Assembly (NCBI GenBank): GCA_035457425.1
Contig: DATIBR010000052.1
Span: forward strand, 1 to 64,000
Source: Terriglobales bacterium
GTDB taxonomy: Bacteria; Acidobacteriota; Terriglobia; Terriglobales; Acidobacteriaceae
Length of the DNA: 64,000 bases
Reading direction: 5' to 3'
How positions within the stretch are numbered: the first letter of the stretch is position 1; the number at the start of each line of letters is the position of its first letter. A program made the translations under genes and the position numbers. The notes under the pieces were generated by a model, which was given only the letters and a program-made list of their open reading frames with translations, was not told where the DNA came from and did not search any database. Positions 1 to 64,000 of this stretch are shown here, one piece after another.

Positions 1-1
1 G

Positions 2-1693
2 GTGCGCCTCTTCGTCGAGCGCGCCCAGGAAGTCCATCCCGGCTTCTCGCTGGACGCCGAGAACGCACGCGCCATCGCCCAGATCTGCCAGCGCCTGGAC
101 GGCCTGCCGCTCGCCATCGAGCTCGCCGCCGCGCGCATCAAGCTGCTCTCCCCGTCGGCGATGCTCGCCCGCCTGGAAAGCTCGCTCAGCCTGCTGACCG
201 GCGGCGCGCGCGACCTGCCCACTCGCCAGCAGACGCTCCGCGGCACCGTGGAGTGGAGCTACAAGCTGCTCGGATCCGCCGAGCAGATGCTCGTCCGCCG
301 CCTCGCCGTCTTCATCGGAGGCTGCACCTTGGAGGCGGTCGAGGCCGTCTGCGACACCAAGGGCGATCTCGGTCTCGACATCCTCGACGGCATGGCCTCG
401 GTCGCCGACAAGAGCCTGGTGCAGCAAGTGCAGGAAGCCGGCGCCGAGGCGCGCTTCACCATGCTCTCCACCATCCGCGAGTACGCCCGCGAGCAGCTGG
501 CGGCCGCGGGCGAGGAGCCCGCGGTGCGGCGTGCCCACGCGGCATACTTCCTGGTGCTGGCGGAGGAAGGCTCCGAGCTGGTCGTCAGCGACCCGGCTTG
601 GCTGGCGCGCTTCGACGCCGAGCACCGCAACTTCCTCGCCGCCATCGACTACCTCGTCGCCACCGGGGAATCCGATTGGGGGCTGCGCCTGGGCGCCGCG
701 CTCTTCCGCTTCTGGGAGACGCGCGAGCACCTGGCCGAGGGTCGCGCGCAGCTCGCGCGCCTGCTGGCGGTGCCGGGCAGCCAGGCCGGGACGAAGCTGC
801 GCGCACGGCTGCTGTTCTCCTCGGCCGTGCTGGCGGGCGAGCAGGGCGACTACGGCTCGGCGCAGAAGCTGCTCGAGCAGAGCCTCGCGGTCTGCCGCGC
901 GCTCGGCGATACCCGCGGCGTCGCGGTGGCGCTCAACGCGCTCGCCGTCAACGCGCGCGATCGCGGCGAGCTGAGCATGGCGGCCGAGCTGTTCGAGCAG
1001 TGCGTCGGGATCTGGCGCGAGCTGGGCGCCCCGGTCGACGTCGCGCGCGCTCTCAGCAACCTTGCCAGCGCCAGCAAGCTCCTCGGCGATTACGCCCGCG
1101 CCGGTACGCTCTACCAGGAATGTCTCGCCACCTTCCGCGCCATCGGCGACGAGGCCGGCGCCGCCTGGACACTCAACTACACCGGCGACATGGCGCGCGA
1201 GCAGCGCGACTTCGCCGCGGCGCGCTCTGCCTACGAGCAGGCGCTGGCCGCGTTCCGCGAGCTGCACGATGGCTGGGGCCGGGCCAGCGTGCTCTGTGAT
1301 CTCGCCAGCCTGGATTGCGACCAGCAGGATTTCGCCGGCGCCCAGCGCCTGTTCGGGGAGAGCATCCGCATCTTCCAGGAACTCGGGCACAAGCGCGGGA
1401 TCGCCCGCGTGCTGGAGAGCCTGGCCATCTCGGCGGTCGCACAGGGGAAGGCGCCCGAAGCGCTCCGCCTGGCGGGCGCGGCGGCCGCGCTGCGCGAGCG
1501 CGTGGGAGCGCCGCTCACACCCGCGCAGAACAGCGCGCTGGAGTCCGCCTTGAAGCCCGCGCATGCCGCGCTCGAAGGCGCGCTAGGCACCAGCGCCTGG
1601 ATGGAAGGCTACAGCCTGCCGCTGGCGAAAGTGGTGGAAGAGGTCGTCGGCAAAGAGGTGGCGCAGGGGTTGAGCACCCCGCGCCCCGCCTGA
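2..1693 (+). CDS. NB-ARC/TPR ATPase-type regulator, C-terminal part (5' truncated by window edge)
   Basis: Open from the first base, so the true start lies upstream; the GTG at position 2 is an internal valine. The first ~60 residues hold the GLPLAIELAAAR motif that ends NB-ARC domains of AfsR/LuxR/adenylate-cyclase-type ATPases, followed by a winged-helix-like block (RQQTLRGTVEWSY, residues ~75-125). From about residue 250 to 500 the protein is a run of alanine-rich 34-40-residue helical hairpins of TPR type, each with an LG-D--G-A-AL pattern. Family knowledge: these are STAND-type signalling ATPases, often with an N-terminal DNA-binding or cyclase domain, which would be outside the window. 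The input and output functions cannot be stated. Confidence 0.8.
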   Translation: MRLFVERAQEVHPGFSLDAENARAIAQICQRLDGLPLAIELAAARIKLLSPSAMLARLESSLSLLTGGARDLPTRQQTLRGTVEWSYKLLGSAEQMLVRRLAVFIGGCTLEAVEAVCDTKGDLGLDILDGMASVADKSLVQQVQEAGAEARFTMLSTIREYAREQLAAAGEEPAVRRAHAAYFLVLAEEGSELVVSDPAWLARFDAEHRNFLAAIDYLVATGESDWGLRLGAALFRFWETREHLAEGRAQLARLLAVPGSQAGTKLRARLLFSSAVLAGEQGDYGSAQKLLEQSLAVCRALGDTRGVAVALNALAVNARDRGELSMAAELFEQCVGIWRELGAPVDVARALSNLASASKLLGDYARAGTLYQECLATFRAIGDEAGAAWTLNYTGDMAREQRDFAAARSAYEQALAAFRELHDGWGRASVLCDLASLDCDQQDFAGAQRLFGESIRIFQELGHKRGIARVLESLAISAVAQGKAPEALRLAGAAAALRERVGAPLTPAQNSALESALKPAHAALEGALGTSAWMEGYSLPLAKVVEEVVGKEVAQGLSTPRPA

Positions 1694-1966
1694 TCAGTCC
1701 GCGGTCGTCGGGTCGATCAGCCGCCGCACCGCCGAGATGCGATTCGCCGGGAAGCCGCCCCGCCGCGCGTGCTCCCGGATGGTGTCCTCATCGGGAGCGA
1801 GATACACGCAGTACACCTTGTCGCCGGTCACGTAGCTGTGCAGCCACTTGATCTCCGGTCCCATGTCCCGCAGGACGCCGACGGACTTCGCGGCGATGGC
1901 CTGCAGCTCAGCGTCCGACAGTTTTCCCGCCCCGGGAATCTCGCGCTCGATCACGAATTGCGGCAT
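1694..1966 (-). CDS. DUF4242 (SCO4226-like nickel-binding) small protein
   Basis: A 90-residue soluble protein without signal peptide. It begins MPQFVIEREIPGAGKLS and carries the conserved block WLHSYVTGDKVYCVYLAPDE typical of DUF4242, a small ferredoxin-like fold family whose Streptomyces member SCO4226 binds nickel. An ATG start follows a good GAGGTGG ribosome-binding site. It is tail-to-tail with the upstream TPR gene, with the two stop codons adjacent. Family assignment rests on sequence pattern; the metal specificity is knowledge of a distant homologue only. Confidence 0.75.
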   Translation of the reverse strand: MPQFVIEREIPGAGKLSDAELQAIAAKSVGVLRDMGPEIKWLHSYVTGDKVYCVYLAPDEDTIREHARRGGFPANRISAVRRLIDPTTAD

Positions 1967-2249
1967 TGGCCCACCTCGGAAAAAATATTAGCAGAATCAT
2001 TCGCGCCGCGTTTTGCGGACGGCAAGAGCCGGCTCCCCGCCCCTGCCCCCGACACCTCCTGGTCCAGCCGGACGTTGCTATACGAGAGTTTCTGCTCCGC
2101 TGGACGCCCAATCCGGGAACCGATGCCGATCTGGGACGCCTCGGAGCCCCGGCCGCGCCTGGCGGGCACCGCTATGCCGCTTCTTTTCAGCTTCTTGCGA
2201 GTGGTGGCTGAAGTGCAACGTAAGTAGTCGAATCCGAAAAGGGGTCGAT
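1967..2249. other. Divergent intergenic region
   Basis: A 283-base spacer between the divergently transcribed DUF4242 gene and the hybrid kinase. Reading frames run through it on both strands but lack ribosome-binding sites and family resemblance. I see no convincing repeat, tRNA or riboswitch here; promoters for both genes should lie in it but none stands out. Confidence 0.5.
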
Positions 2250-4379
2250 GTGATCGTGCGCGAGCCCTCTCGCTGGTTGCTGGTCCCGCTGGTGACGGCG
2301 GGCGTGGTGGGCGCGTTCCTGCTGGCGCTCATGCAGTTTCATCCCGTGGCGCCGGCGCGCCATGCCGCGTTCGAGCGCTGGAGCGTGGTCGCCGGCGTCG
2401 CGCTATTCCTCGCCGCGCTGGCCAAGGGGCTGTGGCTGCGCCGCCGGCTGCTCGCCCGCGAGCGCGAGCGCGAGGCCTGCAACGCCGGCATCCGCAACGC
2501 GGTCGCCGCAGCCGACATGGCCAGCCAGGAGAAGATCAGCTTCCTCGCCCACATGAGCCATGAGCTGCGCACGCCGCTGCACGGCGTGTTCGGCATGGTC
2601 GAGCTGGCGCTGCAGGGCGACCTGCTCCCCGAGCAGCGCGAGTATCTGCAGGTCGCGCGGCGCTCCTGCCAGACGCTGCTCGGCGTGGTCGACGACATCC
2701 TCGACTTCTCGCGCATGGCGGCCGGCCGGCTGGAACTCGACCACGTCGCCTTCGAGTTGGCCGAGACGGTGGAGGACGCCGTCCGCACCGTGGCCGCCGG
2801 CGTCCACGGCGACCAGGTCGAGATCATGTGCGAGATCGCCCCCGCCGTCCCGGCCTATGTCGTCGGCGACCCCGGCCGCTTGCGCCAGGTCCTGCTCAAC
2901 CTGCTGAGCAACGCGCTCCGCTTCACCACCCAGGGCGAGGTGGTGCTGCGCGTCGGAGTGCTCGCGAACGACGAAGATCGCATCGCGCTCGCCTTCACGG
3001 TGCGCGACACCGGCATCGGCATCCCCGCGGAGCAGCGCGCGCGCCTGTTCGACGCCTTCCATGCGGTCGAGCCGGCGGTGCACCGCCGCTCTGGCGGACC
3101 CGGCCTGGGCCTGGCCATTGCCGCCCGCCTGGTCGCGCTCATGCAGGGGGAGATCACGGTGGAGAGCGAGGTGGGGAAGGGGAGCACGTTCCGCTTCACG
3201 GCATCGTTCGGCCGCGCGGGCGCGGAGGCGCCGCTGCCGGTCACGCTCGTCCGGCCGGCGGAGCTGCGCGTCCTGGTCGTCGACGACCATCCGACCAACC
3301 GGCTCATCCTGCTGCGCATGCTGGCGCACCTCGGTGTCATGGCCGAGGCCGTGGCCGACGGGCCCGCCGCGCTCGAGCACCTACGCGCGGCGCTCGCGGC
3401 CCGGCCCTTCACCGTGCTGCTGAGCGACGTCCAGATGCCGCGCATGGACGGCTTCGATCTGGCGCGCGCCGTCCGCGGCGACCCGCAGCTCGCCGGCCTG
3501 CGCGTGCTGCTGCTTTCTTCCGACCAGCAGGAGGGCGACGTCGCGCGCTGCCGCGAGCTCGAGATCGAGAAGTGCCTGCTCAAGCCGGTGCGCGTGCGCG
3601 CCCTGCGCGATGCTCTGCTGCGCCGCGCGCCCGAGCCGGCGCCCGCCGGCCCCGGCACGCCCTGCGCGCTGCACCTGCTGCTGGTCGAGGATAACGTGGT
3701 GAACCAGAAGGTCACGCGCGCGCTGCTGGAAAAGATGGGCCACGCCGTCACCCTCGCGCCCGACGGCCGCAGCGCGGTCCGGCACGCCGCCGACTCCCAC
3801 TTCGACGCCATCCTGATGGACGTGCAGCTGCCCGAGATGGACGGCCTGGAGGCCGCCGCCGCCATCCGGCGCTTCGATCCCAACGTGCCCATCCTCGCGA
3901 TGACGGCCTACGCGATGAAGGGCGACCGCGAGCGCTGCCTGGCTGCCGGCATGAACGACTACATCGCCAAGCCCGTGGCGCGCGGCGAGCTGGCCGAGGC
4001 GCTCGCGCGCTACTGCGCCGCGCCCGGGCGCGAGAGCGCGGCGGCGCAGCCCGCGTTCGACCAGGGCGAGCTGCGGGAGCGCGTGGGCGACGATGCCGCG
4101 CTGCTCGCCGAACTGCTCGCGCTGTTTCGCACCGACGCGCGCCATAAGCTGGAGGAGCTGCGCCAGGCGCTCGCCTTCCGCGATGCCGAAGGCTTCGCGC
4201 GCATCGCGCACTGCCTGAAGGGGATGGCGGCCACGTTCGCCGCCGGGCGTGCCTTCGCGGTCAGCCGCGAGCTCGAGGAACTGGGCCGCGCGGGCGACCT
4301 GCGCGATGCCGCGCCCGTCGTCTCGCGCCTGGAATACGAGCTCGGCGTGCTGGAGCAGGAACTGTCGGTGCTGGCCTGA
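2250..4379 (+). CDS. Hybrid sensor histidine kinase (HisKA-HATPase-REC-REC-HPt)
   Basis: A 709-residue BarA/ArcB-style phosphorelay protein. I chose the GTG at 2250 because AAAAGGGG lies 5-10 bases upstream and the longer reading frame lacks a site. Order: two membrane helices (residues ~9-30 and 44-61) with almost no periplasmic loop; HisKA with phosphoacceptor H104 in SHELRTPLHG; HATPase with DTGIGI and GGPGLGLAIA; REC1 (~340-455, SDVQMPRMDG, lysine in LLKPV); REC2 (~476-590, MDVQLPEMDG, lysine in IAKPV); and a C-terminal HPt whose H654 lies in AHCLKGMAATF. All phosphotransfer residues are present. No large sensory domain is visible, so the signal may be sensed in the membrane or through a partner. 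The double-receiver gene follows after 21 bases and is a plausible relay partner. Confidence 0.92.
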   Translation: MIVREPSRWLLVPLVTAGVVGAFLLALMQFHPVAPARHAAFERWSVVAGVALFLAALAKGLWLRRRLLAREREREACNAGIRNAVAAADMASQEKISFLAHMSHELRTPLHGVFGMVELALQGDLLPEQREYLQVARRSCQTLLGVVDDILDFSRMAAGRLELDHVAFELAETVEDAVRTVAAGVHGDQVEIMCEIAPAVPAYVVGDPGRLRQVLLNLLSNALRFTTQGEVVLRVGVLANDEDRIALAFTVRDTGIGIPAEQRARLFDAFHAVEPAVHRRSGGPGLGLAIAARLVALMQGEITVESEVGKGSTFRFTASFGRAGAEAPLPVTLVRPAELRVLVVDDHPTNRLILLRMLAHLGVMAEAVADGPAALEHLRAALAARPFTVLLSDVQMPRMDGFDLARAVRGDPQLAGLRVLLLSSDQQEGDVARCRELEIEKCLLKPVRVRALRDALLRRAPEPAPAGPGTPCALHLLLVEDNVVNQKVTRALLEKMGHAVTLAPDGRSAVRHAADSHFDAILMDVQLPEMDGLEAAAAIRRFDPNVPILAMTAYAMKGDRERCLAAGMNDYIAKPVARGELAEALARYCAAPGRESAAAQPAFDQGELRERVGDDAALLAELLALFRTDARHKLEELRQALAFRDAEGFARIAHCLKGMAATFAAGRAFAVSRELEELGRAGDLRDAAPVVSRLEYELGVLEQELSVLA

Positions 4380-4400
4380 GGCCGCACGGGGAGGAAGCCG

Positions 4401-5237
4401 ATGCACGTCCTGATCGCCGACGATGACCGCGCCACCACGCAACTGCTCTGCGCGCGCATCCACGACGCGGGACACCGCACCACCGTCGCCTTCGACACCA
4501 TGCAGACCATGATGATGTGCATGAAGCTGCGTCCCGACGCCGTCGTCCTCGACGTCCAGATGCCGGGCGGGAGCGGGCTGCAGGTGCTGCACCGGCTGAA
4601 AAGCTCCGCCAACACCGCCATGATCCCGGTCATCGTCCTGACGGGGAACGCGGAGCACGAGAACGCCGCGCTCCAGCAGGGCGCGGACGCTTTCCTGCTC
4701 AAGCCGCCCGATCTCGAGCGCCTGTGCGAGATCCTCGAGCGCTGCGCCGCGCGCGTGGATTCGCCGCGCCCGCGCATCGTCCACCGCTCGCCCCCACCGA
4801 AAGTCGAACCCTTGCCGCCGCCGGAGGCTCTTGTGCGCAACGTACTCGTCATCGACGACGACATCGTCGTCTCCAACGTGATCGCCAACCGCCTGCTGCG
4901 CGCCGGCTTTGCCACCATGTTCGCCGCCGACATCCCGGAAGCGCTGCGCGTGCTGAACGCCTTCCGCATCGACGCCGTCGTGCTCGACCTCGAACTGCCC
5001 TCCGGGAGCGGCCTCGAGGTCATCCGGCGCCTCAAGTCCTTCAGCCGCCGGAGCGAGATCCCCATCGTCGTGGTCAGCGGCTCGACCGACGAGCAGGGCG
5101 CGCGGGTCGCGCTCGCCGCGGGCGCCGACCGCTTCCTCACCAAGCCGCCCGACCTCGAGCAGCTGGTCGCGCGCCTGCGCGAGTTCTATCCCGCGACCCA
5201 GGCGCAGCAGGCGCTCGAAGTGACCGCCTCGCGCTGA
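4401..5237 (+). CDS. Double receiver-domain response regulator without output domain
   Basis: A 278-residue protein made of two CheY-like receivers. REC1 has the acidic triad DDD at residues 7-9, phosphoacceptor D51 and lysine K101 in LLKPPDLE; REC2 starts at IDDDIVV (~151), with D196 and lysine in LTKPPDLE. A short proline-rich linker (~130-142) separates them. The near-identical LKPPDLE / TKPPDLE endings suggest an internal duplication. No DNA-binding or enzymatic output domain is present, so it probably works through protein contacts or as a phosphate sink/shuttle. ATG start behind GGGGAGGAAG. It directly follows the hybrid kinase and is probably co-transcribed with it. Confidence 0.88.
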   Translation: MHVLIADDDRATTQLLCARIHDAGHRTTVAFDTMQTMMMCMKLRPDAVVLDVQMPGGSGLQVLHRLKSSANTAMIPVIVLTGNAEHENAALQQGADAFLLKPPDLERLCEILERCAARVDSPRPRIVHRSPPPKVEPLPPPEALVRNVLVIDDDIVVSNVIANRLLRAGFATMFAADIPEALRVLNAFRIDAVVLDLELPSGSGLEVIRRLKSFSRRSEIPIVVVSGSTDEQGARVALAAGADRFLTKPPDLEQLVARLREFYPATQAQQALEVTASR

Positions 5238-5284
5238 CCCGTGCGCTGGACACGGCCGCGCCCCCGGGCTTATCGTTTCCGGCC

Positions 5285-6796
5285 ATGAACCGGCGAGAGC
5301 TCCTTTACGGCGCAGCAGTCACCGGCGCGGCGATGGCCATGCCGCGCTTTGCCTTCACCCAGTCCGCCACGGCGGGCGACCTCGACGCCATCTACAAGGA
5401 AGTCGAGAAGCGGCACGACGAGAGCGTCCAGCGCCTGCAGGCCTGGATCAAGCAGCCCTCCATCGCGGCGGAGAACCGCGGCGTCAACGAAGGCTGCGAG
5501 CTGACCATGCAGATGCTGCGCGACGCCGGCTTCCAGAGCGTCACCAAGATCCCGACCGACGGCCAGCCCGGCATCTTCGCCACGCTCGACGCCGGCGCGC
5601 CGCAGACGCTCGGCCTCTACTTCATGTACGACGTGAAGCAGGTCGACCCGGCCGAGTGGTCGTCGCCGCCCTGGGAGGCGCGCATCATCGACAAGCCGGG
5701 CTTCGGCAAGGTGGTGATGGGCCGCGGCGCCGTCAACCAGAAGGGCCCGGAAGCCGCTTTCCTCGCCGCCCTGCACGCCATCCAGGGCGCCGGCAGGAAG
5801 CTGCCGGTGAACCTGGTGCTGGTCGCGGAGGGCGAGGAGGAGATCGGCTCGCCGCACTTCCCGCAGGTCGTGCGCCGGCCGGAAGTGCTGGCGGCGCTCA
5901 AGCAGACGGAGGGCATCTTCATGCCGTCGGCTTCGCAGAGCCCCGATGGCAGCGTGACCACCGCGCTCGGCGCCAAGGGCGTGATCGAGTGCGAGCTCAC
6001 CTCTTCCGGCGAGCGCTGGGGCCGCGGACCGGCGAAGGACATCCACTCCAGCCTCAAGGCGCGGGTGGATTCGCCGGCCTGGCACCTGGTGAAGGCGCTG
6101 AACACGCTGGTCAAGGACGACGGCAACACGCCCGCCATCGACGGCTTCTTCGAGAAGGCGCGGCCCATCAGCGCGGAAGAGAAGCGCATGTGCGCGGTCG
6201 CCGCCGCGCGCCTGAACGAGGAGACGGCGAAGAAGTCCCTGGGCGTGAAGCACTGGATCAACGACGTCGACTTCCGCACCTCGATCGAGATGCTGGTCTC
6301 GCAGCCGACGGTGAACATCGAGGGCCTGGTGGGCGGCTACACCGGGCCGGGCGGCAAGACCATCCTGCCGCACAAGGCCGTCGCCAAGCTCGACCTGCGG
6401 CTCGTCCCCGACATGACCGCGGCCGACACGCTCGCCAAGCTGAAGGCGCACCTCGCCAAGCGCGGCTTCGGCGACATCGACGTCAACATGACCGGCGGCT
6501 ACGACCCCAACGCGACGGCGCCCGACGCCAAGCTCATCAAGGTGGAGGAGAAGGTCTACAAGAACCACGGCATCGACCCGATCATCCTGCCGCGCAACGC
6601 CGGTTCCTGGCCGGGCTACGTCTTCACCGGCGAGCCGCTGAAGCTGGCCGCCGGCCACTTCGGCCTGGGACACGGCTCCGGCGCGCACGCCCCCGACGAG
6701 TACTTCGTCATCGAGTCCTCCAATCCCAAGGTCGCGGGCTGGGACGGCGCGGTGAAGTCCTACGTCGAGTACCTGTACGAGCTGGCGGCCAGCTGA
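5285..6796 (+). CDS. M20-family metallohydrolase homologue with substituted metal ligands, exported
   Basis: A 503-residue protein with an N-terminal signal resembling a Tat leader (MNRRELLYGAAVTGAAMA). The M20/carnosinase-like scaffold is clear: EGEEEIGS (residues 182-189) carries the catalytic glutamate, DIHSS (252-256) matches the lid-domain histidine motif, and GSGAHAPDE near the C-terminus supplies the last metal histidine. However the usual H-x-D motif reads YFMYDVK (M114 for His), the bridging-Asp motif GRGA-D-KG reads GRGAVNQKG (N151 for Asp), and the next metal Asp region reads FMPSAS. Family knowledge says these positions bind the two zinc ions, so activity may be altered or lost. 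The longer in-frame extension upstream overlaps the receiver gene and is rejected. No clear operon partner. Confidence 0.85.
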   Translation: MNRRELLYGAAVTGAAMAMPRFAFTQSATAGDLDAIYKEVEKRHDESVQRLQAWIKQPSIAAENRGVNEGCELTMQMLRDAGFQSVTKIPTDGQPGIFATLDAGAPQTLGLYFMYDVKQVDPAEWSSPPWEARIIDKPGFGKVVMGRGAVNQKGPEAAFLAALHAIQGAGRKLPVNLVLVAEGEEEIGSPHFPQVVRRPEVLAALKQTEGIFMPSASQSPDGSVTTALGAKGVIECELTSSGERWGRGPAKDIHSSLKARVDSPAWHLVKALNTLVKDDGNTPAIDGFFEKARPISAEEKRMCAVAAARLNEETAKKSLGVKHWINDVDFRTSIEMLVSQPTVNIEGLVGGYTGPGGKTILPHKAVAKLDLRLVPDMTAADTLAKLKAHLAKRGFGDIDVNMTGGYDPNATAPDAKLIKVEEKVYKNHGIDPIILPRNAGSWPGYVFTGEPLKLAAGHFGLGHGSGAHAPDEYFVIESSNPKVAGWDGAVKSYVEYLYELAAS

Positions 6797-6798
6797 GT

Positions 6799-6880
6799 CC
6801 ACACAGAGACGCAGAGACACAGAGAAAATCGTATTAATGTTGTTCTCTGTGCCTCTGTGCCTCTGTGTCTCTGTGGTGGG
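6799..6880. repeat. Intergenic inverted array of ACAGAGAC-type units
   Basis: The left arm (6799-6826) has tandem units like CAGAGACGCAGAGACACAG. The right arm (6843-6880) is the complement-type CTCTGTGCCTCTGTG array ending CTGTGGTGG. Together they can fold into a long hairpin with an AT-rich loop. It starts two bases after the M20 stop codon. The same element type recurs at 25117, 31222, 32856 (variant), 46322/46761 and 63693. Confidence 0.8.
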
Positions 6881-6961
6881 TGTGGCTCTTTTCCGCGGAG
6901 CGAAAAATAGTTGCAACCGAACGTCCACGCCCATCTCTATTCCTAGGGACGGGAAAAACCC

Positions 6962-7642
6962 ATGTCTCCAGCCACCAGCACGGTGTTAGCCCAGGGCGCG
7001 GCCCTGACGGACGAGCAGGTGGTCGCGCGCATCCTGGAGGGCGAGACGGCGATGTACGAGATCCTGATGCGGCGGCACAACCAGCGGCTTTACCGCGCCG
7101 TGCGCGCCATCGTGCGCGACGAAGCCGAGGCCGAGGACGTGCTCCAGGAAACCTACGTGCTCGCCTACCGCGCGCTGCGGCAGTTCGAGGGGCGCGCGCA
7201 GCTCTCCACCTGGCTCACGCGCATCGCGGTCAACGAGGCCCTGGGGCGCATGCGCAAGGCCGCCCGCTTCGATTCCCTGGAAGAGACCTTTGACGAGGAC
7301 GGCGCGCCGAAAGTCGTCGCCGTAACGGATCCGCGTATGAGCCCTGAGACGCAAGCCGCCACCGCCGAGACCCGCGCGTTGCTGGAAGAGGCCATCGACA
7401 AGCTCCCGCTCGATTACCGGCAGGTCTTCATGTTGCGCGAGGTCGAGGGCCTGAGCACCGAAGAGACGGCCGCGTCGCTCGGCATCGGCGCCGACAACGT
7501 GAAGACCCGGCTGTTCCGCGCGCGCGCCATGCTGCGCCGCAACCTCTTCCGCGCCGCGCAGGCTTCGAGCACCGAGGCCTTCCTGTTTCCCGCGACGCGC
7601 TGCGACCGCGTCGTCAAGCACGTCTTCGAGCGCATCGAGTAA
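6962..7642 (+). CDS. ECF-type RNA polymerase sigma factor
   Basis: A 226-residue sigma-70 family protein. Region 2 (residues ~25-95) contains AMYEILMRRHNQRLYR, AEDVLQETYVLAYRAL and LSTWLTRIAVNEAL, and region 4 (~145-200) contains LPLDYRQVFMLREVEGLSTEETA with a helix-turn-helix. A ~50-residue linker separates them. ATG start follows GGGACGGGAAAAACCC. ECF factors usually sit beside an anti-sigma gene, but the downstream neighbour is a convergent M13 peptidase, so the partner is elsewhere or the factor is regulated differently. The C-terminal tail (CDRVVKHVFERIE) is rich in Cys/His/charged residues. Confidence 0.93.
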   Translation: MSPATSTVLAQGAALTDEQVVARILEGETAMYEILMRRHNQRLYRAVRAIVRDEAEAEDVLQETYVLAYRALRQFEGRAQLSTWLTRIAVNEALGRMRKAARFDSLEETFDEDGAPKVVAVTDPRMSPETQAATAETRALLEEAIDKLPLDYRQVFMLREVEGLSTEETAASLGIGADNVKTRLFRARAMLRRNLFRAAQASSTEAFLFPATRCDRVVKHVFERIE

Positions 7643-7657
7643 GAGCGTTGCGTCTTA

Positions 7658-7723
7658 GCCGCAGGTGAACGCGGAAAAACGCAGATAGGTCTTATCTCGC
7701 GTCCATCTGCGTTCTGCTGCGGC
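7658..7723. repeat. Convergent intergenic palindrome of ACGCAGAT-type units
   Basis: The left arm GCCGCAGGTGAACGCGG...ACGCAGAT and the right arm ATCTGCGTTCTGCTGCGGC are imperfect inverted copies. It lies between two convergent genes (sigma factor and M13 peptidase), a position fitting a bidirectional transcription terminator. Same architecture as the ACAGAGAC elements but with a different unit. Confidence 0.65.
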
Positions 7724-7732
7724 CGATCCGCC

Positions 7733-9754
7733 CTACCAGACGTCGCACCGCTTCTCAGGCGGGCGGACCATCGTCGTCCCGGCCTTGCAGGAGAACGCCT
7801 TCTGGAACGCCGGCAGGTTCGAGAGCGGCCCGATCACGCGGTACTTTCCGGTCGGATGCGGGTCACCCTGGACCATGAGGCGCTGCGTCTCGGGCCGGAT
7901 GGCGTCGCCGCGGAACTGGCCCCACGCGATGAAGAACTGCTGGTCGGGGGTAAAGCCGTCGATGGTCGGCGCCGGGTTCTTCTGCTGCGCCTTCTGGAAG
8001 GCGACGTAGGCGATCTTCGCGCCCGCGAGGTCGCCGATGGACTCGCCCAGCACCAGCTTGCCGTTGTGGTGGATGTTCGGCTCGATGTAGTAGTTGTCGA
8101 ACTGGTCGACCACGCAGGCGGTCTTCTCCTGGAACTTCTTCAGGTCGTCGGCGGTCCACCAGTTCTGCAGGCGGCCGTCGGCGGCGAACTGCGCGCCCTG
8201 GTCGTCGAAGCCGTGCGAGATCTCGTGGCCGATGACCACGCCGATGGCGCCGTAATTCACCGCGTCCACGTTGTCCACGCTGAAGGCCGGCGGCACCAGG
8301 ATGCCGGCGGGGAACACGATCTCGTTCAGCAGCGGGTTGTAGTAGGCGTTGGAGGTCGGCGGCGTCATGCCCCAGCGCCCGCGGTCGGTAGGCTTGCCGA
8401 TGTACCCCCGGTCGTGCGCCACGTTGAACTCGTTGCCCGCCACCACGTCGGCCCAGAAGTCGCCGCGCGTGATCCGGACCTTGCTGTAGTCCTTCCACTT
8501 GTCGGGATACCCGACCTTCGGGTTGAAGGTCGCGATCTTCTCCAGCGCCTTCTTCTTCGTCTCCGGGCTCATCCAGTCGAGGCCTTCGACGATGTCCTTC
8601 ATCGCCAGCAGCTCGTTGTGCACCAGCTCCTGCATGCGCGCCTTGGCTTCCGGCGGGAAGTATTTCTCGACGTACTTCTTGCCGAGCGCCTCGCCCAGCA
8701 GGTTGTCGGCAAGCTCGGCGCAGCGCTTCCAGCGCGGCTTCATCTCCTTGGCGCCGCCAAGATAGGCCTGGTAAAAGTCGAAGTTGGCCTTCTCGAACGG
8801 GACCGCCAGTGCGGGCGCCGCGGAGTTCAGCAGCTGCCACTTGAGATACGTCTTCCACGTCGCGACCGGGTCGTTGGCGAGCGCCGCGTCCACCGTCGCC
8901 ATGAACTTCGGCTGGTCGACTGTGAGGTCGGCGGTCGGGATGTTCGCCCGCTTGAAGTAGGCCGCCCAGCCGAAGTGCGGCGTCATCTTCTGGAGCTGCG
9001 CGAAGGTGGTGGGGTGGTCGGTGGCCTGCGGGTCGCGCAGCGCGACGTTGTCGAGGTGCGCCTCGGCGAGCTTGGTCTCGAAGGCGAAGACCGTCTTCGC
9101 GGCATCGGCCGCATCGGCGTCGCTCGCGCCCGCGAGCTGGAACATCTGCGTGATGTACGCCTGGTACTTCGCCCGCGCCTCGGCGAAGCGCGGCTCGGGC
9201 TTGAAGTAGTAGTCGCGGTCGGGCAGGCCGAGCCCGGCGGCGTAGACGTCTGCGATGGTGCGCGTCGGCTGGTGATTGTCAGGCGAGCTGTAGATGCCGA
9301 ACGGCACGTTGACGCCGATGTCGTGCAGCCGGCCGATCATCTTCTCCACGTCGCCGCGCGTCTTCATCGCTTCGATCTCGCGCAGCAGCGGCTCGGCGGG
9401 CTTCATGCCGAGCTGGTTGATGCGCGCCTCGTCCATGCATGCGCCGTAAAAATCGCCGATGAGCTGGTCGACCGAGCCCTGGGCGTACCCCTTGCCCGCC
9501 GCGGCTTCGTCGAGGATGACCTTCAGCTGCTCCTTGTTGTCTTCGCCGGACTTCCAGCGGCGGCTCCAGCGCTGCATCGACGCCGGGATGGGATTGGCGG
9601 CGCGCCACGCGCCGTTGGCGTACTCGTAGAAGTCGTCGCACGGCTCCACTTTGCGGTCCATGTCGGAGACCACGATCGACTTCAGCTGGCTGGATTGCCC
9701 AAACAGCGGCAGGGAACAGAGCGCGAACAACAGGACGACCCACCGACGGCGCAT
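7733..9754 (-). CDS. M13 family (neprilysin-like) zinc metallopeptidase, exported
   Basis: A 673-residue protein starting with signal peptide MRRRWVVLLFALCSLPLFG. The zinc motif HEISH is at residues 510-514 within VVIGHEISHGFDDQG. The third ligand region reads GESIGDLAG (E571), equivalent to the family ENxADxGG, and the NAYYNP...NEIVFPAGIL substrate-binding block is present. Full family length with both lobes, so predicted active. It probably degrades peptides in the periplasm or outside the cell. Monocistronic, convergent with the sigma factor gene and downstream of nothing in its own direction. Confidence 0.95.
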   Translation of the reverse strand: MRRRWVVLLFALCSLPLFGQSSQLKSIVVSDMDRKVEPCDDFYEYANGAWRAANPIPASMQRWSRRWKSGEDNKEQLKVILDEAAAGKGYAQGSVDQLIGDFYGACMDEARINQLGMKPAEPLLREIEAMKTRGDVEKMIGRLHDIGVNVPFGIYSSPDNHQPTRTIADVYAAGLGLPDRDYYFKPEPRFAEARAKYQAYITQMFQLAGASDADAADAAKTVFAFETKLAEAHLDNVALRDPQATDHPTTFAQLQKMTPHFGWAAYFKRANIPTADLTVDQPKFMATVDAALANDPVATWKTYLKWQLLNSAAPALAVPFEKANFDFYQAYLGGAKEMKPRWKRCAELADNLLGEALGKKYVEKYFPPEAKARMQELVHNELLAMKDIVEGLDWMSPETKKKALEKIATFNPKVGYPDKWKDYSKVRITRGDFWADVVAGNEFNVAHDRGYIGKPTDRGRWGMTPPTSNAYYNPLLNEIVFPAGILVPPAFSVDNVDAVNYGAIGVVIGHEISHGFDDQGAQFAADGRLQNWWTADDLKKFQEKTACVVDQFDNYYIEPNIHHNGKLVLGESIGDLAGAKIAYVAFQKAQQKNPAPTIDGFTPDQQFFIAWGQFRGDAIRPETQRLMVQGDPHPTGKYRVIGPLSNLPAFQKAFSCKAGTTMVRPPEKRCDVW

Positions 9755-9856
9755 GACTGGCTCCTGGGAGAACGGAAGAACCTCGATTGATACACGTTTC
9801 CCGCTGGGATGGTCAATCTGTAGGACGCGGCCGGCGCGGCTTGGTGAGGACGAGAT

Positions 9857-10873
9857 TCAGAACAGGCTCATCTGCTGCTCGGCGGCAGCCTCGTAGCCGG
9901 CCGAGACCCTCTCGATCTCGTCCTCGCGCGCGGCGATGGAATACTTGCGGCGCAGCATGTGCATCAGCGCCGAGATGCGCTTGCGGTACGCCTGGTCGAG
10001 GAACGCCCGCCCCGCGTAGCGCCGCCGGTAGTCGGCGACCAGGTGCGGGAACTTTTCTTCGAGGAAGGGAAGGAAGACCGCGGCGGAACACGGCTTCAGG
10101 AAGAGCGCGTTGGAGAAGATCCAGCGCCCACCCGCCTCGGCGACCGCGCGCACCACCGCTTCCAGCGCTTTGGGCGGATCGGTGATGCCCGGGATGATGG
10201 GCGCGCAGCCGGCCCCGGCCGGGATCCCCGCGGTGTTGAGCTGCCGGATGGCGTCGAGCCGCAGGTCGGGGCGCGGCGCGCGCGGCTCCAGGATGCGCGC
10301 GAGCTCGGCGTCGGTCGTGGTGACCGTCAAGTTCACCCAGAGCGCGTTGTGCTGGGCGACGCGGCGCAGCACGTCGATGTCGCGCACGACCAGGTTCGAC
10401 TTCGTCACGATGCCGATGTCGAGCCCGCGATGCAGCGCGAGCTCCTCCAGCACCGCGCGCGTGATCTCCGCGCGCCTCTCCGCGGGCTGGTACGGGTCGG
10501 TCGCGGTGCCGATGGCGATGGACTCGCCGCGCTTGATCTTCCCCAAGTCGCGCCGCAGCAGCGCCGCCGCCTGCTGCTTGATGAAGATGCGCTGCTCGAA
10601 ATCGAGCGGGTCGCGCAGCTCCATGAACTCGTGCGTGTAGCGCGCGTAGCAATATTTGCAGGCGAACTCGCAGCCGCGGTACGGATTGACCGTCCAGGTG
10701 AACGGCATGCGCGGCGAATCGCACTTGTTGAGCAGCGAGCGGACCGGCAGCGTCAGGTACTCGACGTTGTGCCCGTCGCGCACGTGCTCGCCCTGCGCCG
10801 CCAGGCGCGCAATGCCGACCAGCGGCTTGCGCTCGGCGTCGCGGTCGAGGATGGGGAAGAGCGCCGCAGACAT
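9857..10873 (-). CDS. PA0069/Rv2578c-type radical SAM protein
   Basis: A 338-residue radical SAM enzyme with the cluster motif C68-x3-C72-x2-C75 in NPYRGCEFACKYCYAR, plus GTATDPYQPAE, NLTVTTTD and AGCAPIIPGITD, all typical of the PA0069 family related to spore photoproduct lyase. The substrate is unknown; relatives are often found near DNA repair genes. Here the uracil-DNA glycosylase UdgX gene lies 58 bases upstream on the same strand, consistent with a shared nucleic-acid repair role (inference). ATG start. Confidence 0.9.
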   Translation of the reverse strand: MSAALFPILDRDAERKPLVGIARLAAQGEHVRDGHNVEYLTLPVRSLLNKCDSPRMPFTWTVNPYRGCEFACKYCYARYTHEFMELRDPLDFEQRIFIKQQAAALLRRDLGKIKRGESIAIGTATDPYQPAERRAEITRAVLEELALHRGLDIGIVTKSNLVVRDIDVLRRVAQHNALWVNLTVTTTDAELARILEPRAPRPDLRLDAIRQLNTAGIPAGAGCAPIIPGITDPPKALEAVVRAVAEAGGRWIFSNALFLKPCSAAVFLPFLEEKFPHLVADYRRRYAGRAFLDQAYRKRISALMHMLRRKYSIAAREDEIERVSAGYEAAAEQQMSLF

Positions 10874-10931
10874 GCGTTTACCGTATCGTTAAGCGAACAA
10901 ATGGCGAAGATACGCCGGCAGGGGCTGGCTG

Positions 10932-11603
10932 TCAAGCCGCCTTGCGCTCGTAGCGCCGCAACATCCGGGCGATTCGCCTTGAGTCGGCGAGGAAGGCGGC
11001 GATCACCCGCCGCCGGCTCTCGTCGTCCGGAGCTCGCAGCGGCGCGGAGGGGTGGACCGTGGCTGTCACCATCGGCGCCAGCGGGGAGGGCACCGGCTGG
11101 CCGCGGTGCTGCGTCAGCCGGAATTGGCGGCCAAGCACGGCCTGGGCGGCGGTGGCCCCCAGGCAGACGATGGCCTCTGGCTTCACCGCTTCGAGCTCGA
11201 CGTCGAGCCAGGGGCGGCAGGCGTGGATCTCGATGGCGTTGGGTTTCTTGTGGATGCGGCGCTTGCCGCGCGGCTCCCACTTGAAGTGCTTGACCGCGTT
11301 GGTCACGTAGACTTCGCCGCGGTAGATGCCCGCCTCCTGCAGCGCGCGGTCGAGCAGCTTGCCCGCCGGTCCCACGAAGGGTCTGCCGGCGAGGTCTTCC
11401 TTGTCGCCGGGCTGCTCGCCGACGAACATGACTTTGGCGTGCGGCCTGCCCTCGCCGAAGACGGCCTGCGTCGCGCCCTTCCAGAGGTCGCAGCCCTTGC
11501 AGTCCTGCGCGGCCTTCGCCAAGACGCGCAGGTTGCGGCTGGGTGGGACGAACGGGGCCGCGGTGGGCACGGCGGCCTTGGCGGTGAGCCCCTTGCGCGC
11601 CAT
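10932..11603 (-). CDS. udgX: UdgX-type uracil-DNA glycosylase (4Fe-4S)
   Basis: A 223-residue family 4-like glycosylase. Motif A reads GEQPGDKEDL (residues 62-71). The UdgX-specific loop KRRIHKKPN (114-122) contains H118, equivalent to the histidine that forms a covalent link to the abasic site in UdgX. Iron-sulphur cysteines are C35, C38, C129 and C147, and the C-terminal HPSAPLRAP matches motif C. Family knowledge: it recognises uracil in DNA and becomes crosslinked to it. I use the ATG at 11603; a TTG two codons upstream is possible. Together with the radical SAM gene it forms a probable two-gene unit. Confidence 0.93.
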   Translation of the reverse strand: MARKGLTAKAAVPTAAPFVPPSRNLRVLAKAAQDCKGCDLWKGATQAVFGEGRPHAKVMFVGEQPGDKEDLAGRPFVGPAGKLLDRALQEAGIYRGEVYVTNAVKHFKWEPRGKRRIHKKPNAIEIHACRPWLDVELEAVKPEAIVCLGATAAQAVLGRQFRLTQHRGQPVPSPLAPMVTATVHPSAPLRAPDDESRRRVIAAFLADSRRIARMLRRYERKAA

Positions 11604-11666
11604 ATCCAATAAGAACAGGCTGCGACGGCTTGTGGTTGCACCGTCGCAGCCTGGCGAGGGACGGCG

Positions 11667-12671
11667 TCAGTTGCAGGCTTTGTGGACCTGCAGGAAGCCG
11701 GCGTTGACGTTCGCGCTGAGCGAGTAGCCGGTCGCGAGCTTCAGGCTGACGTAGTCCAGGTTGTCGGGCGTGCCGTTGTCGGTCACATCGAGCGTGAGCT
11801 TGACGTTCGCCTGTCCGTTGACCTCGGCGAGCGCCTCGATGTGCCGCTTGGTGGCGCTCACCACGTCGTAGCGGGTGATAGCAGTGACTTTCGCGGTGAC
11901 ATTGGCAGCGGCATCGACGAAAACGAGGTTTCCGCCCTTGGTGCCGTTGTTGTTGCCGACCGAGAGATCCAGGTTCGCGCGAGCAGTAGATGAGAGCTTG
12001 AACGATGCGCTACCGATCACGAAGTCGCTGGGGTTGGAACAATTGGGAGTGCCACTGCAGGTGCCGGGGACACACGACGTGCAGGGGCCGACGCCGGCGT
12101 TGGCACGCGAGATCAGCACGTCGGCGGTGCCGTTGACCACCACGCGCAGAGCGATCACGGTGATGGAGGCAGCGTCGGAGTGCCAGTGCTGGTTGATGAT
12201 CACGTAGCCGTTCGGCAGCGCGATCTTCTGGTTCGGCGCCCCGGAGACGATGATCGCCTTGCCGTTGACCGTCAGCCCGAGGATGACCGAGTTGCCGCTC
12301 GTCGCCGGCACGCCGCCCGTGTTCAGTGCCTGGGCGTACGAGGCGAGCAGCTTGGCGTTGATCAGGTTGCCGCCGACGTTCAGCTCGAGATCGGCGACGC
12401 TGGCTTGCGAGACGGTCTTGTTGCCGAACCCGGTGGTCGAAGCGCCGGCTACCGAGCCGGAGACCACGCCGAGCGTGTTGTGGAAGGTGACCAGCGCGGT
12501 GCTGCGCGCTCCGCCGCTGGCGCCGAGCGAACCGGTGTCTGAGACTTTTGCGTTGCTGCCGAGCACGGTCGCGTTGACGACCGTGGCTTGGCCGCGGAAG
12601 CTCATGCCGGTGGCGCTGGCTAGGCTGGTGAGTAGGGAAAGTACTGCTAGGACGTACAGGTACCTCTTCAT
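11667..12671 (-). CDS. Exported choice-of-anchor P-like protein
   Basis: A 334-residue protein with signal peptide (MKRYLYVLAVLSLLTSLASA) and a Gly/Ser/Thr/Asn-rich beta-strand-like body. The pattern LGLTVNGKAI...VIINQ and SITVIALRVVVNGTADVLISRANAGV resembles choice-of-anchor P family proteins, in which a short C-terminal sorting tail may follow; no obvious PEP-CTERM or LPXTG tail is seen. Two cysteine clusters (CTSCVPGTC, ~residues 198-206) are unusual. Probably a surface or secreted protein of unknown function. Monocistronic. Confidence 0.6.
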   Translation of the reverse strand: MKRYLYVLAVLSLLTSLASATGMSFRGQATVVNATVLGSNAKVSDTGSLGASGGARSTALVTFHNTLGVVSGSVAGASTTGFGNKTVSQASVADLELNVGGNLINAKLLASYAQALNTGGVPATSGNSVILGLTVNGKAIIVSGAPNQKIALPNGYVIINQHWHSDAASITVIALRVVVNGTADVLISRANAGVGPCTSCVPGTCSGTPNCSNPSDFVIGSASFKLSSTARANLDLSVGNNNGTKGGNLVFVDAAANVTAKVTAITRYDVVSATKRHIEALAEVNGQANVKLTLDVTDNGTPDNLDYVSLKLATGYSLSANVNAGFLQVHKACN

Positions 12672-12781
12672 CTGGGGCCCTCGCGTCGGGTGGTACCTGC
12701 GCCGTGGGTCGATCCCGCCGCTACTCTGTTTGACGGGAGCGATCCCTCGCGGGTTTGCTGCATGGGGACTGGCGCGCCGAC

Positions 12782-13567
12782 TCAGAGCCTGCCGATGCGG
12801 ATGTGCCCGTCGCCGGTGTGGACGCTGATGAGCCCGCCGCCGCCGTTGAGCAGGCCGTGGACGCGCGATTCCCGCATGCGCCCGCGCGTGTTCATGGGGA
12901 GATCGACGTCGACGCTGCCGTCGCCGGTGGTGGCGTCGAGCTCGGCGGCAAAGTCGTCAGGCAGGCGCAGTGTCACGCTGCCGTCGCCCGAGCGCAGCCG
13001 CCAGGTGGTCGCGACCTTGGAGCCGCGTTCGGCGTCGGCTTCGATGCGGCCGTCGCCGGAAGACAGGTCGAGGCGGTCGAAGCGGCCGTCGGCGCTGATG
13101 TGCCCGTCGCCGGACGAGGCCACGAGCGAGCCGTCGAGATTGTGCAGCTCCATGTGCCCGTCGCCGGTGTGCAGCCGGAACTCGCCGCGCACGTGCGCGA
13201 CCGTGATGTTGCCGTCGTCGGTACGCAGGTCGAGGTTGGTCCGCCGCGGCACCGTCACGTCGATCTCGATCCGCCGGACGCAGATGCCGATGCACAGCCG
13301 CATGCCGCGCGGCACGCGCACCACCACCCGGACGCCGCCGCCCTCCTGCGACTCTTCGATCGTCACCTCGTCTGGCGCGATGCGATAGCCGTCGGTCACG
13401 ACCCGGACCGAGATCTCCGGCGAATCGGAGCTGGTGACCCGCACGTGGCCGTCGCCCGCCTTCAGGTAGAGGCTCGGCTCGCCGCTGACGGCGTAGTGCT
13501 TGTTCCAGACATCGGCGTGGGCGGCGGATACCAGCAGCGCAACCACCAGCAGCAGCTTCAGGCGCAT
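12782..13567 (-). CDS. Exported DUF4097-like beta-helix protein with GDG repeats
   Basis: A 261-residue protein with signal peptide MRLKLLLVVALLVSAAHA. The body has at least seven turns with an (S/T)GDGxI-type motif (AGDGHVRV, TGDGHMEL, SGDGHISA, SGDGRIEA, SGDGSVTL, TGDGSVDV, TGDGHIRI), the regular spacing expected for DUF4097/DUF4098-type beta-solenoid adhesin-like proteins. The start is set by a strong GGAGGGG site seven bases before the ATG at 13567. Function unknown; such proteins often accompany anti-sigma or two-component loci, but here neighbours are other exported proteins. Confidence 0.7.
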   Translation of the reverse strand: MRLKLLLVVALLVSAAHADVWNKHYAVSGEPSLYLKAGDGHVRVTSSDSPEISVRVVTDGYRIAPDEVTIEESQEGGGVRVVVRVPRGMRLCIGICVRRIEIDVTVPRRTNLDLRTDDGNITVAHVRGEFRLHTGDGHMELHNLDGSLVASSGDGHISADGRFDRLDLSSGDGRIEADAERGSKVATTWRLRSGDGSVTLRLPDDFAAELDATTGDGSVDVDLPMNTRGRMRESRVHGLLNGGGGLISVHTGDGHIRIGRL

Positions 13568-13787
13568 ACGAACCCCTCCGCTGCAGGTTACGCATGGTCC
13601 GGCTGCTCGGTTCCGGGGAATACGGCAGAGCCGCTGGAAATCGTGAGCTGCAGCGCGATTTGTCGCCCCGCTTGGCGGCACAGCACGCTCCGCAGTGTTC
13701 TAATAGAGTTAATAACCACGCAGTAACTATCACACCCGACAGCCAGCTCGACCGGCCGCGGTCCTGCGTAGGGGAAAGTCCGGCTTG
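13568..13787. other. Divergent intergenic region
   Basis: A 220-base spacer between two divergently transcribed exported-protein genes. It contains an AT-richer patch (13700-13735, CTAATAGAGTTAATAACC) likely to hold promoters. No repeat or structured RNA was recognised. Confidence 0.4.
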
Positions 13788-15680
13788 ATGCCGGTCTCTG
13801 GCCTCATGACAACCGACGAAGCCGTCGCCGCGTGGCGGCGGCTGGTCCTTCTCGCCCTTGTAGTGCTCAGCGTGGTGCGCTTCACGGCCGCGCAAAGCAG
13901 CGACGATTTCTCCATCGTCGTCCTTCCTGACCCGCAGAACTACTCCCAGTACTATCCGCAGATCTTTCAGCAGCAGACGCAGTGGATCGCGGACCACCGC
14001 GCCGAGCGGAACATCCAGCTCGTGGTCGGCGTGGGCGACATGGTGAACCACTGGGATTCGGCCACGGAGTGGCAGAACGCCGACGCGGCCATCAAGACGC
14101 TCGATGGGGCGCAGGTACCCTACCTGCTCGCCATCGGGAACCACGACTACGACAACTTCAATCCAAAGACCCGCGGCGCGGCCGCCTTCAACACCTGGTT
14201 TGGTCCGGCGCGCTACGCGACGTCGCCCGTCTATCGCGGCAACTACAACGGTAGCAACGAGAACTTCTACGCAACCTTGACGGCCGGCGGGACGCAGTAC
14301 CTGCTGCTGGTGCTGGAGTTCTATCCGCGCGATGCGGTGCTGGCGTGGGCGGAGTCGGTCCTGGCGCAGTACCCGGCCGCTCCCGTCATCGTGGTCACGC
14401 ACAGCTTCATGTATGTCGACGACACGCGCGTGGACGAGTGCGACACCAACGACATGAGCGTACCCGACGGCAACGATCCGGACCGGGTGTGGCGCAGCTT
14501 CGTCTCGCAGTACGAGAACATCTTCCTTGTCCTCAGCGGTCACGTCTCGCGCAAGCCGCAGAGCAAGCGCCTGGATGCGGGCAAGAACGGGCGGCTCGTG
14601 ATGCAGACGCTGCAGGACTGGCAGGACGCGGCCAATGGCGGCGACGGCTGGCTGCGCATCTACACCTTCCACCCCGCGACGAACACCGTGGACGTCCAGA
14701 CCTACTCGCCCTACCGCGAGTCGCTGGGACAAACGGCGTGGCTCACCGATGCCGAGAACCGGTTCAGCTTTCCGATGAGTGCGTACGCGGCGCAATCGGG
14801 CCAGGGGACGATCGCCGGCCGCGTGCGTTACGCGCGCGCGGGAACCTCGAAAGATTGCCTGGGCGCCGAGGGCGCGACTGTGAGCGCGGGCGGCGTGCAG
14901 GCGACCACCGACGCGAGTGGTCGCTACGCGCTGGCGGTCCCGGCGCCGGCGGTGGACAGCGTGCAGGCGAGCCTGACCGGCGCGACCGTGAATGGGCGGG
15001 ACAGCTTCGCGTGGCCCGGCCTCTCGGACCAGGTGGAGCTGTTCGCGGTGCCGGACCAGACGACCTCAGGCAGCTGCACCATCGACTTCAACGGCGTGCG
15101 CATGTGCACTCCTACCAACGGCAGCACGGTCGCTTCGCCGGTGAGCGTCACGGCCGCCGCGAGAAGCACCGTGCCGATCAAGTTCATGCAGATCTATCTC
15201 GACGGCGCCGCGCAGAAGACCGTTTCGGGCGCGGAGCTGAACGAGCAGCTGGCGGTGGCCGACGGCACGCATCGGTTGACGGTCCAGGCGAAGGACACCA
15301 GTGGCTTGATCACGAAAGTCAGCGCGTCCATCACCGTGAGCACGCCGCCTCCCGGCGCGGACGACCCGGACCCACAACCCCCACCCCCACCGCCTCCTCC
15401 GCCGCCGACCTGCACCGCGCCGGCATCGGGCGTCGCGATCTGCGCGCCGGCTCAGGGGGCCACGCCGGCTTCGCCGGTGCGCGTGTGGGCCGCGGCGGCA
15501 AGCACCGCCCCCATCAAGTTCGTGCAGGTCTACGTGGATGGCAAAGCGGTGCTGACGGTTAATGGCGCGACGCTCGACGCGCAGGTACCGATGGCCGCAG
15601 GCGCCCGCCGCGTCACCGTGCAGGCGAAGGACGTGAATGGCGTGATCGTGAAGAGCACGGTCAACGTCACCGTGCAATGA
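13788..15680 (+). CDS. Secreted metallophosphoesterase with two Ig-like domains
   Basis: About 630 residues: signal-anchor-like segment (LVLLALVVLSVVRFTAA), then a calcineurin-like phosphoesterase domain (~residues 40-290) with LPDPQNY, GVGDMVNHW, GNHDYDN and LVLSGHVSR motifs. A carboxypeptidase-regulatory-like beta domain follows (~345-420). Two homologous Ig-like repeats, each starting with a CxPxxGxxxASPV-type motif and containing APIKF-QVYVDG, are separated by a PPPPPPPPPP linker (~530-540). ATG at 13788 follows AGGGGAAAG; a TTG one codon upstream is equally possible. The Ig-like repeats suggest binding to a cell surface or polymer. Substrate unknown. Confidence 0.85.
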   Translation: MPVSGLMTTDEAVAAWRRLVLLALVVLSVVRFTAAQSSDDFSIVVLPDPQNYSQYYPQIFQQQTQWIADHRAERNIQLVVGVGDMVNHWDSATEWQNADAAIKTLDGAQVPYLLAIGNHDYDNFNPKTRGAAAFNTWFGPARYATSPVYRGNYNGSNENFYATLTAGGTQYLLLVLEFYPRDAVLAWAESVLAQYPAAPVIVVTHSFMYVDDTRVDECDTNDMSVPDGNDPDRVWRSFVSQYENIFLVLSGHVSRKPQSKRLDAGKNGRLVMQTLQDWQDAANGGDGWLRIYTFHPATNTVDVQTYSPYRESLGQTAWLTDAENRFSFPMSAYAAQSGQGTIAGRVRYARAGTSKDCLGAEGATVSAGGVQATTDASGRYALAVPAPAVDSVQASLTGATVNGRDSFAWPGLSDQVELFAVPDQTTSGSCTIDFNGVRMCTPTNGSTVASPVSVTAAARSTVPIKFMQIYLDGAAQKTVSGAELNEQLAVADGTHRLTVQAKDTSGLITKVSASITVSTPPPGADDPDPQPPPPPPPPPPTCTAPASGVAICAPAQGATPASPVRVWAAAASTAPIKFVQVYVDGKAVLTVNGATLDAQVPMAAGARRVTVQAKDVNGVIVKSTVNVTVQ

Positions 15681-15702
15681 GAGCGCGGGCGGGACGCCGC
15701 CG

Positions 15703-16410
15703 CTACAGCTCGAAGACGCGGTAGACCTGCGGCGGCGTCTGCGCCTGGTTGATGGCGAGCGCCACGTTGTAGACCGGGATGCCGGCGGTGGTCTTGCCGT
15801 CGGGCGCGCCGTGATGCGCGTGGCCGTGGATGACGAGGTTGCAGGCGTGGCGGTCGATGACCTCGGCCAGCCGCGAGCTGCCGAGGTACGGGAAGATCTG
15901 CTCGGGCTCCCCGCGCACGGTGTCGACCACGGGCGAGTAGTGCACCACGGCGACGCGCTTTTCGGCGCGCAACTGCATGAGCGCGCGCTCCAGCTTCATC
16001 GTCTCATCCAGCGATGCCTGCACGAAGGCTTTCACCTCCGGCTCGCCGAAGGCGGTGAGCACGCCGCGCCCGAATCCGCCGGGAAAGCCCTTGGTTCCGG
16101 CGAAGCCGACGCCGTCGCGCTCGTAGGCGGTGCCGTCCAGCACCTTCACGCCCTCCGTCGACATCATCTTGATCAGCTCTTCCTGCTTGCCGGATTCGTA
16201 GTCATGGTTGCCGAGCACCGCGACGATCGGGATGCGCAAGCGCACCAGCGCGTTCAGCAGCGATTCCATCTCTTCCGGCTTGCCGAAGTTGGTGAGGTCG
16301 CCGGCGAGCACCAGGACGTCGGCCTCGTCGCGCACCCGCTGCATCGCCTCGCGGATGCGGTCGTAGCTTTGCGGGGAGAAGTGCAGGTCGGCGATGGCGG
16401 CGATGCGCAT
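15703..16410 (-). CDS. Calcineurin-like metallophosphoesterase
   Basis: A 235-residue cytosolic phosphoesterase with all five metal motifs: ADLHFSP (D7-x-H9), GDLTNFG, GNHDYESG, VVHYSP and IHGHAHHG. It lacks a signal peptide, unlike the other two phosphoesterases in this window. It is only 16 bases downstream of the nucleotidyltransferase-like gene on the same strand, so the two are probably co-transcribed. Substrate unknown; the family includes nucleases, nucleotide hydrolases and protein phosphatases. Confidence 0.9.
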   Translation of the reverse strand: MRIAAIADLHFSPQSYDRIREAMQRVRDEADVLVLAGDLTNFGKPEEMESLLNALVRLRIPIVAVLGNHDYESGKQEELIKMMSTEGVKVLDGTAYERDGVGFAGTKGFPGGFGRGVLTAFGEPEVKAFVQASLDETMKLERALMQLRAEKRVAVVHYSPVVDTVRGEPEQIFPYLGSSRLAEVIDRHACNLVIHGHAHHGAPDGKTTAGIPVYNVALAINQAQTPPQVYRVFEL

Positions 16411-16426
16411 GGCGGCTCGTGCTCGC

Positions 16427-17242
16427 TCAGGCGGCTTCCGACTCCGGCGCGCGGATGCGCTCGCGCTTGGCCGCGCGCGCTTCCTTCAGCAGGTCGGGCA
16501 GGCCCCACCCTTGCACGTCGATGGCGAACATGCGCTCGTCGATGAGCGCGCCCCGGAAGCGCGCCCGCCTGTCGGGCTCGGAGAGCTCGCGCGTGAAGTT
16601 CTCGATCAGCTCGTCCCACACCGCGTGCGGCACGTACTGCGAGTGCGCCGGGTAGACGTAATGGAAGAGCACCAGGTGCCAGAACAGCAGCTCGGTGTGG
16701 CCGTCGAGCAGCGTGAGCAGACGCTGCCAGTCGAGCTTGCCCTTGGTCGCGAAGATGACGTGCACGATGTCGGCGCCATCGAAGCGCTCGCGGAAATCCA
16801 CGAACACCTTGGAGGCGATGAGCTCCTCGGGCGCGAGCACCCGTGACGGCACCCCCAGGACTTTCTCCGGGTAAGCGCGCGCGATCCACGAGTCGTCCAC
16901 GCGGATTACGCCGTTCGACATGCCGGTGATGAAATCCACGAAGAACTCCTCGCGCCACGCCTTGCCCAGCCAGACCGGGTCGGTCAGCTCGATCTGGAAG
17001 CCTTGCGTCCTCAGGAACGCCAGCGCCTTGCTGGCGGTCTCGGCTGTGCAGAACAGGTCGAGGTCCTTGGTGTCGCGGAAGATGCCGGTGTGCTCCTGCA
17101 GCGCGAATGCGCCCGAGACCACGTACGGGAAGCCCTGCTCGTTCATCAGCTCGAGCACGTGACAGAAACACGCTTTCTGCTCCGGCGGCAGCGTGGGCTG
17201 TACCGAGGTCGAGACCGGCAGCGGTTTGTCGCCATTCGGCAT
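16427..17242 (-). CDS. Nucleotidyltransferase-fold protein
   Basis: A 271-residue protein with the nucleotidyltransferase signature GAFALQEHTG...RDTKDLDLF, where the two aspartates (DLD) are the expected metal ligands, and VDFITG a little later as the third carboxylate strand. The ATG at 17242 is the only good ATG, although its ribosome-binding site (GGAGGAG) is ~20 bases away; a TTG at 17329 would extend it across the divergent LigD promoter region. The rest is helical (helix-rich C-terminal half). Could act as an aminoglycoside-like or RNA/protein nucleotidyltransferase; the role is not determinable. Confidence 0.75.
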   Translation of the reverse strand: MPNGDKPLPVSTSVQPTLPPEQKACFCHVLELMNEQGFPYVVSGAFALQEHTGIFRDTKDLDLFCTAETASKALAFLRTQGFQIELTDPVWLGKAWREEFFVDFITGMSNGVIRVDDSWIARAYPEKVLGVPSRVLAPEELIASKVFVDFRERFDGADIVHVIFATKGKLDWQRLLTLLDGHTELLFWHLVLFHYVYPAHSQYVPHAVWDELIENFTRELSEPDRRARFRGALIDERMFAIDVQGWGLPDLLKEARAAKRERIRAPESEAA

Positions 17243-17370
17243 GGCGATGATTGGATGTAGCTGCTCCTCCGCGTGTTGGGTTACGCCGCCGAAAATGCGG
17301 CGCAGGAACCCCGCTGGATATTGCGGCAACGCGGCGGGAGCGGCGAGAATCGCAGACTTCAGGAGCGCGT

Positions 17371-18414
17371 GTGGCCAGCCAGAAACAGACCGTCGAGATC
17401 CAGGGCAAGCACCTCTCGTTGTCGAACCTCGACAAGGTGCTGTATCCCGCGGTCGGCTTCACCAAGGGCCAGGTGATCGACTACTACGCGCGCATTGCGC
17501 CTGTCGCGCTGCCGCACCTCAAGGACCGCCCGCTCACGCTCAAGCGCTACCCCGAAGGCGTCGACGGCTTCCACTTCTACGAAAAGAACGCGCCCAAGCA
17601 CCGGCCCGAGTGGGTGCAGACCGCGAAGATCTGGAGCCCGGGGAACAACCGCTGGATCCACTACGTGCTCGCGCAGGACCTGGCAACGCTGGTCTGGACA
17701 TCGAACCTCGCCGACCTCGAGCTCCACACCTCGCTCTCGAAGTTCCCGGAGATGCAGCGCCCCACCTGCATCGCCTTCGACCTCGACCCCGGCCCGCCCG
17801 CGAACATCGTCCAATGCTGCGAGGTCGCGCTCTGGGTGCGCGGCATCTTCGAGCGCTTCGGCATGAAGGCGTTCCCGAAGACTTCGGGCTCGAAGGGGAT
17901 GCAGGTGTACATCCCGCTGAACACGGCGGTCACGTACGCCGAGACCAAGCCGTTCGCGCACGCCATGGCGCGGCTGATGGAGGCGGTGCATCCCGACAAG
18001 GTCGTCAGCGACATGAAGAAGTCGCTGCGCACGAACAAGGTCCTGGTGGACTGGAGCCAGAACGACGACTACAAGACCACCGTCAACGTCTACTCGCTGC
18101 GCGCGAAGGAGCGGCCCACCGTCTCGACCCCCATCACCTGGGACGAGGTCGAGAAGTGTCTGAAGAAGAAAGATGCGGAGCTGCTGGTCTTCACCTCCGA
18201 CGACGTGCTGAAGCGCGTCGAGAAGCTCGGCGACCTGTTCGAGCCGGTGCTCAAGCTGAAGCAGAAGCTGCCCTCGCTGGAGAGGCTGGAAAAACTGCGG
18301 CAGGAGCTGGTGGGCGAAGAGCCCAACCTCGCCCGCAGCCGCAAGCCGCCCGCCCCGACCGCCGCCAACAAGGCGCGCGCGGCGATGATGTCCAGGAAGC
18401 GCAAAGCCAAGTAG
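17371..18414 (+). CDS. ligD: Stand-alone LigD-type polymerase/primase domain (NHEJ)
   Basis: A 347-residue archaeo-eukaryotic-primase-type polymerase domain. Metal motif FDLDPG (D137, D139), the third carboxylate in VLVDWSQND (D227), and the TSGSKG nucleotide-binding loop are present. The loop ends MQV (Q178) where most LigD polymerase domains have a histidine (GLHV). GTG start at 17371 lies six bases after AGGAG. There is no ligase or phosphoesterase domain in the protein and no Ku or ligase gene in the window, so it acts separately. Expected role: fill-in or ribonucleotide addition at DNA ends. The C-terminus is a basic tail. Confidence 0.9.
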   Translation: MASQKQTVEIQGKHLSLSNLDKVLYPAVGFTKGQVIDYYARIAPVALPHLKDRPLTLKRYPEGVDGFHFYEKNAPKHRPEWVQTAKIWSPGNNRWIHYVLAQDLATLVWTSNLADLELHTSLSKFPEMQRPTCIAFDLDPGPPANIVQCCEVALWVRGIFERFGMKAFPKTSGSKGMQVYIPLNTAVTYAETKPFAHAMARLMEAVHPDKVVSDMKKSLRTNKVLVDWSQNDDYKTTVNVYSLRAKERPTVSTPITWDEVEKCLKKKDAELLVFTSDDVLKRVEKLGDLFEPVLKLKQKLPSLERLEKLRQELVGEEPNLARSRKPPAPTAANKARAAMMSRKRKAK

Positions 18415-18437
18415 ACGCCCCGCCACCCCGGACGAGC

Positions 18438-18518
18438 AGCTTCAACGCCGAGGCGCAGAGCTCGCCGAGGCTTTATCTTCTTTCTTCTCAGCGCTCTCTG
18501 CGTCTCTGCGTTGAAGCT
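18438..18518. repeat. Intergenic palindrome (CTCTGCG units)
   Basis: Left arm 18438-18460 (AGCTTCAACGCCGAGGCGCAG) and right arm 18496-18518 (CTCTGCGTCTCTGCGTTGAAG) are inverted copies around a pyrimidine-rich loop. It begins about 20 bases after the ligD stop and may end that transcript. Confidence 0.7.
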
Positions 18519-18559
18519 TTTCGCTTGTCGCGGCAGAACGCGTGGGTTTAACTGGAACG

Positions 18560-19258
18560 ATGATCTACGCGGGCACATCGGGCTGGGCGTATCCGTCGTG
18601 GAAGCCGGCGTTCTATCCGCCCAAGACGCCCTCGAAGAAGTTCCTCGAGTACTACGCCACGCGGCTGAACACCGTCGAGGTGAACTACACCTTCCGGCGC
18701 TACCTGACCGAAAAGCTGGCGACCTCGTGGCTGGCGGCCACGCCCGCGCACTTCCGCTTCACCTTTAAAGCGCCGCAGGAGATCACGCACGTCAAGCGCC
18801 TGCGCGACGCGGAGGAGAAGACGCGTGCCTTCCTCGGCTCGCTGCAGCTGTTCTGCGAGGCAGGGAAGTTCGGCGTCGTGCTTTTCCAGCTGCCGCCGTT
18901 CTTGAAAGCCGACCCCGAGCTGCTGGGCGGGTTCCTGCCGCTGCTGCCCAAGGCGACCATGCGCTTCGCGTTCGAGTTCCGCCACGCCTCGTGGTTCCAG
19001 GAGCGCATCTACGGGATGCTGCGCGAGGCCAACGTCGCGCTCTGCATCGCCGAGAGCGAGAAGCTCGAGGTGCCGGAGGTCGCGACCGCAGACTACGTCT
19101 ACTACCGAATGCGCAAGGGCGAGTACACCTCGGCGGAGCGCGAGAAGATCCGCAAACGCGTCAGCGCGCATCCCGGCGACGTCTACGTCTATTACAAGCA
19201 CGAGGACGACCCGGCCGGCACGATGTACGCGGAAGAACTTTTGAAGTCAGATTGCTGA
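18560..19258 (+). CDS. DUF72 family protein
   Basis: A 232-residue TIM-barrel-like DUF72 (YecE) protein starting MIYAGTSGWAYPSWKP, with NTVEVNYTFRRY, FTFKAPQEITH, LFQLPPFL, FEFRHASWF and VYYRMRKG, all diagnostic. Biochemical function of the family is unknown, though it is often beside DNA repair genes, as here (ligD). A GTG six codons upstream is an alternative start. The last codons (KSDC-stop) lie inside an intergenic palindrome, so the native C-terminus may have been rewritten by that repeat. Confidence 0.9.
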   Translation: MIYAGTSGWAYPSWKPAFYPPKTPSKKFLEYYATRLNTVEVNYTFRRYLTEKLATSWLAATPAHFRFTFKAPQEITHVKRLRDAEEKTRAFLGSLQLFCEAGKFGVVLFQLPPFLKADPELLGGFLPLLPKATMRFAFEFRHASWFQERIYGMLREANVALCIAESEKLEVPEVATADYVYYRMRKGEYTSAEREKIRKRVSAHPGDVYVYYKHEDDPAGTMYAEELLKSDC

Positions 19259-19316
19259 TTGCAGATTTGCAGAATAGACCGGCCCATTCTGCGATCTAAA
19301 ATCTGCAATCTGCGAT
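19246..19316. repeat. Palindrome of ATTGCAGATT-type units overlapping a gene end
   Basis: The left arm (19249-19275, AGATTGCTGATTGCAGATTTG) and right arm (19287-19316, ATTCTGCGATCTAAAATCTGCAATC type) are inverted. The DUF72 stop codon lies within the left arm. Same architecture as the other intergenic arrays, with its own unit. Confidence 0.65.
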
Positions 19317-19377
19317 CGCTGGCGTCCGCACCATCCTCGCTATTCCTCAGTGTCCGATAACGTTCTACAGTCTTCCC

Positions 19378-20304
19378 ATGGCGGACAACGGCCAGACCCT
19401 CGCCTCCTTCCTCGACTACCTGAAGGTCGAGAAGGGACTCGCGCCGCTCAGCGTGGCAGCCTATCGCCGCGACGCGACGCAGTTCGCCGACTTCCTGGCG
19501 AAGCGGCGTCGCACGCTGCTCAACGCGAAGCGCGACGACGTGCGCGCCTTCCTCGACCAGCTCTTCTCGCACCAGGTGGACGGGCGCTCCATCGCGCGCA
19601 AGCTTTCGGCGCTGCGCCACCTCTACAAGTACCTGCTGCTCGACCGCATGATCGAGCACGACCCCACCCTCAACCTCGACTCGCCCAAGCAGTGGAAGGT
19701 GCTGCCGAAGTCGCTGGCGCGCGACGAGGTCACGCGCATGCTCGAGCACCCCGCCCCGCGTGCTGAAAGCAAGCTCGCTCCCGCGCTCGCGCTGCGCGAC
19801 CACGCCATGCTCGAAGTCTTCTACGCCGGCGCGCTGCGCGTCTCGGAGGTCACCACCGTCAAGCTCGAGGACGTGAAGCTCGACCTCGGCTACCTGCTCG
19901 TCCGCGGCAAGGGGGACAAGGAGCGCATCGTACCGCTGGGGAAGGCGGCGCTGGATACCGTCGCCGAATACTTGAAAGAAGGCCGCCCGAAGTTGGCGGG
20001 AGAAGCGCGGTCGCCGTACCTGTTCGTCGCGCGCAGTGGGCGGCCGCTGACGCGCCAGATGGTGTGGAAGCTGGTGCGCGCGGCGGGCAGCGCTGCCGGC
20101 CGCAAGACTTCGCCGCACATGCTGCGGCACTCCGCCGCGACGCACATGGTGGAAGGCGGCGCCGACCTGCGCACTGTGCAGACCATCCTCGGCCACGCCG
20201 ACATCTCGACCACGCAGATCTACACGCACGTCGCGCTCGACCGCCTGAAGTCGGTCTACACCGCGCATCATCCCCGCGCGCGCAGGCACAAGGTCACGGA
20301 ATGA
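19378..20304 (+). CDS. xerD: XerD-like tyrosine recombinase
   Basis: A 308-residue site-specific recombinase. The N-terminal SAM-like core-binding domain ([29 protein letters not shown] begins it) precedes the catalytic domain with the full set: Arg in GALRVSEV, Lys in [31 protein letters not shown] (nucleophile Tyr). ATG start. Its stop overlaps the start of the next recombinase gene by ATGA, implying translational coupling. Expected role: chromosome dimer resolution, although a tandem pair could also belong to an integrating element. Confidence 0.88.
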
Positions 20305-21191
20305 AGAAGCTCGAGAAGCACATCGCGTCGTTCCTCCGCACGCTGCGCGCCGAGCGCAACGCCTCGCCGCACACGCTGCGCGCCTACGCGAAGGACCTGG
20401 CCCGTTTCGCGGCGTTCGCCGGCGAGGTGGACCCGGCCAAGGTGGACCACGTCGCCATCCGCCGCTTCCTTTCCCACCTCTACGACCAGAACCTGTCGAA
20501 GACCTCGGTCGCCCGCACCCTGGCCGCGCTGCGCTCGTTCTACCGCTGGCTGGCGCGCGAGGGCGAGGTGGAGCAGAACCCGGCGGCACTGGTCTCGACG
20601 CCGCGCCTGCCGAAGAAGCTGCCGCGCGTCCCGACCATCGAGGAGATGAACGCAGTGCTCGACGCGCCCATGCCCGAGCGCGCGAGCTTCCCGGAACGCG
20701 ACCGCCTCATCTTCGAGCTGCTCTACGGCTGCGGCATCCGCAATTCGGAGCTGGTCGGCATCCGGCTCGACGACATCCGCTGGTCGAACGAAGCCATCCT
20801 CATCCGCGGCAAAGGGAAGAAGGAGCGCTTCGTGCCGTTCGGCGAGAGCGCGCGCGAGGCGCTCGCGGCGTACCTGCCGAAGCGCCAGGAAGCGCTCGCG
20901 AACAAGACGACCCGCGCCCTGCTGGTGAACCGGCGCGGCGGGCCGCTCACCACGCGCTCCGTCGGGCGCATCGTGAAGGCCATCGCGGTGGCGAAGGGCC
21001 TGCCCCCGGACGTGCATCCGCACACCCTGCGCCACGCCTTCGGCACGCACATGCTGGAAGAGGGCGCCGACTTGCGGGCCATCCAGGAGCTGCTCGGCCA
21101 CGAGCGGCTCTCGACCACGCAGCGCTACACCCAGCTCTCCATGAAGCACGTGCTCGCGGTGTACGACAAGTCGCACCCGCGCGCGAAATAA
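20301..21191 (+). CDS. xerC: XerC-like tyrosine recombinase
   Basis: A 296-residue recombinase with core-binding domain ([22 protein letters not shown]) and complete catalytic set: Arg in GCGIRNSEL, Lys in [30 protein letters not shown]. Start ATG overlaps the previous stop. Its motifs ([23 protein letters not shown]) are closer to XerC than XerD. The two proteins are only moderately similar, so this is not a recent duplication. XerC/XerD classically form a heterotetramer at dif; no dif-like site was recognised in the window. Confidence 0.88.
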
Positions 21192-21192
21192 G

Positions 21193-21603
21193 CTACTCGC
21201 ACGCCACGCCGGTGCCCACGCGGAAGACGTGCCCGTCGGGGTGGCGCACGTGCATCTCGCGGACGTTCCACGGCATGGTGGTGGGCGGGAAGGTGATCTC
21301 GAGTCCCTGCGCCAGGCAGTGCTGGTGCACCGCGTCCACGTCGTCGACGAACACCGACATCCACACGCCTTTGTCCGCGGCTTCATCGCCCTCGGGACCG
21401 AAGGTGGCTTTGTTGGCGCCGCGCCCGCGACCGCCCTGGTAGCCCCGGCAGAGGAAGATCTCGCACTTATCCGCACCGACCGCGCCGAAGTTCGGCGGCG
21501 CTCCCCAGTTCCAGAGTTTCTTCCAGCCCCACTTCTCGAACCAGGCGAAGGTGGCGGCGATGTCGGAGACGTTGAGGATCGGGACGAGGCTCTCTACTTT
21601 CAT
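21193..21603 (-). CDS. VOC-family (glyoxalase/bleomycin-resistance-like) protein
   Basis: A 136-residue vicinal-oxygen-chelate fold protein: VPILNVSDIAATFAWFEK at the start and the second beta-alpha-beta module with VFVDDVDAVHQHC, EMHVRHPDGHVFRVG. Metal-ligand positions are partly recognisable (His in MHVRHPDG) but the specific reaction is not. It is tail-to-tail with the xerC-like gene with a single base between the stop codons. Cytosolic. Confidence 0.82.
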   Translation of the reverse strand: MKVESLVPILNVSDIAATFAWFEKWGWKKLWNWGAPPNFGAVGADKCEIFLCRGYQGGRGRGANKATFGPEGDEAADKGVWMSVFVDDVDAVHQHCLAQGLEITFPPTTMPWNVREMHVRHPDGHVFRVGTGVACE

Positions 21604-21624
21604 GGCGGCGGATGATAGCAGAGA

Positions 21625-21717
21625 AGCGATAAGCAGTAAGCGATAAGCAATAAGCCAAACCGCCCAAACCCGGCTGTTCTTGGATCTTGCTTATCGCTTA
21701 TCGCTTATCGCTAATTG
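21625..21717. repeat. Inverted array of GCGATAA units
   Basis: The left arm (21625-21655) is AAGCGATAAGCAGTAAGCGATAAGC-like. The right arm (21686-21717) is TTGCTTATCGCTTATCGCTTATCG-like, its inverse. The right arm supplies the stop codon and final residues of the acyltransferase fusion gene on the minus strand. Confidence 0.8.
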
Positions 21718-24420
21718 CTCGTGCATCGGCACCCACATGTCCATCACGCGGCGCTTCAGTTCCGCGGTGAGCTGCGCGTAGGTCAGCTCCGGGCTCGGAC
21801 CGGGTGAGGGCGGCGGCACCACGGGGTCGCCGACGGCGATGCGCATGCGCGTGAAGCGCTGGAACCAGTTCTTGCCGCGCGGCCACGCTTCGAAGAAGCC
21901 GTCCATCGCGACGGGATAGATCGGCACCTGCAGGTGCGTGGCCAGGATGGCCGCGCCCTTCTTGAACGTCTTGGGCTCGCCCGTGATGGAGCGCTCGCCT
22001 TCGGGGTAGAGCACGAGCACGCGCCCGTGGCGCAGCCCGTAAGCGCCGGCGCGCATCGCGGGCACCAGGTTCGCGTCCGGGTCCACGGGGATGAGCTTGA
22101 TGGTGCGCGCCAGCCACCGCCCGAAGCCCGAACCGAAGATCTCGCTCGTCCCCACGTAGAAGAGCTGGCGGTAAAGCTTCCACGGCAGCAGCGCGACGAG
22201 CACGGGCGCGTCCACGAAACTCTGGTGGTTGGGCGAGATGATGTACGGGCCCTCGTCCGGCAGCTTCTCGAGCCCGGTGACGCGCAGTTCGAAGAAGTCG
22301 CGCGTGAACAACCCCACGAAGCGCCCGAAGACGAACCAGAAGAGCGTGGAGAGCAGTCGCGGGCGCGTGATGGCGTGGACGTCGGGGTCGTCGGACTCCA
22401 CGCTCAGCACGTTGTCCCAGCCGGTTTCTTCGCGGCGCGCGCCCTGGCCGGCGCTTGCCAGCACGGCCTCCACCAGCTCGCGCACGGTGTAGACCTCGGA
22501 GACGAGCGACTCCGGCACGTGCGCGTTGCAATGCTTTTCGAGCGCGACCAGCAGCTCCACGCGCTCCATCGAATCCAGGCCGAGGTCGAGCTCCAGGTTC
22601 GCCGCCGGCGCCACCTGCTCGCCATGCTCGCGCGCGGCCTCGCGGATCAGCGCCAGCGCCTCCGCCACCTGCGGCTGGAGCATCCAGCTCTCGTCCTCCG
22701 CGGTGACCTCGACTGGCCCGCGCTCCTCCTGCTTCGCGCCCTCGCCGGCCTCCACGCGCCGCAGGATCTCGAAGCGCTTGAGCTTGCGCGTGGTGGTGCG
22801 CGGCAGCTCCTCTTTCCATATCTCGTAGCTCAGGATGCGCTTGGCGGGCGTGAGCTTGGTGGACAGCGTCTCGATGTCGAAGCGGATGACCTCGTTGATG
22901 TTGACGATGCGCTTCTCTTTGAGCATCTCGAAGTCGGGCACGACCACGCCGTGCAGCCGCTCTTCCAGCCGCTGCCCGGGCTTCGACTCCAGGCCCACCA
23001 CGCAGATCTCCTTGATCCACGGCGATTGCAGGTAGTGCTGCTCGATCTCTTCCGGATAGATGTTCTTGCCGTTGGCGGTGACGATCACCTCTTTCGCGCG
23101 GCCAGTGATGAAGAGGTTGCCGCCATCGTCGAAGTACCCGAGGTCGCCGGTCAGGAACCAGCCGTCGCGGAAGGCCTGCGCGTTGGCGTCCGGCCGGTTG
23201 TAGTAGCCCTGCATCACGGTGCGCCCGCGCAGCGCGACCTCGGCCGACGCCTTGCCGTCGCCGTTCAACGCCGCCGGCTCTCCGACCAGTCTCGCCTCTA
23301 CGCCTTTGAGCGGCCTCCCCACTGATCCGAGCACGTTGTCGTCCGGCGGCGTGGCGAAGGCGCCGCCGGTGACCTCGGTCAGCCCATAGGCTTGCAGGAT
23401 GTCGAAGCCGAGCGCATACAGGTCCTTGGCGACGTCGAGGTCGAAGCGCGAGCCGCCGGTGACGAGGAACCGCATGCTGGTCCCGAGCGCCTCGTGCGCG
23501 CCCCGGAACAGCAGCCTGCCGGGATTGATGCCGACTTTGCGCAGCGCGGTCGAGACCCCGAGCAGCGCGCGGAAGGCCTGCCGCGCGATCGGACCGCGCG
23601 CCGCCACTTCCTTCAGGATGCGCTCGTGGATGAGATAGAAGAACTGCGGGACGCAGCAGAACAGCGTGATGTCGCGCTCGCGCAGGCCGCGCAACAGTTC
23701 GTTGGTGTTGAGCGTCTCCAGGTAAACGACGCGCGCGCCGCCCGCGAACGGCAGCAGCAGGTTCGCCATCTGGGCGAGCGAGTGGAACAGCGGCAGCACG
23801 CCGAGGATCGAGTCGGTGGGCTGGATGTGCACGAAGCTGAAGACGGCCTCGACCTCGGCCATCATGTTGTCGTGCGTGAGCACCACGCCCTTCGGGTCGC
23901 TGGTCGTCCCGGAGGTATAGAGGATGACGCAGGCGTCGTCGAGGGACTTCGGGGCGAACGGGCGGAAGTCGCCGGGCCCGGCCGCGAAGATGCGCTCCAC
24001 GCTCTCCACGCCGGGCGCCGCGCCCTCCAGCAGCACGAAGCGCAGGTTCATGCCCTCGGTGGCTTCGCGTGCCGTCTCGAGGTAGCGCTCGTCGACGAAC
24101 AGCAGCGTAGCGCCGCTGTCCCGCAGCAGGGTGGCGATCTGCGCGGGCTTGAAGGCGGTGTCGAGCGGCACGGCGACGTTGCCGGCGGCGATGGTTCCCA
24201 GGTACGCCGCCACCCAGCGCGCGCCGTTGTTGCCGAGGAAGGCGCAGCGCGCCCCGCGCGCGACGCCCTGCTGGTGCAGCCAGCGGCCCACCGATTCCGC
24301 CCGCAGGCGCAGCTCGGCGTAGGTATGGCGCTCGACGGTGCGCTCGCGCTGCACCTCGATCGCCACGTTCTGTGGCCATTTTTCCGCGGATTCAGAGAAG
24401 CAGCTGTAGAAACCCGTCAT
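21691..24420 (-). CDS. AMP-dependent acyl-activating enzyme / acyl carrier / PlsC acyltransferase fusion
   Basis: A 909-residue three-module protein. Residues ~10-560: acyl-CoA/acyl-ACP synthetase with P-loop YTSGTTSDPKG (168-178), AYGLTE and GWFLTGDLG. Residues ~590-665: phosphopantetheine carrier domain with attachment Ser617 in LGLDSMERVE. Residues ~705-895: lysophospholipid acyltransferase with H732-x4-D737 (NHQSFVDAP) and YPEGERS. The layout resembles the E. coli Aas acyltransferase/synthetase idea, but with the order reversed and a carrier domain between. Predicted role: activate a fatty acid, load it on the built-in carrier and transfer it to a lysophospholipid at the membrane. The last ~8 residues (AISDKR) are encoded by an intergenic repeat arm. 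Confidence 0.9.
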   Translation of the reverse strand: MTGFYSCFSESAEKWPQNVAIEVQRERTVERHTYAELRLRAESVGRWLHQQGVARGARCAFLGNNGARWVAAYLGTIAAGNVAVPLDTAFKPAQIATLLRDSGATLLFVDERYLETAREATEGMNLRFVLLEGAAPGVESVERIFAAGPGDFRPFAPKSLDDACVILYTSGTTSDPKGVVLTHDNMMAEVEAVFSFVHIQPTDSILGVLPLFHSLAQMANLLLPFAGGARVVYLETLNTNELLRGLRERDITLFCCVPQFFYLIHERILKEVAARGPIARQAFRALLGVSTALRKVGINPGRLLFRGAHEALGTSMRFLVTGGSRFDLDVAKDLYALGFDILQAYGLTEVTGGAFATPPDDNVLGSVGRPLKGVEARLVGEPAALNGDGKASAEVALRGRTVMQGYYNRPDANAQAFRDGWFLTGDLGYFDDGGNLFITGRAKEVIVTANGKNIYPEEIEQHYLQSPWIKEICVVGLESKPGQRLEERLHGVVVPDFEMLKEKRIVNINEVIRFDIETLSTKLTPAKRILSYEIWKEELPRTTTRKLKRFEILRRVEAGEGAKQEERGPVEVTAEDESWMLQPQVAEALALIREAAREHGEQVAPAANLELDLGLDSMERVELLVALEKHCNAHVPESLVSEVYTVRELVEAVLASAGQGARREETGWDNVLSVESDDPDVHAITRPRLLSTLFWFVFGRFVGLFTRDFFELRVTGLEKLPDEGPYIISPNHQSFVDAPVLVALLPWKLYRQLFYVGTSEIFGSGFGRWLARTIKLIPVDPDANLVPAMRAGAYGLRHGRVLVLYPEGERSITGEPKTFKKGAAILATHLQVPIYPVAMDGFFEAWPRGKNWFQRFTRMRIAVGDPVVPPPSPGPSPELTYAQLTAELKRRVMDMWVPMHEQLAISDKR

Positions 24421-24556
24421 CAGAGCGGGGCTGGGGCTGGGAGACAGGCCTGAATATTAGCTGTAGCCGCTCTCGATTCCAAACCCTCCGATGCCCACCC
24501 TGCTCGGGAGGGTCGCATCCGAGCAAGAGACCGCAATCTTCCAGGAGGAGATCACA

Positions 24557-25105
24557 ATGCAGACCGCGCACGAATTCTTTTTGCATGGACTGAGCGACAT
24601 CATGGATGGTGAGAAGCAGCTGGTCGAGGCCCTGGGCAAGAACGCCGAGTCGGCCTCGAACCCGCAGCTCAAGAAGGCCTTCGAGCAGCACAAGACACAG
24701 ACCGAGAAGCAGGTCGAGCGCCTACAGCAGGTGTTCGAGTCGCTCGGCGAGGAGCCCGAGTCGGACGTCGAGTGCAAGGGCATCAAGGGCCTGGTGGAAG
24801 AGGGCGAGGGATTCAAGAGCGCAGATCCGTCGCCCGACATCGCCGACATCGAGGCCGCCGTCGGCGCCAGCAAGATCGAGCGCTACGAGATCGCCGAGTA
24901 CGAGGCGCTCATCCGGCTCGCCCGCATGATGAAGCACACCGAGGCCACGCGTCTCCTGCAGCGGAACCTGAAGGAAGAGCAGGAGACGCTGCGGAAGATC
25001 GAGGCCCTTGGCAAGAAGCTGAGACCGGACGACATGGGCATGGAAGCGATGGAAGAAGAAGAGAGCCGCGGCGCGCGCAAGAAGGGCGGCAGGCGCGCGG
25101 CATAA
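24557..25105 (+). CDS. DUF892 (YciE/YciF-like) ferritin-like protein
   Basis: A 182-residue helical protein with the DUF892 pattern: FFLHGLSDIMDGEKQLVEAL, EQHKTQTEKQVERLQQVFE, CKGIKGLVEEG, KIERYEIAEYEALIRLA and LLQRNLKEEQETL. E/H-rich helices match a ferritin-like four-helix bundle, but metal binding is unproven here. The start is fixed by AGGAGGAG eight bases before the ATG. YciE/YciF relatives are stress-induced. The C-terminus is a basic RKKGGRRA tail, which could bind nucleic acid (inference). A small hairpin (GCTCGG...CCGAGC, 24502-24524) precedes it. Confidence 0.88.
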   Translation: MQTAHEFFLHGLSDIMDGEKQLVEALGKNAESASNPQLKKAFEQHKTQTEKQVERLQQVFESLGEEPESDVECKGIKGLVEEGEGFKSADPSPDIADIEAAVGASKIERYEIAEYEALIRLARMMKHTEATRLLQRNLKEEQETLRKIEALGKKLRPDDMGMEAMEEEESRGARKKGGRRAA

Positions 25106-25116
25106 AACCCACACCT

Positions 25117-25180
25117 GCCACAGAGGCACAGAGGTTCACAGAATCCCGCTTCTCTGTGCCTCTGTGTCTCTATGGTGGAC
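25117..25180. repeat. Convergent intergenic inverted array (CACAGAGG units)
   Basis: Left arm CCACAGAGGCACAGAGG (25117-25134) and right arm CTCTGTGCCTCTGTGTCTC...GGTGGAC (25152-25180). It lies between two convergent genes and its right end is five bases from the sodC stop codon, a terminator-like position. Confidence 0.78.
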
Positions 25181-25185
25181 TTGGC

Positions 25186-25698
25186 CTACTTCGTGATCAG
25201 CCCGCAGGCGATCCTGTCGCCTGCGTTGCCGGCCGGGTCGGTCTTCAGGTCGTCGGCCTTGGCGTGGATGACCAGCGCGGTGCCGCCGTTGGCGAACACC
25301 GAGTCGGCCTCTTCCTCGTCCAGGCTCACGTTCTTGTTCGTCACCGTGACCTTGGCCTTGCCGTTCTTGCCGACGGTGAAGTTCTGCATGTCGCCGTTGT
25401 GCGGGCCTTCGGGGTTCTGCAGGCCGTGCTTGTTGCCGCTGGGGTTGAAGTGCGGGCCGGCGGACTTGAAGCCGTCGGCGCCCTCGCACTTCGCGTTCTG
25501 GTGGATGTGGAGTGCGTGCTCGCCCGGCGGCAGGCCCTTCAGGTTCAGCTTGATGGTGACGGCGTCCTTGCCCTGCGAGAGCTCGGCGGTGCCGACCGCC
25601 GCCCCCTTCGCGTCCTTGAGCTCGACCGTCTTCTTCATCGACTTGGCGTAGCCCGCGGTGGCCACGAGCAGGATGATTGCGAAAGCGATGCGCTTCAT
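25186..25698 (-). CDS. sodC: Cu/Zn superoxide dismutase, exported
   Basis: A 170-residue precursor with signal peptide ([18 protein letters not shown]). Copper ligands are the two histidines of ALHIHQN, the bridging His in GPHFNP, the zinc His in EGPHNGD, and the last copper His in LVIHAKADD; the C-terminal GDRIACGLI contains the conserved cysteine that pairs with the one in NAKCEGADG. It converts superoxide to peroxide in the periplasm. The start is chosen because GGAGGAACG precedes the ATG at 25698. Monocistronic. Confidence 0.95.
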
Positions 25699-25849
25699 GC
25701 GTTCCTCCGTTGACAACCGGGATTATATAAGCGGCGGCGAGCCGCCGGCCCCCCTGGCGGCCGGAGGCCGGCGCTCTGAGTCCTGCGCAAGTCTCCCGCA
25801 TCCAATGTGTTAGCCTGATAAGGCAAGACCCTGCCCAGGAAATCCCGGA

Positions 25850-28774
<2,925 letters not shown>

Positions 28775-28884
28775 AAGCGCTGGCGTTTAGCGGGCCTGCC
28801 GCTTGCCGCTCATCCACGCCGGCGCGCGAAATAGAGCTTTGCAGAGCGATCCTCCGCGGCCTGCCGCCCGCCGCTAGCCCGTTT

Positions 28885-29472
28885 CTAGTGGACGGCCGCC
28901 TCGGTCGTCTCCTCCGCGCCGCCGTGCAGCGCCTCCACGTAATGCAGCAATTCCACGTAGGCGGCGACGTACGCCCGCCCCGCGGCTACGCTCTGCCCGG
29001 CATGCTTCTTCGCCTCCAGCACGCGCGCCACCCGCGCGCGCACCGCTTCCGCCACCTCGCGCTGTAACGCGGCGACCAGCCGTTCGCTGTCGCCCGTCTC
29101 GATCGCTTGGTCGGTCGCGGCGATCGCGGGTTCTACCGCGTCGGCCGGCTTGAGCCCGGTGTAAGCCGCGCCTTCGCTCTGCCGGTGCAGCCGGACCAGC
29201 GTCTCGAAGAAGTACGTGTCGGCGAGTTCGCGGGCATCAGCCCCTTGGCTGCGCACCTTGAGCGTGCGCGCAAACGCCGCGCGGACTTCCGCTTCCTGCT
29301 CCGGTTTCACCCATTTCAGCGCCGGCGTCACGTCCGCGCTCGCCAGCGCGGCGCGCGCGTCGGAGACGACCGGCCCGCCTAGCGTGTCGCAGTGCGCCGC
29401 CGCCTGGACCGGCACCATCAGCAGCGCTGTCCACAGCAACGCAGGGACAGCTCGCTTGAAAAAGAGAGACAT
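28885..29472 (-). CDS. DUF6448-like exported protein
   Basis: A 195-residue protein with signal peptide MSLFFKRAVPALLWTALLMVPVQAAA followed by HCDTLGGPVVSDARAAL, the signature of DUF6448 proteins, then ALKWV...EQEAEVRAAFARTL and a helix-rich C-terminal half. Several conserved His/Glu residues (HCDT; ETLVRLHRQSEG; YVELLHYVEALHGG) suggest a metal- or haem-binding helical bundle, but this is inference. Periplasmic. It is followed on the same strand by nothing close; a second small exported gene lies ~100 bases upstream. Confidence 0.75.
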   Translation of the reverse strand: MSLFFKRAVPALLWTALLMVPVQAAAHCDTLGGPVVSDARAALASADVTPALKWVKPEQEAEVRAAFARTLKVRSQGADARELADTYFFETLVRLHRQSEGAAYTGLKPADAVEPAIAATDQAIETGDSERLVAALQREVAEAVRARVARVLEAKKHAGQSVAAGRAYVAAYVELLHYVEALHGGAEETTEAAVH

Positions 29473-29573
29473 AAGACCTCCTCGCAGGATTTGCAGGGGT
29501 TCTGATGACGGGGAACAGCTCTACCCGCAACGCTCCGCGGCCAGCCGCCGGCCGCCAGCCGCCGGCGACTGTC

Positions 29574-30017
29574 CTACCAGAGCGGCTTGCCGTCGGGCGT
29601 GCGGACGCCCAACACCACCTCGTTCGAGGTGATCTCGCGCGCGATGATGGTGTCGCCGCCCTCGCCGTCCTTCATGCGCGCCCCGATGACTTGCAGCTTC
29701 TCACCCTTCTTCAGTTCGATGCCGAACTGCTTCAGGAAGCTGACGGGCGCGATGTGCACCATGATGCGCGCGTCGGCGGTGCGCAGCACCACGTGCGCGC
29801 CTTCCGTGTTCGTCACCGGGCAGTCGAAGTCCAGCACTTCGTCCACCGTGCCGATGACCTTCACCTCGGCCGCGCGGTCGTATTTCACGCGCGAATACTT
29901 TGTGCCGTCCGGCTTCTGCTCCGGCGGCTTGTTCTGGCTGAGCGACACCGGGGTCAGCAGCGCGAAGAACGCGATGAGCGCGAAGACCAGCAGGAGGATC
30001 TTCATGAGGTTCTTCAT
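29574..30017 (-). CDS. Small membrane-anchored OB-fold-like protein
   Basis: A 147-residue protein beginning with a strong signal-anchor (MKNLMKILLLVFALIAFFALLTPVSL). The exported part reads EVKVIGTVDEVLDFDCPVTNTEGAHVVLRTADARIMVHIAP...LKKGEKLQVIGARMK, a five-strand pattern like OB-fold/YgiW-type or DUF5666 domains. No catalytic residues are evident. The start is set by GGAGG before the ATG at 30017; the upstream in-frame extension lacks a site. Same strand as the DUF6448 gene, with a GC-rich palindrome (GCCGCCGGCCGCCAGCCGCCGGC) in the spacer. Confidence 0.6.
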   Translation of the reverse strand: MKNLMKILLLVFALIAFFALLTPVSLSQNKPPEQKPDGTKYSRVKYDRAAEVKVIGTVDEVLDFDCPVTNTEGAHVVLRTADARIMVHIAPVSFLKQFGIELKKGEKLQVIGARMKDGEGGDTIIAREITSNEVVLGVRTPDGKPLW

Positions 30018-30135
30018 AGACGCCTCCAGCTGAAAGACTGCTCCTGCCGCGCTCAAAATGACGTGACCGCCGTCACAAACGGGCGTGATTGTTTGGCGCT
30101 AGAATGGCTCCGATAAAGCCGAAAAGGAGGCTCCT

Positions 30136-30615
30136 ATGCTGGCTCTTCGGCTGGTCCACCTGATCGAGACGCACTCCGAGAAGCTCTCCGCCAAGATCCT
30201 CGGCATCTTCCTCAACTCCCCGGAATGCAGCGACCTGCGGAAGATCCCGCCGGAAGAGCTGCACGCCCGCACGCACGACCTGCTGGAGCACGTGAGCGAT
30301 TGGCTCACCACCAAGACCGAGGCGGACCTGGAGCGCCGCTACACCGACCTGGGACGCCGCCGCGCCGCGCAAGGCGTGGCGCTCAGCCACTTCATCTGGG
30401 CCATCGGCGCCACGCGCGAGGCCATCCACAAGTTCATCCGCGAGGAAGCGCTCATGGACAGCACCGTCGAGCTGGTCGGGATGCTGGAACTGATGACGCG
30501 CCTCGACCGCTTCTTCGATCACGCGATGTACTACGCCTGCCGCGGCTACGAGGCGGCCATGCGCCGCGAGGTCGCGCACGCCCAGCGCACGCTCGATATC
30601 GTCGCGTCGTTCTAG
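30136..30615 (+). CDS. RsbRD N-terminal-like helical sensor protein
   Basis: A 159-residue all-helical cytosolic protein. The pattern LVHLIETHSEKLSAKIL at the start, THDLLEHVSDWL, and LGRRRAAQGVALSHFIWAIGATREAIHKFIREE resembles the N-terminal (non-haem globin-like) domain of RsbRD stressosome and related kinases. No STAS or kinase domain follows, so it would be a free-standing sensor domain. ATG start behind AAAAGGAGG (strong). It is divergent from the small exported gene and convergent with the CYTH gene. Confidence in the family is moderate. Confidence 0.65.
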   Translation: MLALRLVHLIETHSEKLSAKILGIFLNSPECSDLRKIPPEELHARTHDLLEHVSDWLTTKTEADLERRYTDLGRRRAAQGVALSHFIWAIGATREAIHKFIREEALMDSTVELVGMLELMTRLDRFFDHAMYYACRGYEAAMRREVAHAQRTLDIVASF

Positions 30616-30646
30616 GAACTCCGGCTTCAGCCGGCAAGACCGCCGC

Positions 30647-31210
30647 TTACTTCCTCTCGCGGATGGCCGCGAACGTCATCTCGGTCGCGCGGCTGCCGGT
30701 GCGCTGCTTCCACTCCTCGAATAGCACCGCGTAGCTCTTGGTGATGTACTCGCGCTCGGCGACGCCGAGCCGCTTCGCGGTCGCGTCGATCCACTCCGGC
30801 GGGCCTTCGATCTCGGCGACGTCGCCGATGGGCGTCTCGTCGAGCACGATCTCGCCCTGGCCGTCGCTCCACTCGCTGCGAAACTTCTCGTAGCGGAAGG
30901 CCTCCTGCATCCCGAGCGCCCTCAGGATGGCTTCCAGCGCCGCCCCGTCCTTCACTTCTGTCTCGGTCTCGACGCGCGACTTGTGCTTGCCGGCGTCGCC
31001 CGGGCCCTTGTGCGTCAGCTTCCACTTCTCGCCGTACTTGCGGATGCGCAGCAGCTCGCCCTGCGCGCGCAGCGGGCGGCCGGGGAAGTCGTACAGCACG
31101 TTCATCTCGTGCGTCCGCGGCGTGCGCTCCCGGAAGCCCGCGGCGCCCAGTTGGCTCCTCAGGTCTTCCAGGCTCTTTACCAGGAACTTGATCTCGACTT
31201 CGTTCGCCAT
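30647..31210 (-). CDS. CYTH domain protein (class IV adenylate cyclase / triphosphate-processing)
   Basis: A 187-residue CYTH domain. The hallmark ExExK motif is E4-V-E6-I-K8. Further basic and acidic strand residues are present (LLRIRKYG, WKLTHKGP, SRVETETEV, YEKFRSEW, GEIVLDETPIGDVAEIEGP), forming the expected triphosphate tunnel with metal-binding glutamates. Family knowledge: class IV (CyaB-type) cyclases and inorganic triphosphatases share this fold; EIEGP is common in the cyclase-like branch. The actual substrate cannot be told. It is the last gene of a six-gene minus-strand run from larC. Confidence 0.88.
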   Translation of the reverse strand: MANEVEIKFLVKSLEDLRSQLGAAGFRERTPRTHEMNVLYDFPGRPLRAQGELLRIRKYGEKWKLTHKGPGDAGKHKSRVETETEVKDGAALEAILRALGMQEAFRYEKFRSEWSDGQGEIVLDETPIGDVAEIEGPPEWIDATAKRLGVAEREYITKSYAVLFEEWKQRTGSRATEMTFAAIRERK

Positions 31211-31221
31211 CGAGAACCAAA

Positions 31222-31299
31222 CCTACCACAGAGACACAGGGACACCGGGGAATGTAGGCAAAAACGGGCTTCTCCGCGCCTCTGTGTCTCTGTGGTGGG
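31222..31299. repeat. Intergenic inverted array (ACAGAGAC units)
   Basis: Left arm CTACCACAGAGACACAGGG (31223 on) and right arm GCCTCTGTGTCTCTGTGGTGGG (31278-31299). The right arm ends three bases before the stop of the polyprenyl synthase gene. It separates that gene from the downstream CYTH gene. Confidence 0.78.
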
Positions 31300-31301
31300 T
31301 C

Positions 31302-32300
31302 TTACTTCTCGCGCTCGACCACGAACTCCGGCACCCACAGCAGGGCGCGCTTGATCTCGGAATCGGGGAAGCCGGCGAGATTGTCGCGCGCGGCCTGGGC
31401 GTACTCGCTGGCGCGGGCGTTCGCGTAATCGATGGAGCCGTAGCGCGTCAGGATGTCGAGCACCTGCTCGAGCGTGACGGAGCGGAACGCGCGCTCGCGC
31501 AGCACCGTCTCGATCATCGCGCGCTCGCCCTTGGAACACCGTTCCAGCGCGTGGATCACCGCGAGCGTGACCTTGCCCTCGCGCAGGTCGCTCCCGACCG
31601 GCTTGCCGAGCACGTCGGCGGTGGCGGTGAGGTCGAGCACGTCGTCCACGATCTGGAAGGCCAGGCCGACGTTGCGCCCATAGCTGGCGAGCTTTTCTTC
31701 TTCCTCTTGCGAGGCGCCCGAGACGATCGCGCCCAGCCGCATGCACACCGAGAACAGGCACGCCGTCTTGCGGTAGATGAGGTCGAAGTGCTCGTCGGCG
31801 GAGATCATCTTGCCGAGCTTTTCCATCTGCAGCAGCTCGCCCTCCACCATCGCCTGCGTCAGGTCGATGAGCGCGTCGAGCACGCGGAAGTTGCGCTCCT
31901 GCACCGCGATCTTGAACGACTGCATGTAGAGCCAGTCGCCGGCGAGCACGCACTTGGAGTTGCCCCACTGCGTGTTGGCAGCCGGGCGGCCGCGCCGCGT
32001 CTGCGCCTCGTCGATGATGTCGTCGTGCACCAGCGTCGCGGTGTGGATGATCTCCACCACCGCGCCCAGCCGGATGACCGAGCGCCCCGAGTAATTGAAC
32101 AGCTTCGACGACAGCAGCAGCAGCGCAGGGCGGATGCGCTTCCCGCCTCCGCCGCGCAGGTACTCGCCGATCTCGGTGATGGCGCCGACGTTCGAGACCG
32201 TGTCGCGCCCGAACTCGCGCTCGATGGCCGACAGGTCGTCGCGCAGGAGATCGAAGATCTCTTTCGCGTTCACTGCGTTGTTCTGCCGGGTCTCTTTCAT
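31302..32300 (-). CDS. Polyprenyl diphosphate synthase
   Basis: A 332-residue trans-isoprenyl diphosphate synthase. The first aspartate-rich motif is DDIIDEAQTRRGRPAAN with the following Arg pair region. The second is DDVLDLT in FQIVDDVLDLTA. GGGGKRIRPALLLLSS at the N-terminus binds isopentenyl diphosphate. Bulky versus small residues before the first motif do not allow a chain length call; an octaprenyl/quinone side-chain enzyme is the likeliest role in a respiring bacterium. ATG at 32300 (a TTG 4 codons upstream is possible). Cytosolic; minus-strand run with yajQ and tatD. Confidence 0.92.
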   Translation of the reverse strand: MKETRQNNAVNAKEIFDLLRDDLSAIEREFGRDTVSNVGAITEIGEYLRGGGGKRIRPALLLLSSKLFNYSGRSVIRLGAVVEIIHTATLVHDDIIDEAQTRRGRPAANTQWGNSKCVLAGDWLYMQSFKIAVQERNFRVLDALIDLTQAMVEGELLQMEKLGKMISADEHFDLIYRKTACLFSVCMRLGAIVSGASQEEEEKLASYGRNVGLAFQIVDDVLDLTATADVLGKPVGSDLREGKVTLAVIHALERCSKGERAMIETVLRERAFRSVTLEQVLDILTRYGSIDYANARASEYAQAARDNLAGFPDSEIKRALLWVPEFVVEREK

Positions 32301-32330
32301 CCGCTCTCGCAAATCGCTGACCGCTGATCG

Positions 32331-32828
32331 CTAATTGCTTCTGTAATTCGTGAACTGCATGTCGATGCCGAAATCGCGCCCCTTCACCAGCGCGATGATC
32401 TCCTGCAACGCGTCGCGGTCCTTGCCGCTCACGCGCACCGTGTCGCCCTGGATCGAGGCCTGCACTTTCTTCTTCGAGTCCTTGATGAGCTTCACGATCT
32501 CGCGCGCCTTCTCGATCGGGATGCCTTGCTGCATGGTGATCTTCTGCTTCACCGTCGCGCCGGCGGCCGGCTCGATGGCGCCGTAGCTGAGCGCCTTGAG
32601 CGGCACGCCGCGCTTCACCAGCTTCTGCTGGAAGACGTCGTTCACGGCCTTGAGCTTGTAGTCGTCGACCGCGGCCAGGTGGATCGCGTCCTTGCCCTCG
32701 AGCTTGATGTCCGCCTTCGCGTCCTTGAGGTCGAAGCGCGTGTGGACCTCCTTGAGCGCGTTCTGGATCGCGTTCGCGACCTCCTGCAGGTCGACCTTGC
32801 TGACGATGTCGAAAGAGTTCTCTGCCAT
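32331..32828 (-). CDS. yajQ: YajQ family nucleotide-binding protein
   Basis: A 165-residue protein with two ferredoxin-like halves: MAENSFDIVSKVDLQEVANAI, RFDLKDAKADI, SYGAIEPAAGATVKQKI, GIPIEKAREIVKLIKDSKKKVQASIQGDTVRVSGKDRDALQ, ending DFGIDMQFTNYR. Family members bind cyclic di-GMP or RNA/tRNA. The ATG at 32828 is chosen over a longer in-frame extension that translates a spacer repeat. The final two residues and stop lie in a CTGATCGCTAATTGCT repeat-like stretch. Confidence 0.95.
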   Translation of the reverse strand: MAENSFDIVSKVDLQEVANAIQNALKEVHTRFDLKDAKADIKLEGKDAIHLAAVDDYKLKAVNDVFQQKLVKRGVPLKALSYGAIEPAAGATVKQKITMQQGIPIEKAREIVKLIKDSKKKVQASIQGDTVRVSGKDRDALQEIIALVKGRDFGIDMQFTNYRSN

Positions 32829-32855
32829 GGGAACAAGTAGTTTACACAACCAGAT

Positions 32856-32931
32856 TCACCACGGAGGCACGGAGGCCACGGAGAGAACAAGAAACAAACC
32901 CTCCGTGTTCTCCGTGTCTCCGTGGTTGAAC
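32856..32931. repeat. Intergenic inverted array (ACGGAGG units)
   Basis: Left arm CACCACGGAGGCACGGAGG (32857 on) and right arm CTCCGTGTTCTCCGTGTCTCC...GGTTGAA (32901-32930). It is a sequence variant of the ACACAGAG element. The right end touches the tatD stop codon. Confidence 0.78.
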
Positions 32932-33722
32932 TAAAGGTTGAACAATCGCCGGAAAGTGCTTGTCGTGGCGGCGCCGACCTCCTCTAGGTCGATGCCGCGC
33001 AGTTGGGCGATGTAGCGCGCGGTCTCGGCCACGTAGGCCGGCTCGTTGCGCTGGCCTCGGTGCGGCGCCGGCGCCAGGTACGGGGAGTCGGTCTCGATCA
33101 ACATGCGGTCGAGCGGCACCGTGCGCGCCGCCTGCTGGATGGCGCCCGACTTGGGGAATGTCACCACCCCGGCGAACGAAATGAAGAACCCGAGGTCGAG
33201 CGCGCGCTGCGCCTTCTCCGCGTCGCCGGTGAAGCAGTGGAAGATGCCGCCCAGCCCGGCTGGCTGCCAGTGCTCGCGCAGCAGGCGGAAGGCGTGCTCC
33301 CACGCATCGTCGCTGTTCTGCGCCGGCCGGATGTGCAGGATGATGGGCAGCTTGGCGGCGCGCGCGATCTCCATCTGCCGGATGAAGACCTGCTGCTGCG
33401 CCTCGGGCGGCGAGTGCTTGTAGAAGTAGTCCACCCCGATCTCGCCCACCGCGATGACCTTCTTCTCGCGGATGAGCCGCTCGATCTCGAGGTAGCTGGC
33501 GTCGCTTGCCAGCGCGGCCTCGTGCGGGTGGACGCCGGTCGAAGCGTAGAGCTCTTCGTACTGCTCGGCGAGCCGCGCCGCGCAGTCGAGCGTGCCCGGT
33601 CCGGTGCCGTTGCCGATGCACAGGATGTTCTCCACCCCGGCGGCCCGCGCCCGGTCGAGCACCTGGTCGAGGTCGCCCGCGTACTTGGGGCCGTCGAGAT
33701 GGGCGTGGGAATCGACGAACAT
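32931..33722 (-). CDS. TatD family metal-dependent hydrolase/DNase
   Basis: A 263-residue TIM-barrel amidohydrolase. Metal ligands: DSHAHLD (His6, His8), GEIGVDYFY (Glu), ILHIRPA (His), FHCFTGD (His) and ETDSPYLAP (Asp). All are present. TatD-type enzymes are 3'-5' exonucleases on DNA or RNA and are often next to metG, as here (68 bases downstream of metG). The spacer contains a palindrome. ATG start, cytosolic. Confidence 0.93.
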   Translation of the reverse strand: MFVDSHAHLDGPKYAGDLDQVLDRARAAGVENILCIGNGTGPGTLDCAARLAEQYEELYASTGVHPHEAALASDASYLEIERLIREKKVIAVGEIGVDYFYKHSPPEAQQQVFIRQMEIARAAKLPIILHIRPAQNSDDAWEHAFRLLREHWQPAGLGGIFHCFTGDAEKAQRALDLGFFISFAGVVTFPKSGAIQQAARTVPLDRMLIETDSPYLAPAPHRGQRNEPAYVAETARYIAQLRGIDLEEVGAATTSTFRRLFNL

Positions 33723-33725
33723 TGG

Positions 33726-33789
33726 GTGATTTGGTGATCGGGGGATCGGGTGGTAGGGCTCAAATTACGCGATTACCCGATTACTCGAT
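33726..33789. repeat. Intergenic inverted array (CGATTAC/GTGATC units)
   Basis: Left arm GTGATTTGGTGATCGGGGG (33726 on) and right arm CGATTACCCGATTACTCGAT (33770-33789). The right arm ends at the metG stop codon. Yet another unit type with the same position and architecture. Confidence 0.6.
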
Positions 33790-35859
33790 CTATTTCAGCC
33801 GTGCTCCCACCGGCACGTCTTCCAGGAAGCTCGCCAGCACCGGCGTGCCTTCCTCGCCGAACGAAGCCGCGACGATCATGCCGTTCGATTCCAGCCCGCG
33901 CAGCTTCCGCGGCGCGAGGTTTACCACCAGCACGACCTTGCGCCCGATCAGCTTTTCCGGCTCGTACGCCTTCGCGATGCCCGCGACCACCTGGCGGACT
34001 TCCGTGCCGATGTCAACTTCCAGGCGCAGCAGCTTGTCCGCGCCCTTCACCTTCTCCGCGAACTTCACCTGGCCCACGCGCATCTCGACCTTCACAAAAT
34101 CGTCGATGGAGATCTTCGCGTCCGGCGCTGCCGCGGCCGGCGCCGCCGGCCCCGGGCCGGTGGCCGCCTGCGTGGCGGGCTGTCCCGCTTGCGCGCCCGC
34201 GCCCGCAGGCTCGGGCGATCTCGTCTTCTTCTTGTCCTGCTCGCGCTCCGCGTCGGCTTCCTTGTGGGCCAGGCTCCGTTGCTCTTCCATCTTCTGCATC
34301 CTTTCTATGGCGCTCTTGTCGGCGCGCGGGAACACCGGTTCGATCTTGCCGAGCTTCACCCCGATCTTCAGCTCGCCCCACTTCAGCTTCGCGGGGTTCA
34401 CCTTCCTGATGTCGCCCAGTCCGAGCTGCCGCCAGATCTTGGCCGTCGATTCCGGCAGCACCGGGTGGACGAGCGCGGTCACGATGCGCAGCGCCTCCGC
34501 CGCCGTATAGAGGATGGTGCCGAGGCGCGAGCGGCTCTGGTCATCCTGCTTCTCGCCCAGCGCCCACGGCTCGTTCTCGACCAGGTACTTGTTGACCGCG
34601 CCCACCAGCGACCACGCGCTCTCCAGCGCCTTCGAGAACTGGTAGTCGTCGAACTGCGCGCCGAAGTTGGCGATCACCTCGGTCGCCAGCTTGGCGATGG
34701 CGTCGTCGCCCGCGCTGCGCGCTGCCGCGGCCGAGGGATACGGCACCTCGTCGCGGAAGTACTTGTTGATCATCGTCAGCGTGCGGCTGGCGAGGTTCCC
34801 GAGGTCGTTCGCGAGGTCGGCGTTGTAGCGCGTGACGAGCGCGTCGAAGCTGAACGAGCCGTCCTGCCCGAAGACGATCTCGCGCAGCAGGAAGTAGCGC
34901 AGCGCATCCGCGCCCAGCACGTCGAGGATCGTCTCCGCCCGCACGATGTTGCCGCGCGACTTCGACATCTTGTTCTCCTCGAACAGCAGCCACCCGTGCG
35001 CCACGATGGACTTCGGCAGCGGCAGCCCCGCCGCCATCAGGAACGCCGGCCAGTACACGCAGTGGAAGCGCACGATCTCCTTGCCGATCATCTGCAGGTC
35101 GGCGGGCCAGTAGCGCTCGAACTTCTTGTCGTCCTTCGCTCCGTAGCCCAGCGCCGTGATGTAGTTCGAGAGCGCGTCCAGCCACACGTACATGATGTGC
35201 TTCGGGTCGTCGGGCACCGGCACGCCCCACGTGAAGGTGGAGCGCGAGACGGAGAGGTCGCGCAGCCCGGCGCGCACGAACGAGATCACCTCGTTCCGGC
35301 GCGTCTCCGGCCGGATGAACTCCGGATGCTCGTTGTAGTACTTCAGCAGCTTGTCTTCGAAGGCCGAGAGCTTGAAGTAGTAGTTCTCCTCGCTCACCGT
35401 CTCGGTGGGTCGGCCGCACTCGGGGCAGGGCGCGCCCGGCCCGACCGAATCCACGTACAGCTCGTCGTACACGCAGTATTGCCCGCTGTAGCTGCCCTTG
35501 TAGATGTACCCGTTCTTCTTCAGGACCTTCCACAGCGCCTGCGCGCCCTTCTTGTGTCGCTCTTCGGTGGTGCGGATGAAGTCGTCGTAGCTGATCCCCA
35601 TCCGGTCCCAGAGCGCGCGGAAGGACTGCGCCACGTCGTCGGCGAGCTGCTGCGGCTTCGTGCCTTGCGCCGTGGCCGAGCGCTCGATCTTGATGCCGTG
35701 CTCATCGGTGCCGGTAAGGAAGAAGGTGTCTTTGCCGAGCATGCGCTGGCGCCGCGCAATGGCGTCGCACGCCAGCGTGGTGTACGCGTGCCCGATGTGC
35801 GGCCGCGCGTTCACGTAGTAGATCGGCGTCGTGAGGTAGAACCTGGGCTTATCGGACAT
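33790..35859 (-). CDS. metG: Methionyl-tRNA synthetase
   Basis: A 689-residue class I synthetase. HIGH motif at residues 21-24 (PHIGHAYT), KMSKSRGN at ~296. One zinc knuckle CPECGRP. The C-terminal ~110 residues form an appended EMAP/Trbp111-type tRNA-binding domain (DFVKVEMRVGQVKFAEKV...LVVNLAPRKLRGLESNGMIVAA), joined by an Ala/Pro-rich linker (~545-575). ATG start immediately after larC (16 bases). It charges tRNA-Met for initiation and elongation. Confidence 0.97.
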   Translation of the reverse strand: MSDKPRFYLTTPIYYVNARPHIGHAYTTLACDAIARRQRMLGKDTFFLTGTDEHGIKIERSATAQGTKPQQLADDVAQSFRALWDRMGISYDDFIRTTEERHKKGAQALWKVLKKNGYIYKGSYSGQYCVYDELYVDSVGPGAPCPECGRPTETVSEENYYFKLSAFEDKLLKYYNEHPEFIRPETRRNEVISFVRAGLRDLSVSRSTFTWGVPVPDDPKHIMYVWLDALSNYITALGYGAKDDKKFERYWPADLQMIGKEIVRFHCVYWPAFLMAAGLPLPKSIVAHGWLLFEENKMSKSRGNIVRAETILDVLGADALRYFLLREIVFGQDGSFSFDALVTRYNADLANDLGNLASRTLTMINKYFRDEVPYPSAAAARSAGDDAIAKLATEVIANFGAQFDDYQFSKALESAWSLVGAVNKYLVENEPWALGEKQDDQSRSRLGTILYTAAEALRIVTALVHPVLPESTAKIWRQLGLGDIRKVNPAKLKWGELKIGVKLGKIEPVFPRADKSAIERMQKMEEQRSLAHKEADAEREQDKKKTRSPEPAGAGAQAGQPATQAATGPGPAAPAAAAPDAKISIDDFVKVEMRVGQVKFAEKVKGADKLLRLEVDIGTEVRQVVAGIAKAYEPEKLIGRKVVLVVNLAPRKLRGLESNGMIVAASFGEEGTPVLASFLEDVPVGARLK

Positions 35860-35874
35860 CGTCGTTCTTGAGAT

Positions 35875-37311
35875 TCATTTCTTCTTCGCCGCCTTGACCT
35901 TGGGCGAGGAGGTAGACGTCTTGTCGCTGAGCCCGGCGTAGGCGCTCATCGCCTCCTGCATCACGCGCTTCAGCGGCAGGCCGTTCTGCTCGGCGATGCG
36001 GCGGCAGTCTTCGTACTCCGGCGCGTAGTTCGCCACCGTGCCGTTCAGGTTCGCGACCTTCATCCGCACCGAGCCCCACGGCGTCTTCACTTCCACCGTG
36101 CGGCGCGCAAGCGCGGCGCGTTTCTCCTCCCGCATCCGGACGCCCAGCGTCGTCGTCTCGGAGAAGATGAGCCTGGTCAACTTCTCGGAATCGGCCGGCT
36201 TGCACAGCACGGTCAGCAGCATGCCCGGGCGGTTCTTCTTCATCTGCACCGGCGTGGCGAAGACGTCGAGCGCGCCCTCGGCCAGCGCGCGGTCCATCAC
36301 GTAGCCGAACAGCTGCGGGTTCAGGTCGTCGAGGTTCGCCTCGAGCACCGAGATCTCCTCCTGCCCGCCGGCCGCGGGGGCGCGCAGCTTCGTGGCGTCG
36401 ACCGCCTCGCCGATGGTGATGCGCAGCACGTTGGGATGATTGGGGAAACTGCGCGAGCCGGCGCCGTAGCCGGTCTTCTCGACCTTGAGCGGCGGGAGCG
36501 GCGCGCACTGTCCCGCCAGGATGCGCGCGATGGCCGCGCCGGTCGGCGTCACCAGTTCGGCGTCGATGCCGGAAGAGTAGATGGCGGCGCCCGAAAGCAG
36601 CTCCACCGTCGCCGGCGCGGGGACGGGGAAGGTCCCGTGCTGGCACTCGACCGTGCCCGAGCCCACGTTGAGCGGCGAGCAGATCCACTCGTCCACCCCC
36701 AGCGCCTCGGCGCCGACCGCCGCGCACACGATGTCCACGATGGCGTCGACCGCCCCGACCTCGTGGAAGTGCACCTTCTCGGGATCGCTGTTGTGCACCT
36801 TCGCCTCCGCCTCGGCCAGCGCCTGGAAGATCTCGGTGGCGGTCTCCTTCGCGCCCGAGGAGAGCTTCGACTGCGCGATGAGCTGCTTGATCTCGGCGAG
36901 ATGCCGGCCGTGCCCGTGCTTGCGTCCCGCCTGCGCTTCCTTGGCCCGCCGCATGCTCTCCGGGATGGGCGCGACCCGCGGGAAGTTGTGCTTCAGCAGC
37001 CCGACCTCATTCTCTTTCGCATGCGCGTGCCCGGTCACGCGCTCGTGCGCGTGCTGGTGGGAATGTCCGTGCTTGCGGTCGCCGTGGTCGTGCTCCACGC
37101 GCGGCTCGTCCTTCTCGCCGTCGACGACCACGTCCACCTTGGTCGCGGTGATGCCGCTGCGGTCCACCTTGCTGATCTCGAGCTCCGCGCCGATCTCGAG
37201 CGCCGCCACGGTCTGCTTCAGCAGCTCAGCCGAGACGCCGGCGTCGACCAGGGCGCCCAGGAACATGTCGCCCGAGATTCCGGAGAAGCAGTCGAGATAG
37301 GCGATGCGCAT
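35875..37311 (-). CDS. larC: Nickel pincer cofactor biosynthesis protein LarC
   Basis: A 478-residue LarC (DUF111) protein starting MRIAYLDCFSGISGDMFLGAL. A His-rich insert (residues ~77-100, DHGDRKHGHSHQHAHERVTGHAHA) may store nickel. FHEVGAVDAIVDIV and ELVTPTGAAIARIL are hallmark motifs, and the C-terminal half contains LEANLDDLNPQLFGYVMDRAL. Family knowledge: LarC inserts nickel into the pyridinium-dithiocarboxylate cofactor in a CTP-dependent step. In some lactobacilli it needs a ribosomal frameshift; here it is one frame. larB and larE are not in this window. First gene of a six-gene minus-strand run. Confidence 0.95.
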   Translation of the reverse strand: MRIAYLDCFSGISGDMFLGALVDAGVSAELLKQTVAALEIGAELEISKVDRSGITATKVDVVVDGEKDEPRVEHDHGDRKHGHSHQHAHERVTGHAHAKENEVGLLKHNFPRVAPIPESMRRAKEAQAGRKHGHGRHLAEIKQLIAQSKLSSGAKETATEIFQALAEAEAKVHNSDPEKVHFHEVGAVDAIVDIVCAAVGAEALGVDEWICSPLNVGSGTVECQHGTFPVPAPATVELLSGAAIYSSGIDAELVTPTGAAIARILAGQCAPLPPLKVEKTGYGAGSRSFPNHPNVLRITIGEAVDATKLRAPAAGGQEEISVLEANLDDLNPQLFGYVMDRALAEGALDVFATPVQMKKNRPGMLLTVLCKPADSEKLTRLIFSETTTLGVRMREEKRAALARRTVEVKTPWGSVRMKVANLNGTVANYAPEYEDCRRIAEQNGLPLKRVMQEAMSAYAGLSDKTSTSSPKVKAAKKK

Positions 37312-37336
37312 GGGTTTTCGGATGGCTTGAGCAGGA

Positions 37337-37378
37337 TCGCGGCAGCCGACGACCGAGGGCCGACGACCGACGACTGCT
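37337..37378. repeat. Short tandem array (GCCGACGACC units)
   Basis: Three degenerate copies of GCCGACGACC/GACGACCGACG ahead of larC. Similar units occur at 55491 and 62384. One arm only is clear here. Confidence 0.45.
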
Positions 37379-37438
37379 CAAACTTCTGATGATAGGTGGG
37401 CGTGCGAACAGCGTCAAACCGGGCCGCTGAAACGCGTT

Positions 37439-37447
37439 TGCTATAAT
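37439..37447 (+). promoter_or_regulatory. Extended -10 promoter of argS
   Basis: TGCTATAAT: a consensus -10 with the TGn extension, 39 bases before the argS start codon. No good -35 is seen at 17 bases, as is common for extended -10 promoters. An identical TGCTATAAT lies before the secretin gene at 47425. Confidence 0.65.
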
Positions 37448-37485
37448 CGCCTTTTTCTACAGCAACTTACGGAGAGGCCTGAAGC

Positions 37486-39450
37486 TTGTATCGCATGCTC
37501 CAGCGGCGGCTTGCCGAACGTGTGCGCGCCTTCCTGCGCGCGCACTACGGCATCGAGAACGCCAACGTCGTCCTCGAGCAGCCGCCCAAGGTGGAGCTCG
37601 GCGAGTACGCGCTGCCCGTGGCCTTCGAGCTCGCCAAGCAGCTTCGCAAGGCGCCGCGCAAGATCGCCGACGAGATCGTCAGCGGGCTGGGCGACGTCCC
37701 CGGCTTCCATAAGTTCGAAGTCGCCGGCGCCGGCTACATCAACGCGCGCGTGAACCGCGGCGAGATGGCCGCCGCGCTCGCCGCCGACCACCGCGAGACC
37801 GCCGAGCTCGACCGCGAGAAGATCCTGGTCGAGCACACCTCCATCAATCCCAATAAGGCCGCGCACATCGGCCACCTGCGCAACGCCATCCTGGGCGACA
37901 CCTTCGTGCGCCTGCTGCGCGCCGACGGCCGCCAGGTCGACGTCCAGAACTACATCGACAACACCGGCGTCCAGGTCGCCGACGTCGTCGTCGGCTTCGT
38001 CCACCTGGAAAAGAAGTCGAAGGACGACGTCGCCAAGCTCATCGCCACCGACTTGCGCTTCGACTACACCTGCTGGGACCTGTACGCGCGCGTCTCGCAG
38101 TGGTACGCGGAAGACAAGGCGCGCGACAAGGTGCGCCTCGACGTGCTGCACGCCATCGAGCGCGGCGGCAACGAGCTCGCCGAGCTCGCCGACATGATCT
38201 CCACCGACATCATGCGGCGCCACCTGCGCACCATGCAGCGGCTCGACATCTGCTACGACTTCCTCCCGCGCGAGAGCGAGATCCTCCACCTCCACTTCTG
38301 GGACGCCGCCTTCCAGCAGCTCAAGGAAGCCGGCGTCCTCCACTTCGAGAAGGAAGGGAAGAACGCCGGCTGCTGGGTGATGCGCCGCGCGGGCGCGAAG
38401 TCCGAGGCCGCCGCCGAGCAGAAACCCGAGGACGCCGAGGACCAGAAGGTCATCGTGCGGTCGAACAACACCGTCACTTACGTTGGCAAAGACATTGCGT
38501 ACCACCTGTGGAAGTTCGGCCTGCTCGGCAAGGACTTCGGCTACAAGCGCTTCTACGAATATCCCGACGGCCACTGGTGCTGGGTCTCCGCCGACTCCGG
38601 AGAAAAAGACCATCCGCACTTCGGCGGCGTCGGCGCCATCTACAACGTGATCGACGCGCGCCAGTCCGACCCGCAGAACCAGGTCCGCGAGGCTATCCGC
38701 GAACTCGGCGACACCGAGCACGCCGAGAACTACCACCACTTTTCCTACGAGATGGTCGCACTCACGCCGCGCTGCGCCGCCGAGATGGGCTACGACGTCC
38801 TGCCCGAGGACATGGCCAAGGCGTACATCGAGGTCTCCGGCCGCCGCGGCTTCGGCGTGAAGGCCGACGACCTGCTCGACACCCTCATCCACTCCGCCGC
38901 CGAAGAGGTGACCGCGCGCCACGCCCAGCTCGATGCCGCCGAGCAGCGCGCCATCGCCGAGCAGATCGCCATCGGCGCGCTCCGCTACTTCATGCTGCGC
39001 TTCACCAAGAACTCGGTCATCGCCTTCGACTTCAAAGACGCGCTCAGCTTCGAAGGCGAGACCGGCCCGTACGCGCAGTACGCCGCCGTCCGCGCCGGCA
39101 ACATCTTCCGCAGGGCCGGCGCCTCGCCCGAAACCGCGCTCGCCGAGCGCGTGAACTTCGAGGCCATCCTCGACGCCACCGACGGCAACGAGCTCTGGGA
39201 GCTCTGGCTCTCGGCGGCGAAGCTATCGACCGTCGTCGAGCAGGCCATCGCCAACACAGAGCCCGCCTACCTGGCGAAGTACGCCTTCCAGCTCGCGCAG
39301 CTCTTCAGCAACTTCTACCACCGGCACCACATCCTCACCGAGACCGACCCGGAGCGGAAGAAGTTCCTGCTGGCGACCGCCGCGGTCGTGCGCCGCGAAC
39401 TGGTCCGCGCCCTCGAGATCATGGGCATCAACGTGCCGCCGGTGATGTGA
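37486..39450 (+). CDS. argS: Arginyl-tRNA synthetase
   Basis: A 654-residue class I synthetase. The N-terminal Add-1-type tRNA-D-loop domain starts the protein; HTSINPNKAAHIGHLRN holds the HIGH motif (H127-H130). The C-terminal all-helical anticodon domain ends ALEIMGINVPPVM, normal for ArgRS. The family often lacks a KMSKS lysine; FMLRFTKNS is at the expected fold region. The start is a TTG at 37486, eight bases after GGAGAGG; an ATG three codons later has no such spacing. Single-gene unit with its own promoter. Confidence 0.95.
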   Translation: MYRMLQRRLAERVRAFLRAHYGIENANVVLEQPPKVELGEYALPVAFELAKQLRKAPRKIADEIVSGLGDVPGFHKFEVAGAGYINARVNRGEMAAALAADHRETAELDREKILVEHTSINPNKAAHIGHLRNAILGDTFVRLLRADGRQVDVQNYIDNTGVQVADVVVGFVHLEKKSKDDVAKLIATDLRFDYTCWDLYARVSQWYAEDKARDKVRLDVLHAIERGGNELAELADMISTDIMRRHLRTMQRLDICYDFLPRESEILHLHFWDAAFQQLKEAGVLHFEKEGKNAGCWVMRRAGAKSEAAAEQKPEDAEDQKVIVRSNNTVTYVGKDIAYHLWKFGLLGKDFGYKRFYEYPDGHWCWVSADSGEKDHPHFGGVGAIYNVIDARQSDPQNQVREAIRELGDTEHAENYHHFSYEMVALTPRCAAEMGYDVLPEDMAKAYIEVSGRRGFGVKADDLLDTLIHSAAEEVTARHAQLDAAEQRAIAEQIAIGALRYFMLRFTKNSVIAFDFKDALSFEGETGPYAQYAAVRAGNIFRRAGASPETALAERVNFEAILDATDGNELWELWLSAAKLSTVVEQAIANTEPAYLAKYAFQLAQLFSNFYHRHHILTETDPERKKFLLATAAVVRRELVRALEIMGINVPPVM

Positions 39451-39718
39451 GCCCATTCGCGGGGAAAATGGCCCGCTTTGGGAACGGGGTGTAACTCCCG
39501 TGTCTCGATGAGTGGCCTTCCGGAGAGGACTGGGCATCCAATGAGCTACACTGGATGTGCTTCGGCGCGGCCGTGCACGAGGCAAATCCTCACAAGTGTG
39601 GCGTTCGTGAGTCTGCGTTCGATGGCGCAGAACGCCGCCGCGGGTAAGTAATGTTGCCTTCAGGAGAGACCTCTTGGCTACCCGTTAGTTTCGAGAAAAG
39701 CGCAAAATGGAGTCCAAC
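39451..39718. other. Spacer before a compositionally different island
   Basis: A 268-base spacer after argS. Nothing RNA-like or repeated is recognised. From about 39700 the third codon positions become visibly less GC-biased, up to about 41820. Confidence 0.4.
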
Positions 39719-40465
39719 ATGAACTTAGTGATAAGAAGAATGCTTGTTTTGGCAGTGCTTTCGTGCGGACTTCTTGGAGCGGCTGCACTACAGCAGCGAG
39801 ACCCGCAAGGGCGGGGTGCGGGTGCGGGCGCGTGGATGAAAGTGCCGGTTGATACGCGTGCGCAAGCGGACCCTGTGGCCCCAAGCGCGAGGCAGCAACG
39901 CGAGAGCTATTGGGACGCCTTGATTGGAGCACCAACTCCGCTAGCCGGGGAGCAAGCTACAAGACTGGTGATCGCGCCGGGAGGGAACCTGGCCGACAGC
40001 CCCGAATTCATACGAATTCCCGACAGTGTATGGGTCATCGGCAAGTTCGAGGGCTACCGCACCTTCCTGTCTTCCAGCGGTCGTTCAATTTATACAGAGA
40101 TGAACATTCGAGTCGAACATGTCTTTGGAAACCGTAGTGGTGCCACTCTCCGCCAGAACTCGGTAATAGACGTTGGCCGCCCTGGAGGCACCGTAGTTAC
40201 GGCATCGGGAAAGACAATCTCCGATCATGTATATCCTCGCCAATTTGACATAGAGCCGGGTCACACATACCTCCTACTGCTCCAGTACCATCGCACGGTG
40301 GACATGTACACGGAGGGGCCAAGGCGCTGGGACCTGACAAGCGGAGTTGTAGTACCAGATTCGGACGACGGTAGGTATCGGGCCGAGCACGGACGCTCGG
40401 AAATAACCGGGTTGAAGATCCCGGAGCTCATCCAAGTTCTCAATCGAAAGCTCTCAAACTATTGA
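39719..40465 (+). CDS. Exported protein of unknown function
   Basis: A 248-residue protein with signal peptide (MNLVIRRMLVLAVLSCGLLGAAA). I do not recognise a family. The mature part shows a beta-rich segment with VWVIGKFEGYRTFLSSSGRSIYTEMNIRVEHVFGN...IDVGRPGGTVVTASG...PRQFDIEPGHTYLLLLQY, suggesting a compact sandwich domain. ATG at 39719 lies six bases after GGAG. Codon use is less GC-rich than its neighbours, and it sits 15 bases before the metzincin-like gene, so the pair looks like a co-transferred two-gene unit. No homologues can be named. Confidence 0.6.
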   Translation: MNLVIRRMLVLAVLSCGLLGAAALQQRDPQGRGAGAGAWMKVPVDTRAQADPVAPSARQQRESYWDALIGAPTPLAGEQATRLVIAPGGNLADSPEFIRIPDSVWVIGKFEGYRTFLSSSGRSIYTEMNIRVEHVFGNRSGATLRQNSVIDVGRPGGTVVTASGKTISDHVYPRQFDIEPGHTYLLLLQYHRTVDMYTEGPRRWDLTSGVVVPDSDDGRYRAEHGRSEITGLKIPELIQVLNRKLSNY

Positions 40466-40480
40466 TCAGGACGGATCTCT

Positions 40481-41819
40481 ATGGTTATGAAGACCGTTTC
40501 CGTCGTGCTGGCGGTGGTGTTGTGCATTCTTCTGCTTAATCTTTGGCTGGGAATACCGCCCGCAGAAGCTCAGAGTTCTTGCCCGAATCTGACGCAATTG
40601 ACGGTCAACGGTACCGCCGACAAGGGACCTCAACAAGGTGCTTCTATCACGGTCTACGTAGTGGGTGATCTGGGAAGCTCACAGTCGGCGATGTCGGCAA
40701 TTACGGCCGCCATGCAAGGCTGGACAGGAATGACCGGCTCAACGGTGACCTTCAGCATTAGCGCAGTTGCCACAGTTCCGTCAGGAACATCCTCTGCATC
40801 GAATCCAGTATTCATCTTTACAAACGGTGGAACTGCGGCCTGTGGAGGCACGGGTGCCTGTACCACATCTCAACTCAACTCGGGAGGGAACGTCACATTA
40901 GCGCAGACAAAACATCGATCCTAATCAGGTGCAACCATATATGGCTGGATTTACTGCACTCATGGCACACGAGGCGGGCCACATCTGGGGCTTCAACGAT
41001 TGCTCCGGCTGTTCGAACACGACGATGAATACGCCGGTCACTTCCACTTCTCCTACCAGTCCGACATCCTGTGACCAACAGGCTGCCTACAATTTCAGCA
41101 ACGGCGCATACGGCACGCCACCACCATCTGGCGGCGGCGGTGGGACCGGTGGCGGAAGCGGCGGCGGTGATTTCGAGTGCTTCATAGACGGTGCTCAGAT
41201 CTGTCGTAACTGCGGAGCCTGCAGCCCCATCATTGTCGACATGGACGGGAACGACTTTCAGCTAACAAGTTTTGGCGGCGGTGTTCGGTTCGATCTGAAT
41301 CGCGATGGCCGGGCCGGACAAATCGCTTGGACGTCAGCCGTATCGGATGATGCATTTCTCGCGTTGGACCGAAACGGCAACGGAAGAATCGACGACGGGG
41401 GCGAGCTATTCGGCAATTTCACAGACCAACCTGCAAGCAGCAGCCCCAACGGGTTCCTCGCACTAGCGGAGTTGGATAAGCCGGTGAACGGTGGGAACGG
41501 AAACGGGGTAATTGATCCAGGCGACGTTGTGTACTGGTCGCTTCGGCTCTGGCAGGATAAGAATCATGATGGAATCTCCGATCCCGCCGAGCTCTTATCG
41601 CTATCGTGGGCGGGCATTGCCTCCATAGCACTGGACTATCGCCGCTCGGAGCGGCAAGACAGATTCGGTAATCTGCTGCGCTATCGCGCGAAAGTGACGA
41701 AAGCCGACGGAAGCAGCAGGTGGGCCTATGACGTGTTTTTCGTGATTGACGACTTTCGCACGGCGGTTCTACGCCCGGAATGCCGGGCCAATCAGAGTAA
41801 GGTCGATCAAATGCACTAG
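40481..41819 (+). pseudogene. Exported metzincin-type protease with RTX-like Ca2+-binding region, frameshifted
   Basis: Two overlapping-phase frames, 40481-40924 and 40929-41819, read as one protein if one A is removed from the AAAA run at 40909-40912; the joined text continues QTNIDPNQVQPYMAGF. The first part has a signal peptide and a beta-rich prodomain-like segment. The second begins with HEAGHIWGFND, a HExxHxxGxxD metzincin zinc motif with Asp as third ligand, and NTTMNT as a candidate Met-turn. After a glycine linker comes a calcium-binding block like that of RTX toxins ([53 protein letters not shown]). Either a sequencing indel, a disabled gene or a rare +1 frameshift. Confidence 0.75.
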
Positions 41820-41879
41820 AGGAACTGCGGAGGCGTGCGGCACGCGAGCAGCGTGCCGCTTTCCATTTGGCCTCTCTTG

Positions 41880-42470
41880 CTACTTGTGCTGCGCGTGTGC
41901 CGCGTCGTCGCGCCCCACGCCGAGCGCGTCGGCCACGCGGTTGATGTAGTTGAACCACGAAGTGATGAGCGTGATCTGCAGGATGCCGCGGTCGTCGAAG
42001 CCGGCCGCTCGCAGCTTGTCATGATCTTTCGGCGAGCACTGCGTGGCGTCTTTCGTGACCTTCACCACGTAGTCGAGCATGGCGCGGTCCTCGGCCGGCA
42101 GGTCGGCCTTGGTGTAGTCGCGCTCGAGCTGCGCGACGAACTCCTGATCCAGCGTGACGCGACGCAGAAACTCTGCGTGGGCGCCGATTCAATACACGCA
42201 CCGGTTCGTCACCGAAACGACGGTGGTGATCATCTCGTGCTGGCGGCGCGTGAGCGGCAGCTCCGGCGACATCAGCGCGCCGAACGTGGCGAACGCGTGG
42301 TAGAGCGCCTGCGGAATGAGCGAGTGCGATTCCACGATCGACGCCCCGCCGCTCTCCGACGGGTGCACCGGCACCGCGTACTCGATCGGGTACAGCTCCT
42401 TCTGCGCTTCCATCGCCCGCAACAGTTCGGGCGAGGCCTCCTGCGGTTTGACCGTCTTGATCCAGGGCAT
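41880..42470 (-). CDS. AhpD-like peroxidase-related protein, probable selenoprotein (in-frame TGA = Sec94)
   Basis: Reading from ATG 42470 to TAG 41880 gives 196 residues interrupted only by one TGA at 42191-42189. The protein belongs to the alkylhydroperoxidase AhpD / carboxymuconolactone decarboxylase family (peroxidase-related enzyme branch): [36 protein letters not shown]-[TGA][12 protein letters not shown], then [24 protein letters not shown]. The family redox motif is CxxC(x)3H; here C91-V-Y-TGA94-I-G-A-H98 puts the TGA exactly at the second, resolving cysteine. The frame stays open for 102 sense codons after it. A stem-loop fit for a bacterial SECIS starts 11 bases downstream. Alternative: a Cys codon (TGC) mutated or misread as TGA. 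Sec machinery genes are not in this window. Confidence 0.82.
42162..42178 (-). promoter_or_regulatory. Candidate bacterial SECIS hairpin
   Basis: On the minus strand, ACGCAG-AGTTT-CTGCGT: a perfect 6-bp stem with a 5-base loop carrying G-U at loop positions 2-3. The loop G is 18 bases after the TGA. Family knowledge: bacterial SECIS elements sit just downstream of the UGA with a conserved G(U) in the apical loop read by SelB. A lower stem could extend through GCG/CGC with a CCC bulge. Confidence 0.65.
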
Positions 42471-42554
42471 GCGCGAAAAATATCACAACGCCGCATGACA
42501 AATGCACCCCTGCGGCATCAAAAGGAGTAGAACCCAAGGACAACCGAGGACTCT

Positions 42555-43127
42555 ATGAAGCGCGCTCTCCGTGTGTTGCTCGTGCTCGCCTGCGGCGTCG
42601 CCCTGGCCTCCGCCGGCAACAAGGATAAGAAAAAGGTGAAGACGCCGGTGCCCGCCCTCGTCACCCAGGCGCAGTACGTCTACCTCACCAGCTACGACGG
42701 CCCCGAGACTTCGTTCGGCGTCTCGCCCGCCGACCGTCAGGCGCTCGCCACCGTGCAGGACGCCATCCGCAAGTGGGGCAAGTACAGGGTCACGCTCCGC
42801 CAGCAGGACGCCGACCTCATCCTGCTGGTGCGCGCCGGCCGCACGCTCGACGCTCGTGTCGGCGGCGGCGTCCACACCGGCAGCGACCGCCCCACGACCA
42901 CGACCGGCCCGAACACGCGCGTGGAAGTGAGTTCCTCCGGCCTTGAGGACGAGTTGGCGGTCTACCAGCGCGCTGCCGGCCTCAACTCCGCGCCGCTCTG
43001 GCGCGGCCTGATGGCCAACGGCCTGCAAGCTCCCGCCCCGGCTCTGGTCGAGAAGCTCCGCGCCGCCGTCGAGGAGACCGAAAAGGTCCTGAAAGAGCAG
43101 GAGCAGCAGAAGAAACAGAAGCCCTAG
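42555..43127 (+). CDS. Exported conserved protein, tandem paralogue 1
   Basis: A 190-residue protein with signal peptide (MKRALRVLLVLACGVALASA) followed by a KDKKKVK basic patch. Core: ALVTQAQYVYLTSYDGPE, a helix-strand unit AIRKWGKYRVTLRQQDADLILLVRAGR, a low-complexity Thr/Gly insert, then LEDELAVYQRAAGLNSAPLWRGLMANGL. No named family is recognised; the layout resembles small periplasmic alpha/beta domains. The next gene encodes a clear paralogue sharing all three core blocks. Divergent from the AhpD-like gene. Confidence 0.7.
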   Translation: MKRALRVLLVLACGVALASAGNKDKKKVKTPVPALVTQAQYVYLTSYDGPETSFGVSPADRQALATVQDAIRKWGKYRVTLRQQDADLILLVRAGRTLDARVGGGVHTGSDRPTTTTGPNTRVEVSSSGLEDELAVYQRAAGLNSAPLWRGLMANGLQAPAPALVEKLRAAVEETEKVLKEQEQQKKQKP

Positions 43128-43208
43128 GTGACCGCCGTCACTGCAGGAGCGCCACCACGCTTCTACGCTTCACGCTGGAGAGGTCCGCGACCTCTCCGGG
43201 AGGCGATT

Positions 43209-43679
43209 ATGAAACGCCTGGTCTGCGGAGCGCTCCTGCTGCTGTTGTTCGGGACCCTCGCGGCAGGGCAGCGCGAGAAGAAGCGCGTGATGCCCACGCT
43301 GATCGTGAACGCGCAGTACGTCTACGTCACGACCTACGAAGGTTCCGCGCCGCTGCCCCAGGTCTCGGTCGAGAACCTGCGCGCCATCGCCATAGTCGAG
43401 AACGCCATCAAGTCGTGGGGCCGCTACAGGGTGACGCAGCGCGCCGCCAACGCCGACATCATCATCCTGGTCAACGAAGGGCGGCCGTACGCTTCCAGCG
43501 GCGGCGGCAGCTTCGAGGACGAGCTCGCCATCTACGACGCGCGCGACGGCCTCAACAGCTCGCCGCTGTGGCGCGGCCTCATGGTCGACGGCCTCGAAGG
43601 CAACGCCCCGCTGGTGCAGCAGTTCCGCACCGAGGTCGAGGAAGCCGCCCGCCAGTTGCCGCAACCCAAAGGCGCGTAG
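43209..43679 (+). CDS. Exported conserved protein, tandem paralogue 2
   Basis: A 156-residue protein with signal peptide (MKRLVCGALLLLLFGTLAAG). It shares with its upstream neighbour TLIVNAQYVYVTTYEGS, AIKSWGRYRVTQRAANADIIILVNEGR and FEDELAIYDARDGLNSSPLWRGLMVDGLEGNAP, but lacks the Thr/Gly insert. The start is taken at the ATG after GGGAGGCGATT (43198 on). The pair arose by tandem duplication and has diverged substantially. Function unknown. Confidence 0.7.
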   Translation: MKRLVCGALLLLLFGTLAAGQREKKRVMPTLIVNAQYVYVTTYEGSAPLPQVSVENLRAIAIVENAIKSWGRYRVTQRAANADIIILVNEGRPYASSGGGSFEDELAIYDARDGLNSSPLWRGLMVDGLEGNAPLVQQFRTEVEEAARQLPQPKGA

Positions 43680-43736
43680 GAACTGTAGGAAGCCGAGCCT
43701 TTAGCGCGACAGCAGGTGATGTCGGCAGACGCGGCG

Positions 43737-44693
43737 CTAGGAGTCTGGTCCCACTGGTTTTTCAGTCGCGACGAGCAGAGCGCTGCTGACTTCCGACATC
43801 CGCTTCAACTGTTCCTCCGCCAGACGGATGTACTTCTCCGCCTCGCCATCGGCTAGTTGCGCCAGCGTCAGCGCATTCGTCATGGCCTGCATCGGGTTGA
43901 AGATCTCATGCGCGAGTTGGTTGACCATCTCCGTTCGCCGCCGCGTGTTCTCCGCCTCCGCTAGCACTGCTGCCAGGCGCTTCTGGTCGGTCACGTCGAT
44001 GCCGATGCCGATCACCAGCGGCTTCTCCGCACGCGGCGACTGGATCCGCGTGCAGCGCCACTCGATCAGCCGCTCCTCGCCCGATTTCGTTCGCCACGGG
44101 TTCTCGTGCGGATGCGCCAATGCCTCCGCGTCGAAGGTTCGGAACCGCTCGGCCACCACCGGGATCCAATCTTCTGACAGAAACACCTCGGGGATCGTCT
44201 TGCCGATCACTTCGGTCGCCTTGTATCCCGTCACCCGCTCACATTGATGGTTGAAGGCCAGGATGCAGCCCGAGGCATCGGTCACCACCGTCATGCTCGG
44301 ATTGGTGTCCACCAGGGCGTTCAGCACGCGCTCCCGCTCCAGCAGGATCTGCAAGCGATACACGACGCCCACCCCCACCAACGCCACCAGCAAGAAGGCG
44401 GCCAGGCGGAAGGCATGATCGGCATCCAGCCGCGTCCAGTTCCCGCGCGCGTGCGTCATCACAAGGGCGTTGATTCCCGCAGAGAGTCCCACCGCCAACA
44501 GGCCCGATCGGTGGTCGCCGAAATACGACGCGAGCAGCACCGCGACAGTGAAGAAGGGGAACAGCGGCGCGCGGGCAATGTCGACCACCGCGGCGGCCGC
44601 CAAGTATGCGGTTCCTACCAATCCGATCGGCAGCAACCAGCGACGCAGCGGGGAGATCTCGCTCGCGGAGGCTAGAGACAGTTCGAGGGGCAT
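43737..44693 (-). CDS. PAS/HisKA membrane protein lacking a kinase ATPase domain
   Basis: A 318-residue protein: an N-terminal DUF4118-like block of about four membrane helices (residues ~15-115, with the FFTVAVLLASYFGD motif), one PAS domain (~120-245, NPSMTVVTDASGCILAFNHQCERVTGY and the PAC strand LVIGIGIDVTDQKRL), and a HisKA-like dimerisation helix with H-box QLAHEIFNPMQAM. The chain ends about 45 residues after the histidine; no N, G1 or G2 boxes follow and no frame downstream continues one. It may accept phosphate from another kinase or be a degraded kinase. ATG at 44693 follows GGAGAGAACG. Confidence 0.8.
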   Translation of the reverse strand: MPLELSLASASEISPLRRWLLPIGLVGTAYLAAAAVVDIARAPLFPFFTVAVLLASYFGDHRSGLLAVGLSAGINALVMTHARGNWTRLDADHAFRLAAFLLVALVGVGVVYRLQILLERERVLNALVDTNPSMTVVTDASGCILAFNHQCERVTGYKATEVIGKTIPEVFLSEDWIPVVAERFRTFDAEALAHPHENPWRTKSGEERLIEWRCTRIQSPRAEKPLVIGIGIDVTDQKRLAAVLAEAENTRRRTEMVNQLAHEIFNPMQAMTNALTLAQLADGEAEKYIRLAEEQLKRMSEVSSALLVATEKPVGPDS

Positions 44694-44765
44694 CGTTCTC
44701 TCCCAGGGGCCCTGGCGCAATTCTACTCCCGCCGCCGATTTGCGACGGCGACGACGGTCGCGCCT

Positions 44766-46316
44766 CTAACCCTGCGCGCCCGGCTGTCCGCCGCTGGCGG
44801 ACGGTGCGCCGCTCTCCCCGAACTCCCTCGCGAACTCCACCAGCGACCGCACCGCGATCCCGCTCGGGCCCTTGGCGATCCAGCTCTTGTCCTGTTCCAT
44901 CCACGCGACGCCCGCGATGTCGAGGTGGATCCACGGCGTCTCGTCCACGAACTCTTTCAGGAACATGGCGGCGGTGACCGCGCCGCCCCAGCGCCCGCCC
45001 GAGTTCACGATGTCGGCGATGCCGCTCTTGATCATCTCCTGGTATTCGGGGTCGAGCGGCAGGCGCCACATCTTCTCGCCTGCGCGGTCGAGCGCGCGGC
45101 GGAAGCGCTCGTACATGGCATCGTCGTTGGCGAACACCCCGGCGTTGATCATGCCCAGCGCCACGACGCAGGCGCCGGTCAGCGTGGCCGCGTCCACCAG
45201 GTGCGTGCAGCCCAGCTGCCGCGCGTAGTACAGGCCGTCGGCCAGCACCAGCCGGCCTTCGGCGTCGGTGTTGATGATCTCGATGGACTTGCCGCTCATC
45301 GCGATCTGCACGTCGCCCGGCTTCTGCGCCTTGCCGCTCGGCATGTTCTCGCTCGCGCACACGATGCCGATCACCTTCACCTTCGGCTGCAGCAGCGCGA
45401 TGGCGCGCATCGCGCCGATCATCGCCGCGCCTCCCGCCATGTCGTACTTCATCTTCTCCATGCCGTCCGACGGCTTGATCGAGATGCCGCCCGAGTCGAA
45501 CGTGATCCCTTTGCCGACCAGCCCGAGCACCGGCTTCTCCGGCGCACCCGGCGGGTCGTACGTCATGAGGATGAGCGCCGGCGGCTCGTCCGAGCCCTGC
45601 GACACCGACCAGAACGCCCCCATCTTCAGTTCTTTGATCTTCTCGGTGGAGTAGACCTCGCACTTGAGGTGCGGCGAGTTCACCGCCGCGCACATCTTCT
45701 TCGCGCGTTCGGCCAGCATGGTCGGCGTCATGCGGTTGCCGGGCTCGTTCACCAGCTCGCGCGTGAAGTTCTGCGACTCCCCGATGATGCGCGCCTGCTC
45801 GAGAGCCGTTTGCAGCGCCTTCGCGTCGTCCGCGCCGGAGGCGACCACGGTCATCTCCTGCATCGCCATGTCCTTGCGGTCAGACTTGTAGGTGTCGGGA
45901 TCGAAGTCCCCGACCAGCGCGCCTTCCACCACCGCGCGCACCGAGTCAGCCCCGCCCGACGCCATTTCCGGCGCCACGAACGCGAAGCTCCTGATGCCCT
46001 TCGGCTTCAGGAACCGGACCGCCGTGCCCGCCATCTTGCGCAGCTCGTAGGCGGAGAAGTTCTTCCCCTTGCCGCCGCCGATGACCAGCAGGCGCTTGGC
46101 CTTCAGCCCGGCCGGGCGGTGCAGCATCACCGCCTCGAAGATGCGGCCCTTCACCTCGCCCGAGCTGAACAGCTCGGCGACCGCATTCTGCAGCGCCGGC
46201 TCGGCGGGCGAGATCCGCGGCTCGTTCTTGTCTTTCTCGCCCTGGTCGATGGCGACAACGGCAAGGCATTCGATCTCCAGCTCAGCCACATTCTTCGTAG
46301 TAAGAGAGATTTTCAT
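44766..46316 (-). CDS. pepA: Leucyl aminopeptidase (M17)
   Basis: A 516-residue cytosolic M17 aminopeptidase. The metal/catalytic block includes VGKGITFDSGGISIKP, MKYDMAGGAAMIGAM, and the family signature NTDAEGRLVLADGL, with Lys and Arg catalytic residues. ATG at 46316 is preferred; a longer in-frame version only translates the repeat (SLCLCVSVV). The ribosome-binding GGTGGACTTT is supplied by the end of the inverted repeat just upstream. It hydrolyses N-terminal residues from peptides; relatives also bind DNA at Xer sites. Confidence 0.95.
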   Translation of the reverse strand: MKISLTTKNVAELEIECLAVVAIDQGEKDKNEPRISPAEPALQNAVAELFSSGEVKGRIFEAVMLHRPAGLKAKRLLVIGGGKGKNFSAYELRKMAGTAVRFLKPKGIRSFAFVAPEMASGGADSVRAVVEGALVGDFDPDTYKSDRKDMAMQEMTVVASGADDAKALQTALEQARIIGESQNFTRELVNEPGNRMTPTMLAERAKKMCAAVNSPHLKCEVYSTEKIKELKMGAFWSVSQGSDEPPALILMTYDPPGAPEKPVLGLVGKGITFDSGGISIKPSDGMEKMKYDMAGGAAMIGAMRAIALLQPKVKVIGIVCASENMPSGKAQKPGDVQIAMSGKSIEIINTDAEGRLVLADGLYYARQLGCTHLVDAATLTGACVVALGMINAGVFANDDAMYERFRRALDRAGEKMWRLPLDPEYQEMIKSGIADIVNSGGRWGGAVTAAMFLKEFVDETPWIHLDIAGVAWMEQDKSWIAKGPSGIAVRSLVEFAREFGESGAPSASGGQPGAQG

Positions 46317-46317
46317 A

Positions 46318-46816
46318 AAGTCCACCACAGAGACACAGAGACACAGAGACACAGAGGTTTGAATTCATAAGATCCTGCGCCGAATCCCATCCTTCAGAGC
46401 GGGAACGCAAAAGTTGATGAGCAAGCCGTAGCGCTTATGCAGGAGCTTCATATAGCTGAGCAACTGCGCTTCATGGACCGGCAGGAGCGCTTCCACCGCT
46501 TTAAGCTCCATCACCACTTCGTCGAATGCCACCAAGTCGACACGGTAATCGCAATCGAGGCGCTCTCCTTTGTAGGTGATCGGGAGCGGGACTTGGCGTT
46601 GAAATGGGACCCCACGGCTCTTCAGCTCCCGACAGAGGCACTCTTCATGAATGGATTCCAGCAGGCCTGGGCCAAGCTCGCGATGGACTTCGATCGCTGC
46701 ACCGAGGATCTCCTCGGTCCTTGGGTCGCGGGCGGCGGCAGATCCAAATCCCATATCTTTCCTCTGTGTCTCTGTGTCTCTGTGTCTCTGTGTCTCTGTG
46801 TCTCTGTGGTGGACTT
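46318..46816. mobile_element. Candidate repeat-bounded cassette: GxxExxY gene inside a 40-bp inverted repeat
   Basis: A perfect 40-base inverted repeat (left 46318-46357, right 46777-46816) built of ACACAGAG units flanks the GxxExxY gene; the right arm carries two extra CTCTGTGT units on its inner side (46761-46776). In the other elements of this class the two arms are only ~20-40 bases apart. Here the loop has been replaced by a 390-base gene that encodes a nuclease-like protein. No target-site duplication is distinguishable. Confidence 0.6.
46365..46754 (-). CDS. GxxExxY protein (PD-(D/E)xK nuclease-like)
   Basis: A 129-residue protein of the GxxExxY family: GPGLLESIHEECL (residues 28-40; His replaces the usual Tyr), then LDCDYRVDLVAFDEVVMELKAVEAL. 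Visible nuclease-type residues are D73, E83-x-K85 and Q97-x3-Y101, the D...ExK...QxxxY arrangement found in RecB/Cas4-like nucleases. No enzymatic activity is established for the family. Its ribosome-binding site AGAGGAAAG is provided by the right repeat arm. It lies entirely between two inverted ACACAGAG arrays, between pepA and smpB on the same strand. Confidence 0.88.
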   Translation of the reverse strand: MGFGSAAARDPRTEEILGAAIEVHRELGPGLLESIHEECLCRELKSRGVPFQRQVPLPITYKGERLDCDYRVDLVAFDEVVMELKAVEALLPVHEAQLLSYMKLLHKRYGLLINFCVPALKDGIRRRIL

Positions 46817-47342
46817 AGCTTTTTCTCGATCTTGCGATCGCCTCGCGCGCTTCCTTGTCCGCCGTGCGCCGCCGCTCGGTCTCGCGCTTGTCCCACAACT
46901 GCTTGCCCTTCGCCAGCGCAACCTCACATTTTACTTTGCCGTTGCGGAAGTACAGCCGCGTCGGGATGAGCGTCAGCCCCTTCACCTGCATCTTCCCGAT
47001 GAGCTTCCGCAGCTCCGCTTTGTGGACCAGCAGTTTCCGCGTCCGCACCGGCGTGTGCCCGGCGTACCCGGCGTTCTCGTAGGGGCCGATGTGCGCGTTC
47101 AGCAGCCAGAGCTCGCCGTCCTTGATCAGGCCGTATGCGTCCTTCAGGTTCGCGCGGCCGGCGCGTACGGACTTGACCTCGCTCCCCATCAGCGCGATCC
47201 CCGCCTCCAGCTTCTCCATCAGGAAGTAGTTATGGCTGGCGGCCCGGTTGAACGAGGCGTCGCGTTCCCCCGCGGCGACCGGGTCGCGCTTGGGGTTCTT
47301 GGGCGCATTCGGCTTGGTCTGGTGTGTGGACTGGCGCGCCAT
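46815..47342 (-). CDS. smpB: SsrA-binding protein SmpB
   Basis: A 175-residue SmpB with a longer, basic N-terminal extension (~25 residues). Core: NYFLMEKLEAGIALMGSEVKSVRAG, NLKDAYGLIKDGELWLLNAHI, PYENAGY, HTPVRTRKLLVHKAEL, LTLIPTRLYFRNGKVKCEVALAKGKQLWDKR, and the C-terminal basic helix. Together with tmRNA it rescues stalled ribosomes. The stop codon lies inside the right arm of the inverted repeat. No ssrA gene was recognised in the window. Confidence 0.96.
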   Translation of the reverse strand: MARQSTHQTKPNAPKNPKRDPVAAGERDASFNRAASHNYFLMEKLEAGIALMGSEVKSVRAGRANLKDAYGLIKDGELWLLNAHIGPYENAGYAGHTPVRTRKLLVHKAELRKLIGKMQVKGLTLIPTRLYFRNGKVKCEVALAKGKQLWDKRETERRRTADKEAREAIARSRKS

Positions 47343-47424
47343 GGCGGAGTAGCCGTTTCGGAGGAATCTTGCATCGTAACACAGGCGGAATCAGCAGCTT
47401 GGAAGTGGACGGCGCGGGACCGGC

Positions 47425-47433
47425 TGCTATAAT
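47425..47433 (+). promoter_or_regulatory. Extended -10 promoter of the secretin operon
   Basis: TGCTATAAT, a consensus extended -10, 74 bases before the secretin start. It is identical to the argS promoter core at 37439. A short frame ATGCGTCGAATAGTCCGATGA (MRRIVR) at 47491-47511 overlaps the secretin start and could couple translation. Confidence 0.6.
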
Positions 47434-47507
47434 CGCGGATTCGCCCACCGCTTCGTCTTGCAGGAGAACATCTGAACGCAGACCGAGCCCATGCGTCGAA
47501 TAGTCCG

Positions 47508-49907
47508 ATGAGGCCGATCCTTCAGGCCACCGCGTGGTTCCTCATCGTCGCGCTCCTCACGGCGCCCGTGTGGGCCGACGAGTCCGCCGGCTCGCTCTAC
47601 AAGAAGGGCAAGGAAGCCGAGACCCGCCAGGACTACGAAAAAGCTTTCGACTTCTATCGCCAGGCCTGGGACAAGAAGCCCAAGGAAGTGAAGTACCGCA
47701 TCGCGATGCAGCGCACGCGCTTCCTCGCCTCGGCGAGCTACGTGCACCGCGGCCAGCAGCTGCGCGACAAGGGACAGCTCCAGGAAGCCATGGAGCTCTT
47801 CCTTCGCGCCAAGGAGATCGACCCCTCCAGCTTCATCGCCGACCAGGAAGTGCGCCGCACGCAGGCGCTCATGGACGCCGCGCAGAACCAGGCCAATGCG
47901 CCCCCGCCCTTCGTGCCGCAGAAGAGCCCCCTCACCAAGCGCCTCGAGGAAGCCGAAGGCCCGGTCGAGCTGGCCCCCATCGCCGAGACCCCCATCACCC
48001 TCTCCATGGTCGAAGACACCAAGGTCGTCTACGAGACCATCGGCAAGCTCGCCGGCCTGAACGTGATGTTCGACCCGGACTACACCTCGCGCCGCATCAA
48101 GGTCAACCTCAACGGCGTCACGCTCAACCAGGCGCTCGACATCACCGCGCTCGAGTCCAAGACCTTCTGGCGCCCGGTGACCTCGAACACCATCTTCATT
48201 GCCGCCGACACCGTCGCCAAGCGCAAGGAGCTGGAGCAGAACGTCATCAAGACGTTCTACCTCTCCAACATCTCGGCGCCCACCGAGCTGCAGGACACGG
48301 TCAACGCCATCCGCACGCTGGTGGAGATCAGCCGCATCCAGCAGCTGCCCTCGCAGGGCGCCATCGTGGTGCGTGGCACCCCCGACCAGGTCGCGCTCGC
48401 CGAGAAGATCATCAACGACATCGACAAGGCCAAGCCCGAGGTCGTCATCGAGGTCGCCGTGCTGCAGGTCCGGCGCGACAAGCTGCTCGACCTCGGCATC
48501 CAGCCGCCCACCAGCGTCACCGGCTCGCTCGCCGAGAACCTTCCCACCACCACGCCCACGACGGGCGGTACCGGGACCGGCGGCACGACCACCACGCCCA
48601 CGCCCACCACCCCCACCGGCCAGATCAACCTGAACTCGCTCGCCAACCTCACGGCCAGGAACATCGTGCTGACCATCCCGTCGGCCACCGCCAGCTTCCT
48701 CTACAACGACTCCACCACCAAGGTCATCCAGAACCCGCAGATCCGCGCGCTGGATGGCGCCAAGGCCTCGCTCAAGATCGGCGACCGCGTGCCGGTGGCC
48801 ACCGGGTCGTTCCAGCCCGGCATCGGCGGCGTCGGCATCAACCCGCTGGTCAACACCCAGTTCCAGTACATCGACGTTGGCGTGAACATCGACATCACGC
48901 CTCGCGTCCACGCCGGCCGCGAGGTCACCATGAAGATCATGCTCGACATCTCGAGCGTCACCTCGCGCGTCAACATCGGCGGCATCGACCAGCCCGTCAT
49001 CGGACAGCGCAAGATCGAGCACGAGATCCGCCTCAAGGAGGGCGAGGTCAACCTGCTCGGCGGCATCCTCGAGGAATCCGACGTCAAGAGCCTCAGCGGC
49101 CTTCCCGGCCTCGCCAACATCCCCTTCTTCAAGTACTTCTTCTCGCGCACCAACAAGGAGCGGGTGGAGAACGAGATCGTGTTCATGCTCATCCCGCGCA
49201 TCGTGCGCGCCCAGGAGCTCACCGAGATGAACCTGCGCGCCGTCGACGTCGGCACGGGCAGCTCCATCGACCTCCGCCGCGCCAGCAAGGCCCAGCCCGC
49301 CGGCCCGCAGAACGTCCCCATGACCTCGCCCGGACCGGTCCAGCAGGCGCCGCAGCCCGCGGCCGCCACGGGGCAGCAGGCCCAGATGGGCGGCGTGCCC
49401 GCGACCGGCGCCATGGCCCAGCCGCCCCCGCCGCAGCCCGGCGTGAAGCCCTCGCCCGTCATCACCGAGACCCAGCCGGCGCCCTCCGGCGCGGGTGTGA
49501 GCTTCCGCTTCGACCCCGAGACGCTCACGCAGACCGTCGGCTCCACCTTCGCCATCAACGTGGCGATGAACGCCGGCGTGCCCGTGTGGCAGGCCGCGAT
49601 GCAGGTGCAATACGATCCGAAGGTGCTGCAACTCGTGAACGTCTCGAACGGCGGCTACCTCTCCAAGGACGGCCAGCCCGCCGCCGTCGTCCATCGTCCC
49701 GACGAGACCACCGGCACGCTGCAGGTTTCCGCCACGCGTCCGCCGCAGACCGAGGGCCTTACCGGGGAAGGCTCGGTGCTCACGCTCACCTTCGTCGCCA
49801 AGGCGCCCGGCCAGAGCCTGATCACCATCGCGCGCCCGACCGCGCGCAACGCCGCCGGACAGCTCTTCTCCGGCAGCCAGCTCCAGGCGCAAGTCACGGT
49901 GAAATAA
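47508..49907 (+). CDS. Secretin-cohesin fusion protein of a type II/IV secretion or pilus system
   Basis: A 799-residue exported protein. Signal peptide (FLIVALLTAPVWA), then TPR-like helices (~28-120), two secretin N-type domains (~140-330; ITLSMVEDTKVVYETIGKLAG, KTFYLSNISAPTELQDTVNAIRTL), a Thr/Pro/Gly linker (~345-372), the secretin beta-barrel domain (~375-580; VNIDITPRVHAGREVTM, LKEGEVNLLGGILEE, VENEIVFMLIPRIV), a long Pro/Gln/Ala linker (~600-660) and a C-terminal cohesin-type domain (~668-799; SFRFDPETLTQTVGSTFAINVAMN...WQAAMQVQYDPKVLQLV). The cohesin may bind a partner or the pseudopilins. First gene of an operon with two pseudopilins. Confidence 0.9.
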   Translation: MRPILQATAWFLIVALLTAPVWADESAGSLYKKGKEAETRQDYEKAFDFYRQAWDKKPKEVKYRIAMQRTRFLASASYVHRGQQLRDKGQLQEAMELFLRAKEIDPSSFIADQEVRRTQALMDAAQNQANAPPPFVPQKSPLTKRLEEAEGPVELAPIAETPITLSMVEDTKVVYETIGKLAGLNVMFDPDYTSRRIKVNLNGVTLNQALDITALESKTFWRPVTSNTIFIAADTVAKRKELEQNVIKTFYLSNISAPTELQDTVNAIRTLVEISRIQQLPSQGAIVVRGTPDQVALAEKIINDIDKAKPEVVIEVAVLQVRRDKLLDLGIQPPTSVTGSLAENLPTTTPTTGGTGTGGTTTTPTPTTPTGQINLNSLANLTARNIVLTIPSATASFLYNDSTTKVIQNPQIRALDGAKASLKIGDRVPVATGSFQPGIGGVGINPLVNTQFQYIDVGVNIDITPRVHAGREVTMKIMLDISSVTSRVNIGGIDQPVIGQRKIEHEIRLKEGEVNLLGGILEESDVKSLSGLPGLANIPFFKYFFSRTNKERVENEIVFMLIPRIVRAQELTEMNLRAVDVGTGSSIDLRRASKAQPAGPQNVPMTSPGPVQQAPQPAAATGQQAQMGGVPATGAMAQPPPPQPGVKPSPVITETQPAPSGAGVSFRFDPETLTQTVGSTFAINVAMNAGVPVWQAAMQVQYDPKVLQLVNVSNGGYLSKDGQPAAVVHRPDETTGTLQVSATRPPQTEGLTGEGSVLTLTFVAKAPGQSLITIARPTARNAAGQLFSGSQLQAQVTVK

Positions 49908-50426
49908 ATGCGTTTCCGGTTTCCAGTTTTCCGTTTCCGGATTTCCGCCGCCCGATCTTCGGGAAACGGGAAACGGGAAACGGGAAACGACATTGGCCTC
50001 ACCCTCGTCGAGCTCATCGTCGCCATCACCATCCTGCTCATCCTGACGGGCGCGGCCATCCCTATCGCCCGCGTCCGGATCCAGCGCGAGAAGGAGCGCG
50101 AGCTCCGCCGCGACCTGTGGGAGATGCGCGACGCCATCGACCGCTACAAGGACGCCGCCGACCGCGGCGCCTTCCAGATCAAGCTCGGCTCGGACGGCTA
50201 TCCCCCCGACCTCGAGACCCTCGTCAACGGCGTCGACATCCAGGGCAAGAAAGTCCGCTTCCTCCGCCGCATCCCCGTCGACCCCATGACCGGCTCCACC
50301 GAGTGGGGCCTGCGCTCCACCCAGGACGACCCGAAATCCACCTCCTGGGGCGGCCAGAACGTCTTCGACGTCTACACTAAGGCGCAAGGCACTGCGCTCG
50401 ACGGCACCAAGTACGAGGACTGGTGA
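49908..50426 (+). CDS. Pseudopilin / type II secretion-like protein with repeat-derived leader
   Basis: A 172-residue type IV pilin-like protein. The prepilin site is G30|[19 protein letters not shown], with Glu at +5 and a hydrophobic N-terminal helix; the globular part follows ([51 protein letters not shown]). The 30-residue leader (basic; contains NGKRETGN) is read from a GGGAAAC inverted array and has no other in-frame start. ATG directly abuts the secretin stop, so translation is coupled. It resembles GspG-type minor pseudopilins of acidobacterial secretion clusters. Confidence 0.88.
49912..49990. repeat. Inverted array of GGGAAAC units inside a pseudopilin gene
   Basis: Left arm GTTTCCGGTTTCCAGTTTTCC-like (49912-49946), loop with CGCCGCCCGATCTTC, right arm GGGAAACGGGAAACGGGAAAC (49971-49990). 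It lies entirely within the 5' coding part of the next gene. Confidence 0.85.
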
Positions 50427-50857
50427 TGCACTCGCGAAACCGGAAACGGGAAACCGGAAACACGCGCCCGCATCGGCGCGCGCGCGGCTTCACCCTGCTG
50501 GAGATGATCATCGTCATCTCCATCATGCTGATCCTGGTCTCCATCGCGGTGCCGAACTACGTGCGCTCCATGCACCGCGCGCGCGAGGCCGTCCTGCGCG
50601 ACAACCTCTTCACCCTCCGCACCACCATCGACAACTACACCTACGACAAGAACGCCGCGCCGCAGTCGCTCGACGACCTCGTCTCCGGCGGCTACCTGCG
50701 CGCCGTCCCCAAGGACCCCATGACCGGCGAGACCAACTGGGTCGTCGACCAGTGCGAGACCTACGCCTCCATCGACCAGTCCCAGACCGGTATCTGCGAC
50801 GTCCACTCCGCCTCCGAGCAGATCTCCAGCGAAGGCACCCCCTACAGCAGCTGGTGA
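50426..50857 (+). CDS. Pseudopilin (GspG-like) with repeat-derived leader
   Basis: A 143-residue pilin-like protein. Prepilin site [20 protein letters not shown] with Glu at +5; then [59 protein letters not shown], the GspG layout. The leader again contains RKRETGN, from a second GGAAAC array at about 50436-50462. Start ATG overlaps the previous stop (TGATG), so the three genes form one coupled operon. It should be part of the pseudopilus of the system whose outer-membrane gate is the upstream secretin. Confidence 0.9.
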
Positions 50858-50895
50858 TTGCGCGCGCCGCGCGCGCCCGCGTACCATCGTCTGTC

Positions 50896-52581
50896 ATGGC
50901 GACGCTGACGGAGACTCCCATCACCGCCTCCAACTACACGCCCATCCGCGCGCCCCGCGGCCCCGTGCTCAGCTGCAAAGGCTGGCAGCAGGAAGCCGCC
51001 ATGCGCATGCTGATGAACAACCTCGACGAAGAGGTGGGCGAGCGCCCCCGCGACCTCGTCGTCTACGGCGGCACCGGCCGCGCCGCCCGCAGTTGGCAGG
51101 CCTACCACGCCATCGTCGCCGCCCTCAAAGGCCTCGCCAACGACGAGACCCTCCTCGTGCAGTCCGGCAAGCCGGTCGGCGTCTTCCAGACGCACGACTA
51201 CGCCCCGCGCGTCCTCATCGCCAATTCCAACCTCGTCGGCCACTGGTCGAGCTGGGAGAAGTTCAACGAGCTCGAGCGCGCCGGCCTGATGATGTACGGC
51301 CAGATGACCGCGGGCTCCTGGATCTACATCGGCTCGCAGGGCATCGTGCAGGGCACCTTCGAGACCTTCGCCGCCGCTGCCGACAAGCACTTCTCGGGCG
51401 ACCTCAGCGGCAGGCTGGTCGTCTCCGGCGGCATGGGCGGCATGGGCGGAGCGCAGCCGCTCGCCGCCACCATGGCCGGCGCCGCCTTCCTCGGCATCGA
51501 CGTCGACGCCGAGCGCATCAAGAAGCGCCTCAAGACCGGCTACTGCGACTTCCTCGTCAACTCGCTCGACGAAGCGCTCCGCATCCTCAAGAACGCCGTC
51601 CGCAAGAAGGAAGCCGTCTCCGTCGGACTCGTCGGCAATTGCGCCGACGTCATCCCGGAGCTCGCCGAGCGCGGCGTCGTCCCTGACATCCTCACCGACC
51701 AGACCTCCGCGCACGACCCGCTCAACGGCTACGTCCCCAACGGGATGCCGCTCCAGCAGGCGCTCGAGCTGCGCAAGCGCGACCCCAAGGCCTACGAGGA
51801 GAGATCGCTCGACGCCATCGCCCGCCACGTCGAGGGCATGCTGCGCCTCCAGAAGATGGGCGCGGTCACCTTCGACTACGGCAACAACATCCGCACCTTC
51901 GCCTTCCAGCGCGGCGTCAAGAACGCCTACGACTTCCCCGGCTTCGTCCCGGCGTACATCCGGCCGCTGTTCTGCGAGGGCCGCGGGCCCTTCCGCTGGG
52001 TCGCGCTCTCCGGCGACCCGGCCGACATCGCCGCCACCGACGCCCTGGTGCTCCAACTCTTCCCGCAGAACAAGCTGCTCAACCGCTGGATCAAGCTCGC
52101 GCAGAAGCGCATCCGGTTTCAGGGACTGCCGGCGCGCATCTGCTGGCTCGGCTATGGCGAGCGCGCCCAGTTCGGCCTCGCCATCAACGACCTCGTCAAG
52201 CACGGGAAGCTCAAGGCGCCCATCGTCATCGGCCGCGACCACCTCGACACCGGCTCGGTCGCATCGCCCTTCCGCGAGACCGAGGGCATGAAGGACGGCT
52301 CCGACGCGGTCGCCGACTGGCCGCTGCTCAACGCGCTCCTCAACACCGCCTCCGGCGCGAGCTGGGTCTCCATCCACAACGGCGGCGGCGTCGGCATCGG
52401 ATATTCGCTGCACGCCGGCCAGGTCACCGTCGCCGACGGCACCGACCAGATGGCCAGGCGCATCGAGCGCGTCCTCACCAACGACCCCGGCATCGGCGTC
52501 GCCCGCCACGTCGACGCCGGCTACGACGAAGCCAGGGACACCGCGAAGAAGAAGGGCGTGAAGATCCCGATGGATTTGTGA
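50896..52581 (+). CDS. hutU: Urocanate hydratase
   Basis: A 561-residue NAD+-dependent hydratase of histidine degradation (urocanate to imidazolone propionate). Diagnostic blocks: [80 protein letters not shown], and [15 protein letters not shown] with the active-site cysteine. ATG at 50896. Followed 41 bases later by hutI on the same strand, an operon. hutH and hutG are not in the window, so the pathway is split or located elsewhere. Confidence 0.97.
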
Positions 52582-52668
52582 TTCGCCATTTGTGATTTGC
52601 AATTGGGGAACGACCCAACCGCATGGCCAGAGGAAAGTTACAAATTACAAATCACAAATCACAAATCG
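52574..52668. repeat. Inverted array of GATTTGT/ACAAATC units overlapping hutI start
   Basis: Left arm GATTTGTGATTCGCCATTTG (52574-52593, continuing to 52606) and right arm TACAAATTACAAATCACAAA (52639 on). The hutU stop codon is in the left arm and the first 15 hutI codons contain the right arm. Confidence 0.8.
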
Positions 52669-53927
52669 CGCAGCCTCTCCTCCTCACCAACATCGCCCAG
52701 CTCCTCACGCTCCGCGGCGCCGCGAAGCCGCGCCGCGGTCCTGAGCTGAACGACGTCGCCGTGGTCGAGGACGCCGCCGTGCTCTGCGCCGGGGGCAAGC
52801 TCGTGGCCGCCGGCCGCATGAAGGACGCGCTCAAAGATCCCTGGCTTAAGAAGAACAGGAAGAAGGTCCGCGAGTTCGATTGCCACGGCAAGGTCGTCTT
52901 GCCCGGCTTCGTCGACTCGCACACGCATCCCGTGTTCGCCGAGCCTCGCCTCGTCGACTTCGAGCAGCGCATCTCCGGCGCCACCTACGAGCAGATCGCC
53001 GCCGGCGGCGGCGGCATCCGCTCCAGCGTCGACGCGGTCCGCAAGCGCTCCAAGGCCGACCTCGCCGCCGAGGTGTTGAGCGCGCTGCATCGAATGGCGG
53101 CCCAGGGAACCACCACCGTGGAAGCCAAGTCCGGCTACGGCCTCTCCACCGAGGCGGAGTTGAGATCCCTCGATGCCATCCGCGACGCCGCCGCGCGCTG
53201 GCCCGGCACCGTCGTCGCCACGCTGCTCGCTGCCCACGTCGTGCCCAAGGAGTTCGCCGCCAAGCCCGACCGATACGTCGACGAGATCATCAAGCGGATG
53301 CTGCCCGCCGTCGCGAAGAAGAAGCTCGCCCGCTTCGTCGACGTCTTCGTCGAGCGCGGCGCCTTCACGCTCGATCAGGCCGAGCGCGTCTTCGGCGCGG
53401 CGGCGAAGCTCGGTCTCGTCGCCCGCGCGCACGTCTGCCAGCTCTCGCCCTCCGAGCTGTGGCCGCTCTTCCGCTTCCAGCCCGCTTCGCTCGACCACCT
53501 GGACCAGGTCGCCGACGAAGACATCCCGCAGCTCGCCCGCCGCGATACCGTCGCCACGCTGCTGCCCGGGTCCAACTACTTCCTCGGCCTGCGCGAGTAT
53601 CCGCCCGCGCGCCGCCTCATCGATTCCGGTGTAGCCGTCGCGCTCGCCACCGATTACAATCCCGGCACCTCGCCGACGGTCAGCATTCCGTTCGTGCTGT
53701 CCCTGGCATGCACGCAGATGAAGATGCGCCCGGCCGAAGCCATCGCCGCCGCCACCATCAACGGCGCGCATGCGCTGCGCCTGGTGGACCGGAAGGGAAG
53801 TGTCGAGCCAGGCAAGGACGCTGATTTGGCGGTATTCGACGTGCGCGACTATCGCGAGATCGCCTACTGGTTTGGCGCGCATCGCTGTGCAGCGACGGTC
53901 ATCGCCGGAGGACTGCTGGAGGACTGA
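52623..53927 (+). CDS. hutI: Imidazolonepropionase
   Basis: A 434-residue amidohydrolase. Metal ligands: DSHTHPVFAEPR (two His), the Glu/His region VEAKSGYGL and LLAAHVVPKEF, LVARAHVCQL, and LATDYNPGTSP with the last Asp. It opens the ring of imidazolonepropionate to formiminoglutamate in histidine catabolism. The first ~16 residues (GKLQITNHKSQIAQ) are an N-terminal extension encoded by a repeat arm; the conserved part begins at LLLTNIAQLLTL. GTG/ATG choice is not in doubt because the frame begins in the repeat. Confidence 0.95.
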   Translation: MARGKLQITNHKSQIAQPLLLTNIAQLLTLRGAAKPRRGPELNDVAVVEDAAVLCAGGKLVAAGRMKDALKDPWLKKNRKKVREFDCHGKVVLPGFVDSHTHPVFAEPRLVDFEQRISGATYEQIAAGGGGIRSSVDAVRKRSKADLAAEVLSALHRMAAQGTTTVEAKSGYGLSTEAELRSLDAIRDAAARWPGTVVATLLAAHVVPKEFAAKPDRYVDEIIKRMLPAVAKKKLARFVDVFVERGAFTLDQAERVFGAAAKLGLVARAHVCQLSPSELWPLFRFQPASLDHLDQVADEDIPQLARRDTVATLLPGSNYFLGLREYPPARRLIDSGVAVALATDYNPGTSPTVSIPFVLSLACTQMKMRPAEAIAAATINGAHALRLVDRKGSVEPGKDADLAVFDVRDYREIAYWFGAHRCAATVIAGGLLED

Positions 53928-53982
53928 GGCGGTTCGCGGCGCGTCGCTCCGGCCCGAAGGGCGGTATTTGAGTTGGTCCAGG

Positions 53983-54066
53983 GCGTAAGCCCCCGGTGGA
54001 TCCCGGCAGTAAGGATTTCGAGCCCCTTCAGGGGCGGCATACATGAGCGAGGGCGCAAGCCCGAGC
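53983..54066. repeat. Dispersed-type intergenic repeat (CCCCTTCAGGGGC hairpin)
   Basis: GCCCCTTCAGGGGC (54022-54035) is a perfect hairpin with a 4-base loop, flanked by GGGCGTAAGCCC and GGGCGCAAGCCC. The arrangement looks like a dispersed REP-like element, but only one copy is seen in this window. Confidence 0.4.
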
Positions 54067-54086
54067 AAGAAAGCGAGAGGCTCCCG

Positions 54087-54770
54087 ATGCGTCGCATTCT
54101 CCTCGCCGTCACTCTTTTCTCCGGCCTTTCACTCTCCGCCCAGCAGCTCGACGCTGCCAAGCCGCACCACTACATCCTCAAGATCACGCCCGACTTCAAG
54201 GCCGGCATCTTCAAGGGCGAGGTCACCATCCACGGCGACACGCTCCGCCCCACCAGCGAGATCACCCTGCACGCCGTCGACCTCGAATTCCGCGAGGTCA
54301 CCATCCAGGCGCTACCCGCCGGCGAGATCCAGACTGCCAGCGTCAAGCTCGACAAGAAGCAGCAGACCGCCACGCTCGGCGCCACCGTGCCCCTGCCCGC
54401 CGGCCCGGTCGAGATCAAGATCAAGTACCGCGGCAAGCTCGGCAAGAATGCCCGCGGTTTCTACCGCGCCTCCTGCGGCGACTCGCAGTTCGCCACCACC
54501 GCCCTCGCCGGCGGCAATGCGCGCCGCATGTTCCCCTCCTGGGACGATCCCGCGTATCCCGCGCCCTTCAACGTTGTCGCCGTCGTCGGGGCCTCGGAGA
54601 CCGCCCGCTCGAATGCCGCCATCGAAAAGGAGCTGCCCAGCTCCAACCCCGAAGAGCGCGTCATCGCCTTCGCCATGACGGAGAAGATCCCCACCTCCGA
54701 CCTGCGGCTCTCCATCGGCGAAGCCCGCTGCCTGCCGCCGCCGGAGGCCGGGCCCACCGCTGCTCGCTGA
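54087..54770 (+). CDS. M1 aminopeptidase N-terminal domain only (truncated)
   Basis: A 227-residue exported protein with signal peptide (MRRILLAVTLFSGLSLSAQQ). It matches the N-terminal beta-sandwich of M1 aminopeptidases (HYILKITPDFKAGIFKGEVTIHGDTLRPTSEITLHAVDLEF...GFYRAS, and ARRMFPSWDDPAYPAPFN, where the substrate-recognition strand would be). The thermolysin-like HExxH domain is absent and the frame ends in GC-rich unrelated text (CLPPPEAGPTAAR). It is therefore a remnant or a truncated decoy; no downstream frame encodes the missing part. Confidence 0.75.
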   Translation: MRRILLAVTLFSGLSLSAQQLDAAKPHHYILKITPDFKAGIFKGEVTIHGDTLRPTSEITLHAVDLEFREVTIQALPAGEIQTASVKLDKKQQTATLGATVPLPAGPVEIKIKYRGKLGKNARGFYRASCGDSQFATTALAGGNARRMFPSWDDPAYPAPFNVVAVVGASETARSNAAIEKELPSSNPEERVIAFAMTEKIPTSDLRLSIGEARCLPPPEAGPTAAR

Positions 54771-54878
54771 GCGCCGGCGGAGTCGGAGCGCGTTCGCCCT
54801 CGAACGCGCAGAGCCCCAGCCGAGAGCGGGCGCCGGCGCTTTCTCTTTGACTCGACCGTGCGCCCCCCTTTAGGCTTC

Positions 54879-54895
54879 TTGCAACCCATTTGCAG
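54879..54895. promoter_or_regulatory. Fur-family operator (TTGCAA-N5-TTGCAG)
   Basis: TTGCAACCCATTTGCAG: a 6-5-6 palindrome with one mismatch. It is 19 bases before the Fur-family gene start, suggesting autoregulation. A near-perfect copy with an extra half-site lies at 55556. Family knowledge: TTGCAA-N5-TTGCAA matches the published consensus of the nickel regulator Nur. Confidence 0.65.
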
Positions 54896-54914
54896 GAACC
54901 GGGAGGACGCCGCC

Positions 54915-55361
54915 ATGCCCATGCCGCAGACCGAGAGCCCCGGACATCTTCAGGCCGAGCTGATGGCCCGCGGCATCCGCCTCACCCGCCAGCGCCGCAC
55001 CATCCTCTCCGTCATCGAGACCGCCAAGCAGCACCTCGAGGCCTCGCAGATCCTCCGCCACGCCCGCAAGCTCGACGCCCGCGTCAACCGCGTCACCGTC
55101 TACCGCACCATCGCCCTGCTCAAGCGCCACGGACTCATCGACGAGCTCGACCTGCTCCACATCCAGGGCGACAAACATTTCTATGAGCGCCACCCACGGC
55201 GCGACCACCTGCATGTCGCCTGCCTGCGCTGCGGCAAGATCAACGAGTTCGAGAGCGACCTCTTCGACCGCCTCAAGGGCCAGGTCGAGCGCGAACTCGG
55301 CTTCCACATCGTCGTCTCCCGCATGGAAGTCGGCGGCTACTGCGCCAAGTGCCGCACCTGA
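54915..55361 (+). CDS. Fur-family metalloregulator
   Basis: A 148-residue transcription regulator. Winged-helix N-terminal part: AELMARGIRLTRQRRTILSVIETAKQHLEASQILRHARKLDARVNRVTVYRTIALLKRHGLIDEL. Metal-binding part: HFYERHPRRDHLHVACLRCGKINEFESD and the C-terminal CAKCRT; two CxxC pairs (structural zinc) and the His cluster of the sensing site are visible. Whether the metal is iron, zinc, nickel or manganese is not readable from the chain. ATG at 54915 after GGGAGGACGCC. A TTGCAA-type operator lies just upstream. It sits upstream of the PepSY/porin/FMN-ApbE cluster. Confidence 0.92.
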   Translation: MPMPQTESPGHLQAELMARGIRLTRQRRTILSVIETAKQHLEASQILRHARKLDARVNRVTVYRTIALLKRHGLIDELDLLHIQGDKHFYERHPRRDHLHVACLRCGKINEFESDLFDRLKGQVERELGFHIVVSRMEVGGYCAKCRT

Positions 55362-55408
55362 TGGGTGGAGCAGGCCTTCCCGCCTGCGCGAACGGTCTCT
55401 CTCCTGAA

Positions 55409-55471
55409 TGTCATCCCGAGCGAGTCGAAGCCGCGCCGCGCGCGGCTTCGGCGAGTCGAGGGACCATGCCT
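55409..55471. repeat. Dispersed-type intergenic repeat (TGTCATCCCGAGCGAGTCG...)
   Basis: TGTCATCCCGAGCGAGTCGAA, followed by an inverted stem GAAGCCGCGC (55427-55436) / GCGCGGCTTC (55440-55449) and GAGTCGAGGGACC. The opening resembles a dispersed GTCATCC-GAGCGAAGCGA type of repeat common in environmental bacterial genomes. One copy here. Confidence 0.5.
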
Positions 55472-55490
55472 TGCGGCCAACTCCTTCGCA

Positions 55491-55549
55491 CGGCCGACGG
55501 CCACCGGCCGACGACCCCCCGCCGACGGCCGACCGACGGCGGACGACCA
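55491..55549. repeat. Tandem array of CCGACGGC/CCGACGACC units
   Basis: About six degenerate copies of GGCCGACGG / CCGACGACC / GACCGACGG in both directions. Similar units appear at 37337 and 62384. It lies in the 283-base spacer after the Fur-family gene. Confidence 0.55.
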
Positions 55550-55555
55550 CCCCTG

Positions 55556-55582
55556 TTGCATCTTGTTGCAACCGATTTGCAA
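55556..55582. promoter_or_regulatory. Fur-family operator with three half-sites
   Basis: TTGCAT (55556-55561), TTGCAA (55566-55571) and, after CCGAT, TTGCAA (55577-55582): a perfect TTGCAA-N5-TTGCAA palindrome plus one extra half-site. It is 62 bases before the PepSY gene start. A weaker third match (TGCAACCCAGTTTCAA) covers the PepSY start codon at 55646-55661. Confidence 0.7.
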
Positions 55583-55644
55583 CACATTCTCCGCCCGCCA
55601 TCTTGACCGCGGATTGCGCGGGCTAGAGAATAGTCCTTCGCCAG

Positions 55645-56118
55645 ATGCAACCCAGTTTCAACAAGCCGATGGCCGAGAAGAGCGAGCGCCCGCACAAGCC
55701 GCGCAAGCAGCCCGCGCCTTTGCGCCTGCGTGAGCCGCGCCGCGCGCCTGCGCCCCGCCGGCCCAACGGTTGGGCGCGCCGCCTGCGCCGCCTGCACGCC
55801 CTCGTCGGCCTCGCCCTCACGCTGAACCTGCTGCTCCTGCTCGTCACCGGCTTCCTCGTCCAGCATCGCGAGGACTTCAAGCTGGAAGACAGGACCATCA
55901 GCCGCGCCTGGCTCCCGGAGAACTATCGCCCGCTTGACGGCCCCGAGGTCCGCGCCGACATCGTCGTCACTGACGTGCACTCCGGCCGCATCCTCGGCCC
56001 CAACGGCGCGCTCATCCTCGACGCTGCGACGCTCGGATGGGCGGTGCTGCTCGTCAGCGGCCTTTGGATCTACGTTTTTGGAAGACGGCGGAACGGTCAC
56101 CACGAACCGCCGGGTTGA
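55645..56118 (+). CDS. PepSY-type two-helix membrane protein
   Basis: A 157-residue membrane protein. A basic, proline-rich N-terminus (KPRKQPAPLRLREPRRAPAPRR) is followed by RLRRLHALVGLALTLNLLLLLVTGFLV (first helix, ~52-72), an exported loop containing a PepSY-like remnant (YRPLDGPEVRADIVVTDVHSGRILGPNGALI) and a second helix (LGWAVLLVSGLWIYVFG, ~130-146). The HALVGL...TG pattern is typical of PepSY-associated membrane helices that bind haem or take part in cross-membrane electron flow in flavinylation loci. It is the first gene of the porin/FMN-ApbE unit. Confidence 0.75.
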   Translation: MQPSFNKPMAEKSERPHKPRKQPAPLRLREPRRAPAPRRPNGWARRLRRLHALVGLALTLNLLLLLVTGFLVQHREDFKLEDRTISRAWLPENYRPLDGPEVRADIVVTDVHSGRILGPNGALILDAATLGWAVLLVSGLWIYVFGRRRNGHHEPPG

Positions 56119-56169
56119 ACCAGGGTCCGGTACGCAATCCTAAAGTCATAAGCAGTCGAAGGAGGAAGT

Positions 56170-57810
56170 GTGCTTCGCAGCATGCGCGGTCTTGGTGTGT
56201 TCGTACTCTTACTTCTGATCCCAGTCTTCGGCTTTGCGCAGGAGCCTGCCTCGACGCAGGAGCTCCTGCTGAAACTCCAACAGCGGCTCGATTCGCAGGA
56301 GGAAGAGCTCAAGCGCCTGCGCGCCGAGCAGCAGGAACTGCGCCAACAGCTCGCCGCGCGCCCCGCCGCGGAAGCCACCGCACCCCCCGATGTAGCGCCC
56401 TCGACCTCGAGGGCGCAGCAGACTCCGTCTCCGCAGCCCATACCGGCATCCCCCAAGGTCGCGGCGCAGTCCGCCACCACCAGCGACGCGCCCTGGTGGC
56501 GCAGCGACAAGCTCCACATCGGCGGTTACGGCTCCTTCCGCTTCGAAGCAGGCGACGCGCCCGGGCAGGCCTCGTCGTTCACCTTCCGCCGCTTCGTCAC
56601 CACCACCGACGCTCGCCTCACCGACCGCTTGCGCGTCTACAGCGAGTTCGAGCTCGAGCGCCTGGTGGAGCTCGAGCTGGAGAAGGGCGCCGAGCGCACC
56701 GCCGGCGGCGTGAAGTTCGAATCCGAGGTCGAGGGCAACGCCGGCGCCGAGATCTCGCTCGAGCAGCTCTGGGCGCAGTACGACCTCGGCAAGGGCCAGG
56801 CCATCCGCGGCGGGCTCATCCTGCCGCCGCTCGGCCGCTTCAACCTGCTGCACGACGACGACTACTGGGACATCGCGCGCCGCACCCTCATCGACCGCAG
56901 CGTGCCGGCCATCCCCGTCGCCGCCGCCTGGCGCGAGCTGGGCGTGGGCCTGGTCGGCGCCGTCGACGTCGGCGAGACCGGCAAGCTGCAGTACCAGGCG
57001 TACGTCATGAACGGCGCCGCGCTCGACTTCAACATCGAGAACATCGTGCAGACCCGCACGCCGAGCCGCAACAAGCTCGAGCTGGAAGCCGCTCTCGGCA
57101 TGGCCTCCGGCGCGGCCAACGGCACGCAGAACAGCGAGGCCTTCGGCTGGCGCGTGGCTTACAGCCCCACGCTCGCCGGCGAGCTCGCCGTCTCCGGCTA
57201 CTCCGGCAAGTACACGCCCAGCTTCATCGCGAGCAACGAGCGCGTGCACTCCATCGCCGCCGACGGCAAGTGGCGCTTCGGCAGCTTCGAGATCGAGGGC
57301 GAGTACGTCTACTCTGACTTCGGCAAGACGGAGCGCGTGGCGCAGTCGCTGGCCGAGGCCGTCAACGTCTCGGCGTCCGAGACCTCCAGCGGCGAGACCG
57401 CCGACCTCGAGAACGAGATCGAGATCGAGCTTGCCGGCCTGGCCAAGCGCCGCTGGGGCTTCTGGTTCGACGCCAAGTATCATTGGCGCCCGGACTGGCT
57501 CAAGAAAAGCTTCCTCGGCCGCGGCTTCGAAGATCCGCAGCTCATCCCCATCGTCCGCTACGAGCGCGTGTGGCTCGACCGCCACATCGACGAGTTGGCC
57601 TTCGACGCGGGCGTGATCACCGACCTGGTGACGCAGAACCTCTCGCAGGACCGCTTCACCATCGGCTTCAACTACCGCCCGACGCTGCAGTTCGGCTTCC
57701 AGATGGCGTACGAGCGCAACAACCGGCGCGAGGGAGACCGCTTGCTCTTCCCCGACACCGATGCCGACAACACCAACGGCCTGCTCATGGGCTGGACGTT
57801 CAGCTTCTAA
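56170..57810 (+). CDS. Outer-membrane beta-barrel porin-like protein
   Basis: A 546-residue outer-membrane protein: signal peptide (VFVLLLLIPVFGFAQ), a coiled-coil (~30-62, LLLKLQQRLDSQEEELKRLRAEQQELRQQ), Pro/Ala linker, then a barrel with alternating strands (IGGYGSFRFEAG, RLRVYSEFELERL, LQYQAYVMNG, GFWFDAKYHWRP, FGFQMAYERNNR) and C-terminal Phe in GWTFSF, the Bam-recognition signature. It resembles OprP/phosphate-porin-like proteins with an N-terminal coiled-coil. GTG start at 56170 behind AAGGAGG with a short spacer; ATG 56182 is the alternative. Predicted to pass a substrate or metal chelate across the outer membrane. Confidence 0.85.
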   Translation: MLRSMRGLGVFVLLLLIPVFGFAQEPASTQELLLKLQQRLDSQEEELKRLRAEQQELRQQLAARPAAEATAPPDVAPSTSRAQQTPSPQPIPASPKVAAQSATTSDAPWWRSDKLHIGGYGSFRFEAGDAPGQASSFTFRRFVTTTDARLTDRLRVYSEFELERLVELELEKGAERTAGGVKFESEVEGNAGAEISLEQLWAQYDLGKGQAIRGGLILPPLGRFNLLHDDDYWDIARRTLIDRSVPAIPVAAAWRELGVGLVGAVDVGETGKLQYQAYVMNGAALDFNIENIVQTRTPSRNKLELEAALGMASGAANGTQNSEAFGWRVAYSPTLAGELAVSGYSGKYTPSFIASNERVHSIAADGKWRFGSFEIEGEYVYSDFGKTERVAQSLAEAVNVSASETSSGETADLENEIEIELAGLAKRRWGFWFDAKYHWRPDWLKKSFLGRGFEDPQLIPIVRYERVWLDRHIDELAFDAGVITDLVTQNLSQDRFTIGFNYRPTLQFGFQMAYERNNRREGDRLLFPDTDADNTNGLLMGWTFSF

Positions 57811-57817
57811 GGAGAGC

Positions 57818-59221
57818 ATGAAGGCTGCGCACATCATCCTGCTCGCGCCCGGGACGCTGCTTGCGCTCGCGTCCCCAGGCGCGGCGCAGGCGTTCCTGAC
57901 CGAAGCCGAGGCCGCGGGCGCGCTGCTCGGCAAAGATGCCAACGTCCACCGCCAGACGCAGGCGCTCACTCCCGAAGCCCGGAAGAGGCTCGAGGACGCG
58001 AGCGGCCTGCGCTTTCCCGAGCCCAGCTTTACCTTCCTCATCGCCGACAACCGGAAAGAAGCCACCGGCTACGCGCTGGTGATGAACGAGATCGGCAAGA
58101 GCGAGCCCATCACCTTCATGGTCGGCATGTCGCCGGAAGGCAAGGTCACCGACGTCGTGCTCATGACCTTCCGCGAAAGCCGCGGCGCCGAAGTCCGCGA
58201 GCCGCGCTTCATGCGCCAGTTCCGCGGCAAGATCGCGTCGTCTCCACTGAAGATCAACCAGGACGTGATCAACTACACCGGCGCGACGCTCTCGTCGAAA
58301 GCCATCGCACGTGGCGTGAAGCGCGCCCTGCTGCTGCTCGATCAGTTCTATCCCAAGGAGACGCGCAAGCAGTTGCCCAAAGCAGGCGCGGCGCTCGCGC
58401 CGCGCCTGCCGCAGGCCTGGCGCGTCGACGGCGACCTGGCGCTCTTCCGCCAGGCGCGCTACCGCATGGGCACGCGCTGCGAGCTGCGCCTCTGGACGCG
58501 CGCGCCGCAGGATGCCGCGTGCGCCTTCGACGCCGGCTTCGCCGAGATCGCGCGCCTCGAGCAGGTCTTCAGCGCGTACCGCTCCGACAGCGAGCTGTCG
58601 GAGCTGAACCGCGCGGCCGCGAGCGGCTGGGCAGCGACTTCGCCCGACATGTGGCGCCTGCTGCGCCACGCGCGCCGCGCGTGGCGCAGCTCCCGCGGCT
58701 CCGTCGATCCCACGATCTTCGGCAGAGACGGCCTGCAGGCCGTCTCTGGCTTCCACCATGTGCAGTTCGACCGGGCTCGCCGCGCGGTGCGCTTCGCGCA
58801 GCGCGCGCTCGCGCTCGATCTCGGCGGCTTCGCCAAGGGCTACGCCGCGGACCGCGTCGCCGCGCTGCTGCGGCAGCGCGGCGACGACCGCGCAAGCATC
58901 GATCTGGGTTCCAGCTCGCTGCGCTTCGTCGGAGAAGGTTGGCTGGTCGCGACGAGCCGGCCGGAACAGCTCTTCGCGGTCCGCGATGGCGACGCGGTCT
59001 CGACCTCGGGAACGAGCGAGCGCGGCGCGCACATCGTGGATCCGCGGACCGCGCAAGCCGTTCGCGGAGAGGTCAGCGCCACGGTCTTTGCGACTTCGGC
59101 GCTGCGCGCCGAAGTCGCCAGCAAGGCGCTGCTGCTCGACGGCCACGCGCGCGGCGCGTGGCTCGTGAATCGCGCAGGCGAAGTCGCGCTCTCCCGCGCG
59201 ATGCAGGAGCGCCTGCTCTAG
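57818..59221 (+). CDS. FMN-binding domain / ApbE flavin transferase fusion, exported
   Basis: A 467-residue exported fusion. Signal peptide (MKAAHIILLAPGTLLALASPGAAQA). Residues ~75-175: FMN-binding domain with the attachment motif DVINYTGATLSS, predicted flavin on T157. Residues ~205-467: ApbE-type FAD:protein FMN transferase (ALDLGGFAKGYAADR, ASIDLGSSSLRF, STSGTSERGAHIVDPRTA). Substrate and modifying enzyme are thus on one chain, so it may flavinylate itself. ATG follows GGAGA, 7 bases after the porin stop. The stop codon overlaps the convergent engB stop. It contains a perfect 26-base palindrome at 58723. Confidence 0.9.
   Translation: MKAAHIILLAPGTLLALASPGAAQAFLTEAEAAGALLGKDANVHRQTQALTPEARKRLEDASGLRFPEPSFTFLIADNRKEATGYALVMNEIGKSEPITFMVGMSPEGKVTDVVLMTFRESRGAEVREPRFMRQFRGKIASSPLKINQDVINYTGATLSSKAIARGVKRALLLLDQFYPKETRKQLPKAGAALAPRLPQAWRVDGDLALFRQARYRMGTRCELRLWTRAPQDAACAFDAGFAEIARLEQVFSAYRSDSELSELNRAAASGWAATSPDMWRLLRHARRAWRSSRGSVDPTIFGRDGLQAVSGFHHVQFDRARRAVRFAQRALALDLGGFAKGYAADRVAALLRQRGDDRASIDLGSSSLRFVGEGWLVATSRPEQLFAVRDGDAVSTSGTSERGAHIVDPRTAQAVRGEVSATVFATSALRAEVASKALLLDGHARGAWLVNRAGEVALSRAMQERLL
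58723..58748. repeat. Perfect 26-bp palindrome inside the ApbE coding region
   Basis: CAGAGACGGCCTG followed by its exact reverse complement CAGGCCGTCTCTG. It encodes GRDGLQAVSG in a loop between ApbE segments. In-frame insertion of a palindromic unit into an existing gene is a plausible origin. Confidence 0.85.
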
Positions 59222-59808
59222 AGCGGCGCCGCCGCGCCGCGGATCTCGCGCCACAGCTCCTTCAAACCGCCGCCTGTTTCCGCCGACACCGGCAGAATGC
59301 CCTCGACCTCATGCGCGTCTTCCAGGTCGCGCAGCGACTTGCGCAGCTTGTTGCCCGATAAGCGGTCGGCCTTGGTCGCGACCATCAGGAACGGCCGCTG
59401 GTGCTGCTGCAGCCAGCGGACGAGCAGCGTGTCGCTGCTCTGCGGCGGCACCGACGAATCCACCAGGCACACGGTGAGCGCCAGCGTCTCGCGCTCGCGC
59501 AGGTACGGCTCGATGAACTTCGGCCATTCCGCCGAGATCTCCTTGGAGATCTTGGCGTAGCCGTAGCCGGGCAGGTCGACGAACAGCAGCTCGGGCTCGT
59601 GTTCGCGCTCGCTGAAGTTGACCCGAAAGAAGTTGATGGTGCGCGTGCGTCCGGGCGTGGAGCTGACGTGCGCCAGCTTCGTTCCCGCGAGCGCGTTCAG
59701 CAGGGAAGACTTCCCGACGTTCGAGCGTCCGGCGAATGCGATCTCCGGCGCCGAGGGCGCGGGCAGGTTCGTCGTGGCCGACGTCAGGAATTTCGCAAAA
59801 ACTTTCAT
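59218..59808 (-). CDS. engB: Ribosome-biogenesis GTPase EngB/YsxC
   Basis: A 196-residue TrmE-Era-EngA-EngB-Septin family GTPase. G1 GRSNVGKSS, G3 DLPGYGYA, G4 TKAD, G5 region VSAETGGG; ISKEISAEWPKFIEPYL is typical of EngB. It helps assemble the large ribosomal subunit. ATG at 59808. Its stop overlaps that of the convergent ApbE gene (CTAG). Downstream of lon on the same strand, with a GC-rich hairpin between. Confidence 0.95.
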   Translation of the reverse strand: MKVFAKFLTSATTNLPAPSAPEIAFAGRSNVGKSSLLNALAGTKLAHVSSTPGRTRTINFFRVNFSEREHEPELLFVDLPGYGYAKISKEISAEWPKFIEPYLRERETLALTVCLVDSSVPPQSSDTLLVRWLQQHQRPFLMVATKADRLSGNKLRKSLRDLEDAHEVEGILPVSAETGGGLKELWREIRGAAAPL

Positions 59809-59817
59809 AGAAGTCGG

Positions 59818-59839
59818 AAGGCCCGCTTCCGCGGGCCTT
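59818..59839 (-). terminator. Hairpin between lon and engB
   Basis: AAGGCCCGC-TTCC-GCGGGCCTT: a perfect 9-bp stem with a 4-base loop. No long U-run follows, so it may slow or attenuate rather than fully stop transcription from lon into engB. Confidence 0.55.
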
Positions 59840-59863
59840 CACTCGGTACTCGCTACTCGGTAC

Positions 59864-62284
<2,421 letters not shown>

Positions 62285-62434
62285 TTGGGCCTGCTCCTGC
62301 GCTCTATCCGTAACCTACTATACGGCCCCTTGCACCGCAACCGAGTGAAATGCCTGAGGAAAACTAGCTATTGACAAGGTTTGGGCCGACGATCGAAGAC
62401 CGACGGCTGACGGCCTGCGGCGCAGGGGAGGTCG

Positions 62435-62608
62435 CTAGCTAGTCTGGCCCTTCTTCTTGAGCTCGGCGATCAGCCTCTCGAAGCCCCTCATGCCCGCCTG
62501 CATGAGCCGCTCGTGCGTCTCGTCATAGAGAGATTGCCCTGCGGGCGTCGACGGATCTTCGCTTGGCTCGGAGGTAGTTGGCTTCGGCTTGTCGTCCACT
62601 CTGGACAC
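62435..62608 (-). CDS. Small hydrophilic protein of unknown function
   Basis: A 57-residue protein from a GTG behind AGGAG (7-base spacer); an ATG at 62629 would add seven residues. It is Ser/Pro/Glu-rich, then a helix TPAGQSLYDETHERLMQAGMRGFERLIAELKKKGQ. No family recognised. It could be a small regulator or a partner of the lipoprotein phosphoesterase encoded upstream. Between it and lon lies a CCGACG-type array at 62384-62422. Confidence 0.5.
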   Translation of the reverse strand: MSRVDDKPKPTTSEPSEDPSTPAGQSLYDETHERLMQAGMRGFERLIAELKKKGQTS

Positions 62609-62671
62609 CTCTCGACTCCTATTATGCACTTGGCTGACAAGGCGGAAGTTGGTTCTGGCTGACCGCAGCCG

Positions 62672-63637
62672 TTACGGCAGCTTCATCAACTTGACGTTCA
62701 CGCTTCCGCCGTCCACCGTCACGACGAAGTAGTGGAAGAAGCCGTGGTTGTTGGACTGGAGTGGCGCGCCGGCGCCGCCGGTCACCAGATAGCGCGGCGT
62801 GCCGGAGGTCGAGCCGGACATCGGGTCGGTGAGGTCGTCGGGCGCCTGCGGGTTGAAGTAGACGTGCTCGTGCGCCGAGAACACCGCGGTGATGTTCGGA
62901 TACTTGGCGAAGATGGCTTTGAGCGCGTCGCGCGAGTCCTTGTCGAGCTCGTTCTTGGCCTTGAAGGAGTGCACCGAGTGGTGCATGAAGACGAAGACGT
63001 GCTGGGCGCCCTGGTGCGCCCAGAGGTCCTGGTCGAGCCACTGGCGCTGCGCGGCCGAGATGTAGCCGGGATCGAGCCCGTCGTCGGAGGGCGGCGACTT
63101 CACCGTCAGCGGCGGCGCGACCTCCTCGGTGTTGAGCGCGATGAAGTGCGAGTTGCCGTAGTCGAACGAGCCGTAGGCCGGGCCGATGAGCTGCTCGTAC
63201 CAGCCGGTCATGGTGGCGTTCGGGACGTCGTTGGCGTCGTCCATCTCGTGGTTGCCGGGGGCGTTGTGGACGGGGACGCCGGTGGCCGCGAACACCGCCA
63301 GCACTGCGTTGTACTGCGACTCGATGAGCGCGCGGTCGTCGGGCGCCTTGCCGTGGATGAGGTCGCCGCAGGAGAGCGCGAACGCCGGCTTGTTGGCCGC
63401 GAGCGCGTTGGCGATGGCCTGGATGGTCGGCGTGGGCGGGTCGTCCTTCTTGTCCGGACGGTTGTCGCCGAAGACGTAGAACGTGAAGTTGTTGGGATCG
63501 CCGGCCGAGCCGAGCGAGCCGGTGCCGGGCAGAGCGGCCAGCGCGCGCGGATCGTAGTCGTGGACGCAGGCGAGCAGCAGCGACGCGACGATCGCCAGCG
63601 CCGCCAGGCACAGGAAAGGCCGAAGTTGTAGACGCAT
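62672..63637 (-). CDS. Lipoprotein metallophosphoesterase
   Basis: A 321-residue calcineurin-like phosphoesterase with a lipoprotein signal (LCLAALAIVASLLLAC, lipobox LLAC). Metal motifs: VFGDNRPD, SCGDLIHG, APGNHEMDD, VFMHHSVHSF and VFSAHEHVYFNP. It resembles purple-acid-phosphatase-like secreted enzymes. ATG at 63637 is preferred to a longer frame that reads repeat sequence (MSLCLCG). It would act at the cell surface or in the periplasm. The substrate is unknown. Confidence 0.88.
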   Translation of the reverse strand: MRLQLRPFLCLAALAIVASLLLACVHDYDPRALAALPGTGSLGSAGDPNNFTFYVFGDNRPDKKDDPPTPTIQAIANALAANKPAFALSCGDLIHGKAPDDRALIESQYNAVLAVFAATGVPVHNAPGNHEMDDANDVPNATMTGWYEQLIGPAYGSFDYGNSHFIALNTEEVAPPLTVKSPPSDDGLDPGYISAAQRQWLDQDLWAHQGAQHVFVFMHHSVHSFKAKNELDKDSRDALKAIFAKYPNITAVFSAHEHVYFNPQAPDDLTDPMSGSTSGTPRYLVTGGAGAPLQSNNHGFFHYFVVTVDGGSVNVKLMKLP

Positions 63638-63692
63638 GAGGTGGAGAGAGTAGACCGCAGGCTTCGCTGGTCGGGCAAGGGAAAAGCAACAC

Positions 63693-63774
63693 CTACCACA
63701 GAGACACAGAGACACAGGACGTCGGATCTGAAAGCCCTGAAGTCTCTGTGCCTCTGTGTCTCTGTGGTGGGCTT
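63693..63774. repeat. Intergenic inverted array (ACAGAGAC units)
   Basis: Left arm CTACCACAGAGACACAGAGA (63694 on) and right arm CTCTGTGCCTCTGTGTCTCT...GGTGGGC (63744-63772). The right end touches the stop codon of the gene at the window edge. Confidence 0.8.
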
Positions 63775-64000
63775 AGCCCGCGCGCTCGGTGGGCAGGACG
63801 CCGTGGCTGGTCTCGATGGTGGCGGGCTTGAGGAAGCGCTCTCTGGCTTCGACCTCCCACTCCAGGCGATAGATGAGGCGGCGCAGCCAGGTGTCGACGG
63901 TGTGCTCGACCTCTTCGGGCGTGCCCCAGCGATAGAGGTAGTGGAGGGTCTGGCCGTCGTTGGTGAGGCGGATGTAGCGGCAAGCGTTCTCGTCCTTCTG
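63773..64000 (-). CDS. 3' end of an unidentified gene (start beyond window)
   Basis: The last 75 codons and stop (TAA at 63775-63773) of a minus-strand gene whose start lies beyond base 64000. Readable C-terminus: ACRYIRLTNDGQTLHYLYRWGTPEEVEHTV and WEVEARERFLKPATIET. The codon use is that of a real GC-rich gene, and the stop sits right at a repeat arm as for several neighbours. Other-frame readings here translate the repeat and are rejected. No family assigned. Confidence 0.6.
   Translation of the reverse strand, partial: QKDENACRYIRLTNDGQTLHYLYRWGTPEEVEHTVDTWLRRLIYRLEWEVEARERFLKPATIETSHGVLPTERAG

Follow-up and report, generated by a model that had tools for sequence, protein, structure and literature searches.

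Reading frame of the interrupted gene

The window, by which we mean the whole 64,000-nt stretch of DNA analyzed here, belongs to an Acidobacteriota MAG that is 96% complete (G000). Its minus strand carries an AhpD-like gene of 196 codons that begins with an ATG at position 42470 and ends with a TAG at positions 41882–41880. A preliminary description of the locus stated that this frame is broken only by a TGA at codon 94. Translation confirmed the statement: the only interruption is located at positions 42191–42189, in the context N-R-C91-V-Y-TGA94-I-G-A-H98, which corresponds to a CxxU(x)3H motif. The gene and the elements within it are as follows.

41880..42470, minus strand: coding sequence of a predicted 196-aa selenoprotein, AhpD-like/peroxidase-related (TIGR01926, CMD superfamily), defined by a single in-frame TGA and by TIGR01926 and Pfam CMD scores
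42234..42236, minus strand: Glu79, which takes the place of the proton-relay glutamate of AhpD and precedes Cys91 by 12 residues; invariant, with the same spacing as Glu118-Cys130 of M. tuberculosis AhpD
42198..42200, minus strand: Cys91, which partners Sec94 in the CxxU motif as the resolving cysteine; the same in all members of a 23-sequence alignment and replaced by Thr in the Cys form L123
42189..42191, minus strand: UGA codon 94, almost certainly read as selenocysteine (Sec), the second of the two redox residues in CxxU; TGA in 109 of 111 homologues and TGC in 2
42177..42179, minus strand: His98, which takes the place of the proton-relay histidine of AhpD according to motif and alignment; the 5′ arm of the hairpin overlaps this codon
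42162..42178, minus strand: SECIS hairpin ACGCAGA-GUU-UCUGCGU, 7 bp with a 3-nt apical loop starting with GU, recognized by folding, conservation, and frozen synonymous sites
42156..42185, minus strand: possible lower stem lengthening the SECIS hairpin (GGCGC/GCGUC), which folds in the window sequence and is not conserved among relatives

Since an in-frame stop is located four codons 5′ of the ATG, the start position is well bounded. With translation table 11, the ORF ends as a 93-aa product, in line with the earlier expectation that standard gene callers truncate the gene. On the opposite strand, a 231-codon open frame (window positions 41835–42530, plus strand) is antisense to the whole gene, and a gene caller could report that frame instead. 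Standard callers would either cut the gene to 93 aa or swap it for the antisense ORF, an error that the 196-codon reading corrects.

The frame downstream of the TGA is not open by chance, since GC3 stays high (0.92 before the TGA versus 0.89 in the 102 codons after it), tblastn matches to relatives continue uninterrupted across the TGA at 54 to 76% identity, and the TGA itself is kept in nearly all homologous frames, as described below. The 102 codons had been described as family-like, and the downstream half is indeed conserved in relatives, with residues kept up to codon 187 across phyla. If the UGA were a real stop, the gene would function through its 93-aa N-terminal product, and the codons 3′ of the stop would be accidental. 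The tidy 93-aa ORF obtained with table 11 fits this possibility. However, such a product would stop short of the second redox residue and of His98 and would contain less than half of the fold; the conservation up to codon 187 also argues against it, and Cys versions of the gene (L089 and L123) continue straight through this position. We therefore regard termination at codon 94 as extremely improbable.

Conservation of the TGA codon and of the downstream hairpin

Codon 94 was readable in 111 homologous frames, taken from this genome and from others: it is TGA in 109 of them and TGC in two (L089 and L123). The frames were collected in a species-level scan and a phylum survey; since a few records may be common to both sources, the 111 frames are not all independent. 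The species-level scan, in which one genome per species was used and none of the peptide patterns covered the TGA region, yielded 80 loci with 54 to 76% identity. Most of them come from Acidobacteriota, the other phyla, as given in the record titles, being Gemmatimonadetes, Planctomycetes, Latescibacterota, Zixiibacteriota, Poribacteria, KSB1, and Armatimonadetes. Homologues without the UGA have Cys at this position, as seen in the TGC homologues and in solved homologues (in three of the three alignments with solved relatives displayed). The in-frame UGA is thus located where homologues hold Cys, and C91, U94, and H98 are aligned, in agreement with the earlier proposal that the TGA stands for the second cysteine of a CxxC(x)3H motif. 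In L123 (genome G014), the motif is T-R-Y-C: the partner cysteine is replaced by Thr, and a single cysteine is left at the Sec position.

A remoter group of CxxU AhpD-like genes from the same phylum (L125–L130, 38 to 45% identity) has the TGA too; their hairpins are altered, and most of them still pair.

As the window comes from a MAG, the TGA could represent a recent nonsense mutation in a pseudogene or a sequencing or assembly error, such as a miscalled TGC or TGT. This explanation is already refuted by the presence of the same TGA in 109 of the 111 frames, which derive from many separate assemblies and several phyla. The conservation of the downstream half and the frozen synonymous sites described next also speak against it, and the chance that it is correct is, in our estimate, negligible.

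The hairpin starts 10 nt 3′ of the UGA, and the spacing between the UGA and the loop is 17 nt. When the 17-nt hairpin was folded alone, its energy was −8.2 kcal/mol (z = −4.46); the whole 45-nt region folded only modestly better than its own shuffles (z = −1.56). The folding signal resides in the 17-nt hairpin. According to published bSECIS rules, the stem should be 4 to 16 bp, the loop 3 to 9 nt with a G in one of its first two positions, the distance from the UGA to the loop 16 to 37 nt, and the MFE at most −7.5 (PMC13188914). The window hairpin agrees with these rules in loop, stem, spacing, G, and energy.

The identical 17-mer is present in 87 of the 111 sequences. Among 102 UGA orthologues, the mean normalized synonymous entropy of hairpin codons 98 to 103 is 0.08 versus 0.79 for 79 other conserved codons, and each of 169 other codons varies more than these do. 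Of 104 distinct sequences, 97 keep every one of the six outer pairs, compared to a mean of 3.0 and a maximum of 8 expected from 200 synonymous reshufflings that used each gene’s own codon usage. Three more distant relatives (about 38 to 45% identity) have G-C in place of C-G at pair 4, with both sides changed. The hairpins of the Cys forms are decayed, with five of the six outer pairs intact in L089 and three of the six in L123. Overall, these results are strong evidence that the hairpin is selected beyond protein coding, and the frozen hairpin, set beside its decay in Cys forms, offers a clean comparative example of selection on a SECIS.

The near-identity of a 17-nt coding SECIS across phyla, in an orthologue group dominated by Sec, could also mean that the element has a dual use, for example, in selenium or peroxide regulation via the same hairpin. 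We consider this improbable. If the frozen 17-mer does reflect more than SelB binding, it would be an unusual dual-use SECIS, and the permease operon of other phyla (see below) would point to a function outside peroxide defence.

Selenocysteine machinery in the genome and in the phylum

The preliminary description made the Sec reading depend on the presence of the sel genes and tRNA-Sec. All four were found in the genome: selA (563 bits), selB (337 bits, with a frame running into a contig end and thus covered up to that point), selD (373 bits; contig C127, L092 from about position 1478, plus strand), and a tRNA-Sec with a TCA anticodon. Weak RF01852 matches of about 30 to 48 bits were excluded as tRNA-Sec; one that was examined (L096, 48.1 bits) is a tRNA-Ser. 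The selD frame itself contains one TGA in its active-site region (A-A-G-U-A-S); SelD is therefore probably a selenoprotein in this organism.

In the phylum survey of 297 genomes, a UGA homologue (E value of 1e-30 or better) was detected in 28, and 26 of these 28 have a full selA. The remaining two genomes are 75 and 72% complete and contain fragments of the Sec machinery: a tRNA-Sec at 70 bits plus the end of selA at a contig edge in G080, and a SelB C-terminal match in G266. The occurrence of selA and that of the UGA gene are associated (odds ratio of 7.9, Fisher P = 0.0007 over the 297 genomes, by statistics that ignore kinship). With selA present in 193 of the 297 genomes, the gene is widespread in the phylum, and the association is therefore moderate. 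Cys forms of the orthologue group occur only in genomes without selA: in both of them (G014 and the genome of L089), there was no selA match, no above-cutoff selB, and no tRNA-Sec match over the tRNA-Ser background. These two cases suggest that replacement of Sec by Cys goes along with the absence of the Sec machinery.

The open frame across the UGA, and nothing else, would also be expected if UGA were reassigned genome-wide to Trp or Gly (codes 4/25) or if ordinary suppression allowed it to be read. However, non-UGA homologues have Cys rather than Trp or Gly at this position, the genome possesses a complete Sec set including tRNA-Sec, and the hairpin linked to the UGA is under selection. We assign a vanishingly small probability to reassignment or suppression. 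The conservation of the TGA in several phyla, the Sec genes, and the selected SECIS hairpin instead support the earlier proposal that this TGA encodes selenocysteine, and the gene almost certainly encodes a 196-residue selenoprotein with Sec at UGA94. SelB carrying Sec-tRNA-Sec would be recruited to the hairpin that starts 10 nt past the UGA and, bound there, would deliver its tRNA, such that UGA94 is decoded as Sec and not as a stop.

Family, active site, and probable role of the protein

The read-through product scores 114.7 bits with the TIGR01926 model “peroxidase-related enzyme” (cutoff of 81.8) and 42.7 bits with Pfam CMD (cutoff of 23). The protein is thus a member of the TIGR01926 “peroxidase-related” group in the AhpD/CMD superfamily, and its Sec94 position is that of the second cysteine of the AhpD active site. 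In an alignment of 23 diverse homologues, E79, C91, U94, and H98 are invariant (with U read as C) and Tyr93 is nearly so; the family’s CxxC/U(x)3H motif and upstream relay Glu are therefore both present. The predicted structure (mean pLDDT of 79) has the all-helical AhpD fold, and its best PDB matches are 6k40 (D. radiodurans AhpD), 2prr, 3c1l, and 2pfx. By sequence, the closest solved relatives are 2pfx, 2prr, 3c1l, 2oyo, and 6k40, which are Cys-form peroxidase-related AhpD-like proteins. The fold of 2prr, 2pfx, 3c1l, and 6k40 is the same near full length (TM of about 0.75), and their CxxC(x)3H motif and upstream Glu align with those of the window protein; they differ in having Cys instead of Sec, and identity is 22 to 28% in most full-length structural alignments. 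Weaker fold matches include the debrominase Bmp8.

M. tuberculosis AhpD shares the superfamily and the active-site layout, with Glu118, Cys130, Cys133, and His137 corresponding to Glu79, Cys91, Sec94, and His98, but its overall fold match is weak (Foldseek E value of 0.06 and worse, TM of 0.39 to 0.55). Its His132 corresponds to Tyr93 here, and likewise to Tyr50 in P. aeruginosa PA0269 (PMC3141380).

In the published AhpD scheme, two redox residues act via a proton relay, and peroxide is reduced either directly or via the peroxiredoxin AhpC (PMC3141380; PMC8945050). D. radiodurans lacking AhpD is sensitive to H2O2; CxxC mutants complement it poorly, and CxxC is required for full complementation (PMC8945050). 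By analogy, this role may extend to the window protein. The Cys91-X-X-Sec94 pair, together with a proton relay of Glu79, Tyr93, and His98, would most likely form a fast selenol/thiol redox center. Such a center could reduce peroxide directly, the selenol being converted to a selenenic acid that Cys91 would resolve as a selenenylsulfide. Alternatively, a peroxiredoxin-type partner could receive electrons from it, in the way that AhpC receives them from AhpD. In AhpD, the second redox position is the one that attacks peroxide. The L123 form, where the cysteine at position 91 is lost and that at position 94 is kept, is consistent with an attack on peroxide by the second position.

The most likely role of the protein is thus that of a small selenol/thiol peroxidase or a peroxiredoxin-reducing adaptor. 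The frame, the kept TGA, the hairpin and its selection, the Sec genes, and the family and fold are direct results of the computations; Sec insertion itself, a peroxidase or disulfide-reductase activity, and any substrate and reductant are inferred. Several points count against the preferred explanation as a whole: the function of TIGR01926 proteins is thinly characterized, the window has no redox partner gene next to this one, the 45-nt region as a whole folds only modestly better than its shuffles, and the genome is a MAG. A role in peroxide defence, judged separately, appears probable. Sec could also be inserted into a protein that acts on another substrate, for example, one linked to the permease described below, or into a thiol-based reductive enzyme like Bmp8, which has the same fold. 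The presence of Bmp8 among the weaker fold matches and the permease genes ending close upstream in 19 orthologues favor this possibility; the closest sequences and folds, which are peroxidase-related AhpD-like proteins, and the Glu/Cys/Tyr/Cys/His layout, which matches that of the AhpD-like PA0269, argue against it. We consider it possible though rather unlikely, an estimate that competes with the functional half of the preferred explanation only and is not on the same scale as those given for the readings of the UGA.

Inside the window, the neighboring genes at 40929–41819 and 42555–43679 (both plus strand) have no Pfam match and offer no functional clue, and no redox partner gene is located beside the selenoprotein gene. 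A plasmid search revealed nothing. Upstream flanks of at least 1 kb were available for 91 orthologues. In 19 orthologues, one of which (L062) has a shorter flank, the gene of an amino acid permease (AA_permease_2) ends just upstream, at a distance of about 80 nt or less in 18 and of 213 nt in one. These loci (L048, L051, L052, L062, L065, L066, L073, L076, L077, L079, L080, L089, L107, L109, L110, L112, L115, L116, and L124) come from several phyla and include the Cys form L089. At many Acidobacteriota loci (L011, L014, L020, L021, L024, L030, L033, L037, L039, L043, L049, L054, L057, L060, and others), the gene is followed on the same strand by that of an AMP-binding enzyme with acyl-carrier and acyltransferase domains. 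Neither of these genes adjoins the selenoprotein gene in the window.

Proteins of this kind are not new. The Sargasso Sea survey (PMC1088965) and the GOS survey (PMC2398784) both described AhpD-like selenoproteins with CxxU, and an “AhpD-like protein, TIGR01926, CxxU” has an entry in a review from 2026 (PMC13188914). Since such proteins are already catalogued, the gene adds to a known kind and would be expected by specialists. The example in that review (its reference 59; MCB9421940.1) is assigned to the same family model, whose cutoff the window protein exceeds, and has the same CxxU, the comparison covering family model and motif; the window gene is from Acidobacteriota and has a 17-nt SECIS that is near-frozen across phyla. 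None of the NCBIfam models named (seleno)protein covers the window protein above its cutoff. The AhpD_rel_CFYUT (seleno)protein model NF041238 has a related AhpD domain, likewise with CxxU, but is longer (357 positions), and the window protein is not a member (57.4 bits versus a cutoff of 175). The match to the YciW-related (seleno)protein model NF053654, which is named as potentially Sec-containing, is weak (23.8 bits, far under the cutoff of 310). To the selenoproteome of soil bacteria, on which the literature that we found is thin, the gene adds a well-supported multiphylum group.

The same genome contains a second AhpD-like gene, on contig C90 (L002, positions 1483–2010, minus strand). It encodes 175 aa with the motif C78-E-Y-U81, and here too the codon of the second redox residue is TGA, with a hairpin of 7 bp downstream of it. 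Its product scores 108.8 bits with TIGR01926 and 104.7 bits, below the cutoff, with NF053654.

Follow-up and report, generated by a model that had tools for sequence, protein, structure and literature searches.

An in-frame TGA followed closely by a small hairpin raises the question of whether the codon ends the protein or is read as selenocysteine (Sec). Such an arrangement lies on the minus strand of the 64,000-nucleotide stretch of DNA analyzed here (the window), where a stop called at the UGA would leave the gene at 42470-41880 truncated or in two pieces. An earlier note had taken the hairpin for a bacterial SECIS (bSECIS), a reading borne out by its fold, its conservation in UGA orthologues, the Sec machinery of the genome, and the catalytic Cys position taken by the UGA. 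From the sequence and predicted structure, from conservation and covariation, from the Sec genes of the genome, and from how Cys homologues differ, we regard the hairpin as almost certainly a bSECIS in an AhpD-like selenoprotein gene, where it would direct Sec insertion at codon 94.

The gene (positions 41880 to 42470, minus strand; start ATG at 42470, stop TAG at 41882-41880) is a single open frame of 196 codons when the TGA is counted as a residue, otherwise undisrupted, and it encodes a 196-amino-acid protein with Sec94 (42189 to 42191, minus strand; motif NRC-VY-U-IGAH, i.e., CxxU). The product matched the Pfam CMD domain (PF02627; E = 5.9e-11) and belongs to NCBIfam TIGR01926 (peroxidase-related enzyme; 114.7 bits against a cut-off of 81.8). 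The related model NF041238 (AhpD_rel_CFYUT alkylhydroperoxidase-related [seleno]protein), likewise of AhpD type with CxxU, was rejected as a family for this protein (score, 57.4 bits; cut-off, 175). Alignment with homologues placed the UGA at the second Cys of a CxxC active site, and Cys occupies this position in homologues that include the solved structures 2pfx and 2prr. Residues E79, C91, Y93, and H98 were invariant over 18 aligned homologues. The proton relay of PA0269 is Glu36-Cys48-Tyr50-Cys51-His55 (PMC3141380); the spacing of E79-C91-Y93-U94-H98 is the same, with all five AhpD relay positions present. The AlphaFold model (mean pLDDT, 83.7) had the AhpD-core proteins 6k40, 2prr, and 2pfx as its best PDB matches. 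Mycobacterium tuberculosis AhpD and PA0269 share with the window protein the E/C/Y(H)/C/H proton relay, the helical hairpin, and the active-site layout (PMC3141380), whereas both have CxxC, with Cys where the window protein has Sec, and M. tuberculosis AhpD also differs from it in chain topology.

Gene neighbors, considered as a functional clue, varied among the relatives: two have citrate synthase there and the others have unrelated genes. No conserved operon or functional partner was found. At two acidobacterial loci (L050 and L054), the orthologue adjoins citrate synthase and a protein with a CdiA-CT RNase A domain, both absent beside the window gene. Elsewhere in the window, 42555-43127 and 43128-43679 (plus strand) encode tandem, mutually similar, small secreted-looking proteins with no Pfam or NCBIfam match.

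The hairpin occupies 42162 to 42178 (minus strand) and starts 10 nt downstream of the UGA (42191-42189). The earlier note had given the sequence as ACGCAG-AGTTT-CTGCGT (42178-42173, 42172-42168, and 42167-42162), which is exact in letters and coordinates, and had placed the loop G 18 bases past the last base of the TGA, where it indeed lies (42171, minus strand, the third base of a Glu codon). Its description as a 6-bp stem with a 5-base loop held for the sequence and needed refining for the fold: the A and a U of the loop also pair, giving a 7-bp stem (ACGCAGA/UCUGCGU) and a GUU triloop. This form had a free energy of −8.2 kcal/mol (17-mer), against −7.5 for the form with a 6-bp stem and a 5-nt loop (AGUUU). 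Six of the 7 pairs had probabilities of 0.90 to 1.00 and the loop-closing A-U pair one of ~0.75. The 7-bp stem with a GUU triloop, its loop 17 nt after the UGA, is thus the favored hairpin model. RNA folding in six contexts (45 to 150 nt) returned no competing structure of the kind that the note had named as a danger to its reading; the hairpin was within the minimum-energy fold in all six.

Published bSECIS models ask for a loop of 3 to 9 nt, an upper stem of 4 to 16 bp, a G as the first or second loop base, a UGA-to-apical-loop spacing of 16 to 37 nt, and a minimum free energy of −7.5 kcal/mol or lower (PMC13188914). The hairpin lies within these limits in stem and loop size in either form (7 bp with GUU or 6 bp with AGUUU), in the G (first in the triloop, second in the 5-nt loop), in spacing (17 nt to the GUU triloop, 16 nt with the 5-nt loop), and in free energy (−8.2 kcal/mol). 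Set against the consensus of bSECISearch type, it agrees in its 7-bp upper stem, 3-nt loop, G followed by U, 17-nt distance, and −8.2 kcal/mol, and no feature falls outside the model; the GUU triloop is as small as the model allows, and the spacing is near its minimum. Rfam was searched with the gene at E values up to 1 and with the entire window at gathering thresholds; neither search returned a SECIS family or anything else relevant.

Before the comparative evidence, the hairpin by itself was only moderately unusual. A Watson-Crick hairpin of 7 or 6 bp with G as first or second loop base arose at the same place for 0.4 to 0.9% of window positions, a similar one anywhere in the 8- to 32-nt zone for 2 to 5%, and the folding z-score of a 53-nt stretch, taken on a single sequence, was only −0.83 and is not informative. 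These numbers leave some room for the TGA to be a real stop, whether a nonsense mutation or an error of sequencing, with the gene a Cys gene in decay and the palindrome behind it due to chance: a loosely defined hairpin occurs in 2 to 5% of 60-nt window stretches, and metagenome assemblies contain errors. The orthologues make this account extremely improbable. Among 100 related genomes, 23, counting the window's own, carried an orthologue of at least 59% identity, and all 23 had the UGA. A search of 80 further named loci (Acidobacteria, Pyrinomonadaceae, Gemmatimonadetes, and Latescibacterota), some of which repeat genomes from the 100-genome set, found UGA at the site in 80/80, and a phylum-wide sample had it in all orthologues but one. 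Among named records, the nearest were acidobacterial genomes from metagenomes, and the window itself most likely derives from an acidobacterium (class Terriglobia). One pattern match with the codon GAA in the named-loci search looked spurious (another frame or gene) and was set aside. A real stop would hardly recur as the same TGA in every named locus and nearly all orthologues from the whole-genome search, nor would it leave the protein sequence beyond it conserved in several phyla, the hairpin codons frozen, and the frame otherwise intact; coding sequence is kept on both sides of the UGA over the whole length (56 to 78% identity).

The bSECIS reading, by comparison, accounts for what the orthologues preserve. 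In 104 distinct orthologous UGA genes, all 7 base pairs were kept in 99 and 6 of the 7 in the other 5, and the distance from hairpin to UGA was fixed. The codons of the hairpin were used far more uniformly than the same codons elsewhere in these genes: GCA in 102/104 (7% elsewhere), GAG, which carries the loop G, in 104/104 (65%), TTT in 102/104 (35%), CTG in 104/104 (48%), and CGT in 101/104 (7%). Counting from the UGA, only codons +4 to +9 were frozen, and codons +10 to +12 were free to vary; among the variants, CAT and GCG place G-U wobbles in the stem. The near-invariance of the hairpin sequence follows from the residues HAEFLR and the pairing together, which permit few other nucleotides. 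The expectation of the earlier note that UGA orthologues keep the stem and the loop G thus held, with GAG in 104/104 and at least 6/7 pairs in every gene, and it is this comparative evidence from 104 distinct genes that carries the conclusion that the hairpin, judged by sequence, is far beyond chance. The gene offers an example of a coding SECIS and its encoded protein constraining each other codon by codon.

Two further observations concern these orthologues. The Tyr codon before the UGA (42194-42192) was TAT in 91/104, compared with 42% of Tyr codons elsewhere, possibly a UGA-context effect. One genome (G267) holds two divergent UGA copies (L189 and L190), with the hairpin in both.

More distant UGA homologues showed covariation. 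Three of them (L041, L043, and L044; 36 to 41% identity) encode HGEDLR and carry a hairpin of the type ACGGAGA-GGA-UCUCCGU, in which both bases of one stem pair have changed, C-G becoming G-C; compensatory change, which the earlier note had proposed looking for, was therefore present, with 100% of cells paired. In alignment A3, 252/252 cells were paired, three with both sides changed, and the covariation score was reached by 0/500 shuffles. In this register, only that one pair shows a change on both sides, because the encoded amino acids nearly freeze the stem. Other AhpD subfamilies with UGA had hairpins of the same design in other sequence and register.

The palindrome exists in DNA as well as in RNA and could in principle have nothing to do with the UGA and be an operator, repeat, or terminator, which we hold to be extremely unlikely. 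It is not a dispersed repeat, since the 3.1-Mb genome assembly contains a single exact copy, and no T-run follows it. Its distance to the UGA is fixed and its register is lost in Cys homologues, while the G-U wobbles tolerated in the stem (L044, L189, and L191) fit pairing in RNA better than a symmetric site in DNA.

Homologues with Cys supplied the contrast to the bSECIS-bearing genes. A hairpin with a stem of 6 bp or more and a G as first or second loop base was found in 26/26 distant UGA homologues versus 4/16 Cys homologues, 12 of the 16 having no hairpin (Fisher p = 1.6e-7; the sequences are related, and the p-values given here ignore phylogeny). SelA scored over the cut-off in 52/52 genomes with a TGA inside the homologue match and was missing in 11/18 homologue-bearing genomes without one (p = 1.5e-8), counts that may include a few TGAs ending the gene within the match. 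The sole stop-free close orthologue found (L172; 61% identity) has TGC at the Sec position and Thr at the partner Cys position (TxxC), and its hairpin is lost (3/7 pairs). It belongs to a 99% complete genome (G112) with neither SelA nor SelB over the cut-off, a clean natural control for the SECIS role: a Cys orthologue, no hairpin, and no SelA.

Stem-loops can generally stimulate read-through, and the hairpin might act in this way without Sec, the UGA being read as Trp or another near-cognate residue. A distant homologue (L042) with TGG at the site would suit that proposal, which we nevertheless judge very improbable: nearly all stop-free homologues have Cys at the site, UGA forms were found solely in SelA-bearing genomes, the close orthologue whose genome lacks SelA carries Cys, and the bSECIS constraints all hold. 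In L042 itself, the TGG (Trp) corresponds to a TGA in its sister L041, the stem has one mismatch, and the genome (G096) keeps SelA and SelB.

Decoding of the UGA as Sec would call on machinery that this genome encodes. A tRNA-Sec (72.7 bits; anticodon TCA) is present on another contig, and a tRNA search of the 64-kb window returned none; a second RF01852 match over the cut-off (on contig C12) was a tRNA-Ser and was rejected as tRNA-Sec. SelA (563 bits), SelB (337 bits, interrupted by a contig end, with the C-terminal piece at another contig end), and SelD (372.7 bits, with an in-frame TGA of its own) were also found. The genome thus has selA, selB, selC, and selD, as looked for in support of a selenoprotein gene, with SelB split by contig ends.

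On the bSECIS reading, the hairpin would fold in the mRNA just downstream of the UGA, with its apical loop 17 nt away, and be bound by SelB carrying Sec-tRNA-Sec, so that selenocysteine would be inserted at codon 94 in place of termination. The predicted product is an all-helical protein of the AhpD/CMD fold, in which the C91-V-Y-U94 pair with E79, Y93, and H98 would form the AhpD proton relay; Sec94 would attack and Cys91 would resolve. We infer SelB binding, Sec insertion, chemistry, and substrate, taking the catalytic role and substrate from homologues, and by this analogy the protein is most likely a selenium-based peroxidase or thiol-disulfide reductase.

AhpD-like proteins of TIGR01926 with CxxU are known prokaryotic selenoproteins (example, MCB9421940.1; PMC13188914), and AhpD-like CXXU selenoproteins with a bSECIS have been described from the Sargasso Sea (PMC1088965). 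The window gene adds one more to those of TIGR01926, sharing the family model, the CxxU motif, and a bSECIS directly after the UGA. It differs in belonging to a clade whose SECIS is nearly invariant and which was found for the most part in Acidobacteriota and Gemmatimonadota (MCB9421940.1 enters this comparison by its listing), and the survey documents a widespread AhpD-like selenoprotein in these two phyla. Within the clade (Acidobacteriota, Gemmatimonadota, and Latescibacterota), which appears almost exclusively in the Sec form, one Cys orthologue was found, and this single replacement coincides with a genome lacking the Sec machinery and with Thr in place of the partner Cys (TxxC). We suggest, tentatively and with some doubt, that Sec may be functionally obligatory there; the SECIS has next to no room to change, being held by the encoded amino acids and by base pairing at once.

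Two other genes in the same genome are probable selenoprotein genes. One is the SelD gene (C127:38678-39604, L048), with U31, and the other (C90:7964-8353, L130) encodes a second AhpD-type protein, with CEYU. Each of their UGAs is followed, at 20 nt, by a hairpin of the same design as in the window gene, with 7 to 8 bp and the triloop GGC.

Follow-up and report, generated by a model that had tools for sequence, protein, structure and literature searches.

Near one end of the window (the whole 64-kb stretch of DNA analysed) lies a gene for a Fur-family regulator, which we call FurX. It is followed by three genes, for a PepSY membrane protein, a porin-like protein and an FMN-ApbE fusion, and palindromic boxes of the form TTGCAA-N5-TTGCAA occur before furX and before this operon. 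In order, the features are:

54879 to 54895, no strand assigned: operator 1, TTGCAACCCATTTGCAG, upstream of furX; its position is kept upstream of the orthologues
54915 to 55361, plus strand: furX, Fur-family regulator of 148 aa (PF01475), with ligands H40, E91, H98 and H100 and two CxxC pairs
55556 to 55561, plus strand: additional TTGCAT half-site, 10 bp ahead of operator 2
55566 to 55582, no strand assigned: operator 2, TTGCAACCGATTTGCAA, found by direct reading and by mismatch scan
55603 to 55631, plus strand: possible sigma-70 promoter of the PepSY unit, TTGACC-N17-GAGAAT (9 of 12 matches; a consensus match only)
55645 to 55661, no strand assigned: operator 3, weak, ATGCAACCCAGTTTCAA, two mismatches; covers the listed PepSY ATG
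55645 to 56118, plus strand: short PepSY_TM protein of 157 aa (PF03929, E 1e-8, partial match)
56170 to 57810, plus strand: porin-like outer-membrane protein of 546 aa, with a signal-like helix, a coiled coil and predicted strands
57818 to 59221, plus strand: fusion of an FMN-binding domain with an ApbE flavin transferase, 467 aa (PF04205, PF02424)

Operator 1 ends 19 bases before the furX ATG (54915), and operator 2 matches all 12 specified bases of the box. The half-site is separated from operator 2 by four bases, against the five inside a box, and the possible promoter sits between operators 2 and 3. These two boxes, the half-site and the weaker copy at the PepSY start had been pointed out by the first-pass annotation, and each was read in place. 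Its gene calls fared less evenly: Fur, PepSY_TM and FMN_bind plus ApbE are borne out by their Pfam families, but the ‘porin’ found no family match in a Pfam search. One homologue of this protein matches PF07396 weakly, and its structure model (mean pLDDT 41.6, low confidence) was not used; ‘porin-like’ is a label we infer. The furX start, MPxPQTE, is kept in close orthologues, and the true start of the PepSY_TM gene may be the ATG at 55669. Just upstream, at 53973–54770, a 265-residue protein matches the N-terminal domain of M1 aminopeptidases only, and is without the catalytic domain.

When up to two mismatches are allowed, TTGCAA-N5-TTGCAA occurs in the window at exactly three sites—operators 1 to 3—where 0.83 are expected. 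At least three such sites arise in 8 of 100 shuffles of the window, and the count by itself is a weak signal; what stands out is that the three boxes fall inside 783 bp, across two promoter regions. The 3.14 Mb genome has four sites with at most one mismatch, two of them at this locus, and five sites within three mismatches of the family consensus, three of them here. The motif is not, then, one that recurs at random sites across the genome, the outcome that the first-pass annotation had said would count against it.

The box recurs in 62 loci around FurX orthologues, compared with ORFs chosen by conservation in loci of other base composition. Over the stretch from 10 to 300 bp upstream of furX it reaches 2.33 per kb, about 100 times the 0.022 per kb of the remaining sequence of these loci; the gap downstream of furX, before the next unit, has 1.24 per kb. 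At least one box is present in 38 of the 62 loci; the other 24 have none by the criteria used. The consensus is a full palindrome, TTGCRACTnAGTYGCAA. Of 206 box sides, 13 have a third half-site exactly 10 bp ahead of the box, as TTGCAT at 55556 is; other offsets give 0 to 4. FurX is present in 23 of the 25 genomes that have a site with at most one mismatch, compared with 45 of 100 overall (p 4e-8). A linked system of regulator and operators is well supported by these comparisons, and the earlier proposal that the regulator controls both itself and the envelope redox/porin unit is supported, in that box, regulator and neighbours stay together in different genera and families. In the papers searched we found no description of the FurX group or of its consensus, an absence that is weak evidence, and a literature text search with TTGCAACT returned unrelated papers only.

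FurX belongs to the Fur superfamily, scoring 89 bits against PF01475 (curated cut-off 23.1). It falls below the NCBIfam Fur equivalog cut-off (71.8 versus 220 bits), but so does the second Fur-type protein found in these bacteria, the canonical Fur paralogue (116 bits), which is about 33% identical to FurX and is encoded in the window's own genome on contig C30. FurX orthologues, 44–78% identical, are found in somewhat under half of the 150 relatives searched; among named organisms the regulator query gave one distant match, in Burkholderiales, and among plasmids only matches at about 32–38% identity. One genome (G029; loci L092 and L059) has two FurX-type genes, on contigs 93 and 16, and canonical Fur was not found in it. 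Judging by an impression of its gene content, the host of the window probably belongs to the Acidobacteriota.

The metal ligands were read from an alignment of 63 FurX sequences, 62 from relatives plus the window's own, against E. coli Fur, M. tuberculosis Zur, B. subtilis PerR, Streptomyces Nur and Magnetospirillum Fur, the first three of these references having been verified against PDB chains. H40, E91, H98, H100 and both CxxC pairs are invariant, and the four-ligand Fur sensing site (H33, E81, H88 and H90 in E. coli Fur) is complete in every sequence. The second Fur site (H87, D89, E108, H125) has lost H87, D89 and H125, and the acidic residue alone is kept; D76, E77, D79, H82 and H88 of FurX are also invariant, and could form an alternative metal site. 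The nickel site of Nur (H70, H72, H126) is replaced by E77, D79 and R136 in all 63 sequences. The D, C, H, H sensing site of MtZur is incomplete, the Cys position (of YRRC) being occupied by R, K or H, and the PerR site (H37, D85, H91, H93, D104) is not reproduced, since the D85 position is non-acidic and D104 is E. The best PDB sequence match of FurX is a manganese uptake regulator (5fd6), and Nur (3eyy) is not the top-scoring relative. The FurX structure model is weak at residues 78–96, where part of the metal site lies, and ligand geometry was not read from it. FurX is most likely a ‘Fur-like iron repressor’, a description that makes no claim of Fur orthology.

The conserved targets of the box in relatives are iron genes. 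In close relatives the unit that follows furX comprises an outer-membrane-like protein of about 290 residues and a cytochrome c; in others FMN/ApbE proteins accompany either a TonB receptor or a porin, or the unit is FTR1, and the box also stands upstream of FTR1 at sites distant from furX. A scan of 399 genomes of the class yields 20 exact matches to the box, 19 of them at furX, TonB receptors, FTR1, FeoB or the outer-membrane/cytochrome unit; the remaining match (G141, contig 152) is apparently within unrelated coding sequence. One of these TonB receptors scores over the curated cut-off as a siderophore receptor, and FeoB likewise scores over its curated cut-off. No nickel, zinc or manganese transporters were seen among the genes at the 20 exact matches. 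A scan for nickel SOD gave no match, but its controls were silent as well and the result carries no weight.

Two genes of these units deserve mention in their own right. The protein of about 290 residues (at L089, 598–1460 after the furX start, and in relatives) is conserved and has no Pfam family, and in most close relatives it forms a pair with the cytochrome c downstream of the FurX box; it is a candidate for a new iron-uptake part. In G033 (L068), some 650–1200 after furX, a gene resembles by eye the N-terminal part of a multicopper oxidase, without a Pfam match, and is followed by a TonB-receptor-like protein.

The porin-like protein has relatives in 10 of 150 genomes, its own included, and in seven of the 10 FurX was not found. 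In those seven the operon is usually PepSY, porin-like, FMN_bind and ApbE, with a canonical-type Fur about 2 kb away in five, and an AT-rich Fur box (e.g. TGAAAATGAATTTCA) precedes the operon in all six of the readable loci. The three genomes with FurX (the window's own, G149, and G029, whose porin is more distant) all have the TTGCAA box at the operon instead. The exact probability of this 3/3 against 6/6 partition is 1/84, or 0.008 at 3/3 against 7/7 with G068 included; G068 was left out since its porin gene has a broken frame and showed no upstream box. These genomes, like those compared next, are not independent by descent. At FTR1 the box, at about the same place and typed by eye, is of the TTGCAA kind in 17 genomes, with canonical Fur found in 0 of them, and of the AT-rich kind in 33, with canonical Fur found in 29 (Fisher p 6e-10); restricted to the window's family and to FurX-positive genomes, the figures are 0/7 and 13/16 (p 5e-4). 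There are exceptions: four AT-rich FTR1 genes belong to genomes in which canonical Fur was not found, and G117 has a TTGCAA-type FTR1 and no FurX that we could find. On the FurX tree the FTR1 box type changes eight times at best, which suggests several switches, with support too low to exclude a single origin.

Computation shows that box, regulator and operon are conserved, that the box has iron targets in relatives, and that one type of box gives way to the other as the regulator does. Related bacteria appear to have, at one and the same set of iron genes, FurX with its box in place of ordinary Fur with its own. The genome of the window has AT-rich boxes at a single site, two overlapping copies before FTR1 (contig C180), and TTGCAA boxes hardly occur outside the locus described here, so that each of the two Fur proteins appears to have one of two iron loci. 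On balance we favor, with some reserve, a picture in which two clades of iron Fur, each with an operator dialect of its own (TTGAAAnTnAnTTTCAA and TTGCAACTnAGTTGCAA), have a common set of iron promoters within one class and trade them: where ordinary Fur is lost, FurX would take over FTR1 and the box would be rewritten in place, and where both are kept, as here, each would have one iron locus. The AT-rich dialect is the type of the delta-proteobacterial Fur box, WTGAAAATNATTTTCAW, found at the operon and at FTR1 in the relatives that lack FurX; the FurX box differs in having C at position 4 and G at position 14. Paralogous regulator and operators changing together at the same promoters amount to a natural experiment, and one in which the two box types differ mainly at two positions.

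Which metal FurX senses is a question that the box alone cannot answer, since nickel, iron and zinc members of the Fur family share it. The first-pass annotation had reasoned from the box to Nur, whose own box, tTGCaa-N5-ttGCAA (PMC3919588), the locus does fit. The iron Fur of Magnetospirillum gryphiswaldense, however, protects or binds TCGCAACTCATTCGCAA / TTAATCGCAACTCATTCGCAATTGC and was crystallized on TTGCAAATCATTTGCAA (PMC4506495), and for Desulfovibrio a Zur box with the sequence ATGCAACnnnGTTGCAT / ATGCAACNNNGTTGCAT is predicted before znuABC-zur (PMC545781). FurX has family and box in common with Streptomyces Nur, but not the nickel ligands, which are E, D and R in 63 of 63 sequences; the conserved targets of its box are iron genes, nickel genes are absent from them, and 3eyy is not its nearest relative by score. 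Regulation by nickel through a Nur orthologue is accordingly very unlikely, and the metal assignment made from the box alone is corrected. Somewhat better placed, though still unlikely, is a sensor of zinc (Zur-like) or of manganese (Mur-like) that uses the same type of box, the envelope unit serving that metal. The Desulfovibrio Zur_D box is nearly the same palindrome as the FurX box, and 5fd6 is a manganese uptake regulator; but the Zur cysteine is not kept, znu and mnt genes are absent at the 20 exact matches (no zinc genes were seen at FurX boxes, whereas Zur_D boxes are predicted before znuABC), and FTR1, FeoB and the siderophore-type receptors all serve iron.

Another possibility is that these are variants of the ordinary Fur box and that their main reader is not FurX but the canonical paralogue on contig C30. 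That paralogue is present in the same genome, and Magnetospirillum Fur binds both box types; the TTGCAA box tracks FurX, however, and occurs at FTR1 only where canonical Fur was not found, which makes this reading improbable, and a little more so than the zinc or manganese one. Hardly to be entertained at all is the idea that the boxes are chance palindromes: the shuffles leave it a little room, but the motif is rare genome-wide and conservation of the box at orthologous promoters contradicts it. The boxes are real, binding-site-like signals of a Fur-family regulator. FurX is most likely a divergent iron-sensing repressor of the Fur type with an operator dialect of its own, and iron over nickel is well supported by targets and predicted ligands together. 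Its closest analogue is the Magnetospirillum iron Fur with its feoAB1 operator (PDB 4RB1–4RB3): TCGCAACTCATTCGCAA has the layout and half-sites of the FurX box, and FurX retains the Tyr-Arg by which the recognition helix makes contact. Unlike that protein, FurX is without metal site 2 (H87, D89, H125) and has two CxxC pairs; sequence identity is low, and the regulon members are different.

How might the locus work? We infer DNA binding and a metal for FurX, repression, and a reductase activity for the operon, the repression and the ferric reduction coming from family knowledge. Fe(II) held at H40/E91/H98/H100 would allow a FurX dimer to bind the TTGCAA-N5-TTGCAA boxes. When iron is sufficient, operator 1, in the furX start region, would shut off furX itself, and operators 2 and 3, which flank the likely promoter, would keep the PepSY / porin-like / FMN-ApbE operon off; when iron is short, the operon would be made. 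Its flavin-bearing periplasmic protein and PepSY membrane protein might then pass electrons to ferric iron, with the porin-like protein admitting iron or a chelate through the outer membrane. Iron reduction has been connected with PepSY-flavinylation clusters, some of them under repression by Fur (PMC8238504); in the delta-proteobacteria, porins and a cytochrome c are under Fur (PMC545781). Like the described systems, the operon combines a PepSY_TM protein, an FMN-bearing protein and ApbE with a link to iron assimilation and Fur; it differs in having a porin-like protein and in the fusion of FMN_bind to ApbE, and a DUF2271 protein was not seen among its products. This porin-linked flavin/PepSY unit joins the candidates for assimilatory iron reduction.

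Elsewhere in the window, between two pilin-like genes, there are short arrays of a 7-base unit, GGAAACG, at 49912–49988 and 50432–50461; allowing one mismatch, GGAAACGGGAAAC has seven matches at these pilin-gene arrays, where 0.03 are expected.
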